A stretch of DNA of 38,206 bases, taken from positions 1 to 38,206 of the forward strand of contig DXHP01000126.1 of assembly GCA_019113305.1 (NCBI GenBank). Reading direction: 5' to 3'. Source of the stretch: Candidatus Ignatzschineria merdigallinarum. GTDB taxonomy: Bacteria > Pseudomonadota > Gammaproteobacteria > Cardiobacteriales > Wohlfahrtiimonadaceae. Position numbers and translations under genes: made by a program. Positions within the stretch are counted from its first letter, which is position 1; the number at the start of each line of letters is the position of its first letter. This document shows, in pieces, positions 1 through 38,206 of the stretch. The notes under the pieces are model-generated. The model was not told where the DNA came from. It did not search any database and worked only from the letters and a program-made list of their open reading frames with translations.

Positions 1-227
1 CCACAAAGCCCGGCAGCAGCGAAATAGCCTTCTTGCTTGAGAGAAGTCCCTTTGAGTCGTTTAGGGAATAGCAACATTAAGAAGCAAGTTCCCATGACAA
101 AGCGTGTAAAAAGAATCTCAATTGGTGATAGCTCATGCTGGAGCAATACCTTTGTCGAAACGAATGTCGTTCCCCAAAGTAAGATGGTCAACAGCGCTAA
201 AAAATGACCTCTGAGTTCTTGTGGCAT
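1..227 (-). CDS. EamA/DMT-family transporter, N-terminal part (runs off window start)
   Basis: Reverse complement from ATG at 227 translates without a stop: MPQELRGHFLALLTILLWGTTFVSTKVLLQHELSPIEILFTRFVMGTCFLMLLFPKR..., typical EamA N-terminus (LLWGTTFV...). Not in the ORF track because truncated. Confidence 0.85.
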   Translation of the reverse strand, partial: MPQELRGHFLALLTILLWGTTFVSTKVLLQHELSPIEILFTRFVMGTCFLMLLFPKRLKGTSLKQEGYFAAAGLC

Positions 228-457
228 GAGTTTTCCTTAGGATAAAAAAGCAGTAGAATCCCTGCTAAAGCATGTAAATAGGTAGATGGGGATCTATTGT
301 AACGTAGAATGGTTTTTTTATAGAGCTGATGATGAAACTTATAATACTCACCTTTTGATAGCTAGATTAGTTAATAGATGGGCTTATAGCATTCTATGAT
401 TAGGTGTTGTTTCTATTGTTTCATGAAGCATTGCCGGCATTTTATAACTTTAATCTC

Positions 458-1687
458 TTATCCTTTCACACAAATGACCTGTTTTAGTGTATGCACAATC
501 TCTACAAGATCTTTCTGTGCTGCCATGACATCGTCAATATTTTTATAAGCCATGGGTATTTCATCAATGACTGCGGCATCTTTTCGGCATTCGACACCTT
601 TCGTTGCTTGAATCTGATCCTTAATGGTAAATGTTTTTTTCGCTTCGGTTCGGCTCATTACGCGACCGGCACCGTGTGAACAGGAGTGAAAACTCTCTTC
701 ATTCCCTAAACCTCGAACGATAAAACTCTTCGCTCCCATGGAGCCTGGAATAATACCGAGTTCTCCTTTTTTTGCAGAAACAGCGCCTTTTCGGGTAACA
801 AAGATCTCTTCGCCAAAATGCCTCTCTTTTTGTACATAATTGTGGTGGCAGTTTACCGCCATCTCATGGGTTGTGAATGGCTTTTTAATGATAGATCGAA
901 TCGCTTTAATGGTATTTTGCATCATCACTTCGCGATTAAGTTTGGCATATTCTTGCGCCCATTCCACAGCGTCGACATAATCATCAAAATGTTCGGTGCC
1001 TTCTTTGAGATAGGCCAAATCTTTATTAGGAAGATTGGCGATGTGGGATTCCATATCTTTTTTAGCTTGTTCAATAAAGAAGGTTCCAATAGCATTACCA
1101 ATCCCACGAGAGCCGCTGTGGAGCATAATCCAGACTTGATTGTGTTCATCAAGACAAACTTCGATAAAGTGATTGCCGGTGCCGAGAGTTCCTAAATGAT
1201 GGTGGTTATTGGTGTTGCGAAAACGCGGATATTTCTCGACGAGTTTTTGAAATTGTGGATTGAGCTTTGCCCAATATTGATCGACAATTTGTGGTGGATT
1301 TTCCCAGCTACCTATATCCCGTTTACCGCGACCAACGGTTCTTCCATGCGGCACGGCTTTTTCAATTGCATGACGAATGGGTGCTAGATTATCAGGTAGA
1401 TCATCGGCCGTGAGCGACGTTAATACGGCAATCATTCCGCAGCCAATATCAACACCCACTGTTGCCGGAATAATAGCCCCTTTTGTCGGAATGACAGAGC
1501 CCACGGTGGAGCCTTTGCCGGTATGAACATCCGGCATTGCGGCAACATGTTTAAAGATAATTGGCAATTGCGCCGTTTCTTCTAACTGTTTTCGGGTTGA
1601 AGGATCGACCGGCACATTATGTGTCCACATTTTTATCGGTACACCATTTTTAACTTCAGCGAGAAGGTATGATGTTTTTTCGTTCAT
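458..1687 (-). CDS. rtcB: RtcB-family RNA ligase
   Basis: 409 aa; MPDVHTGKGSTVGSVIPT, GVDIGCGM, LGTGNHFIEV, HSGSRGIGN, NCHHNYV, HSCSHGAGRVMSR motifs. Confidence 0.95.
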   Translation of the reverse strand: MNEKTSYLLAEVKNGVPIKMWTHNVPVDPSTRKQLEETAQLPIIFKHVAAMPDVHTGKGSTVGSVIPTKGAIIPATVGVDIGCGMIAVLTSLTADDLPDNLAPIRHAIEKAVPHGRTVGRGKRDIGSWENPPQIVDQYWAKLNPQFQKLVEKYPRFRNTNNHHHLGTLGTGNHFIEVCLDEHNQVWIMLHSGSRGIGNAIGTFFIEQAKKDMESHIANLPNKDLAYLKEGTEHFDDYVDAVEWAQEYAKLNREVMMQNTIKAIRSIIKKPFTTHEMAVNCHHNYVQKERHFGEEIFVTRKGAVSAKKGELGIIPGSMGAKSFIVRGLGNEESFHSCSHGAGRVMSRTEAKKTFTIKDQIQATKGVECRKDAAVIDEIPMAYKNIDDVMAAQKDLVEIVHTLKQVICVKG

Positions 1688-1997
1688 GAATGCCCCTTAT
1701 GAATTAATTTTTTGAGGAAGTATTGCAATGAATATTACCAATAAATCAGATGATTAAGCGTTATGATTTGGGATTGTTCATCCATGATTCATATAGAATT
1801 TTTGTTGAATATGATGAATTGTTTAAGTATCGTTAAATACGTTTTAAATCATTGGGTTAAAACGTACTTTTAGGCCAAACTGATGCTATTGGTTATTGAT
1901 CAGTATAGCGATTTATCATCATAAATACTGTGCTAGGCGAAAATGTGAGTGTTTTTAGGATTGTTGAATCTTTGCGGCAATAGGAAGAGTGGCATAA

Positions 1998-2046
1998 AAA
2001 ATCCCTTAATAAAGATACCATGGGCACCATTCTATTAAGGGATTTT
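1998..2046 (-). terminator. Rho-independent terminator downstream of mscS
   Basis: Perfect 14-bp inverted repeat AAAATCCCTTAATA (1998-2011) / TATTAAGGGATTTT (2033-2046), 21-nt loop, U-rich on the minus strand. Confidence 0.75.
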
Positions 2047-2096
2047 AAGTGTTGAAATATCAGGAATGAATCGGTCTTGATGATTTGAGTAATATC

Positions 2097-2960
2097 TTAT
2101 TTATTACTCATATTTTGCGCTTGCTCATGGAGATAGATATCCATCTGTGGAAATGGAATCCCAATATTGTTTTGATCTAAGGCACGTTTGAATTGCTCTA
2201 AAAGATTCCAACGTACAACAAAGGCATCGGCATTCGTTGTCCAGAATCGTACAATATAATTTAAAGAAGATGCGCCCATCTCATTGAGTTGAATGGTAAC
2301 GCCTTTATCGTGCAGAATACGAGATTCCGCAGCCACAATATTCCCAAGAATATTTTTCACTTCATCAATATCTGAATCATAAGCAACGCCGACAATGATA
2401 TCGGTACGGCGATGAGGTTCTCGGCTAATATTGACGATGTTGTCTTTAATAATATTGCTATTTGGAATAATAATCGTGTGTCCATCTGATGAAAGTAGTG
2501 TTGTGGAGAAGATTTCAACATGTGTAACCGTGCCTTCAACAGACCCCACTTTTACATATTCGCCGGCTTTTAAGGGGCGGAAAATGACGAGTAAAACGCC
2601 GGCAGCAAAGTTTGAGAGCGATCCTTGTAAGGCAAGACCAACGGCTAATCCCGCTGCACCGAGTACGGCAATAATGGAGGTTGTTTGAATACCGACTTTT
2701 CCTAGCACTGCGATTAAGGTGAAAGCGATAATCGTATAACGAACCATGGCGGTAATAAAACTGCTGACGGTTGTATCAATTTTACGAAGCGATAGCATGC
2801 GGCTAATACCGCGAGATACCCATTTAGCAATCATTAACCCGATAAAAAGGATGAGGATTGCGACGGCAAAGTCGACAACATAATCAATAATGAGATCTTC
2901 ATTTTTGACAAGCCATCCTGTAGCTTGGTCGAGTGTATCAGTGACATCTTTAGTATTCAT
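2097..2960 (-). CDS. Small-conductance mechanosensitive channel, MscS family
   Basis: 287 aa; IAVLGAAGLAVGLALQGSLSNFAAGVLLVIFRPLKAGEYVKVGSVEGTVTHVEIFSTTL, classic MscS TM3/beta domain. Confidence 0.93.
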   Translation of the reverse strand: MNTKDVTDTLDQATGWLVKNEDLIIDYVVDFAVAILILFIGLMIAKWVSRGISRMLSLRKIDTTVSSFITAMVRYTIIAFTLIAVLGKVGIQTTSIIAVLGAAGLAVGLALQGSLSNFAAGVLLVIFRPLKAGEYVKVGSVEGTVTHVEIFSTTLLSSDGHTIIIPNSNIIKDNIVNISREPHRRTDIIVGVAYDSDIDEVKNILGNIVAAESRILHDKGVTIQLNEMGASSLNYIVRFWTTNADAFVVRWNLLEQFKRALDQNNIGIPFPQMDIYLHEQAQNMSNK

Positions 2961-3130
2961 AATCTTCCTTTCGTCGTAATAGATAACGTCTATGTTCAGT
3001 GAAATAATAACGTTTTATGCTAAATCCTGACAAATGTTTATGGGATCCTTGAGTGAGCGGGTTTGTAGGAACATTTAGCGCATATGTGATGTTAATGCAA
3101 ACTTGTGCGAAGAATGCATTATAAAGGGGA

Positions 3131-3694
3131 TTATTCCTTACAACTTAATACCGCTTTATACTCCTCTTTCATTGTTGGAGAAAGAATCGTGAGTGTGCCG
3201 GATTGAAGTGTGACATATTGATCTTTATAAGCTTCTCGGACATCTAAAGTCATAATGAGGTCTTTCTCTGAATTACTCCAAATGTGCAGATGCTCTGTTT
3301 CATAATGGCTGCGATGCAGTTTTACCGGCGTATTTTTTATTTTGATGACAAGATCTTCCGCCTTTTCTCCAACGCCGCGCGCAAGCATAATTTTTTCAGG
3401 ATTTTCCATGGCAAAAGGTTGAGATAGTGCAATGTCACAACGATGTTTCAGGGCTTTGGCATCAATCAGGGGTAAAGATTCTGCTTCAGAATCAACGGCT
3501 TTGCTAGAGAATTTTTCATGGTCATTTTTGGCATTATCACCTTCTGTTAACGTAAATCCTAATGCTAACGCATATTCTTGATCGGTCATTTTTGGGGTGG
3601 TGATTGCCGGTGTTTTGGCATGAGCAAAAGAAATGGTAGAGAAAAGCAGAGTGCTGCTGAGGATAGTGCAAAGATATTTCATGGTCGGTTCCAT
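3131..3694 (-). CDS. Hypothetical secreted protein with signal peptide
   Basis: 187 aa; N-terminal MKYLCTILSSTLLFSTISFAHA signal-peptide-like; no family recognised. Confidence 0.6.
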   Translation of the reverse strand: MEPTMKYLCTILSSTLLFSTISFAHAKTPAITTPKMTDQEYALALGFTLTEGDNAKNDHEKFSSKAVDSEAESLPLIDAKALKHRCDIALSQPFAMENPEKIMLARGVGEKAEDLVIKIKNTPVKLHRSHYETEHLHIWSNSEKDLIMTLDVREAYKDQYVTLQSGTLTILSPTMKEEYKAVLSCKE

Positions 3695-3889
3695 ATTTTG
3701 AGAAAGGCATTAATAATCCGAAGTCTGATAAGGCTTCTCAAAGGATATTTTACAGGATGTACAGAAAGTTTTTGCAATAAAAAGCTCCTAAAAAATGCTG
3801 GTATCTAATGATATTGGAGTCTGAGATAAGGCATTTCTTAGGAGTTTCGTAAAAGTTTTATCAAAATATAGGATATAAAATCTTATGTG

Positions 3890-4732
3890 TTACCTGCGAT
3901 TACTGGCATCAATCACGATATTATCTGGATCAATGTTATCGCCGTAAAATGGTTTAACAGCGTTATCGTAAGCCTTATGGAAAAATTCTTGTGCCTGTAA
4001 TTCTAAAATTTGCGCATTTACCCAATTTAAAAGCTCGGTATTACCTTTTTTGACTGCCGGCGCAATGACATCATCGGGTCCAATTTTTTGAAGAGAAACG
4101 GTGAAGTTAGGGTTATTTTTTGCCCAAGCATAAAGTAGAGCATTGTCATGTGCTAAACCAACGGCACGACCATCTTGTAATGCGGCAAAAGCTTCTGAGT
4201 TGTGATCATATTTTTGTAGGTTCACTTCCGGATGATTTTTTGCAAAATAGGTTTCTGCGGTTGTCCCTTTATTGACGATAATGGTTTTGCCGTTGAGTTC
4301 AGCAATATCGTTAATTGGCGCACCATTAGGGGATACTAAACCGATCGCGACTTTCATATAAGGTTCTGCAAAATCAACTTGTTCACTACGAGCCGGTGTT
4401 ACCGTAAAGTTGGCAAGGGTAATATCCACTTTATTCGCATCTAAGACATTAATTCGATTTTGCGCTTCTGTTAAGACATAAGTGACTTTATCTTCACTGC
4501 CAAAGAGCGCTTTTCCAAGTTCTTTAGCAAGTTCAATATCGTAACCTTGGCTTTTGCCGGCACGATCGACATAACCAAATGGGGGTTTATCACTAAATAC
4601 GGCGACTCGAAGTTCACCGCGATCTTTCACGGCTTGTAAGCTATTATCGGTTTCTTGAGCGATTGCATTTCCTCCTAAAAGAAGCGATGCGCCGAGTAAT
4701 AAGGTGGAGAGTTTTTTAGGTAAAGTTTTCAT
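3890..4732 (-). CDS. Polar amino-acid (cysteine/glutamate-type) ABC transporter substrate-binding protein
   Basis: 280 aa; signal peptide, LRVAVFSDKPPFGYVDRAGKSQGYDIELAKELGKAL, ITLANFTVTPARSEQVDFAEPYM; SBP family 3. Confidence 0.92.
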   Translation of the reverse strand: MKTLPKKLSTLLLGASLLLGGNAIAQETDNSLQAVKDRGELRVAVFSDKPPFGYVDRAGKSQGYDIELAKELGKALFGSEDKVTYVLTEAQNRINVLDANKVDITLANFTVTPARSEQVDFAEPYMKVAIGLVSPNGAPINDIAELNGKTIIVNKGTTAETYFAKNHPEVNLQKYDHNSEAFAALQDGRAVGLAHDNALLYAWAKNNPNFTVSLQKIGPDDVIAPAVKKGNTELLNWVNAQILELQAQEFFHKAYDNAVKPFYGDNIDPDNIVIDASNRR

Positions 4733-4830
4733 AAAGTTAAATCCTCTAAATGGTATGGTTTTTTTAAGTGTTAAGTTAGCAAGTGTGAATCGATATCTTT
4801 CAGTTCTATTAAAATGCTGTTACGTGCACT

Positions 4831-5565
4831 TTAGAAATCAAAGACGGTTAAAAATTGTTGTGCGCGTTCCGTTTTAGGTGCGGTGAAGAATGTTTCAGGG
4901 TCAGTGTTTTCAACGATATGTCCGGCATCCATGAAAATAATTCGATCAGCAACTCTACGTGCGAAATTAAGCTCATGAGTCACTAAAATCATCGTCATGC
5001 CATTTTTCGCAAGCTCTTGAATCACCTCTAATACTTCTCGCACCATCTCAGGATCAAGCGAAGCGGTAACTTCGTCAAAGAGCATCATTTCAGGATTCAT
5101 CGCAAGCGCTCTAACGATCGCGATTCGTTGCTTTTGTCCGCCGGAGAGTTCTCGAGGATAGCTATTTTTGCGGTTCTGTAATCCCACTCTTGTCAGTAGC
5201 TTATCGACTTGTTTCAGTACTTCTGCTTTTGCGCGTTTTTGAACTTTAAGGGGGCCTAATAAGATATTATCGAGCACTGTCATATTGGGAAAGAGATCGT
5301 AATTTTGGAATACCATGCCAATTTGGCTGCGGATTTTGGTCCAAGAGGTTTTTGCTTGATTGAGTTCCTGCTCATTAAAAACAATAGACCCTGAATTGAT
5401 GGTTTCAAGCCCATTTAAGCAACGAAGAAAGGTCGATTTTCCGCAGCCGGAAGGTCCTAAAATCACGATCACTTCCCCTTTTTTAACGGCGAGATCGATC
5501 CCTTTAAGGATCTCTTTATCAGCAAATGATTTTGTGAGGGCTGTCACTTTTAATAATGGTTTCAT
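4831..5565 (-). CDS. Amino-acid ABC transporter ATP-binding protein
   Basis: 244 aa; Walker A GPSGCGKST, signature LSGGQKQRIAIVRAL, Walker B MLFDEVTASLD. Confidence 0.95.
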   Translation of the reverse strand: MKPLLKVTALTKSFADKEILKGIDLAVKKGEVIVILGPSGCGKSTFLRCLNGLETINSGSIVFNEQELNQAKTSWTKIRSQIGMVFQNYDLFPNMTVLDNILLGPLKVQKRAKAEVLKQVDKLLTRVGLQNRKNSYPRELSGGQKQRIAIVRALAMNPEMMLFDEVTASLDPEMVREVLEVIQELAKNGMTMILVTHELNFARRVADRIIFMDAGHIVENTDPETFFTAPKTERAQQFLTVFDF

Positions 5566-5593
5566 ACGGTTCTGCTTTAGCGATTAATGATGG

Positions 5594-6286
5594 TTAGGAA
5601 TGATTTTTATAGAGTTTGCTGGCAAGTTTCGAAAGGGGATAACAGATGAGAAAAAAGATCAGTAAAATCAGCCCATAAATCCAAAATGGCGCCATTGGAT
5701 TATTTGTCATTGCGGCATATTCAATAATCTCTTTTCCTACTTTAATCACATCTTGTACGCCAATTAATACGAGTAAAGAGGTTGTCATAATGATTCTTGC
5801 CGAAAGATTCAGTGCCGGGGCAATGGCGATTTTAAGTGCTTGGGGAAGTAACAGATAACGAAAAAGTTGAAACGGATTCAGTCCGATGGCTTGCCCTGAT
5901 TCTCGTTGATGTTTGGGTAAAGATAGGATGCTGCTACGAACAATATCGCTCATCTCCGCAACGCCCCAAAAGCTAAAGGCGAAGATGCCAACGATTCGGC
6001 CATTAATATCGATATCAACAATTTTGGGCAAGATGTAGTAAAGCAGATAGAGCAATACGAGCGTTGGTAAAACTCGTACAACTTCTAAATAGAGGCGAAA
6101 TGGTACTCGTATTAAAAGGCGATCAGAAGTTCTCAAGATGCCAAAAATAGTGCCAAGAAAGAGCGTAATAATAATGGAAATAAACGCAACTTCTAACGTG
6201 AAATAGAGTCCGGATAATAGGCGCTCTATCGTGATCCAGTCGAGAATATCAAGCCCCAAATTCTGCATAGCGCGCTCTCTTTTCAA
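5594..6286 (-). CDS. Amino-acid ABC transporter permease
   Basis: 230 aa HisMQ-type permease; likely true start at MQNLG, overlapping the upstream permease gene. Confidence 0.9.
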   Translation of the reverse strand: MKRERAMQNLGLDILDWITIERLLSGLYFTLEVAFISIIITLFLGTIFGILRTSDRLLIRVPFRLYLEVVRVLPTLVLLYLLYYILPKIVDIDINGRIVGIFAFSFWGVAEMSDIVRSSILSLPKHQRESGQAIGLNPFQLFRYLLLPQALKIAIAPALNLSARIIMTTSLLVLIGVQDVIKVGKEIIEYAAMTNNPMAPFWIYGLILLIFFLICYPLSKLASKLYKNHS

Positions 6287-6905
6287 TCAAAGTTAATAAA
6301 ATCGTGAATGGAATGATGACAATGGCATAGGCGATGACGAGGAAAAGGAGATTTTCATTGGTGTGACCATCATTGCTAATAAGATTGATCACAATGGTTG
6401 TAATATCTGTACCGGCAATAGCAGTAAATACCGAGGTTTCCTTAAAAAGAAAGATGCAGTTAGCGCCAAGTGCCGGCACGCTATAAGAGAATGCTTGAGG
6501 AATAATAATATAGCGAGCCATTTGGAAGCCATTTAAACCGATTGCTTTGCCGGAATCGAGTTGTGAGACAGCGATATGTGAGATACCGCTTTTAAATGCT
6601 TCAGCCATATAAGCACTTCCTAATAGAGAAAGACCGATAAGCGCTGTTGTTTCAAAGCTCATGACGATACCAAAAGCACGGGGAAGCCCAAAGTATAGAA
6701 AAAAGAGCTGAAGCAGTAAGGGAGTATTACGAAAGAAAGCAATAAATCCATTGAATATCGGCGTTAGAATAGGAACACGATAAAAGATCAGCACGCTCAT
6801 GAAGATGCCGAGAAGGAGTGCATTTAAAATTCCCCAAAAGGATATTTTGAGTGTGAGCCAAAATGCAGTTTGCAACAGTGGATAGACTTCCTGAAAATAA
6901 CTCAT
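6249..6905 (-). CDS. Amino-acid ABC transporter permease
   Basis: 218 aa; FFRNTPLLLQLFFLYFGLP, SGKAIGLNGFQMARYIIIPQAF typical HisMQ permease. Confidence 0.92.
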   Translation of the reverse strand: MSYFQEVYPLLQTAFWLTLKISFWGILNALLLGIFMSVLIFYRVPILTPIFNGFIAFFRNTPLLLQLFFLYFGLPRAFGIVMSFETTALIGLSLLGSAYMAEAFKSGISHIAVSQLDSGKAIGLNGFQMARYIIIPQAFSYSVPALGANCIFLFKETSVFTAIAGTDITTIVINLISNDGHTNENLLFLVIAYAIVIIPFTILLTLIEKRARYAEFGA

Positions 6906-7057
6906 TTCGAGTTTGTCCTTTAAAAGATCTTAAAGAGGATTTTATAAAATACTTAATATATATGTTTTGTTTGTTATTGATTTGTACAATAGCAAGTAAG
7001 ATAATTGGTCGTCAACTTATATTTCATGGTTATTGATGACTCACTAAAGGATTTCCG

Positions 7058-8074
7058 ATGACAACTCGTCTCTTAATTTCTGACAGCACTAATCCCCTTT
7101 TTAATTTAGCCGTAGAAGATGCGATTTTCCGCAGTATGGATCCGGTGCAGAAGGTACTGTTTTTATGGCGTAATGATAATACGGTGGTGATTGGGCGAGG
7201 GCAGAATCCATGGAAAGAGTGTAATACCAAGAAGATGGAAGAAGATGGGATTACGCTAGCTCGCAGAAGTAGTGGCGGCGGTGCGGTCTTTCATGATTTA
7301 GGAAATACGAATTTCACTTTTATGGCAGGAAAGCCTGAATACGATAAATCTATTTCGACCAATATTATTTTAGAAGCGCTCGCAAAGCTTGGTATTCAGG
7401 CAGAAGCTTCAGGGCGTAATGATTTGATTGTAAAAGTGGGCGAAGAGATCCGTAAAATCTCTGGATCTGCATATCGAGAAACGCCGGATCGCGGATTTCA
7501 TCACGGTACATTATTGATTGATGTGGATTTCACAAAACTGGGGAATTACCTCAATCCTGATCCTAAAAAGCTCAAGGCAAAAGGGATTAGTTCTGTGCGC
7601 TCTCGTGTGGCGAATTTACAGGAATTTGATGCCACTTTAGATCATGAAAAAATCTGCCAAGCGATTCAGGAGATCTTTTTTGAGAAGTTTGGCGAAGCGA
7701 AAACCATCGAGTTTATCTCTGAAAATCATCCACCCAATATTCCAGGGTTTGCAGCGCAATATGAGAAGCAGCAGAGTTGGGAGTGGAACTTTGGGCAAGC
7801 GTTACAATTTAGTCATGAGTTATCAGAACGTTTTCCATGGGGCGGCGTAGAGATCCATCTAGATGTCGTGCGCGGCGGCTTGATTGAACAAGCAAAGATT
7901 TTTACAGATAGTTTATTAGTTGATCCTTTTGAAGATTTAGCAGAAGCATTAAAACAAGTGCATTATCGAGATGTTGACTTGAAACCGATCTTGCAGCAAG
8001 TTGGAGAGAAATATCCCGATTTCTCGGGCGAATGGCGAGCATTTACTTCTTGGTTTATTGTGGAGATTCAGTAG
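7058..8074 (+). CDS. lplA: Lipoate-protein ligase A
   Basis: 338 aa; [63 protein letters not shown] motifs. Confidence 0.94.
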
Positions 8075-8209
8075 TTTTACAGTATTGTGAGATAATCTCA
8101 CGCGGATATGCAACTCGGGAAAATATTGGTATACTTTTATTCAGCACGTGCTAGCAATGAGAAGCGAATCTTCATAAATAACATAGACTTATTCACCATG
8201 TCATAAAAA

Positions 8210-8234
8210 ATCCCTAGCAAAAAACGCTAGGGAT
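8210..8234. terminator. Terminator between convergent lplA and yceI-like gene
   Basis: ATCCCTAGC (8210-8218) / GCTAGGGAT (8226-8234), A-run 5' side gives U-run on the minus strand. Confidence 0.7.
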
Positions 8235-8273
8235 CGATGTTTTGAGTTTGTCATAAATATGACGAGAATAGCT

Positions 8274-8837
8274 TTATTGTTTTACGCCTTCCGCTTGAAT
8301 TTGGATTGTCACTTCTTTTGAAATGCCGGCATCTACTAAGAAGTCAATGCCCCATTGTGTACGATCAATTGTTGTAGTGAAATCACCGCCGCAGACTTCA
8401 GCACCAAACATTGGGTTATCGTAACAGCCAAATTTCGTTGCGGTTAATGTTACGGGATTGGTTTTTCCCATCATTGTGAGTTCACCTTTGATTTCTGCAG
8501 GTTTATCTCCTTCGAAAACCCACTCTGTGGATTTGAAGCGCATTTCTGGGAACTGTTCTACATTGAGCAGATCTGCGCTACTCATATGACCATCAAAACC
8601 TTCATCACCCGTATTGATGTTTTTTGTTTTGAAGGTAATATCTAAATCCCCAGTTTTTGCTTCTTGGTCAAACTGTACAGTTCCTTCAATGCCGTAAAAA
8701 CCGCCATGATTTGTGGTTGTTTGGAAGTGATCGATATTGAAGCGCGCGTTTGTATGACCGGGATCTAACGTATATTCTGCGGCAATTGCGCCAGAAAAAA
8801 GACCCATAAGACTGGTAATTAATAATAATTTTTTCAT
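8274..8837 (-). CDS. YceI family periplasmic lipocalin-like protein
   Basis: 187 aa; signal peptide, YTLDPGHTNARFNIDHF, GELTMMGKTNPVTLTATKFG; YceI fold motifs. Confidence 0.93.
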   Translation of the reverse strand: MKKLLLITSLMGLFSGAIAAEYTLDPGHTNARFNIDHFQTTTNHGGFYGIEGTVQFDQEAKTGDLDITFKTKNINTGDEGFDGHMSSADLLNVEQFPEMRFKSTEWVFEGDKPAEIKGELTMMGKTNPVTLTATKFGCYDNPMFGAEVCGGDFTTTIDRTQWGIDFLVDAGISKEVTIQIQAEGVKQ

Positions 8838-9012
8838 AATGATTCCTTTGTAAAATGAATGATTTCAAAGAATAAATGAGGAATTTGCATCAAGCTCCAT
8901 CATAACAAAGACTCAAAATAGAGAATAACGAAAATAGTTGTTGCTTAGCCACGAAACTATTCAACATGGCTGAATGTAAATCGTTGTACAGTGATCTCAA
9001 TATATTATTTTA

Positions 9013-9897
9013 GTGAAAAAGGAGTTTTCGATGAAAACGTTAATGGGAATCTATAAAGCGCCTGGCGCACATTGGGTAGGAGATGGTTTTAATGTTCGCT
9101 CAATGTTTACCTATAATAATCACGGACGTTTATTGAATCCATTTATTTTATTAGATCGTGCTGGACCAAATGAGTTTGAGCCAACTACTTACAAACGTGG
9201 AGTTGGTGAGCATCCGCATCGTGGTTTTGAAACCGTGACGATTGTTTATAAAGGGGAAGTGGCGCATCATGATTCTACTGGTGAAGGTGGCGTGATTGGA
9301 CCTGGTGATGTGCAGTGGATGACCGCTGCTTCCGGTGTTTTACATGAAGAGTACCACTCTAAAGATTTTGCAGAGCAAGGCGGAATTTTCGATATGGTGC
9401 AACTTTGGGTGAACTTGCCGGCAAAAGATAAGATGAGCAAGCCGGGTTATCAGCATATTACGAGTCAAACAATTCCAACAGTAAAACTCGGAGAATCCAT
9501 TGGATCGATGCGCGTGATCGCCGGCGATTATGAAGGAAATGTTGGTCCGGCACAAACGTTTACGCCGCTGGATGTTTGGGATTTTAATCTCAAAGCGAAC
9601 GGAAAAATCACGATTCCTATAAAAGCCAATCGCCGAGTAGGCTTAATCGTTTTACATGGGGAGCTTTTATTAGAAAATGGCTCAGAGCTTTTTGAAGCAG
9701 AGTTAGCGATTTTTGATAAAGATGGTGATTCCATTGAGATTACGGCAACGAAAGAGAGCGTTGTATTACTCTTAAGCGGTGATGAAATTGAAGAGCCTAT
9801 TTTTGGACATGGACCCTTTGTGATGAATACGCGTGAAGAGATCATGCAAGCATCCATTGATTATATGCAAGGAAAATTTGGAAAAATGGCGCAGTAG
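9013..9897 (+). CDS. Pirin family protein
   Basis: 294 aa; NPFILLDRAGPNEF, GVGEHPHRGFETVTIVYKGEVAHHDSTGEGGVIGPGDVQWMTAASGVLHEE. Confidence 0.95.
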   Translation: MKKEFSMKTLMGIYKAPGAHWVGDGFNVRSMFTYNNHGRLLNPFILLDRAGPNEFEPTTYKRGVGEHPHRGFETVTIVYKGEVAHHDSTGEGGVIGPGDVQWMTAASGVLHEEYHSKDFAEQGGIFDMVQLWVNLPAKDKMSKPGYQHITSQTIPTVKLGESIGSMRVIAGDYEGNVGPAQTFTPLDVWDFNLKANGKITIPIKANRRVGLIVLHGELLLENGSELFEAELAIFDKDGDSIEITATKESVVLLLSGDEIEEPIFGHGPFVMNTREEIMQASIDYMQGKFGKMAQ

Positions 9898-10158
9898 TAT
9901 GCTAAAAATTATGAGTCGATAATGACTGATTGTGTGGCATATTAAGATCTGTGATACATCTCTGAGGAGAATGCTTGCAAGTTTTTACCAATATTATGCC
10001 AGCAGTTTCCTCAGCTACTTTTAGACCGAAATAATTATCAAAATCTAGCATGATAGAACTTGTAGTACACGAGTTTTATTATGCTTTTTTATTAACGTTA
10101 TCGTGATAGCGGCTGTTGTTGTGAATATTGCTTTTTTTGTAGAACTTTTATGTTCACT

Positions 10159-10187
10159 CTTGAAATCTTAAAATCGAGCGCCATCTA
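10159..10187 (+). promoter_or_regulatory. Sigma-32 (RpoH)-type heat-shock promoter of htpG
   Basis: CTTGAAA (10159-10165), 15-nt spacer, CCATCTA (10181-10187), matches CTTGAAA-N11-16-CCATNTA about 87 bp upstream of htpG. Confidence 0.85.
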
Positions 10188-10273
10188 TTTAAGTAACTTA
10201 TTTTTTGTCGAGAAGACAATCATTAAACAATGTGTACAACAAATAAAAAGATGACAAGGAGTTTAAGCGCATC

Positions 10274-12175
10274 ATGACTAAGCAGACACAGCCAGAAACT
10301 ATGCAATTTCAAACGGAAGTGAATCAATTATTGAATTTAATGATTCATTCTCTCTATTCTAATCGTGAAATCTTCCTTCGTGAGTTGATTTCGAATGCTT
10401 CAGATGCACTTGATAAGCGTCGTTTTGAAGGGTTAACTGATGCCGCGCTCATTGAAGGTCAAGGCAATCCAGCGATTGATATTGCCTTTGATAAAGAAGC
10501 GAAAACCTTAACAATCTCTGATAATGGGATTGGAATGACGCGCGAAGAAGTGATCGATAATATCGGAACGATTGCAAAATCCGGTACAAAAGCATTTTTA
10601 GAGCGTTTAGAAGCAGATCAAAAGAGTGCTTCGCAATTAATCGGTCAATTTGGAGTGGGTTTCTATTCGGCATTTATCGTAGCGCATGAAATTGAGCTTG
10701 TGACACGTAAAGCTGGGACAGAAGCGAATAGCGCTACTGAATGGACTTCAAAAGGTGAAGGTGAATTTACGCTAGCAGAAACGACAAAAGAGCGTGCGGG
10801 TACGACAATTACGCTTCATATGCGTGAAGATGATCTTGACCTTTTAAATGAATGGTCGATTAAAGAGATCGTGAAAAAATATTCAGATCATATTGCTTAT
10901 CCAATCATGATGGCGGTTGATAAACCAATTATGCCGGAAGAAGGGGAAGAGAATTCGGAGCTTAAAACGGAGCGCGTAATTGAACAGATCAACTCCGCTG
11001 AATCACTCTGGCAACGTGAGCGATCAGAGATTAAAGATGAGGAATACGAAGCGTTTTATAAAGAATTAACGCATGATTTTGCGGCGCCATTATCGTGGAG
11101 TCATAATCGTGTGGAAGGCAATACATCGTATACTTCACTGCTCTATATTCCGGCAGTTGCACCGCAAGGATTGTGGGATCAGGAAGTAAAATATGGGATT
11201 GATCTCTATGTTCAACGTGTCTTTATTATGGCAGGCTCGGATAAATTAGTGCCGAGATATCTGCGTTTCATTAAAGGGATTGTGGATACGCAAGATCTGC
11301 CGCTCAATATTTCCCGTGAAATTCTCCAAAACTCGAAAACGATCGATACGATTCGCCAAGGTTTAACACGCCGTTCCTTAACGATGCTCGAATCATTAAG
11401 CCATGATGAAGAGAAATATGCGAAATTCTGGGGACAATTTGGACGTGTGCTCAAAGAAGGATTAGGCGAAGATCATAGCAATCGTGAGAAGATTGCCGGC
11501 TTATTGCGTTTTGCATCAACCGTTACTGATGAAGAAACAGTCTCGCTTAAAGCTTATAAAGAGCGTATGAGCGAAGGTCAAGATAAGATCTATTACATCA
11601 CGGCAGATTCTTTGAATACTGCAAAAAACAGTCCGCATCTTGAGATCTTTAAATCAAAAGGCATCGAAGTCTTACTGATGACTGATGTGGTTGATGATTG
11701 GATGACCGGTTTCCTTCATGAATTTGATGGGACAGAGATGGTGAACGTTGCCAAAGGTGATGTGGATCTTGGTGATAAAGCCGATGATAAAGAATCCGAA
11801 AAAGCGGTGACAGAAGAGGAAGTTAAACTTGTTGAACGTATGAAAGAAGCGTTGGGCGATCGTGTTGAAAATGTGAAAATTTCTAAACGTTTAACGGATT
11901 CAGCTTCGGTGTTAGTTCGTAATGAACACGCTTTAAGTGGACATTTTGAGAAGATGCTTCGTGAAGCAGGTCACGATGTACCAACGATGAAACCATGGCT
12001 TGAGATTAATCCTAAACATCCGCTGTTAGAGATGTTAGATGCGACAAGCGATGCGGCATTATCAGAAGATATTGCGATGTTAGTATATGAAGAAGCATTA
12101 CTACTTGAAGGTGCGCAGCTCGATAATCCATCAGAGTTTGTGGCGCGTTTAAACCGTTTAATGAATCGTAAGTAA
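10274..12175 (+). CDS. htpG: Molecular chaperone HtpG (Hsp90)
   Basis: 633 aa; LIHSLYSNREIFLRELISNASDALDK, DNGIGMT, GQFGVGFYSAFIVA, DLPLNISREILQ. Confidence 0.98.
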   Translation: MTKQTQPETMQFQTEVNQLLNLMIHSLYSNREIFLRELISNASDALDKRRFEGLTDAALIEGQGNPAIDIAFDKEAKTLTISDNGIGMTREEVIDNIGTIAKSGTKAFLERLEADQKSASQLIGQFGVGFYSAFIVAHEIELVTRKAGTEANSATEWTSKGEGEFTLAETTKERAGTTITLHMREDDLDLLNEWSIKEIVKKYSDHIAYPIMMAVDKPIMPEEGEENSELKTERVIEQINSAESLWQRERSEIKDEEYEAFYKELTHDFAAPLSWSHNRVEGNTSYTSLLYIPAVAPQGLWDQEVKYGIDLYVQRVFIMAGSDKLVPRYLRFIKGIVDTQDLPLNISREILQNSKTIDTIRQGLTRRSLTMLESLSHDEEKYAKFWGQFGRVLKEGLGEDHSNREKIAGLLRFASTVTDEETVSLKAYKERMSEGQDKIYYITADSLNTAKNSPHLEIFKSKGIEVLLMTDVVDDWMTGFLHEFDGTEMVNVAKGDVDLGDKADDKESEKAVTEEEVKLVERMKEALGDRVENVKISKRLTDSASVLVRNEHALSGHFEKMLREAGHDVPTMKPWLEINPKHPLLEMLDATSDAALSEDIAMLVYEEALLLEGAQLDNPSEFVARLNRLMNRK

Positions 12176-12238
12176 GAATGGCTATTTCCTTTTGAAATTT
12201 TTTTGAAAATCATTAAAAGTTAGTCATTAATAGAAGCT

Positions 12239-12273
12239 AAGCTCTCCATCTTTCGGGATCGAGAGCTTTTTTT
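12239..12273 (+). terminator. Terminator downstream of htpG
   Basis: AAGCTCTC...GAGAGCTT followed by TTTTT. Confidence 0.75.
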
Positions 12274-12426
12274 GTATTTGAGCAATCTTTCTGTTTTCAA
12301 AGATCTGCAATAACCGTTAGTAGGAATTATTGTCGTGAAAAAGTTTTTAAATTATCTAGTGATGGTTTTATTTAAAAGGTGATGCATCGCTGGTGAGAAT
12401 GGATGCATTCTTTTCTCAATTTCGCG

Positions 12427-12765
12427 TCAGCAGTTGTAATCGCTATTTCAAAAATAAAAGACTATAAAATCCTGCAAGCGTTCGCTCTTGGCGCACATCT
12501 GTTTTAAAAATCACATTATCTCGGCAGTTTAAACCGATCACTATCGCTATTCTGATTTCAAAAGATTGCCAATGATTGCTGGCACGAGATCGCTAAAATG
12601 CTGCAAGTGTTCGCTTCAGCCGCGCATCGGCTTTAAAAAGCACATTATCTCAGCAGTTTAAAACGGATCGCTATTCTGATTTTAAAAGGTTGCTAATAAC
12701 CGCTGGCACGAGATCGCTAAAATTCTGCAAACGTTCGCTCCGGCCGCGCATTAGATTTAAAAGAA
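12427..12765. repeat. Imperfect intergenic tandem repeat, ~124-129 bp period, about 2.5 copies
   Basis: Unit anchors TAAAAT(C/G/T)CTGCAA(G/A)(C/T)GTTCGCT at about 12465, 12594 and 12718; shared internal blocks CACATTATCTC(A/G)GCAGTTTAAA and GCTGGCACGAGATCGCTAAAAT. Confidence 0.85.
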
Positions 12766-12782
12766 ACAATCATCGCTAATGA

Positions 12783-13535
12783 TTAAACATCTCGCACATC
12801 GGCGATGGGATTATTGCCGGACATTAAGGGAGAGTTGAGATAATTGATGATCATCGTTGCCGATTCGTGTGGTGAGAGAAGATTACCGCGCTCTTTTAAA
12901 TCAATAAAACGATCAATATGCGGGAAATCTTGCGCATTGCTTGCACGGATCTCCACTTGCATATCGGTATCAATCACGCCGGGAGCGAGTGATGTCACTC
13001 GAATTGGAAAGGTTTGAGTTTGTTGCTCGGCATGCAAACAGCGAGAGAAATGGTCTATTGCCGCTTTCGTTGTGCAGTAAATTCCCCAACCAGAATAGGC
13101 TTTTCGTGCGGCTCCGGAGGAAATATTAATAATGTTTTTAATGATTGGTAAATCTTGCGTCATTGCGACAAAAGCATTGCTAAGCGTAATCGGCGCCGTC
13201 ACATTGAGTGTGATTGCTTGTTGAACATGTTCTTGCATTAAATTCCCAATTTGGGCAATCGGTCCAATCATGCCGGCATTATTAATAAGGGTGATTTCGT
13301 TGGCGATTCCTAGAAAAGGTTTCGCCCAATTCATGATGGTTTGCGATGCTTGATCTTCGGTGATATCTAACGTCATGAAGTTTGGTAATTGATTGGGATT
13401 ACTACGTGCGATGCGTAATACTTTATGACCTTCGGCTTCTAAAATGGTTGCTAAAGCATGCCCAATTCCTTTTGATGCGCCGGTAATAATAAATAGTTTC
13501 ATGATGATATTCCTCATTGCTAGATAACGTGACAA
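12783..13535 (-). CDS. SDR family NAD(P)-dependent oxidoreductase
   Basis: 250 aa; TGASKGIGHALA, NNAGMIGP, INISSGAARKAYSGWGIYCTTKAAIDHFSR, sepiapterin-reductase-like SDR. Confidence 0.93.
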   Translation of the reverse strand: MSRYLAMRNIIMKLFIITGASKGIGHALATILEAEGHKVLRIARSNPNQLPNFMTLDITEDQASQTIMNWAKPFLGIANEITLINNAGMIGPIAQIGNLMQEHVQQAITLNVTAPITLSNAFVAMTQDLPIIKNIINISSGAARKAYSGWGIYCTTKAAIDHFSRCLHAEQQTQTFPIRVTSLAPGVIDTDMQVEIRASNAQDFPHIDRFIDLKERGNLLSPHESATMIINYLNSPLMSGNNPIADVRDV

Positions 13536-14077
13536 GTTGATGCTGAATATGAAACCATACTTTACTATCGGTAATTTCGATATTGATATGATGACATTGA
13601 TAGATCATTGTAAGAAGTTAATGAGTAATAATGAAGTTGGGGAAGTTGTTAAAGATGATTTGTGTGAGTAGGCATAGAACCCATTGTGTAATCCTCCTCA
13701 ATATTTTGGAAATCTTAATACCGTTTTCAAAGCATTTAGGAGATGCTTTAAATTTGATAAATTCTCTCAAATATTCAATATGATTAATCAATGATCTTGG
13801 TAGGGGATGGGTGATCCATTGCGATGGTACACATATTAGAGCGTATCAGATAAGTTGAAAAAATTAGATCAGAGTAATGTTGCTTAATCTTGTGGTTTGG
13901 TTGGCACTATGCATGTTTAACGGAGTCTAGATTCCATTTACTCACCTGATTATTGACTTAAGTAATTTCTTTTCGAAATCTAAAAAGTTTGATACTGTGT
14001 TTTTTAAATAAAAAATGTTTTAAGCATATATTTTATGTTGTAATTTTAATTTTTTTAATGAGAATAAGTTTTATAAA

Positions 14078-14479
14078 ATGACTAGACTAACTCGCATCTT
14101 TTTAATAATTGCAGGGGGTATTTCTCTTTTTTTGGGAATACTAGGTATTTTTTTACCATTGCTACCAACAACGCCCTTTGTTCTTCTTACAGCTATTTGC
14201 TGGGCTAAAGGCTCTGATAAATTTCACTTGTGGTTGACTAATCATAAACTATTTGGGGCAATGGTAACTGATTGGGAAACACATCGTATTATTCCTCTCA
14301 AAGCAAAATGGCTTTCGACAATTATGATGAATGGAATGATTTTTATTTCAGCTTTTTATATTGTAAATAGCCCTTGGTGGGCAAAATTCTTAATGATTAT
14401 TATGGGAGTAGCTGTCTCAATTTGGGTCTGGTCTTTTCCACATGACACCAATAAAAATGTTGAACAAAAGATTATTTGA
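14078..14479 (+). CDS. YbaN family (DUF454) inner-membrane protein
   Basis: 133 aa; GGISLFLGILGIFLPLLPTTPFVLLTAICWAKGSDKFHLWLTNHKLFG. Confidence 0.92.
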   Translation: MTRLTRIFLIIAGGISLFLGILGIFLPLLPTTPFVLLTAICWAKGSDKFHLWLTNHKLFGAMVTDWETHRIIPLKAKWLSTIMMNGMIFISAFYIVNSPWWAKFLMIIMGVAVSIWVWSFPHDTNKNVEQKII

Positions 14480-14574
14480 AATCTATTTGTTTGCACATGA
14501 TATTGCATCAAAAAATAATATTCGATTGTCATAGTCTCTATTTTTAATTATCAAAACATGGTTTATACTCAGAT

Positions 14575-15118
14575 TTATAGGCTATAAATTATACAAAAAA
14601 GACATAGATCAATAGATTTTTTAAATTCCTTATAGGAAGGTATATAGATATAATTTTTCAAAAAAAGTATTTTTATCAATGCATTGTTGTTTTTTTTAGG
14701 TGTGTACAAATCTATTTTTTGCAAGATATTCCATGCAAGGATAAATAAATGAAAAGTTATGTTGTAATTATAAAATTTGGATGTTAATGTTGACTGAAGT
14801 AAAGAAAAGCAACTGATTGTGGATGACACTAATAAACTAAAATATCCATCAGCTGTTAATTTACTACTAGTAAATTTGATAATTGATTTAATCATACTTA
14901 TTAAAATAATCACAGATAGTCATTATCAGCACTGAAAGCAACCAAAGATATAAGCCTTTCACTGTCTTACTAGTTAAATAAAAAGTTCCTGGGGAGGAGA
15001 GTACATGAGATTTAATATTTTTAACTATGCCGTAAAACACATAAGTGTTTGTGTTAAGGGAATTAAAGATTACCAGACTAACCAATTTTGGTTTGTGAGT
15101 TGGGAAATTTAATACCAT
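14575..15118 (-). pseudogene. Possible degraded membrane-protein gene (two overlapping out-of-frame ORFs, 76 aa + 112 aa)
   Basis: ORFs 14888..15118(-) and 14575..14913(-) abut in different frames and each contributes a hydrophobic segment; together reminiscent of a two-TM SLATT-like layout. Weak. Confidence 0.25.
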
Positions 15119-15379
15119 TTTATAAGTGGCAAAAATTTTAAATTAGGGTCTTAATTCATACTCTAAGCTAGTTAGAATGATTAATAGAAATAATGGTCAT
15201 TAATAATTAATGGCTCTATTCTTCGTTTGGAATAATATTAGCAAAAAATTAATCAATACATATTATCTGCTTATTAATAAAAGGTAAGTTGACGTATTCA
15301 GCAATGTATTTTATTTCATTGTTGTGGTCTTTTGCGTCATAAATATTTTTAATTAGTCTGTCGGAGGGGGAGAGTAAGC

Positions 15380-15619
15380 ATGAATGTTATGAAATCAAAG
15401 AAAAATTTAGTAAAGATATCCCAAAATGAAAGTTTTATTCAGAGTGAAATTGAATCCGATGATCCTTTTGTTCGAGTTCTTTACAAAGATTTGGAAGATA
15501 GGATTCAGATATATGAACAGGAAGGTTCTGGTATAGATCGACTGAAAATTTCAGATTTAAAAACAGAGCTGATTATGGCTTTGATAATCACAGGATTTTT
15601 AATAAGTGTTGTTTTATAA
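15380..15619 (+). CDS. Small protein with C-terminal single TM segment, adjacent to NCS1 permease
   Basis: 79 aa; strong RBS (GGAGGGGGAGAG), C-terminal TELIMALIITGFLISVVL; 46 bp upstream of the permease ORF. Confidence 0.65.
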   Translation: MNVMKSKKNLVKISQNESFIQSEIESDDPFVRVLYKDLEDRIQIYEQEGSGIDRLKISDLKTELIMALIITGFLISVVL

Positions 15620-15665
15620 ATACTGGATTTTAAAATACTGATTTTTTTATTTTTGGGGGTATATC

Positions 15666-17075
15666 TTGAGTAATTCTTCAATTTCAAAAGACGTTGCATT
15701 TGGTTTTCTGCCAGCACAAAAAAAAGATAGAATTTTTGGTCAATGGGATTTAACATTTGTTCTATTGGGAATAGCCGTATCATGTTTTGCTTTACTTACA
15801 GGTGCTTATGCTGGGGTATGGTTGAATGCTAAAGAATCTATAGCTGTGATTCTCTTTGGGAATTCTTTTCCAGTTTTATTAGTAATGCCTATTGCTATTT
15901 ATTTTACACGTTATGGTATTGATACCTTTATTGGCTTTAGAAGTGCATTGGGGTATTTAGGTTCAAATATATTTTATTTTATTTTTATGGCGATAACTAT
16001 TGGTTATATGTCAATAGCACTATTCATGTCGGGTCAGGCACTTGTTAAAATTTCGAGTTTAACTAGCTTGCCAGATTTCTTTACCACGGCATCTACAGGC
16101 GCTCCATTTTTTGCAATAACAATTTTTATCTTCGTATTTGCAGCAACATATAGAGGCCCCTTATTTATAAGTAAGTTTAATAGAGTTGGTGTACCGGCAG
16201 TGCTACTTGTGATGTTAGGTATTATTGCGGTGTTATTTTTTAATGAAGGTGTTGATAAGCTATTTTCTTTATCTCCTTCAGAGCCTTATGATGAATGGTC
16301 TCGCTCATTTATGACTGCATTAGAAGTCAATATAGGGCTTGGTTTCTCATGGTTACCATATATTGGTCAGTATGCTCGTTTAGCGAAAACTGAAAAAGGA
16401 GCATTTAAGGCTGGCTTTCTAAGCTATGGCGTTTTAGTAGTGGTTGTTGCCGGTTTAGCTGCATTATCTGCATTGGTTGTATCTTCACTTGACCCTACAG
16501 ATTGGATGTTTGTGATTGGAGGAAAAATTGGTGGCTTAATTGGATTAATATTATTGACTCTTGGTAATGTTACTGCGGCAATATTTTTAATGTATTCCCA
16601 GGCAATTAGTTTTAAGACTATTTTTCCAAAAAAGACTTGGATTGCAGCATTAGCAACGGCTATTCCAACAATATTTTTACTGCTTAGCTCATCATTTTAC
16701 GATGCATTTGGATCATTTATTACTGTCATTGCCTACATTATGGCTGTGTTTGGGGGAATTGTAATTTCGGATTTCTTTTTTGTAAAGAAACAAGATATTT
16801 CTCTCCGTGATTTATATGACACAAAGGGATCCTATAAGTATTGGAAAGGATTGAATCCATCAGCTGTTATAGCATTTTTTACCGGCACAATAACGTATTG
16901 GAGTTTATATAATCCCATTACGGATACATCTAGTAAACTTTTTGAATATATAGGAGCGGGTATCCCTTCTTATTGTGTCGCATTAATTACCTATTATATT
17001 GTGGCTAAATATGTTTTTTCATACAAAGTAGACCATACGAAAACTAAAGATCTTATCTCTATAGCCTCTAATTAA
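15666..17075 (+). CDS. NCS1-family (cytosine/purine permease-like, CodB-type) transporter
   Basis: 469 aa, about 12 TM; FGQWDLTFVLLGIAVSCFALLTGAYAG, GLGFSWLPYIGQYARLAKTEKGAF, LGNVTAAIFLMYSQAISFK, FGGIVISDFFFVKKQDISLRDLYD typical of NCS1. Confidence 0.85.
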   Translation: MSNSSISKDVAFGFLPAQKKDRIFGQWDLTFVLLGIAVSCFALLTGAYAGVWLNAKESIAVILFGNSFPVLLVMPIAIYFTRYGIDTFIGFRSALGYLGSNIFYFIFMAITIGYMSIALFMSGQALVKISSLTSLPDFFTTASTGAPFFAITIFIFVFAATYRGPLFISKFNRVGVPAVLLVMLGIIAVLFFNEGVDKLFSLSPSEPYDEWSRSFMTALEVNIGLGFSWLPYIGQYARLAKTEKGAFKAGFLSYGVLVVVVAGLAALSALVVSSLDPTDWMFVIGGKIGGLIGLILLTLGNVTAAIFLMYSQAISFKTIFPKKTWIAALATAIPTIFLLLSSSFYDAFGSFITVIAYIMAVFGGIVISDFFFVKKQDISLRDLYDTKGSYKYWKGLNPSAVIAFFTGTITYWSLYNPITDTSSKLFEYIGAGIPSYCVALITYYIVAKYVFSYKVDHTKTKDLISIASN

Positions 17076-17121
17076 TCTTAAGATTTCATCTATATATAAT
17101 TAAATTTTTCATAAAAAATAT

Positions 17122-17178
17122 AAGGAGGATTTCAGTGAAATTTTTTAATTATATTTAATATGCGGATAAAAATATCCG
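17122..17178 (+). promoter_or_regulatory. Candidate leader: strong SD + 7-codon mini-ORF + hairpin upstream of N-demethylase gene
   Basis: AAGGAGG (17122-17128), GTG AAA TTT TTT AAT TAT ATT TAA (17135-17158), then CGGATA-AAAA-TATCCG hairpin (17163-17178). Confidence 0.4.
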
Positions 17179-17236
17179 TAAATAATAATTAGTAAATTAA
17201 ATATACAAAAATATAAATCCCAAAGGAGAAGTTACA

Positions 17237-18202
17237 ATGTTTAAATCAACAAACTTGGATCAATTTACATTTCCATTCAAAGCAAAAACATATCGTTATT
17301 CTAATGACTTAGTAGAATTACCTGAGAAAAAAGTTAATTTTATGAAAATTACCCCAGAATATAAAGTTCAGATTGAACGTAAACGCCAAATTTTAAATGA
17401 AAAACCAGAAGCGCGTTATCAGTCTTTCCCGCATACGATGGAAATGCAATGGGAGTTTCTTGAAATGATCATTGATATGGCCGTGAGTGCATATCCTGAA
17501 CATTTTTCCATTGAAAAAGTAGGGGATCAATGGACATTTGAAAATCGTATTTTAGGTGAAAAAGATGTCTTTATTTTTGGCGATGAAACAAGCCTTCCAT
17601 TTGAACCATTTGACTATATTGGTCGCCATTTTCATAACGATTTTATGTTAATGGTGCATCGAGATAACAACTATCATTTAGAAATTGGTCAGATCTCTTT
17701 TGCCGCATTATTCTCGGCTAACTGGAACGTTGGGATGAGCTTTAACGAAATTCATGCGCCGGTCCCATTTGTGAGTAGAACGGGTGTAGAGCTTGTGGAT
17801 CGAATTCGTAAATTTTTATTAACAATTGAGCCTGGAAAACCGAGAACAAGAGTTAACTGGAACTTAATGGCTGATGCTTGGGATGTTAATTATGAATCAA
17901 TGGATGAGTGGGGGCCTGAGCGCTATAAAGTAACGAAAGAAAATGCGGGTGAATTAGTGCATCTTCGTGTGGAAGAACAGTGGTTTATTAAGATGCCTCG
18001 TAGTAATGCTATTTTATTTGTTTTGGATACTCAATTCTTACCGTTAGAGGATTTAGTGATGAGACCTGCATGGCTAGAACTGACATATAGCAACTTGTCT
18101 GATATTCCTGATGCAATGGCTGAATATAAAGGAATGGCTCCATTTTTAGCGCAATCAGTAGAGTATTTAAAGAATTTAAGAGCCGAGTTAGCAAGTAACT
18201 AA
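17237..18202 (+). CDS. Heme-dependent oxidative N-demethylase alpha-subunit-like protein (DUF3445 / dimethylamine monooxygenase system)
   Basis: 321 aa; RYQSFPHTMEMQWEFLEMIIDMAVSAYPEHF, HNDFMLMVHRDNNYHLEIGQISFAALFSANWNVGMSFNEIHAPVPFV, NWNLMADAWDVNYESMDEWGPE, RVEEQWFIKMPRSNAILFVLDTQFLPLEDL; DUF3445 pattern. Confidence 0.82.
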   Translation: MFKSTNLDQFTFPFKAKTYRYSNDLVELPEKKVNFMKITPEYKVQIERKRQILNEKPEARYQSFPHTMEMQWEFLEMIIDMAVSAYPEHFSIEKVGDQWTFENRILGEKDVFIFGDETSLPFEPFDYIGRHFHNDFMLMVHRDNNYHLEIGQISFAALFSANWNVGMSFNEIHAPVPFVSRTGVELVDRIRKFLLTIEPGKPRTRVNWNLMADAWDVNYESMDEWGPERYKVTKENAGELVHLRVEEQWFIKMPRSNAILFVLDTQFLPLEDLVMRPAWLELTYSNLSDIPDAMAEYKGMAPFLAQSVEYLKNLRAELASN

Positions 18203-18217
18203 AGGGGAGAGAAAGTT

Positions 18218-18730
18218 ATGTCTAATATTATAGTTCACACAAATCCATCACTATATGATAAATCGGTAACCTTAAAAGAAACCTTTACACTCCATCCCCG
18301 TAGAAGTAGATATATCCTGGTTTCTGAATCAGGTTTAGAAAATGAGCTTGCGAATTTTGTAACAGAAATTGAAAGTGGAAATAAGTCTTATACGCTTTAT
18401 ACCGCCAGTGATTTACAAACAATGACTTCTTTTTTTGAAAATCAATTAATTGGTACTCAATTATATATTGTTGCGACATGGGATGTGGCACGCATGATTT
18501 TTGAGGCTGCAGTGAATGCTGGATTTACTGAAGATGAAATTCAAACTAAAGTTATTGGTGATAAAAAACGTTATGTTTATTGCATGAAATGTTTCCAGTT
18601 AAATGATGCAACGACAAAAGACAAGGAAATCCAATGTTCTACATGTGCAGCGATGTTAGCAGTCGGCCCATTTTATTCCAAATTTCGTAAAGGAAACATT
18701 GGTTATCCTTTTAAACCTGTTGTGCAGTAA
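18218..18730 (+). CDS. Dimethylamine-monooxygenase small-subunit-like protein (DmmA-like) with C-terminal zinc-ribbon-like motif
   Basis: 170 aa; C-terminal CMKCFQLNDATTKDKEIQCSTCAAMLAVGPFYSKFRKGNIGYP (CxxC...CxxC); located between DUF3445 protein and reductase as in dmm clusters. Confidence 0.72.
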   Translation: MSNIIVHTNPSLYDKSVTLKETFTLHPRRSRYILVSESGLENELANFVTEIESGNKSYTLYTASDLQTMTSFFENQLIGTQLYIVATWDVARMIFEAAVNAGFTEDEIQTKVIGDKKRYVYCMKCFQLNDATTKDKEIQCSTCAAMLAVGPFYSKFRKGNIGYPFKPVVQ

Positions 18731-18755
18731 ATCATATATTTAATCGGAGGATTAT

Positions 18756-19724
18756 ATGAGAATTTATGGAAATATTGATATGTACGTTGGTAAAATCGTA
18801 CAGTTAACCGAAAGCGTAAAGCGTTTTTATTTATATCCAACAGATAATAAATTATTACCTGCATTTACAGGTGGCGCTCATATCACTACATTTGTTAATT
18901 CAAATGATAGTGTCATTGAAAGAGATTATTCATTAGTTAGTCATCCTACGAATAGATTGCACTATTCTATTTCGATCAATAGAGACACAAACTCTAGAGG
19001 TGGATCTGTTTATTGGCATGATGAAGTAAAAGAGGGGGATAAACTTCAAGTTACTCCTCCTAAAAACCATTTTCCATTAAGTTTTAAAGCAAAACATCAT
19101 GTGTTTTATGCTGCAGGAATTGGTATTACGCCATTTTTAACAATGATTGAAGATCTTGAAGCTCAGGGTAAAACATTTGAATTACACTATGCCGCTCAAA
19201 CACAAGAAAATTGCGCATATTATGATTATTTAAGTAAAAAGTACCCGGGTAAGATCCACTTTTATTTTTCAAGAAATGAAAATCCTAATCGCATGACTCC
19301 TGAATCGATGAGAAACCATCGAATAGGATCACATGTGTATTTCTGTGGTCCAGTATCCATGGTAGGTGAATATCGTGATGCTGCGATCGATTATGGTTAT
19401 CCTATTGACTCTGTTCATTTTGAAGTTTTTGGATTAGCAGAAGGACCTAGAATGCCATTTAGAGTTTCGATTCCAGAGCAAGATAAAGTGATCGAAGTAA
19501 CTGCTGAAGAGACTCTTCTGGAAGCATTGTTAGCAGCTGGAGTCGATGCTCCATATTCATGTAAAGGCGGAGGTTGTGGTCAATGTGAGGTCGTTGTAGT
19601 TTCAGGTGAAGTGGATCATAGAGATATTTTCTATAGTGATCAAGAGCGCGCGGAAAGAAAAGTGATTTTAACTTGTTGTTCTCGTTCGATAGATTCAAAT
19701 GAAGAATTAGTGTTGAGTTTATAA
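18756..19724 (+). CDS. Phthalate-dioxygenase-reductase-type ferredoxin reductase (flavin/NAD + C-terminal plant-type 2Fe-2S)
   Basis: 322 aa; RDYSLVSHP, YAAGIGITPFLTMIEDL, C-terminal CKGGGCGQCEVVV...LTCC 2Fe-2S ligands. Confidence 0.92.
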   Translation: MRIYGNIDMYVGKIVQLTESVKRFYLYPTDNKLLPAFTGGAHITTFVNSNDSVIERDYSLVSHPTNRLHYSISINRDTNSRGGSVYWHDEVKEGDKLQVTPPKNHFPLSFKAKHHVFYAAGIGITPFLTMIEDLEAQGKTFELHYAAQTQENCAYYDYLSKKYPGKIHFYFSRNENPNRMTPESMRNHRIGSHVYFCGPVSMVGEYRDAAIDYGYPIDSVHFEVFGLAEGPRMPFRVSIPEQDKVIEVTAEETLLEALLAAGVDAPYSCKGGGCGQCEVVVVSGEVDHRDIFYSDQERAERKVILTCCSRSIDSNEELVLSL

Positions 19725-19750
19725 TCAATTATTTATTATTAGGAGTCATC

Positions 19751-21232
19751 ATGACAGAAGTACTAGCATTTAAAAATTACATCAATGGTGAATGGGTAGA
19801 TTCTAAAAATACCGATTTAAATCAAGTTTTAAATCCAGCGACTCAGGAAGTTATTGCAACTACTCCAAGAGCAACGCAAGAAGAAGTTGAAAGAGCTATT
19901 GCAATTGCCAAAGAGGTTTTTGAAAGTGGTAAATGGTCAGAATTAACAGTGCATGAGCGTGCTGATTATTTAAATAAAATAGCGGATAAGATAGATGAGA
20001 GAGCTAATGAGCTCATTGATTTAGAAGTTATGAATAATGGTAAGATTCGTGCAGAGGCTGAGTTTGATATTGGTGATTCAGCTGATTGTTTCCGTTATTA
20101 TGCTTCATTAGTTCGTACACAAGTAGGAGAAACATTTAACGCACCGGCCTCTATGCAATCGATGATTGTGCGCGAGCCTGTGGGAGTCGCAGGGTTGATA
20201 GTTCCTTGGAACCTTCCATTAGTGATGGCTGTATGGAAAATTGCACCCGCTTTAGCGGCAGGAAATACACTTGTTATTAAGCCTGCTGAGTTAACGCCTA
20301 TCACATTAGTAAAGTTATTTGAAATTATTGATGAAGTAGAATTACCGAAAGGTGTCGCTAACCTAGTCATGGGTAAAGGTTCTGTTGTCGGTCAGATTCT
20401 TGCAGAAAGTCATGATATTGATATTGTCTCATTTACTGGTAGTACTGATGTAGGTAAACAGATTATGATTGCCGCAGCTGGAAACTTAAAGAAAGTCTCC
20501 TTAGAGCTTGGAGGAAAATCTCCTAACATTATCTTTGCAGATGCTGACTTTGAGACCGCTGTAGATCATGCCTTATTTGGTATTTTCTTTGGTGCAGGAC
20601 AAGTTTGTTCAGCAGGTAGTCGTATATTAGTAGAAGCTAGTATTTATGATAAATTTGTTAATCGTATGGTCGAGCGAGCATCTCAGATTAAAGTAGGACC
20701 AGGTAATGATCCAACTTCTGAAATGGGGGCAATTACGAGTCAAAAGCAATTAGATACAATTTTAAAATATATTGAAATAGGTCAAGCTGAAGGCGCGACT
20801 TTAGCCTTGGGTGGAAAGCGTTTAACAGAAAGGGGGCTCGATAGAGGCTACTTTATTGAACCAACTATATTTACTGATGTTACATCTAGTATGCGTATCG
20901 TAAGGGAAGAAATTTTTGGACCTGTTGTGGTCATTCAAAAATTTGAAAATGAAGAAGAAGCTATTAAGTTAGCTAATGATACGGTGTATGGTTTAGCTGG
21001 GGCAGTTTTTACCAAAGATGGTACAAAGGCTATACGAGTGATTAAAAAAGTTAGGGCGGGAATTACATGGGTTAATACTTATCATCCGACTTTTAATGAA
21101 GCTCCATGGGGTGGGTATAAACAAAGCGGGATTGGTCGTAGTTTAGGTTCATATGGGCTAGATGATTTCCAAGAAGTGAAACAAATTAATATTAATCTTG
21201 ATGTTGAACCCTTAGGGTGGTTTAAAAACTAA
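19751..21232 (+). CDS. Aldehyde dehydrogenase family protein (betaine-aldehyde-dehydrogenase-like)
   Basis: 493 aa; VPWNLPLVMAVWKIAPALAAGNTLVIKPAE, SLELGGKSPNIIF, FGAGQVCSAGSR catalytic Cys, EEIFGPVV, APWGGYKQSGIGRSLG. Confidence 0.95.
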   Translation: MTEVLAFKNYINGEWVDSKNTDLNQVLNPATQEVIATTPRATQEEVERAIAIAKEVFESGKWSELTVHERADYLNKIADKIDERANELIDLEVMNNGKIRAEAEFDIGDSADCFRYYASLVRTQVGETFNAPASMQSMIVREPVGVAGLIVPWNLPLVMAVWKIAPALAAGNTLVIKPAELTPITLVKLFEIIDEVELPKGVANLVMGKGSVVGQILAESHDIDIVSFTGSTDVGKQIMIAAAGNLKKVSLELGGKSPNIIFADADFETAVDHALFGIFFGAGQVCSAGSRILVEASIYDKFVNRMVERASQIKVGPGNDPTSEMGAITSQKQLDTILKYIEIGQAEGATLALGGKRLTERGLDRGYFIEPTIFTDVTSSMRIVREEIFGPVVVIQKFENEEEAIKLANDTVYGLAGAVFTKDGTKAIRVIKKVRAGITWVNTYHPTFNEAPWGGYKQSGIGRSLGSYGLDDFQEVKQININLDVEPLGWFKN

Positions 21233-21251
21233 ATTAATGCTGTGTGATGAT

Positions 21252-21287
21252 ATAAAAGAGAAGCAAAAATCATTGCTTCTCTTTTAT
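21252..21287 (+). terminator. Strong terminator after aldehyde dehydrogenase
   Basis: ATAAAAGAGAAGCAA-AAATCA-TTGCTTCTCTTTTAT, 15-bp perfect stem. Confidence 0.85.
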
Positions 21288-21316
21288 GATGAGAAATATT
21301 TTTTAAGAAAAATTGA

Positions 21317-21772
21317 ATGAGGCTGATGATGACAGGTAATTATCAAAATATTTTAGTAGCAATTGATGGATCTAAAGAAGCCGAATTGGCCTTTAAAAGA
21401 GCACTTGTTATTGCACAAAAAAACAATAGTACTGTTTATTTAGTAAATGTTATAGATCTTCGTTCTTATGTCGGATTAGAGGCATTTGATAAATCATTTC
21501 CAGAACGTGCTCGAGATATGTCAGAAGGGATGTTAGAGGAGTATAAGGAGAGAGCAATTACTAGTGGGATAGATAAGGTTTTTATACTTATTGAGTTTGG
21601 TTCTCCTAAAGAATTAATTCCTGTGGAAATTGCTGAAAAACTTAATATAGATTTGATTATTTCCGGTGCAACGGGACTCAATTCTATTGAAAAGTTTTTT
21701 ATGGGAAGTGTATCTGAAAATATAATGCGTCGAGCAAAATGTGATGTATTAATTGCTAGAGATAAGGAGTAG
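21317..21772 (+). CDS. Universal stress protein, UspA family
   Basis: 151 aa; NILVAIDGSKEAELAFKRAL, GATGLNSIEKFFMGSVSENIMRRAKCDVLIAR. Confidence 0.95.
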   Translation: MRLMMTGNYQNILVAIDGSKEAELAFKRALVIAQKNNSTVYLVNVIDLRSYVGLEAFDKSFPERARDMSEGMLEEYKERAITSGIDKVFILIEFGSPKELIPVEIAEKLNIDLIISGATGLNSIEKFFMGSVSENIMRRAKCDVLIARDKE

Positions 21773-22291
21773 GTGTAGATTTTAGATATTTTTTTAAGAA
21801 AAAATAAACTAGATATTAAGATAGACCTTAAAATTTATTTTTAATAGGGTTTGTTAAATATTTATGATTTCAATCAAACCTATAGGCTACAGCAACATTA
21901 CTAACCTAATTGTTTTTCAACTTATCATATCGTGTTACTAAGTTACTTAAATTATTTGTTAAAATAGAGGTTTATGCATTTTTTCAGATATATATCCTCG
22001 GTCAGCATTCAGTAATTGAGTTTCATTAAGGTCAATTTTCTAGATAAGTATTCAGTGTGATTTTTATATCCATGACAACCACGATCAGATGAGGCTTTGA
22101 AGTTTTGAAATTATAATTATTGATTAAGATATTGATTATCTTAGGGGGTTTATCAAGTTTAGATCATCTTCTAAATGCATTAAAGAGGTTATGGTATAAA
22201 GAAAAGATGATATAAAAAGCACTCAAAAATGCCTGAAATTTTCATGTATAATAATGCTTCATAAAATTTCTAACTTACAATAACTCAATAG

Positions 22292-23008
22292 GTGATTTCA
22301 GTGATGAAGGGAACAATGCGAATTTTAACGGCGGGACTATTTTGGGTGTCATCCTTATCAATGGCAGAGCAACTCTATATTAGTGATGCCTTGCAAGCGC
22401 CGATTCGTTCAGGTTCTACTGACAATTACCGTATTATTAAAATGATTAATGCCGGTGAACCTGTTGAGAAATTGTCTGAGCGTAATGGTTATGTACAGAT
22501 TCGTTATGAGGGCGGAAAAACAGGCTGGATTCATCAAAGTTTTTTGATGAATGAACCAAGTGCGCGTAACTATATTGAAGAAGCGAAAGAACGCTATGAA
22601 CCTTTGATGAATGAGAATAATGCATTAGAAGCTCAGATTGAGAAACTAAAGGAGCAGCAAGATAATGTGAAAGATCGCCTCAATGGTGAAAAGTCAGAGC
22701 TTGAGCTTGAATTAGAAGTTTTAAATGCAGAGAATGAAGTGCTTAAATCGGAGATTATTGAGCTTCGTAAACTCAATGAACATGAGATTGAGTTGGTACA
22801 GAAAAATGAAGAGCTGAATAAAAAAGATCATTTACAAAAAGTAGAAATTACCCGTTTAACGCAAGAAAATGCGCGTTTACAATCTGTGAATCGTAGTAGC
22901 GAATGGACTGCCGGCGCTCTGATTTTATTAGGTGGTATTATTTTAGGATCTGCGATTCTTCCGCGTTTATTTGCAAAAACTCGTCGTAAACGTAGTTGGG
23001 ATTTTTAA
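22292..23008 (+). CDS. TIGR04211-type SH3-domain protein (YgiM-like)
   Basis: 238 aa; signal peptide, SH3b (YISDALQAPIRSGSTDNYRIIKMINAGEPVEKLSERNGYVQIRYEGGKTGWIHQSFL), coiled coil, C-terminal TM. Confidence 0.88.
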   Translation: MISVMKGTMRILTAGLFWVSSLSMAEQLYISDALQAPIRSGSTDNYRIIKMINAGEPVEKLSERNGYVQIRYEGGKTGWIHQSFLMNEPSARNYIEEAKERYEPLMNENNALEAQIEKLKEQQDNVKDRLNGEKSELELELEVLNAENEVLKSEIIELRKLNEHEIELVQKNEELNKKDHLQKVEITRLTQENARLQSVNRSSEWTAGALILLGGIILGSAILPRLFAKTRRKRSWDF

Positions 23009-23015
23009 AAAAAGA

Positions 23016-23044
23016 TTGACATTAAAGCGTAGAGCCGCTTTAAT
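23016..23044 (+). promoter_or_regulatory. Sigma-70 promoter driving the metQ leader
   Basis: TTGACA (23016-23021), 17-bp spacer, TTTAAT (23039-23044). Confidence 0.7.
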
Positions 23045-23048
23045 AAAA

Positions 23049-23095
23049 TTTGCCGATTTGAAACAGCTTGCGGGCACAACAGCTAAAGCGTGATA
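23049..23095 (+). ncRNA. Candidate SAM-II/SAM-V-like riboswitch aptamer upstream of metQ genes
   Basis: TTTGCCGATTTGAAACAGCTTGCGGGCACAACAGCTAAAGCG contains the three blocks recalled as conserved in SAM-II (GATTTG, GCTTGC, GCTAAAG) with P1 pairing TGCC/GGCA; starts at expected TSS of the promoter and precedes methionine-transporter genes. Confidence 0.6.
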
Positions 23096-23162
23096 TAGAG
23101 AGTAATATTGATTGATAACGAATACTCAATGCGATTATAAAATCTCTATGCCAAAATAGTTG

Positions 23163-23199
23163 AAAGCCCGTAACGATTGTTACGGGCTTTTCTTTTTTG
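23163..23199 (+). terminator. Rho-independent terminator in the metQ leader
   Basis: AAAGCCCGTAA (23163-23173) / TTACGGGCTTT (23180-23190) followed by T-rich tract TCTTTTTT. Confidence 0.88.
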
Positions 23200-23430
23200 A
23201 TGAGTTTTTGATGACGAGATATTGAGATAGTTGTGAATTTCGATAGAACGTAATAAAGCACATTAAAATTAGTGTTGCCTTACATCGGCAAGGATTTGAG
23301 TAATATTAAAATATGCAGGGTTGCAATAAATTATTGTACAAACGAAAGGCCATATTTTTAGTGGTATTTCCAGCATTATTTATCAATATTATTTAAAACA
23401 ATGAAAATAAAGCGATAACAGATGTAAGGA

Positions 23431-24297
23431 ATGATCATGCATAAGACTGAAGCGGCAAGGCGCCGCACATTTAAAAAGCTGCTATTTGCCGGCGCATTAT
23501 TCATCAGTGGATTACTGCTTTCAGGTTGTTTTAATGACACTGAGAAAGCCGACTCTACAGATGCGAAAAGAGAGATCGTATTTGGTACAACCGTAGGTGA
23601 TTTTAGTACTATGGTTCGCGATAAGGTTGGACCGATGTTAGAGCGCCAAGGATATCGTGTGAAGCTGATTGAGTTTACAGATTATGTGCGTCCTAATCTG
23701 GCTTTAGCGGAAGGTTCTTTAGATATTAATATCTTTCAGCATCTCCCTTATTTAGAAGGTTTTAAAGCGCAGCATAATTTAGATATTGAAGCGGCGTTTC
23801 AGATTCCAACAGCGCCTTATGGTTTATATGGCGGTAAAGTGAAAACGCTTGATGGCGCATATTCTGGCATGACGATTTCCGCACCGAATGATCCTTCTAA
23901 TTATGCGCGCGTATTAGTGATCTTAGATTATCTAGGGTGGATTAAGTTGAAGGATAATGTTGATCCTTTAACCGCATCTCGTCATGATATTGCAGAAAAT
24001 CCGATGAATATCGAGATTATTACTTTAGAAGCACCGCAATTACCAAGATCTTTGGAAGATGTGGATTTCTCTGCAATTAATGGCAACTTTGCGATTAGCG
24101 CGGGTTTGAATCCTAAGGATGCAGTGTTCAAAGAGCCTAATTTCACATTTGTTAATTGGTCAGCAGTCAGAAGCGAAGATCGCGATAGCGAGTGGCTTAA
24201 AGATGTGACAGATGCGTTTAATTCAGAGGAATTTAAGCAATTTAGTGCAGAAAGATTTGAAGGTTATCAGTTACCAGAAGTTTGGGAAGCTCAATAG
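23431..24297 (+). CDS. metQ: MetQ/NlpA family lipoprotein (methionine ABC transporter substrate-binding)
   Basis: 288 aa; lipobox LLSGC, IVFGTTVGDFSTMVRDKVGPMLERQGYRVKLIEFTDYVRPNLALAEGSLDINIFQHLPYLEGF, APNDPSNYARVLVIL. Confidence 0.9.
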   Translation: MIMHKTEAARRRTFKKLLFAGALFISGLLLSGCFNDTEKADSTDAKREIVFGTTVGDFSTMVRDKVGPMLERQGYRVKLIEFTDYVRPNLALAEGSLDINIFQHLPYLEGFKAQHNLDIEAAFQIPTAPYGLYGGKVKTLDGAYSGMTISAPNDPSNYARVLVILDYLGWIKLKDNVDPLTASRHDIAENPMNIEIITLEAPQLPRSLEDVDFSAINGNFAISAGLNPKDAVFKEPNFTFVNWSAVRSEDRDSEWLKDVTDAFNSEEFKQFSAERFEGYQLPEVWEAQ

Positions 24298-24410
24298 ATA
24301 GAGAAATAATGAATAACAAATAGCGTAGCAAATAAATTTGAAATAATAGAATCACAAAAAATCATGATTTGTGATGTTCAGAAGCGATAAATTAGGAAGG
24401 AAATAAGTTT

Positions 24411-25256
24411 ATGAAAGGTGTTTTTAAAAAATTGGCGTTCGTCTCTTTACTTGGGGCCACAGCTGTCTTAGCAGCTTGCAACTCTGATGAAAAATCAGCG
24501 GATCAAACTACCAGTGCTGATGTGAAGAAAATTCGTATTGGCACAACTGTTGGCGATTTTGCGGATATGGTGACAGATTCAGTGAAACCGCAATTAGAGA
24601 AGAAAGGTTATGATGTTGAGCTGGTGGTATTTACCGATTATGTACTTCCAAATAGAGCGCTTGCAGATGGTTCTTTAGAGATTAATACCTTCCAACATCT
24701 GCCATATTTGAATTCTTTTAAAACGCTAAATGAGCTTGAGTTGACAGAAGTTTTCCAAATTCCAACAGGCCCATTAGGTATTTATAGTGGTCAAAAAGAT
24801 GATTTAAGTGTGATCGCAAAAGGTGCGAAATTTGCAGTGCCGAATGATCCAAGTAACTTTTCACGTTCTTTAGCATTATTAGTCGATGCCGGTATTATTA
24901 CGTTAAAACCGGGCACAGATTCGCTTAAAGCCACGAAAAATGATATTGCTGAGAATCCCCATAACATCGAGTTAGTCATGATCGAAGCACCGCAATTACC
25001 GCGTGTACGACCAGATGTGGATTATGTTGTGATTCCAGGAAATTATGCCGCAAGTTCCAATATCCCATTTTCTGATGCACTCTTTGCAGATCCTGGATTT
25101 GTCTTTATTAACTGGGCAGCTGTTAAAACAGCCGATATTGATGCGCCGTGGTTAAAAGATGTGACAGAAGCTTATAATTCTGAAGAATTTAAAGCATATG
25201 CGGCAGAACGTTTTGCGGGATATAAATACCCACAATCATGGGAAGAAACGAAGTAA
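24411..25256 (+). CDS. metQ: MetQ/NlpA family lipoprotein, paralog of upstream gene
   Basis: 281 aa; lipobox VLAAC, VELVVFTDYVLPNRALADGSLEINTFQHLPYLNSF, VPNDPSNFSRSLALL. Confidence 0.9.
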   Translation: MKGVFKKLAFVSLLGATAVLAACNSDEKSADQTTSADVKKIRIGTTVGDFADMVTDSVKPQLEKKGYDVELVVFTDYVLPNRALADGSLEINTFQHLPYLNSFKTLNELELTEVFQIPTGPLGIYSGQKDDLSVIAKGAKFAVPNDPSNFSRSLALLVDAGIITLKPGTDSLKATKNDIAENPHNIELVMIEAPQLPRVRPDVDYVVIPGNYAASSNIPFSDALFADPGFVFINWAAVKTADIDAPWLKDVTEAYNSEEFKAYAAERFAGYKYPQSWEETK

Positions 25257-25325
25257 CTATCGTGAAAATCTTGAGCAAAGATGATGTAAGTATTTAATTG
25301 GTTAGGAACTTTATAAGAAAGTCAG

Positions 25326-25362
25326 AAAAATAGGTAATCTATCAAGGTTACCTATTTTTTTG
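25326..25362 (+). terminator. Terminator after second metQ
   Basis: AAAAATAGGTAA (25326-25337) / TTACCTATTTTT (25348-25359) plus T run. Confidence 0.88.
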
Positions 25363-25448
25363 TTTGAATTTAGAGGATGGAATGAAAATGAGAGAAGGGT
25401 CTTAAAAATAATATTAAAAGGAGTTGTAATTCGATTTGATATGTAATA

Positions 25449-25470
25449 TTGTACTACCACAGTAGAACAA
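25449..25470. promoter_or_regulatory. Near-perfect palindrome upstream of hisG, candidate operator
   Basis: TTGTACTAC-CACA-GTAGAACAA, 8/9 arm matches, about 130 bp upstream of hisG start. Confidence 0.4.
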
Positions 25471-25601
25471 AAAATAGAGTTGAATAAATCTCATCAGTTT
25501 CATCACTAAAAATCATTGTATTTTCAGCTTTGTTTTCAATTTAGAATTCTCCCCATATTGGTTATTGAAGCAATCCAATCAAAATAGAAGAGGCATATAT
25601 T

Positions 25602-26495
25602 ATGAAAAACACTCGCTTAAAGATCGCGATTCAAAAATCAGGACGATTAAGTGAAGAGTCACAAAAACTGCTGGAAAAAAGTGGTTTGAAAATAAACATG
25701 ACCAAGGATAAATTGATTGCGCATGTGGAGAATATGCCGATTGATATTTTACGGGTTCGTGATGACGATATTCCAGGATTAGTATTTGATGGCGTTGTTG
25801 ATTTAGGGATTGTTGGGCAAAACGTCTTAGAGGAAGTTGCATTAGGTAAAGAACAGCCGATTGACTCACTCTATAAGGTGCTCCAGATGCTTCCATTTGG
25901 GGGATGCCGATTATCATTAGCACTTCCTAAAGATGCAAACTACCAAGGTGTGCAAGATTTTGAAGGATTACGAGTCGCCACTTCATTCCCCAATCTTTTG
26001 AATCGCTATTTGTCAGAGAAAGGCATTAATTTTAAAAGCTCCTTACTTCAAGGATCAGTGGAGGTCGCACCAAGAGCAGGATTAGCGGATTCTATCTGTG
26101 ATTTAGTGTCGTCAGGTGCGACATTAGAAGCCAATGGTTTAAAAGAAGTCGAAGTGATTTTCCGCTCAAAGGCATGTTTAATTCAAACAGCAAGCGATAT
26201 GGGCGCTGAAAAGAGCGCATTAGTGGCAAAATTGATGCCGAGAATTCAGAGTGTGATTCAAGCAAACGAATCGAAATATATCATGCTTCATGCGCCGAAA
26301 GATTGTTTAAAAGAGATTAGCGAACTATTACCAGGTGCTGAAAATCCAACGATTTTACCGCTTGCGAATGATGAATCTCGTGTAGCAATGCACGTAGTCA
26401 GTAGTGAAACGCTGTTTTGGGAAACCATGGAAGCGTTAAAAGAGAAGGGTGCCAGTTCAATTCTCGTGCTCCCAATTGAAAAAATGATGGAATAA
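25602..26495 (+). CDS. hisG: ATP phosphoribosyltransferase, long form
   Basis: 297 aa; [66 protein letters not shown]. Confidence 0.96.
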
Positions 26496-26516
26496 GCCAT
26501 ACGGAATAAGGGAATC

Positions 26517-27809
26517 ATGGAAAAGATTATTTGGAAATCATTGGATATTGCGGCGCAAAAAGATGCTTTGAAACGACCAGCACAAGCTGTTGCCGGAAAA
26601 GTGGAAGCTGCGGTATCAGCGATTCGGGAAGATGTGCGCCAAAATGGCGATCAAGCAGTGGTTGCGCTTACAGAAAAGTTTGATAGAGTCAGCGTCGATT
26701 CATTGATATTGCCGGAAAGTGAATTTGAGCGAGTAGAGAACAGATTATCAGATGAATTTAAAGCTACTATTAAACGCGCTTATGACAATATTACCAAATT
26801 TCATGAAGCACAAAAGCCGCGTACGATTGAAGTAGAAACAGAAAAAGGCGTGTTATGTGAAGTATTAACCCGTCCGATTGAATCTGTGGGACTCTATATT
26901 CCTGGTGGTACGGCGCCTCTTTTTTCAACGGTTTTGATGCTCGCTGTGCCGGCAAAGATCGCGGGTTGTCAGGAAATTGTGCTCGCAAGCCCTCCAAAAC
27001 TTGCAGATGAGATTATCTATGCGGCAAAGCTTTGCGGCATTACGACAATCTACCAAATGGGCGGTGCGCAAGCGATATTTGCGCTCGGTTTAGGCACTGA
27101 AACCGTGAAGAAAGTAGATAAAATCTTCGGTCCAGGGAATAGCTTTGTGACGGAAGCGAAAAGACAAGTGAGCCAAATGACAGATGGCGCGGCGATTGAT
27201 ATGCCGGCAGGACCTTCGGAAGTTTTAGTGATTGCCGATAAAGATGCGAATCCTGACTTTGTCTCGGCAGATCTCTTATCCCAAGCAGAGCATGGGGAAG
27301 ATTCTCAAGTCATTTTAGTTACCGATTGTGAAAGCATGATTGATCGTGTTGAAGCATCGATCGAAGCACAATTACAGCTTCTAGGACGAGCAGAAACGGC
27401 GCGTGTAGCACTAAGTCACAGCCGTTCGATCTTAGTTGAAGATATGGCAGAAGCAGTAACGGTGAGTAATCTCTACGCGCCAGAGCATCTGATTATTCAA
27501 ACAGAAAGCCCACGATCATTATTAGATGATATCGCGCATGCTGGATCGGTATTTTTAGGGGCATTCTCTCCAGAATCGATGGGAGATTATGCTTCCGGCA
27601 CTAATCACGTATTACCGACTTATGGTTATGCGAAAACCTATTCTAGTTTAGGCTTAGCGGATTTCTCAAAACGTATGACCGTTCAGACTTTATCGCAAGA
27701 AGGTTTCTTAAATCTCGGACCAACGGTATCATTATTAGCAGAGCGTGAATTATTAGATGCTCACAAGCTAGCGGTAGAAGTCCGTTTAGCGGCGATTAAT
27801 AATAAATAA
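26517..27809 (+). CDS. hisD: Histidinol dehydrogenase
   Basis: 430 aa; [72 protein letters not shown]. Confidence 0.97.
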
Positions 27810-27828
27810 AATAGGGAAGGGAGAGAAT

Positions 27829-28884
27829 ATGAGCCAGTCAATTGCAGAAAAACTTAGCCGAAAAGCGGTTCAAAATTGTGAGATCTATGTTGCTGAAAAG
27901 CGAGGAACATTACCCAACGAGATCTATTTAGATACGAATGAAAATCCATATGTGGGACCTTTCAATCTCAATTTAGCGGTGAATCGCTATCCAGAACCTC
28001 AGCCTGCCGAGATCATTGCACGTTATGCAAAATATCTCGGTGTGGATACGGATGAAGTTCTTGCAACACTCGGTGGAGATCTTGCGATTGAGCTGCTGAT
28101 TAAAGCCTTCTGTGAAGGAAAGAAGGACAAGTTGCTTTACTGTCCGCCAACATTTGGAATGTACCAAGTCACTTGTGATCTCTTTGAAGTTGAAACGGTG
28201 AAAGTACCGTTACTCGAAGATTTTTCATTAGATGTTGAAGGGATTTTAAATAACCTTGAGGGCGTGAAGATGGTGTTTCTCTGTAGCCCGAATAATCCGA
28301 CAGGAAATGTCATCGATGCAGCGTCCATTGAGCGTATTTTAGAAGCGACGAAAGATCGTGCAATTGTGGTGGTTGATGAGGCATATATCGAGTTTAGTGA
28401 TATTGAATCCTTTGCCAAACGTGTGAAAGAGTTTCCGAATCTTGCATTAGTGAGAACGCTGTCAAAAGCTTTTGGGCTTGCCGGTATTCGTTTTGGTTTT
28501 GCCGTGGGTTGTGCGCCCTTAATTACCGTTTTAAAACGAGCAATTAGTCCTTATCCGCTCTCTGTGCCTTCGATTGCGATTGCTGAAGAAGCACTTTCTG
28601 ATGCCGGCATTGAAGTGATGCGAGATAATCGTCAAAAGCTCTTGGCAAGTAAAAAAGCATTGATTGAGGCTTTAAATGCTGAAGACTTTGTGGAAACGAT
28701 TTATCCCAGTGAATCTAATTTTATTTTAGTGAAGCTAAAAGATGCGAAAGGGGCTTATGAGTTCTTAAAAGCTCAAGGGATTTTTGTTCGTTATTTAAGT
28801 TTACAAAGTTGCTTAAGAATCTCGATCGGCTTGCCGGAAGAACACGAAGTGTTATTAAAAACTTTACGCCAGTTTTATCAATAA
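27829..28884 (+). CDS. hisC: Histidinol-phosphate aminotransferase
   Basis: 351 aa; YLDTNENPY, CSPNNPTGNVID, VVDEAYIEFS, RTLSKAFGLAGIRFGF. Confidence 0.96.
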   Translation: MSQSIAEKLSRKAVQNCEIYVAEKRGTLPNEIYLDTNENPYVGPFNLNLAVNRYPEPQPAEIIARYAKYLGVDTDEVLATLGGDLAIELLIKAFCEGKKDKLLYCPPTFGMYQVTCDLFEVETVKVPLLEDFSLDVEGILNNLEGVKMVFLCSPNNPTGNVIDAASIERILEATKDRAIVVVDEAYIEFSDIESFAKRVKEFPNLALVRTLSKAFGLAGIRFGFAVGCAPLITVLKRAISPYPLSVPSIAIAEEALSDAGIEVMRDNRQKLLASKKALIEALNAEDFVETIYPSESNFILVKLKDAKGAYEFLKAQGIFVRYLSLQSCLRISIGLPEEHEVLLKTLRQFYQ

Positions 28885-29049
28885 CGTCATCCATGTATAA
28901 GCGGCGACCGTGAAGGTTTGCATGATGATATTAATTTCGTCAGCAATGATTGTGAAGATTCTTAAACCGTATTAATGATAATTTTAAAACTCAAATTATA
29001 ACCTAAAAATTAAAAACCTAATTAGACCAGATATAGTAAAGGGCATTTC

Positions 29050-30138
29050 ATGCAAAATATTCTTTTTATCGATCGTGATGGTACTTTGATTGATGAACCT
29101 AAAACAGATTTTCAGATTGACTCTTTAGAGAAACTCATCTTTGAGCCGAAAGTGATTCCGGCATTGTTGGCTTTACAAGAAGCGGGTTACCGTTTTGTGA
29201 TTGTGTCGAATCAAGATGGATTAGGCACGCCGAGCAATCCCCAAGATCAATTCGATATTCCTCATAATCGAATGATGGAAACGTTTGCATCGCAAGGTGT
29301 GATATTTGATGATGTCTTGCTCTGTCCACATTTTACAGAAGACAACTGTGAATGCCGCAAGCCGAAAGTTGGCATGGTTCAGACTTATCTTGATGAAAAA
29401 CGCTTCAATCCTGAAAATAGTTATGTGATCGGCGATCGTGAAACGGATCTTGGATTGGCTAAAAATATGGGTATCGAAGGGATTCTTTATGATCCACAAG
29501 GTATGAATTGGGATCTGATTGTTGAGCGCCTTGTGAATAAAGGTGTTGTAAAAGAAGGTCGTGAGCCGCGTATCGCAACGGTTGAACGTAAAACGAAAGA
29601 AACGGATATTAAAATTGAACTTTTCTTGGATGAAACTGGCGCAAGTACTATTTCAACAGGATTACCTTTTTTTGATCATATGCTTGATCAGATCGCAACG
29701 CATGGCGGTTTTAGAATGAATGTTGCGGTGGATGGAGATCTTGAAATTGATGATCACCACACGGTGGAAGATACTGGTATTGCACTCGGCGAAGCACTTC
29801 GTTCGGCATTAGGCGATAAGCGCGGGATCGCACGATTTGGCTTTGTATTGCCGATGGATGAGTGCAGAGCATTCTGTACACTTGATCTTTCTGGTCGTCC
29901 TCATATCGACTTTGATGCGACATTTGATCGTGAAATGATCGGTACATTCAGCACTGAGATGGTGCCTCACTTCTTTAGATCACTCGCTTATGCGCTCGCT
30001 TCAACGCTTCATTTGAAAGCAGAAGGCGTTAATACGCACCATAAAATAGAATCACTCTTTAAAGTCTTTGGTCGCACGCTCCGTCAAGCGATTAAAGTTG
30101 AGAGTGATGTACTTCCGAGTTCTAAAGGGATGCTCTAA
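29050..30138 (+). CDS. hisB: Bifunctional histidinol-phosphatase / imidazoleglycerol-phosphate dehydratase
   Basis: 362 aa; N-term [12 protein letters not shown] (HAD), C-term [39 protein letters not shown]. Confidence 0.97.
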
Positions 30139-30191
30139 CAAGCGCTCCTTGGCGCAAATGCGCTGAGATTGACGAAGTTTAAGATGAAAGG

Positions 30192-30209
30192 AGCGGTCAA
30201 AAGACCGCT
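30192..30209 (+). other. Stem-loop in the hisB-hisA spacer
   Basis: AGCGGTC-AAAA-GACCGCT followed by TTCTC; located where hisH normally sits. Confidence 0.6.
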
Positions 30210-30252
30210 TTCTCACTTATAAGAAACCTACAAAATATTGATGAAATAATAA

Positions 30253-32408
<2,156 letters not shown>

Positions 32409-32456
32409 TGGCAAAGCCTTATCTCATCACTCTTTTTCGTGATGTGATAGAACGCA

Positions 32457-32494
32457 AGCCCAATGGAGTCCTACACGGAGCCATTGGGCTTTTT
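32457..32494 (+). terminator. Terminator at end of his operon
   Basis: AGCCCAATGG (32457-32466) / CCATTGGGCT (32481-32490) + TTTT. Confidence 0.85.
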
Positions 32495-32651
32495 ATGGCG
32501 CATTTTTTGTAGAGATTTTTATGATGCAGTTAATCATGAATGCCGGCATTGTATTGTAGGGCGAGAGCGATACTTTTTATAATTCTTGAAATAATGTCAG
32601 TTACCGCCGTAAATTGATATTGTGAAGAGATCATCAACCAAGGAGAACGCC

Positions 32652-33806
32652 ATGCACATCTTAATTGCGCCAGATTCATTTAAAGATAGCCTTACGGCAG
32701 AAGCAGTTGCCAATGCTATTGAAGCGGGGTTTCTTGAGGCGGGTTTTTTTGAGAGATTTCCCAAAGGGATTATTACAAAGCTGCCTGTCGCAGATGGTGG
32801 CGAGGGAACAATGCCGGCAATGATTGCCGCGATGCAAGGGGAGATCTTGCCTGTTGTGGTGCATGATCCTTTAATGCGTAAAATCACAGCGAATTATGGC
32901 TGGGTGAAATCCAAGCGACTCGCGATTATTGAGATGGCAGAAAGTAGTGGTTTAATGCGTCTTTCTACGGCTGAACGAAATCCACTGGTAACCTCGAGTT
33001 TTGGGACGGGGGAGCTTATTCTTGATGCGTTAAATCAAGGTGCCACATCGATTATTCTAGCCATCGGGGGAAGCGCGACAAATGACGGAGGCGCCGGAAT
33101 GCTTCGTGCTTTAGGCGCGCAACTTTTAGATGCAAAAGGGGAACCATTGCCGGAATGAGGCGTCGCTTTAAGGCATCTCGCTAAGATAGATCTCTCCCAA
33201 TGGGATGCAAGGCTTGCCCATGTACAGTTTGATATCGCCTGTGATGTTGATAATCCCTTAACCGGAAATGCCGGTGCTTCGGCAATTTTTGGGCCGCAAA
33301 AAGGCGCTTCAAACGAGGATGTCCAGCAATTAGATCAGGCACTATCCCATTACGCAGATATTACCGCAAGCACGTTAGGAATTGATGTGCGAGATAATGC
33401 CGGAAGCGGCGCCGCGGGTGGGATGGGGTTTGCCGGCAATGCCTTTTTACAAGGCCGATTAAAGTCCGGCATTGAAATTGTCTTAGATGCCGTCGGCTTT
33501 GCTCAAAAGGTCCAGCAGGCAGATTTAGTGATTACCGGAGAGGGGAAGATCGATGCTCAAAGCATCTACGGGAAAACGCCTGTGGGCGTAGCGCAACTGG
33601 CGAAAAAATATGATAAACCTGTCATCGCGATTGCCGGCAATATCGGGGAAGGCGCTTCATTGGTGCATGAGAAAGGGATTGATGCGCTCTTCTCAATTAC
33701 GCAAAGACCCGAAGCGCTGGAAGTTTCGCTCTTATCGGCGCGAGAAAATATTATTGCGACCAGTCGTAATATCGCGCGTTTATGGTGTTTACAGACAGGC
33801 GTTTAA
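32652..33806 (+). pseudogene. Glycerate kinase (GarK/GlxK family) interrupted by one in-frame TGA at 33156-33158
   Basis: ORF 32622..33158 (MHILIAPDSFKDSLTAEAVANAIEAGF...ALGAQLLDAKGEPLPE*) continues in the same frame as GVALRHLAKIDLSQWDARLAHVQFDIACDVDNPLTGNAGASAIFGPQKGAS... into ORF 33387..33806. Confidence 0.88.
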
Positions 33807-34042
33807 AGTCCTGTTTTTAAGGGATTTCATCTGCTTGCAAACGAGAGGCTAAATCCTTACTATAGAACGCTATAAATTTATCGATTTTCTCATCAATATC
33901 GATTTTGTAAATATTCAATATTTTACGCGGATTTTAAGGATGAGATTATTGAATAATCAAATTTTAAATCATGCCAATAGCAGTTAAGATTAGCACCATG
34001 CCTTGTAATGATTGGCGAATGAGAAGGGTAAAATAGAGGATT

Positions 34043-34480
34043 ATGAAGCAAGTATTTGGGTATACGTTATTAGTCGGATTGATTATTCTCTTTTTTTGGC
34101 TCTCATATTTTGTCTCGACGAATCATGGTGATACCGTTGGCACCATTATTCCCTTTGGTTTTGGGCTCTTTTTCTTGGCGTTATTAGTCTATGCCGTGAC
34201 CTATGAACTGCGGATTGTGCGTAAAAAGCGGATTGTGGCGGAAGATTATGTCGAGATTATGACGACCTTCGATTATGTTGAGTCGCTTGGCGATAATCTC
34301 CATTATGTTCATACCAAGTGGCAAGATCCAGATGGTGGGGCGATGTTTTACTTTAAGAGCGATTATGTCGAAGTGAATCCGAAACGATTTTTAGAGGGAA
34401 AACAGATTCCGGTAAAAATTAGTCGCAATAACTATCAGCTCTATGTGGTGGATCTCTCAATGTTACCGCGTTATGCATAG
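34043..34480 (+). CDS. Small membrane protein, paralog 1 of 4 (DUF3592-like?)
   Basis: 145 aa; two N-terminal TM segments then HYVHTKWQDPDGGAMFYFKSD...NPKRFLEGKQIPVKIS..NNYQLYVVDLSMLP. Confidence 0.75.
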   Translation: MKQVFGYTLLVGLIILFFWLSYFVSTNHGDTVGTIIPFGFGLFFLALLVYAVTYELRIVRKKRIVAEDYVEIMTTFDYVESLGDNLHYVHTKWQDPDGGAMFYFKSDYVEVNPKRFLEGKQIPVKISRNNYQLYVVDLSMLPRYA

Positions 34481-34516
34481 TGATTTTTTCAAGGTGAAGA
34501 AGAGGGAGAATAATCG

Positions 34517-34966
34517 ATGAATGCACAAAATGGGATTATGGCTTTTATGTCGATCTTTGCCGTCATTGGGACAGGGCTTATCATCGGCTTTTTTTATAGC
34601 GGAGAACCCGTAATGTTAGCGGTTGGGACGTTGTTTTCTATCGGTGGTTGGACGCCTGTGATTTTTATCATTCGCAAAAAACAGATTCAAGCGAGCGTTA
34701 AAGCCCATGGCCGATTATTGGAGACAACCTTTGTCGCAGTACTTCTGAGTGATTTGACGATGAATGATCGCGCGACTTATACGATTCAAACTGAATGGTT
34801 AGATGTTGCCAATAATACGCTCTATTACTTTAAGAGTAATCTGCTTTGGAAAGACCCGACAGCGCTTATTAACCCCGATAATAAGATCTTTGTGAAGGTG
34901 GACCCCAATAACTTCATGCATAATTATATGGATTTAAGCTTTTTGCCGGAAAGCTTCGGCGTTTAG
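34517..34966 (+). CDS. Small membrane protein, paralog 2 of 4
   Basis: 149 aa; two TM, YTIQTEWLDVANNTLYYFKSN...DPTALINPDNKIFVKVDPNNFMHNYMDLSFLPE. Confidence 0.75.
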   Translation: MNAQNGIMAFMSIFAVIGTGLIIGFFYSGEPVMLAVGTLFSIGGWTPVIFIIRKKQIQASVKAHGRLLETTFVAVLLSDLTMNDRATYTIQTEWLDVANNTLYYFKSNLLWKDPTALINPDNKIFVKVDPNNFMHNYMDLSFLPESFGV

Positions 34967-34979
34967 AAGAGGAATATTT

Positions 34980-35435
34980 ATGCCATTTGGTGCACGGTTT
35001 ACACTAGGGATGATCATCCTCCTGTTTGGAGGATTTGGACTCTTATTAACGATTTTCGCGCTGGTAGAAGGGATTCCTGTACTCTTAGTCCCAGGGCTGA
35101 TTATGAGTTTCATTGCCTTTACGCCGCTCTATCTTATATTAATCAAAAAGCATACGAAGCAAAAAATGCTGACAGGTGGGCAATTGGTGATGACGGACTT
35201 TGTCGATGTGACGCGGGCGATCTATGCGGTGAATGGCTGGCAACCTTATCTCATCCGATCCGAATGGTATGATCAGGTAAATCATATAATGTATCGCTTT
35301 AAGAGTGGCCCGATTAGCGATGATCCTAGCCGATATTTAACGCCAGATATGAAGATCCCTGTATATTTAAATCCCCAAAATCCGAAACAGCATTATATGG
35401 ATATGAGCTATATCGAAACAATCACGCGGTCGTGA
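34980..35435 (+). CDS. Small membrane protein, paralog 3 of 4
   Basis: 151 aa; two TM, LIRSEWYDQVNHIMYRFKSGPISDDPSRYLTPDMKIPVYLNPQNPKQHYMDMSYIE. Confidence 0.75.
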   Translation: MPFGARFTLGMIILLFGGFGLLLTIFALVEGIPVLLVPGLIMSFIAFTPLYLILIKKHTKQKMLTGGQLVMTDFVDVTRAIYAVNGWQPYLIRSEWYDQVNHIMYRFKSGPISDDPSRYLTPDMKIPVYLNPQNPKQHYMDMSYIETITRS

Positions 35436-35484
35436 ACCTTCTGCTTTTTTATCGGTAACGGAATGGGAATGAAAGGAGTCTAGA

Positions 35485-35964
35485 ATGACAATGGGTGAGC
35501 GCTTAGTCTCTCTTGTGATGATCCTTACCTTTGGTGGCTTTGGATTAATGATGGTGATCTTTGGGATTGCTGAAAGAAGCCTTTTTCTCGTAATATTGGG
35601 CCCCTTTGTGATGCTTATGAGTTTTATCCCGCTCTATCTCTTAACGCATCGCATGCGCTTAGTGAATCAGCTTGAAGCGCATGGTATTTGGTTGCAAACG
35701 CATTTTTTGCAGGTTTATAAAGTCACGCATACAGATCAAAAGCACCGCAAATACACGAATTATCAGATTGTTTCAGAATGGTTTGATGCTGAGAAGCAGA
35801 TGGTTTATCAGTTTAAGAGTGACACAATGACCAAAGATCCGAGTGCTTATTTAACCCCGGAAACGCTCATTCCTGTTTGGGTCGATCTTAATAAACCCAA
35901 GGACTATATTGTGGATTTGGAGAGCGTTGATTGCTTGCGAGATATATATCCGGCAAAGTCATAA
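35485..35964 (+). CDS. Small membrane protein, paralog 4 of 4
   Basis: 159 aa; two TM, QIVSEWFDAEKQMVYQFKSDTMTKDPSAYLTPETLIPVWVDLNKPKDYIVDLESV. Confidence 0.75.
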   Translation: MTMGERLVSLVMILTFGGFGLMMVIFGIAERSLFLVILGPFVMLMSFIPLYLLTHRMRLVNQLEAHGIWLQTHFLQVYKVTHTDQKHRKYTNYQIVSEWFDAEKQMVYQFKSDTMTKDPSAYLTPETLIPVWVDLNKPKDYIVDLESVDCLRDIYPAKS

Positions 35965-36041
35965 AACCGAGAATCTCAAAGTCTCAATCTTAACGCTTCA
36001 ATCTCAAATGATTAAACTCAAGATTATGGATCTTAAACTTT

Positions 36042-36095
36042 AAAACTCAGCTTAAGAGCAGGGAATACGGTATTCCTTTCTATAAGCTGAGTTTT
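36042..36095. terminator. Bidirectional terminator between paralog array and sulfurtransferase
   Basis: AAAACTCAGCTTA (36042-36054) / TAAGCTGAGTTTT (36083-36095) with an inner GGAATACGGTATTCC hairpin. Confidence 0.85.
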
Positions 36096-36197
36096 TCTAC
36101 GTCTATTTTTATTGTGCTTCTACGATGACTTTTATAGTCGATTGATATCGTTTGTTTCCATTCCGATTGCCGGCAATAAGGAAGGGCAAGGAAGTGA

Positions 36198-37187
36198 TTA
36201 CGCTTCTTCCCCAAGTGCGACGGGTCTTTCTGCATCTGCGCACCATTCACTCCATGAGCCATGATAGAGTTTTGTCGGACCAAATCCGGCGTAGTAGAGC
36301 GCAAAGAGATTATGGCATGCAGAAACACCAGACCCACATTGATGCACCACTTGGCTTGGCTCAATGCCGGCAAGGCGCGCTTCCCATTCTGCTTGTAATA
36401 CTGCACGATCTTTAAAGTGTCCATCTTCGCCGAGATTGAGCTCAAAGGGGCGGTTAATCGCAAAGGGGATATGCCCTGCAACAGGATCGAGTGGTTCCAT
36501 CTCGCCTCTAAATCTTGCAGCGCCTCTGGCATCGATAATATGTAATTCACGTTGCTCTTTTGCATCTAGATCACTCAAGATCTCATCGGTGGTGATGATG
36601 CTAAATTCGCTCTCTTGGCGCGTAATATTTCCCGGCATGTTAATGATACTCGGCGCACCTGTTTCAAGCGCAAAGCCGGCATTTTTCCAAGCGTCGATTC
36701 CACCATTGAGGACTTGCACAGAAGCATGCCCAAGATGGCGTAAAACCCACCAGATATGGCTCGCAAACATTCCACTCTTATCATCATAGATCACCACATG
36801 ATCCCCATGATTAATGCCGAGATTTTGAAATACGGTGATGAGTTTCTCCGGCGATTGAATCGGGTGGCGACCATTTTGACCGGTTTTAGGCGCGCAGATT
36901 GATTGCTCTAGCTCCACGCGCAGCGCTGTTGGGATTCGGCTGGTTTGATAAGCTTCTTGCCCATATTGAGGCTTCATCAGATCAAAACGCGCATCAATGA
37001 TCTTGAGGGACGCGAGTAGTTTATCTCTGCTTTGTAGGCGCGTTGCTAGCATCTGCGTATCTATCAAGGCATCGATAAAAGGATATTGTGTAGTATCTGT
37101 CATATAAACCTCAAAAATTGATGGGATCAATGAAAAATCAGGCGCTAAAAAAGCGCTCATTCTTGAGAATGTGGCGGGTGTTATCAC
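36198..37187 (-). CDS. sseA: Sulfurtransferase, rhodanese / 3-mercaptopyruvate sulfurtransferase type
   Basis: 329 aa; two rhodanese-like halves, VVIYDDKSGMFASHIWWVLRHLGHASVQVLNGGIDAWKNAG, active-site loop CGSGVSAC. True start probably at an internal Met (MTDTTQYPFIDALIDTQ). Confidence 0.9.
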   Translation of the reverse strand: MITPATFSRMSAFLAPDFSLIPSIFEVYMTDTTQYPFIDALIDTQMLATRLQSRDKLLASLKIIDARFDLMKPQYGQEAYQTSRIPTALRVELEQSICAPKTGQNGRHPIQSPEKLITVFQNLGINHGDHVVIYDDKSGMFASHIWWVLRHLGHASVQVLNGGIDAWKNAGFALETGAPSIINMPGNITRQESEFSIITTDEILSDLDAKEQRELHIIDARGAARFRGEMEPLDPVAGHIPFAINRPFELNLGEDGHFKDRAVLQAEWEARLAGIEPSQVVHQCGSGVSACHNLFALYYAGFGPTKLYHGSWSEWCADAERPVALGEEA

Positions 37188-37328
37188 TCTTTTACCATAG
37201 AATGCATCTCGCTATCCGCTTTATTGTGGAATATTTGCGCCATCGGTGCAAACTTGTAGTAGATTATGGAGTGGAGTGACAACAGCGTATTTTATTTCCC
37301 CATTATTGATTTATTGAAAGGATATTTC

Positions 37329-38206
37329 ATGGAACAGCCCTCGCCTCTTATATTAAGATCTGAATTAGAGGAATATGAGCCGGATTTACTGACTTACCGC
37401 CGTTATTTACACGCGCATCCTGAGCTTTCATTTCAGGAGTATAAGACAGCCCAATACATTATTGACGAGATGCAAAAGCTTCAGCACGTAGAGATTCTTC
37501 GCCCTGTGGGAACGAGTGTGCTAGTGAAGTTTATTACCGGAAAACCGGGCCCTAAGATCGGGCTTCGTGCGGACATGGATGCCTTAGCGGTGACAGAAGG
37601 TCGTGATGATCTAACCTTTAAGTCACAAAATGAGGGCGTCATGCATGCATGTGGTCATGATGGGCACTCTGCAATTCTCATGGCGGCATGCCGTTACTTT
37701 GACGCGCATTTTGACGAATTAACAGGTGAAGTATGGGCGATCTTCCAACATGGGGAAGAGAAGCACCCGGGCGGCGCACAAGAACTGGTGGCGACGGGGT
37801 TATTTGAAGAATTAGATTTTATCTATGGACAGCATATCTGGGCGACGTTGCCCCTTGGAACGGTCGATGTGAAAGATGGGCCGGCGAGCTCGAATTCAGA
37901 TTCTTATATCATTAAGATTCAAGGCAAAGGCGGACATGCTTCGCAGCCGGATGCAACGGTGGACCCTGTGATTATCGGCTCCTTCATTGTGCAGAAATTA
38001 CAGAGTGTTGTTTCTCGGCAAAAATCCCCTTTTGAAGCCGGCGTGATTAGTAACACCGTGTTTCAGGCGGGTTCAACGTCATCTTTAAATGTGATTCCAG
38101 ATAGCTGTACGCTCGGTGGCAGTGTTCGTACGACCAGCGAAGCAATGCGTGCGCACTTTAAAGATGCCATTATTAGAATGGCGTACACGACTTGCGAGGA
38201 GTTTGG
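37329..38206 (+). CDS. M20-family amidohydrolase / N-acyl amino-acid hydrolase (truncated by window end)
   Basis: From ATG 37329: MEQPSPLILRSELEEYEPDLLTYRRYLHAHPELSFQEYKTAQYI...IGLRADMDALAVTE...GVMHACGHDGHSAILMAA...; typical M20 motifs, open to end. Confidence 0.9.
   Translation, partial: MEQPSPLILRSELEEYEPDLLTYRRYLHAHPELSFQEYKTAQYIIDEMQKLQHVEILRPVGTSVLVKFITGKPGPKIGLRADMDALAVTEGRDDLTFKSQNEGVMHACGHDGHSAILMAACRYFDAHFDELTGEVWAIFQHGEEKHPGGAQELVATGLFEELDFIYGQHIWATLPLGTVDVKDGPASSNSDSYIIKIQGKGGHASQPDATVDPVIIGSFIVQKLQSVVSRQKSPFEAGVISNTVFQAGSTSSLNVIPDSCTLGGSVRTTSEAMRAHFKDAIIRMAYTTCEEF

Follow-up and report, generated by a model that had tools for sequence, protein, structure and literature searches.

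Which amine is consumed by a bacterial cassette that joins a transporter, a heme-dependent N-demethylase, and an aldehyde dehydrogenase (ALDH)? The question is raised by a 38,206-nucleotide stretch of the Candidatus Ignatzschineria merdigallinarum genome (hereafter, the window), in which six ORFs lie on the forward strand at positions 15380–21232. They encode a small membrane protein, an NCS1 permease, the three components of a heme N-demethylase of the HODM/Dmm type, and an ALDH of the betaine/aminoaldehyde type. The ORFs are separated by 46, 161, 15, 25, and 26 nt, and each is preceded by a purine-rich ribosome-binding site. This confirms the cassette described in the sequence-only reading of this DNA. 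We propose that the cassette is a catabolic operon for a cyclic secondary amine, most likely piperidine and possibly also pyrrolidine, with a probability of about 0.5. The substrate, the ring-opening chemistry, and the cargo of the transporter are inferred from the genomic evidence described below.

A strong terminator had also been suggested at 21252–21287. The 36-nt palindrome at this position is genuine and folds with approximately −19 kcal/mol on either strand, which makes it a likely bidirectional terminator, but it is G+C-poor and was not among the results of a consensus terminator scan.

Components of the heme monooxygenase

All three components of an HODM-type enzyme were recognized by family profiles, which upholds the earlier assignment. 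The alpha subunit (17237–18202, forward strand) matches PF11927 with 175.6 bits (1.8e-51; cut-off 25) and the dimethylamine-type structure 5LTE in a phmmer search (5e-62). Its predicted model (mean pLDDT 66.5) has the PAS-type fold, with a Foldseek E-value of 1.1e-22 and a TM-score of 0.75 against 5LTH. The small DmmA-like subunit (18218–18730, forward strand) carries the CxxC...CxxC motifs CMKC and CSTC. It scores just below the cut-off of PF22289 (27.0 bits versus 27.4; 4e-6) and below that of NF041259 (51 bits versus 60; 1e-13), and its gene adjoins that of the alpha subunit in 29 of 29 relatives. The third component (18756–19724, forward strand) is a flavin/NAD/2Fe-2S reductase of the phthalate dioxygenase reductase type. 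It matches Fer2 (PF00111, 3.4e-17), DmmA-like_N (PF22290, 34.8 versus a cut-off of 33), the NAD-binding domain (PF00175), and 2PIA (2.8e-50), and contains the motifs RDYSL, GIGITP, and CKGGGCGQC.

The alpha subunit is 33–38% identical to enzymes of the dimethylamine type. H173/H194 and E246/E266 (the second number of each pair is that of 5LTE) are invariant in both HODM clades, and the cassette enzyme is predicted to bind heme and to oxidize a secondary amine. In contrast, 36 alignment positions are specific to the clade of the window relative to the dimethylamine group, and several of these adjoin H194 and E266 of 5LTE.

Permease and aldehyde dehydrogenase

The permease (15666–17075, forward strand) belongs to the NCS1 family (PF02133, 1.7e-27, 96.8 bits versus a cut-off of 23.5), and its best relative of solved structure is the hydantoin transporter Mhp1 (9e-10). 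Its score is far below the cut-off of the curated nucleobase transporter model TIGR00800 (100 versus 353 bits), and subfamily models were not reached. Related NCS1 permeases adjoin ureohydrolases of guanidino compounds, and the closest plasmid relatives among those sampled are encoded next to agmatinase-like genes. The 79-residue protein with a single transmembrane segment encoded directly upstream (15380–15619, forward strand) is presumed to be a small partner of the permease; its homologues are directly upstream of NCS1 genes in Bacillales, and similar short transmembrane ORFs precede related permeases elsewhere.

The ALDH (19751–21232, forward strand; PF00171, 3.5e-180) scores below all curated subfamily cut-offs examined. 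Its best subfamily is the betaine aldehyde dehydrogenase model TIGR01804 (599.4 bits versus an equivalog cut-off of 668.6). It is 65% identical to the host ALDH whose gene adjoins that of a putrescine aminotransferase (745 bits versus a cut-off of 612) and for which 4-aminobutanal is the expected substrate. The window ALDH is similar to enzymes acting on aminoaldehydes and betaine aldehyde rather than to formaldehyde dehydrogenases, and this kinship suggests an aminoaldehyde-type function.

Conservation in Bacillales and horizontal acquisition

The arrangement recurs in 29 other loci, all in Bacillales, and is therefore far beyond chance. The alpha subunits of these loci are 61–80% identical to that of the window, and BLAST searches found the ALDH in 28, the NCS1 permease in 21, and the small membrane protein in 17 of them. 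The linkage of permease and ALDH to the N-demethylase, claimed from the single locus, is thus genuine, the gene order is conserved, and the genes together form an operon maintained in Bacillales. None of the 29 loci has DmmD, GmaS/GlnT, PurU, Tdm, or FolD. Ten loci of the DmmDABC type show the opposite pattern: neither ALDH nor NCS1 genes occur in any of them, and nine have DmmD, Tdm, or GlnT. In the tree of HODM alpha subunits, the Bacillales group including the window (100/98) stands apart from the dimethylamine group (93/77), and the window is nested within Bacillales (99/99).

The permease is replaceable: in the eight loci lacking the NCS1 gene, an APC permease is encoded downstream in its place. 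Small amines such as piperidine are able to cross membranes as the free base, and a permease is therefore not strictly expected. Eight Bacillales operons include a dedicated hemA, which fits a demand for heme. Sigma-54 promoters are found in all 29 Bacillales operons, whereas none was detected in the window island even when one mismatch was allowed; the window also has no regulator.

The gammaproteobacterial cassette is this Bacillales operon acquired by horizontal transfer, apparently from relatives of Bacillus. It lies in an interval (13510–22210) that is absent from sister genomes: in blastn comparisons with five of them, the flanking SDR gene (12783–13509) and SH3 gene (from 22211) are neighbors. 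The host assembly contains no 16S rRNA gene, and the pattern of kinship suggests the genus Ignatzschineria. GC3 values are 0.21–0.30 inside the island and 0.34–0.40 on most flanking genes. Decayed IS5-type remnants in inverted orientation bracket the island, with no intact transposase. The left one (13691–13940, forward strand; IS4/5 family) has an internal deletion and is 75% and 74% identical to parts of an element that is multicopy in a sister genome and codes for a 251-residue DDE transposase. The right one (21838–22192, reverse strand) shares stretches of 74–90% identity with the same element. Small repeats within the window were mostly attributable to chance, and only these remnants, identified by the sister-genome comparison, held up. 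The island also carries two passengers, a DUF454 membrane protein (14078–14479, forward strand; PF04304, 2.6e-38) and a universal stress protein (21317–21772, forward strand; PF00582, 3.8e-33).

Substrate of the cassette

Genes near the Bacillales operons indicate the fate of the product. In Kurthia sibirica, the start of GabT (729 bits versus a cut-off of 676) lies 33 nt past the ALDH, and a GabD-type ALDH follows GabT. GabT-GabD pairs occur in eight of the 29 loci in three arrangements; the pair immediately follows the operon in Kurthia and lies close to it in other genera. GlaH (433 bits, cut-off 333) is present in three loci and LhgO (600 bits, cut-off 299) in two, while two other loci have a succinate-glutarate CoA-transferase (by best hit) and an acyl-CoA dehydrogenase. 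These glutarate genes, of either kind, are confined to one Neobacillus lineage; given this and the eight GabT-GabD loci, the assignment to C5 compounds goes back to few independent events. The chain of genes fits a product that is oxidized to 5-aminovalerate (or GABA). The host genome itself encodes GabT twice, GabD, GlaH, and LhgO.

We propose the following route. The amine would be imported by the NCS1 permease together with the small membrane protein. NAD(P)H would supply electrons, which the reductase and the DmmA-like subunit would relay to the heme group bound by the PAS-fold alpha subunit. This subunit would hydroxylate the carbon adjoining the nitrogen of the cyclic amine, and the resulting cyclic hemiaminal would open to an omega-aminoaldehyde, 5-aminopentanal (or 4-aminobutanal); the same reaction on dimethylamine frees formaldehyde. 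The ALDH may then form 5-aminovalerate (or GABA), which host GabT and GabD could convert to glutarate (or succinate), and GlaH and LhgO would carry glutarate to 2-oxoglutarate.

The same downstream genes would be needed if the enzyme dealkylated an open-chain secondary amine, such as an N-alkylated putrescine or cadaverine or a compound of the N-methyl-GABA type, with the ALDH and GabT/GabD processing the larger fragment, an omega-aminoaldehyde or omega-amino acid. The known HODM reaction is on an open-chain secondary amine, and the ureohydrolase neighbors of related permeases make open-chain cationic amines a plausible cargo. However, an N-methyl substrate of this kind frees formaldehyde, and the folate-linked C1 genes tested (DmmD, PurU, and FolD) are linked in none of the 29 loci; nor is a second amine oxidase or diamine aminotransferase linked. 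We regard such a substrate as unlikely, but as the most serious competitor of a cyclic amine.

A dimethylamine monooxygenase like DmmABC, with the ALDH removing formaldehyde, would account for the three shared components and their invariant residues, and the host does possess a trimethylamine monooxygenase (Tmm; 706 bits, cut-off 675). Tmm occurs in nine of nine genomes of the genus and HODM is absent from eight of them, so we rejected Tmm as support for a methylamine role. The host genome (94% complete) has a single glutamine synthetase, and hence no GmaS; Tdm and DmmD are likewise absent, as no GcvT-domain protein was found beyond a weak 25-bit GCV_T match. Together with the separate clade, its specific positions, the missing methylamine genes in Bacillales, and the kinship of the ALDH, these findings render dimethylamine improbable. 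They favor the suggestion, already made from the sequence, that the substrate is another amine whose aldehyde the ALDH consumes. That reading had also drawn on the NCS1 family to suggest a nucleobase- or vitamin-type compound, and in this respect the neighborhoods argue against it, so that it is partly supported overall. The family name and the distant match to Mhp1 would suit an N-alkylated nucleobase, hydantoin, or vitamin, with the GABA/glutarate genes nearby by coincidence. The low TIGR00800 score, the agmatinase-like neighbors, and the recurrence of GabT-GabD in three different arrangements speak against this, and no nucleobase or hydantoin hydrolase was recognized among the conserved neighbors; we consider it very improbable.

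Comparison with known systems

To our knowledge, HODM-type heme enzymes have been known only for dimethylamine demethylation. A cyclic amine substrate would extend this small family to ring opening, and the candidate route in common soil Bacillales would then be complete, leading from uptake into central metabolism. Such amines occur as industrial pollutants and as decay products of cadaverine and putrescine. More tentatively, at somewhat less than even odds, we suggest that ring opening of cyclic secondary amines is the function of an entire HODM clade, which is found in Bacillales and has reached a gammaproteobacterium by transfer. Its members would be heme-PAS monooxygenases distinct from P450, served by a transporter pair, an aminoaldehyde dehydrogenase, a heme-supply gene, and sigma-54 control of their own. 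Not every DUF3445/DmmA/reductase trio should be annotated as a dimethylamine monooxygenase.

In mycobacteria, piperidine, pyrrolidine, and morpholine are handled by cytochrome P450 systems. The chemistry that we propose, in which hydroxylation at the alpha carbon turns a cyclic secondary amine into an aminoaldehyde, is similar, but the heme protein of the cassette has the HODM/PAS fold and is not a P450. Pseudomonas sp. KU43P reportedly degrades piperidine by a non-P450 route involving a cytosine/purine-type permease gene, which may already cover part of our finding; our search of the available literature for piperidine or pyrrolidine gene clusters and for this strain found nothing relevant.

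DmmABC, the heme-dependent oxidative N-demethylase of Pseudomonas mendocina (5LTE) and Ruegeria pomeroyi (PMC5520151), shares with the cassette the heme PAS-fold alpha subunit, the DmmA-like subunit, the flavin/2Fe-2S reductase, the invariant residues, and a fold that the prediction matches to 5LTH/5LTE. The cassette differs in its separate clade, in having neither the gene of the folate-binding DmmD nor a methylamine pathway, and in its linkage to an NCS1 permease and an aminoaldehyde-type ALDH and, among its relatives, to HemA and GABA/glutarate genes. In E. coli, GabT and GabD use 5-aminovalerate, and CsiD (GlaH) and LhgO complete the route to 2-oxoglutarate (PMC6265302); the genes for these steps are present in the host and near Neobacillus operons. 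There, 5-aminopentanal is formed from cadaverine by PatA (PMC6265302), whereas here it would arise from oxidation of the ring.

Cassette genes and protein families

All six ORFs of the cassette (15380-21232) were confirmed where the sequence-only reading had placed them, with short gaps and ribosome-binding sites. Its family assignments were likewise upheld by profile searches, which recognised the NCS1 permease, the HODM alpha subunit, the flavin/2Fe-2S reductase and a betaine/aminoaldehyde-type ALDH, and also the DmmA-like subunit, with a score just below its curated cut-offs. Among solved structures, that of P. mendocina HODM (5LTE) is closest to the alpha subunit. The subunit's AlphaFold model, of moderate confidence (mean pLDDT 66.5), matched 5LTH and 5LTE at E ~1e-22 and no other structure well.

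Elsewhere in the window, there are two similar, tandem MetQ-type lipoprotein genes (23431-25256), a 472-aa ORF with a HisF-like start (30990-32408), whose length suggests a HisF-HisIE fusion, and a glycerate-kinase-like gene seemingly in two ORFs of 178 and 139 aa (32622-33806), possibly a pseudogene or a sequencing error.

Conservation and regulation in Bacillales

When 84,980 species genomes were scanned for close alpha-subunit relatives, 29 loci were recovered (61-80% identity), every one in Bacillales. DmmA-like and reductase genes follow the alpha-subunit gene in all 29. The proposed linkage of permease, HODM and ALDH also holds, with the ALDH kept in 28 loci and NCS1 in 21; the small membrane protein was found by BLAST in 17, and each NCS1 locus inspected has a short TM ORF upstream of NCS1. 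A gene for a sigma-54 activator with a PrdR-like AAA domain, mostly divergent, accompanies 28/29 loci. The perfect sigma-54 motif TGGCAY-N5-TTGC is present in all 29 (47 occurrences, both strands counted), and 37 of these fall no more than 350 bp upstream of a small protein, NCS1, HemA or HODM start, where ~1 would be expected. As judged from these comparisons, the cassette is a Bacillales operon. Locus L019 lacks the ALDH between the reductase and an APC permease (12562-12866), and in locus L011 the NCS1, reductase and ALDH genes all appear frameshifted.

Eight of the operons (L002, L004, L006, L007, L008, L009, L010 and L026) contain a dedicated glutamyl-tRNA reductase gene, hemA (479 bits; cut-off 209), fitting a heme demand. 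L018 and L029 carry a gltX copy downstream of their ALDH gene; the hemA and gltX linkage looks like a built-in supply of heme precursor.

Horizontal acquisition

PF11927 was not found in any of the eight remaining genomes of the host genus or in other sampled family members, and the genes flanking 13510-22210 adjoin each other in the five sister genomes examined. Third-position GC is 0.21-0.30 inside this segment versus 0.34-0.40 for most flanking genes. Two decayed IS4/5-family remnants (13691-13940 and 21838-22192), inverted relative to each other and derived from an element with multiple copies in a sister genome, enclose the cassette and two passengers, DUF454 and a universal stress protein. 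In the alpha-subunit tree, the window sequence is nested within Bacillaceae (support 99/99). On this evidence, the cassette reached the host by horizontal transfer. The window cassette lacks the sigma-54 regulator and promoters, which were either left behind in the transfer or lost later.

Transport

The closest plasmid NCS1 relatives outside Bacillus share ~25-29% identity with the window permease. They adjoin agmatinase-like ureohydrolases in all three records examined, including the metformin plasmid pMET-2 (PMC9800807), and the cargo of this NCS1 subgroup may be cationic amines and guanidines. A short TM ORF lies 5' of the plasmid relative in two of the three records. The short single-TM protein preceding NCS1 in the window (15380-15619) and in Bacillales, and likewise in Gemmobacter and Thioclava (L116:8778-8948 and L117:8756-8917), suggests an undescribed small partner of the subgroup.

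Substrate and host route

In Kurthia sibirica, a GABA transaminase gene (729 bits; cut-off 676) begins 33 nt past the ALDH, and a succinate-semialdehyde-type dehydrogenase comes next. GabR-GabT-GabD lies upstream of the operon in Neobacillus-type loci and, after GltX, downstream of it in Ureibacillus and Lysinibacillus. GlaH occurs in three Neobacillus-type loci, two of which also have LhgO and DUF3870, and two others of this type carry a best-hit succinate-glutarate CoA-transferase together with an acyl-CoA dehydrogenase; glutarate genes near the operon were seen in a single lineage, on which the C5 assignment rests. In E. coli, glutarate genes beside GabT-GabD denote 5-aminovalerate (PMC6265302). 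Piperidine is predicted to yield 5-aminovalerate in two steps, by a secondary-amine monooxygenase and then an aminoaldehyde-type dehydrogenase, and pyrrolidine would yield GABA through the same steps. Mycobacteria use P450 routes for cyclic amines. Pseudomonas sp. KU43P reportedly has a non-P450 piperidine pathway with a permease of the same annotation as that of the window, and that work may already cover part of this prediction.

Because the window ALDH is 65% identical to a host ALDH adjoining a putrescine aminotransferase gene, it is likeliest an aminoaldehyde dehydrogenase. The host genome encodes two GabT proteins, one GabD, GlaH (425 bits; cut-off 333) and LhgO (505 bits; cut-off 299), and on this gene content can finish the proposed route. 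Downstream of the operon in Peribacillus (L012-L015, ~14455-20300) are a second sigma-54 activator, an iron-type alcohol dehydrogenase, a permease and another ALDH; a similar dehydrogenase-permease pair is found on host contig C88, near GabT-GabD.

Comparison with dimethylamine systems

The genome search proposed for tmm, tdm and gmaS gave a divided answer. The host has a genuine Tmm (contig G000:C113; L081:5843-7237), but trimethylamine monooxygenase is genus-wide (9/9 genomes); there is a single glutamine synthetase, and the GCV_T match reaches just 25 bits, in a 237-aa protein of YgfZ-like appearance. Together, these leave no visible host route that makes or finishes dimethylamine. Tdm and GmaS were not found in the one genus genome checked, which would make TMAO an end product.

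We rejected the cassette as a dimethylamine system, given this lack of a visible route and the gene neighbourhoods of its relatives. DmmD, on which growth of Ruegeria on trimethylamine and its oxide depends (PMC5520151), occurs in none of the 29 Bacillales loci, nor do Tdm, GlnT or PurU. The comparison also covered ten loci that encode other three-component HODMs, located in gammaproteobacterial genomes or on Acinetobacter and Rhizobium plasmids: nine have DmmD, Tdm or GlnT, and none has an ALDH or NCS1 relative.

Follow-up and report, generated by a model that had tools for sequence, protein, structure and literature searches.

Architecture of the metQ leader

The window, a stretch of 38,206 nucleotides from Candidatus Ignatzschineria merdigallinarum (contig DXHP01000126.1), contains two metQ-like lipoprotein genes in tandem, preceded by a leader with a promoter, three short conserved blocks, an intervening stem and an intrinsic terminator (Table 1). 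A sequence-only reading of the same DNA had proposed this arrangement, and promoter, blocks, stem and terminator are all found in the window sequence where it had placed them. Small corrections concern helix P1, which is 4 bp long, and the first metQ gene, which probably starts at 23437 and not at the mechanical ORF start 23431. The genes that it took for tandem metQ do both encode MetQ/NlpA lipoproteins, the nearest solved relatives of which are Neisseria GNA1946/MetQ. The second gene is probably co-transcribed with the first, and inspection of the sequence together with a covariance-model search of the window revealed no aptamer between them.

Transcription is expected to start at about 23051, and the aptamer lies ∼350 nt from the start codon with the terminator in between. 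In most Ignatzschineria metQ leaders the −10 box TTTAAT is again found ahead of the aptamer. The isolated terminator has a folding energy of −20.1 kcal/mol. A 10 bp inverted repeat (CATTAAAGCG/CGCTTTAATA, 23020–23045) covers the promoter spacer and the −10 box; it was considered as an operator and rejected, as it is not conserved in the leaders of sister species.

Table 1. Features of the metQ leader and the downstream genes (positions in the window).
Feature	Position	Strand	Basis or remark
Sigma-70-type promoter TTGACA-17-TTTAAT	23017..23045	+	Sequence; −35 TTGACA 23017-23022, 17-nt spacer, −10 TTTAAT 23040-23045
P1 5′ strand UGCC	23051..23054	+	Partner GGCA 23073-76
Third strand GAUUUG	23055..23060	+	Invariant in pattern-selected alignments
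AAACA	23061..23065		Between GATTTG and GCTTGC
P2 5′ strand GCUUGC	23066..23071	+	Core UUGC; P2a strand GC
P1 3′ strand GGCA	23073..23076	+	Within GGGCA 23072-76
L3 CAACA, 5 nt	23077..23081	+	No AAAU segment (present in the long form) and no SAM-V P3 hairpin
P2 3′ strand GCUAAA + GCG (P2a)	23082..23090	+	GCTAAA 23082-87 (U47/A48/A49/A50 equivalents); GCG 23088-90
Aptamer half of antiterminator	23068..23085	+	UUGCGGGC 23068-75, CAGCUA 23080-85
Intervening stem AUAGAGA/UCUCUAU	23095..23149	+	MFE folds; ATAGAGA 23095-101 with TCTCTAT 23143-149
Terminator-side half of antiterminator	23157..23173	+	UAGUUG 23157-62, GCCCGUAA 23166-73
Intrinsic terminator and U tract	23162..23198	+	Hairpin GAAAGCCCGTAAC-gatt-GTTACGGGCTTTT 23162-23191, in U-rich tract to 23198
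metQ-like lipoprotein gene 1 (regulated gene)	23437..24297	+	PF03180 241 bits; PRK11063
metQ-like lipoprotein gene 2	24411..25256	+	PF03180 234 bits

The compact aptamer and its relatives

The aptamer is 37–40 nt in size. The window element, with its 4 bp P1 and 5 nt L3, corresponds to a compact form in which P1 is typically 4–5 bp and L3 5–8 nt; in a long form P1 typically has 6 bp and L3 ∼11 nt with an AAAU segment. The window contains the three-block pattern once, where shuffled sequences predict none, and the 2.3 Mb genome contains it twice, with no occurrence when the pattern is reversed. The pattern is conserved in all nine genomes of the genus, with two exact matches each, and the element is present in 17 of 18 genomes of the Wohlfahrtiimonadaceae and absent from all 14 genomes of the order that lie outside this family.

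No family of Rfam 15 reaches its gathering threshold in the window. In a permissive scan SAM_alpha (RF00521) scores 11.8 bits at 23042–23103 against a cutoff of 36, SAM-V (RF01826) gives no match in the window at E ≤ 10, and the Rfam scans report no window match to SAM-II long loops (RF01726). The trpB, MicC, Trp_leader and Thr_leader matches of the permissive scan are weak, chance-like and driven by the terminator, and were discarded. When the genome of the window was searched with RF00521, only unrelated sites were returned and the true elements were left unlisted, which makes this model useless for the compact form. It reaches its cutoff in four of 13 long-form gammaproteobacterial loci and in none of the 20 compact loci tested, the gonococcal locus included; the Rfam SAM-II model thus misses the whole compact branch.

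Recognition was obtained with a covariance model of our own, R1, made from 48 listed compact matches from Neisseriales, Bdellovibrio, Pelagibacteraceae and others, none of them from the family to which the window belongs. R1 scores 62.1 bits on the window (E = 4.3e-15) and picks out four sites genome-wide, each of which precedes metQ or an oxygenase–metQ operon. It also matches long gammaproteobacterial forms, some of them above the SAM_alpha cutoff, and at E ≤ 0.001 has matches in 119 of 274 sampled Gammaproteobacteria genomes, mostly of long-form length. Through these intermediates the element is homologous to recognised SAM-II/SAM-V members. Of the refuting condition that the earlier reading had set, one half holds, in that no Rfam model reaches its cutoff; the other half does not, because the homologous leaders are conserved and covary.

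A further Rfam family, RF02424 (Bp2_287, a Burkholderia sRNA family), matches the antisense strand of leaders, at L036:2803–2982 and at 23022–23192 of the window. Its consensus can be read as a SAM-II-type leader with its terminator in reverse complement, and the family seems to represent the antisense strand of a leader of this type and to have been entered with the wrong strand.

Covariation was followed in a GTDB scan with a pattern that fixed the P2 blocks and the GGC of the 3′ side of P1 but left the 5′ side of P1 free. Among the matches listed, a complementary P1 strand is present in 124 of 140 distinct sequences and lacking in 16, which is close to our estimate of ∼17 chance matches. 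The fourth P1 pair, which the pattern does not impose, is C–G in 19, U–A in 17 and A–U in two of 38 sequences, without a single mismatch. Also outside the pattern, the GCG after GCUAAA is kept in 107 of the 124 listed members with P1. P2 is complementary but invariant in these pattern-selected alignments and so has no covariation support of its own, and the correlation between P1 and L3 lengths (Spearman 0.33) is modest and was not used as evidence.

The listed matches place the compact form in Ignatzschineria, Wohlfahrtiimonas, Neisseria, Chromobacterium, Aquitalea, Vogesella, Paludibacterium, Bdellovibrio, Pelagibacteraceae and others. Downstream genes were assigned by tblastn with representative proteins. 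Among the listed compact members, 92 have enough downstream sequence to be judged (another seven are cut by a contig or locus end), and 82 of these lie before a methionine gene or before the oxygenase that precedes metQ in the loci checked: metN (45), metZ/metY (9), metQ (8), metX (3), metE (1), metF (1) and the 2OG-Fe(II) oxygenase (15). That metQ follows the oxygenase was verified in three loci (L055, L097 and L208). Matches without P1 lack a methionine gene in 15 of 16 cases, and the sole exception can be read as a canonical alphaproteobacterial SAM-II in which the pattern mis-assigned a block.

In Neisseria species (L104, L035, L070, L103 and others) metNIQ is immediately preceded by a compact element together with a promoter and a terminator; the copy of N. 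gonorrhoeae (L104:4372–4404) is situated between a TTGACA promoter and this operon, which encodes the vaccine antigen MetQ (PMC5278169). No report of the Neisseria metNIQ element was found in the literature searched. Our search for Neisseria metN riboswitches yielded only a report of a SAM riboswitch upstream of metK (PMC5399841) and, for NGFG_00245, a SAM prediction that is not significant (PMC4176332) and may or may not concern the metN element. Reports of SAM-II itself cover alpha-, beta- and gammaproteobacteria (PMC2704228), and close relatives are frequent in Gammaproteobacteria and Neisseriales, so that the initial view of these aptamers as mostly alphaproteobacterial or marine is too narrow.

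Elsewhere, a tandem pair of SAM-II-like elements with a terminator after the first is seen at L224:420–574. The genome of the window also carries three SAM-I (S-box, RF00162) riboswitches (C158:343–457, C208:1595–1710 and C208:1900–1998), which is unusual for a gammaproteobacterium. Two unrelated classes of SAM riboswitch, these and the compact elements, therefore coexist in this genome.

The GATTTG/GCTTGC/GCTAAA core of the SAM-II/SAM-V kind that had been recognised by eye is borne out, with the blocks in order and P1 covarying. In the SAM-V crystal structure the pocket is formed by the U-rich third strand together with U19, U20, U47, A48, A49 and A50, and a GAUUUG-type strand is the major-groove triplex strand in both the SAM-V and SAM-II structures (PMC6061858). 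The window element retains the equivalents of U8/U9/U10, U19/U20, U47, A48, A49 and A50. The position of A18 (SAM-V numbering; A20 in SAM-II) is occupied by a cytosine, here and in nearly all compact and long gamma- and betaproteobacterial members. In SAM-V, A18 contacts A50, which in turn contacts the amino-acid end of SAM (PMC6061858). In the Wohlfahrtiimonas met leaders (L211–L215), AGAUUGC with GCUAAACAG replaces GCUUGC with GCUAAAGC, and A18 is back together with this altered 3′ partner.

The same genome holds further copies on contig C35. One is a transcriptional compact element before an oxygenase gene, and two are intergenic (L208:2006–2044 and 3068–3106) and sit immediately ahead of metQ start codons. 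The intergenic copies and their relatives (L210, L218 and L209) have GCUAAGC instead of GCUAAAGC, and the adenine that is missing is the A50 equivalent. In most of them the segment UUCUCC is complementary both to a linker, GGAGAA, and to the Shine–Dalgarno sequence AGGAG; in one relative GAAAAG and CUUUUC take the place of linker and segment. When the aptamer is locked during folding, the Shine–Dalgarno sequence is paired in most of these copies and relatives. They look like translational versions, which may still bind SAM.

The loss of A50 in these copies and the general exchange of A18 for cytosine are what would be expected if the pocket had drifted, so that the same fold and switch responded to SAH, methylthioadenosine or methionine. 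We consider such a change of ligand unlikely. Apart from A18, the pocket residues, A50 included, are all kept in the window element, the long gammaproteobacterial form that reaches the SAM_alpha cutoff in some loci shares the same GCUUGC/GCUAAAGC core, and the gene contexts are those of SAM switches.

Terminator and antiterminator pairings

In transcripts of the window leader that lack the 3′ arm of the terminator, folding pairs UUGCGGGC with GCCCGUAA and CAGCUA with UAGUUG, and in the MFE folds the intervening stem brings these two halves of the antiterminator side by side. The antiterminator fold is 3.6 s.d. better than those of shuffled sequences (z = −3.6). Addition of the terminator 3′ arm switches the MFE structure from antiterminator to terminator, and locking the aptamer also yields the terminator fold. 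The energy model cannot treat the pseudoknot. At full length the MFE favours the terminator even without ligand, which means that read-through must be kinetic.

These mutually exclusive pairings are conserved. Sister leaders L008 and L009 preserve the arrangement with other letters (GCUAA/UUAGC), the oxygenase-operon leaders of some Ignatzschineria (L001 and L157) pair another stretch (UGCCGAUUU/AAAUCGGCA, GCUUGC/GCAAGC), and in many long forms the terminator arm carries CUGCUUU(A/G)GC opposite GCUAAAGC. Of 55 compact leaders, 40 have the motif GCCCG[CU] in the 5′ arm of the terminator, versus eight of 941 further terminator-like hairpins from these loci; the significance of this difference is overstated, since the leaders are related and the control includes hairpins within genes. 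Pairing between aptamer and terminator arm in compact leaders averages 11.9 pairs, compared with 5.2 with shuffled spacers; for most long forms this test has low power because their spacers are mostly only 4–14 nt.

A terminator with an antiterminator would, taken alone, also be compatible with an attenuator that is read by a protein or an antisense RNA and involves no small molecule. This is very improbable, as the conserved block is predicted to form a compact pseudoknot, carries the residues of the SAM pocket, is common to distant phyla and sits at the predicted transcription start. That the hairpin simply terminates the SH3-domain gene upstream and that the motif is coincidental can be set aside: this gene does end at 23008, only ∼150 bases from the terminator, but the pattern is not expected by chance, it is conserved throughout the genus and in other families, and most leaders have a terminator.

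A SAM-responsive OFF switch is the best model of the metQ leader, since the antiterminator excludes the aptamer fold and is conserved. In the presence of SAM, GAUUUG, GCUUGC and GCUAAA would close into an H-type pseudoknot with a triplex, with P1 formed by UGCC/GGCA and P2 by UUGC/GC-U-AA. This fold would sequester UUGCGGGC and CAGCUA, the terminator hairpin would form and transcription of metQ would stop. Without SAM, two pairings, UUGCGGGC/GCCCGUAA and CAGCUA/UAGUUG, would arise in the nascent RNA ahead of synthesis of the terminator 3′ arm, and the polymerase would read through, so that the methionine-uptake protein is produced. As aptamer folding blocks the antiterminator, SAM is expected to turn transcription off; ligand, direction and co-transcriptional kinetics are all inferred.

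Interpretation and comparison with known SAM riboswitches

The metQ leader is thus very probably an OFF riboswitch that responds to SAM by terminating transcription and has as its sensor a miniature aptamer of the SAM-II/SAM-V superfamily. A terminator-type OFF switch for methionine uptake in a gammaproteobacterium, as first read from the letters, is in this way supported as a prediction, which rests on homology, a conserved core, covariation of P1, gene context and the conserved terminator/antiterminator. Judged by its sequence, the compact element is a real compact variant of the superfamily that Rfam does not recognise. A broader proposal can be put forward tentatively and as a whole: the compact form may be a distinct, Rfam-invisible subclass, among the smallest natural SAM aptamers and a bridge between SAM-II and SAM-V; it may be the main unrecognised regulator of methionine uptake in Neisseriales (gonococcal metNIQ included), Wohlfahrtiimonadaceae and some Bdellovibrio; and its intergenic derivatives without A50 may be a translational sub-variant, perhaps with another ligand.

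The compact form would put a tighter limit on the minimum size of SAM aptamers, and a single genome holds transcriptional and probable translational versions side by side. Leyn et al. reported that betaproteobacterial metNIQ had no known regulator and that their search for one failed (PMC4239095); the compact element provides a testable answer to what controls it. The same study described a betaproteobacterial metXZ RNA element, a pseudoknot with terminator and antiterminator before metX and metZ only (Leyn et al., 2014; PMC4239095), which probably belongs to the same superfamily as the compact form.

The window element was filed as a member of the SAM-II/SAM-V superfamily and under neither RF00521 nor RF01826, because defining features of each were looked for and are absent. 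With SAM-V (RF01826; crystal structure 6FZ0) it shares the 4 bp P1, the A-rich strand before P2 and the binding-pocket residues (PMC6061858) except for A18, which is C in the window. It differs from SAM-V in having no P3 hairpin and no match to the SAM-V model, and in being controlled through a terminator rather than through sequestration of a Shine–Dalgarno sequence near the start codon. Compared with the tandem SAM-II/SAM-V arrangement of Pelagibacter (PMC11508383), the window has a single aptamer and different genes. Two Pelagibacteraceae loci (L099 and L064) have an Rfam-scored SAM-V that is immediately preceded by a compact-type element and its terminator.

SAM-II long loops (RF01726) is another SAM-II variant class (PMC2864571), and by its name has longer loops, a change in the opposite direction to that of the window element. 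SAM-II proper (RF00521, SAM_alpha; crystal structure 2QWY) has, like the window element, a GAUUUG/UUGC/GCUAAA core in order and mostly transcriptional control of methionine genes, the latter being computed in the case of the window element. The H-type pseudoknot of SAM-II is predicted for the window element, where P1 covaries and P2 is complementary but invariant. The window element departs from it in the shorter P1 and L3, in the C in place of A next to UUGC and in the score well below the cutoff. A continuous series of gammaproteobacterial long forms nevertheless links SAM-II to the compact form.
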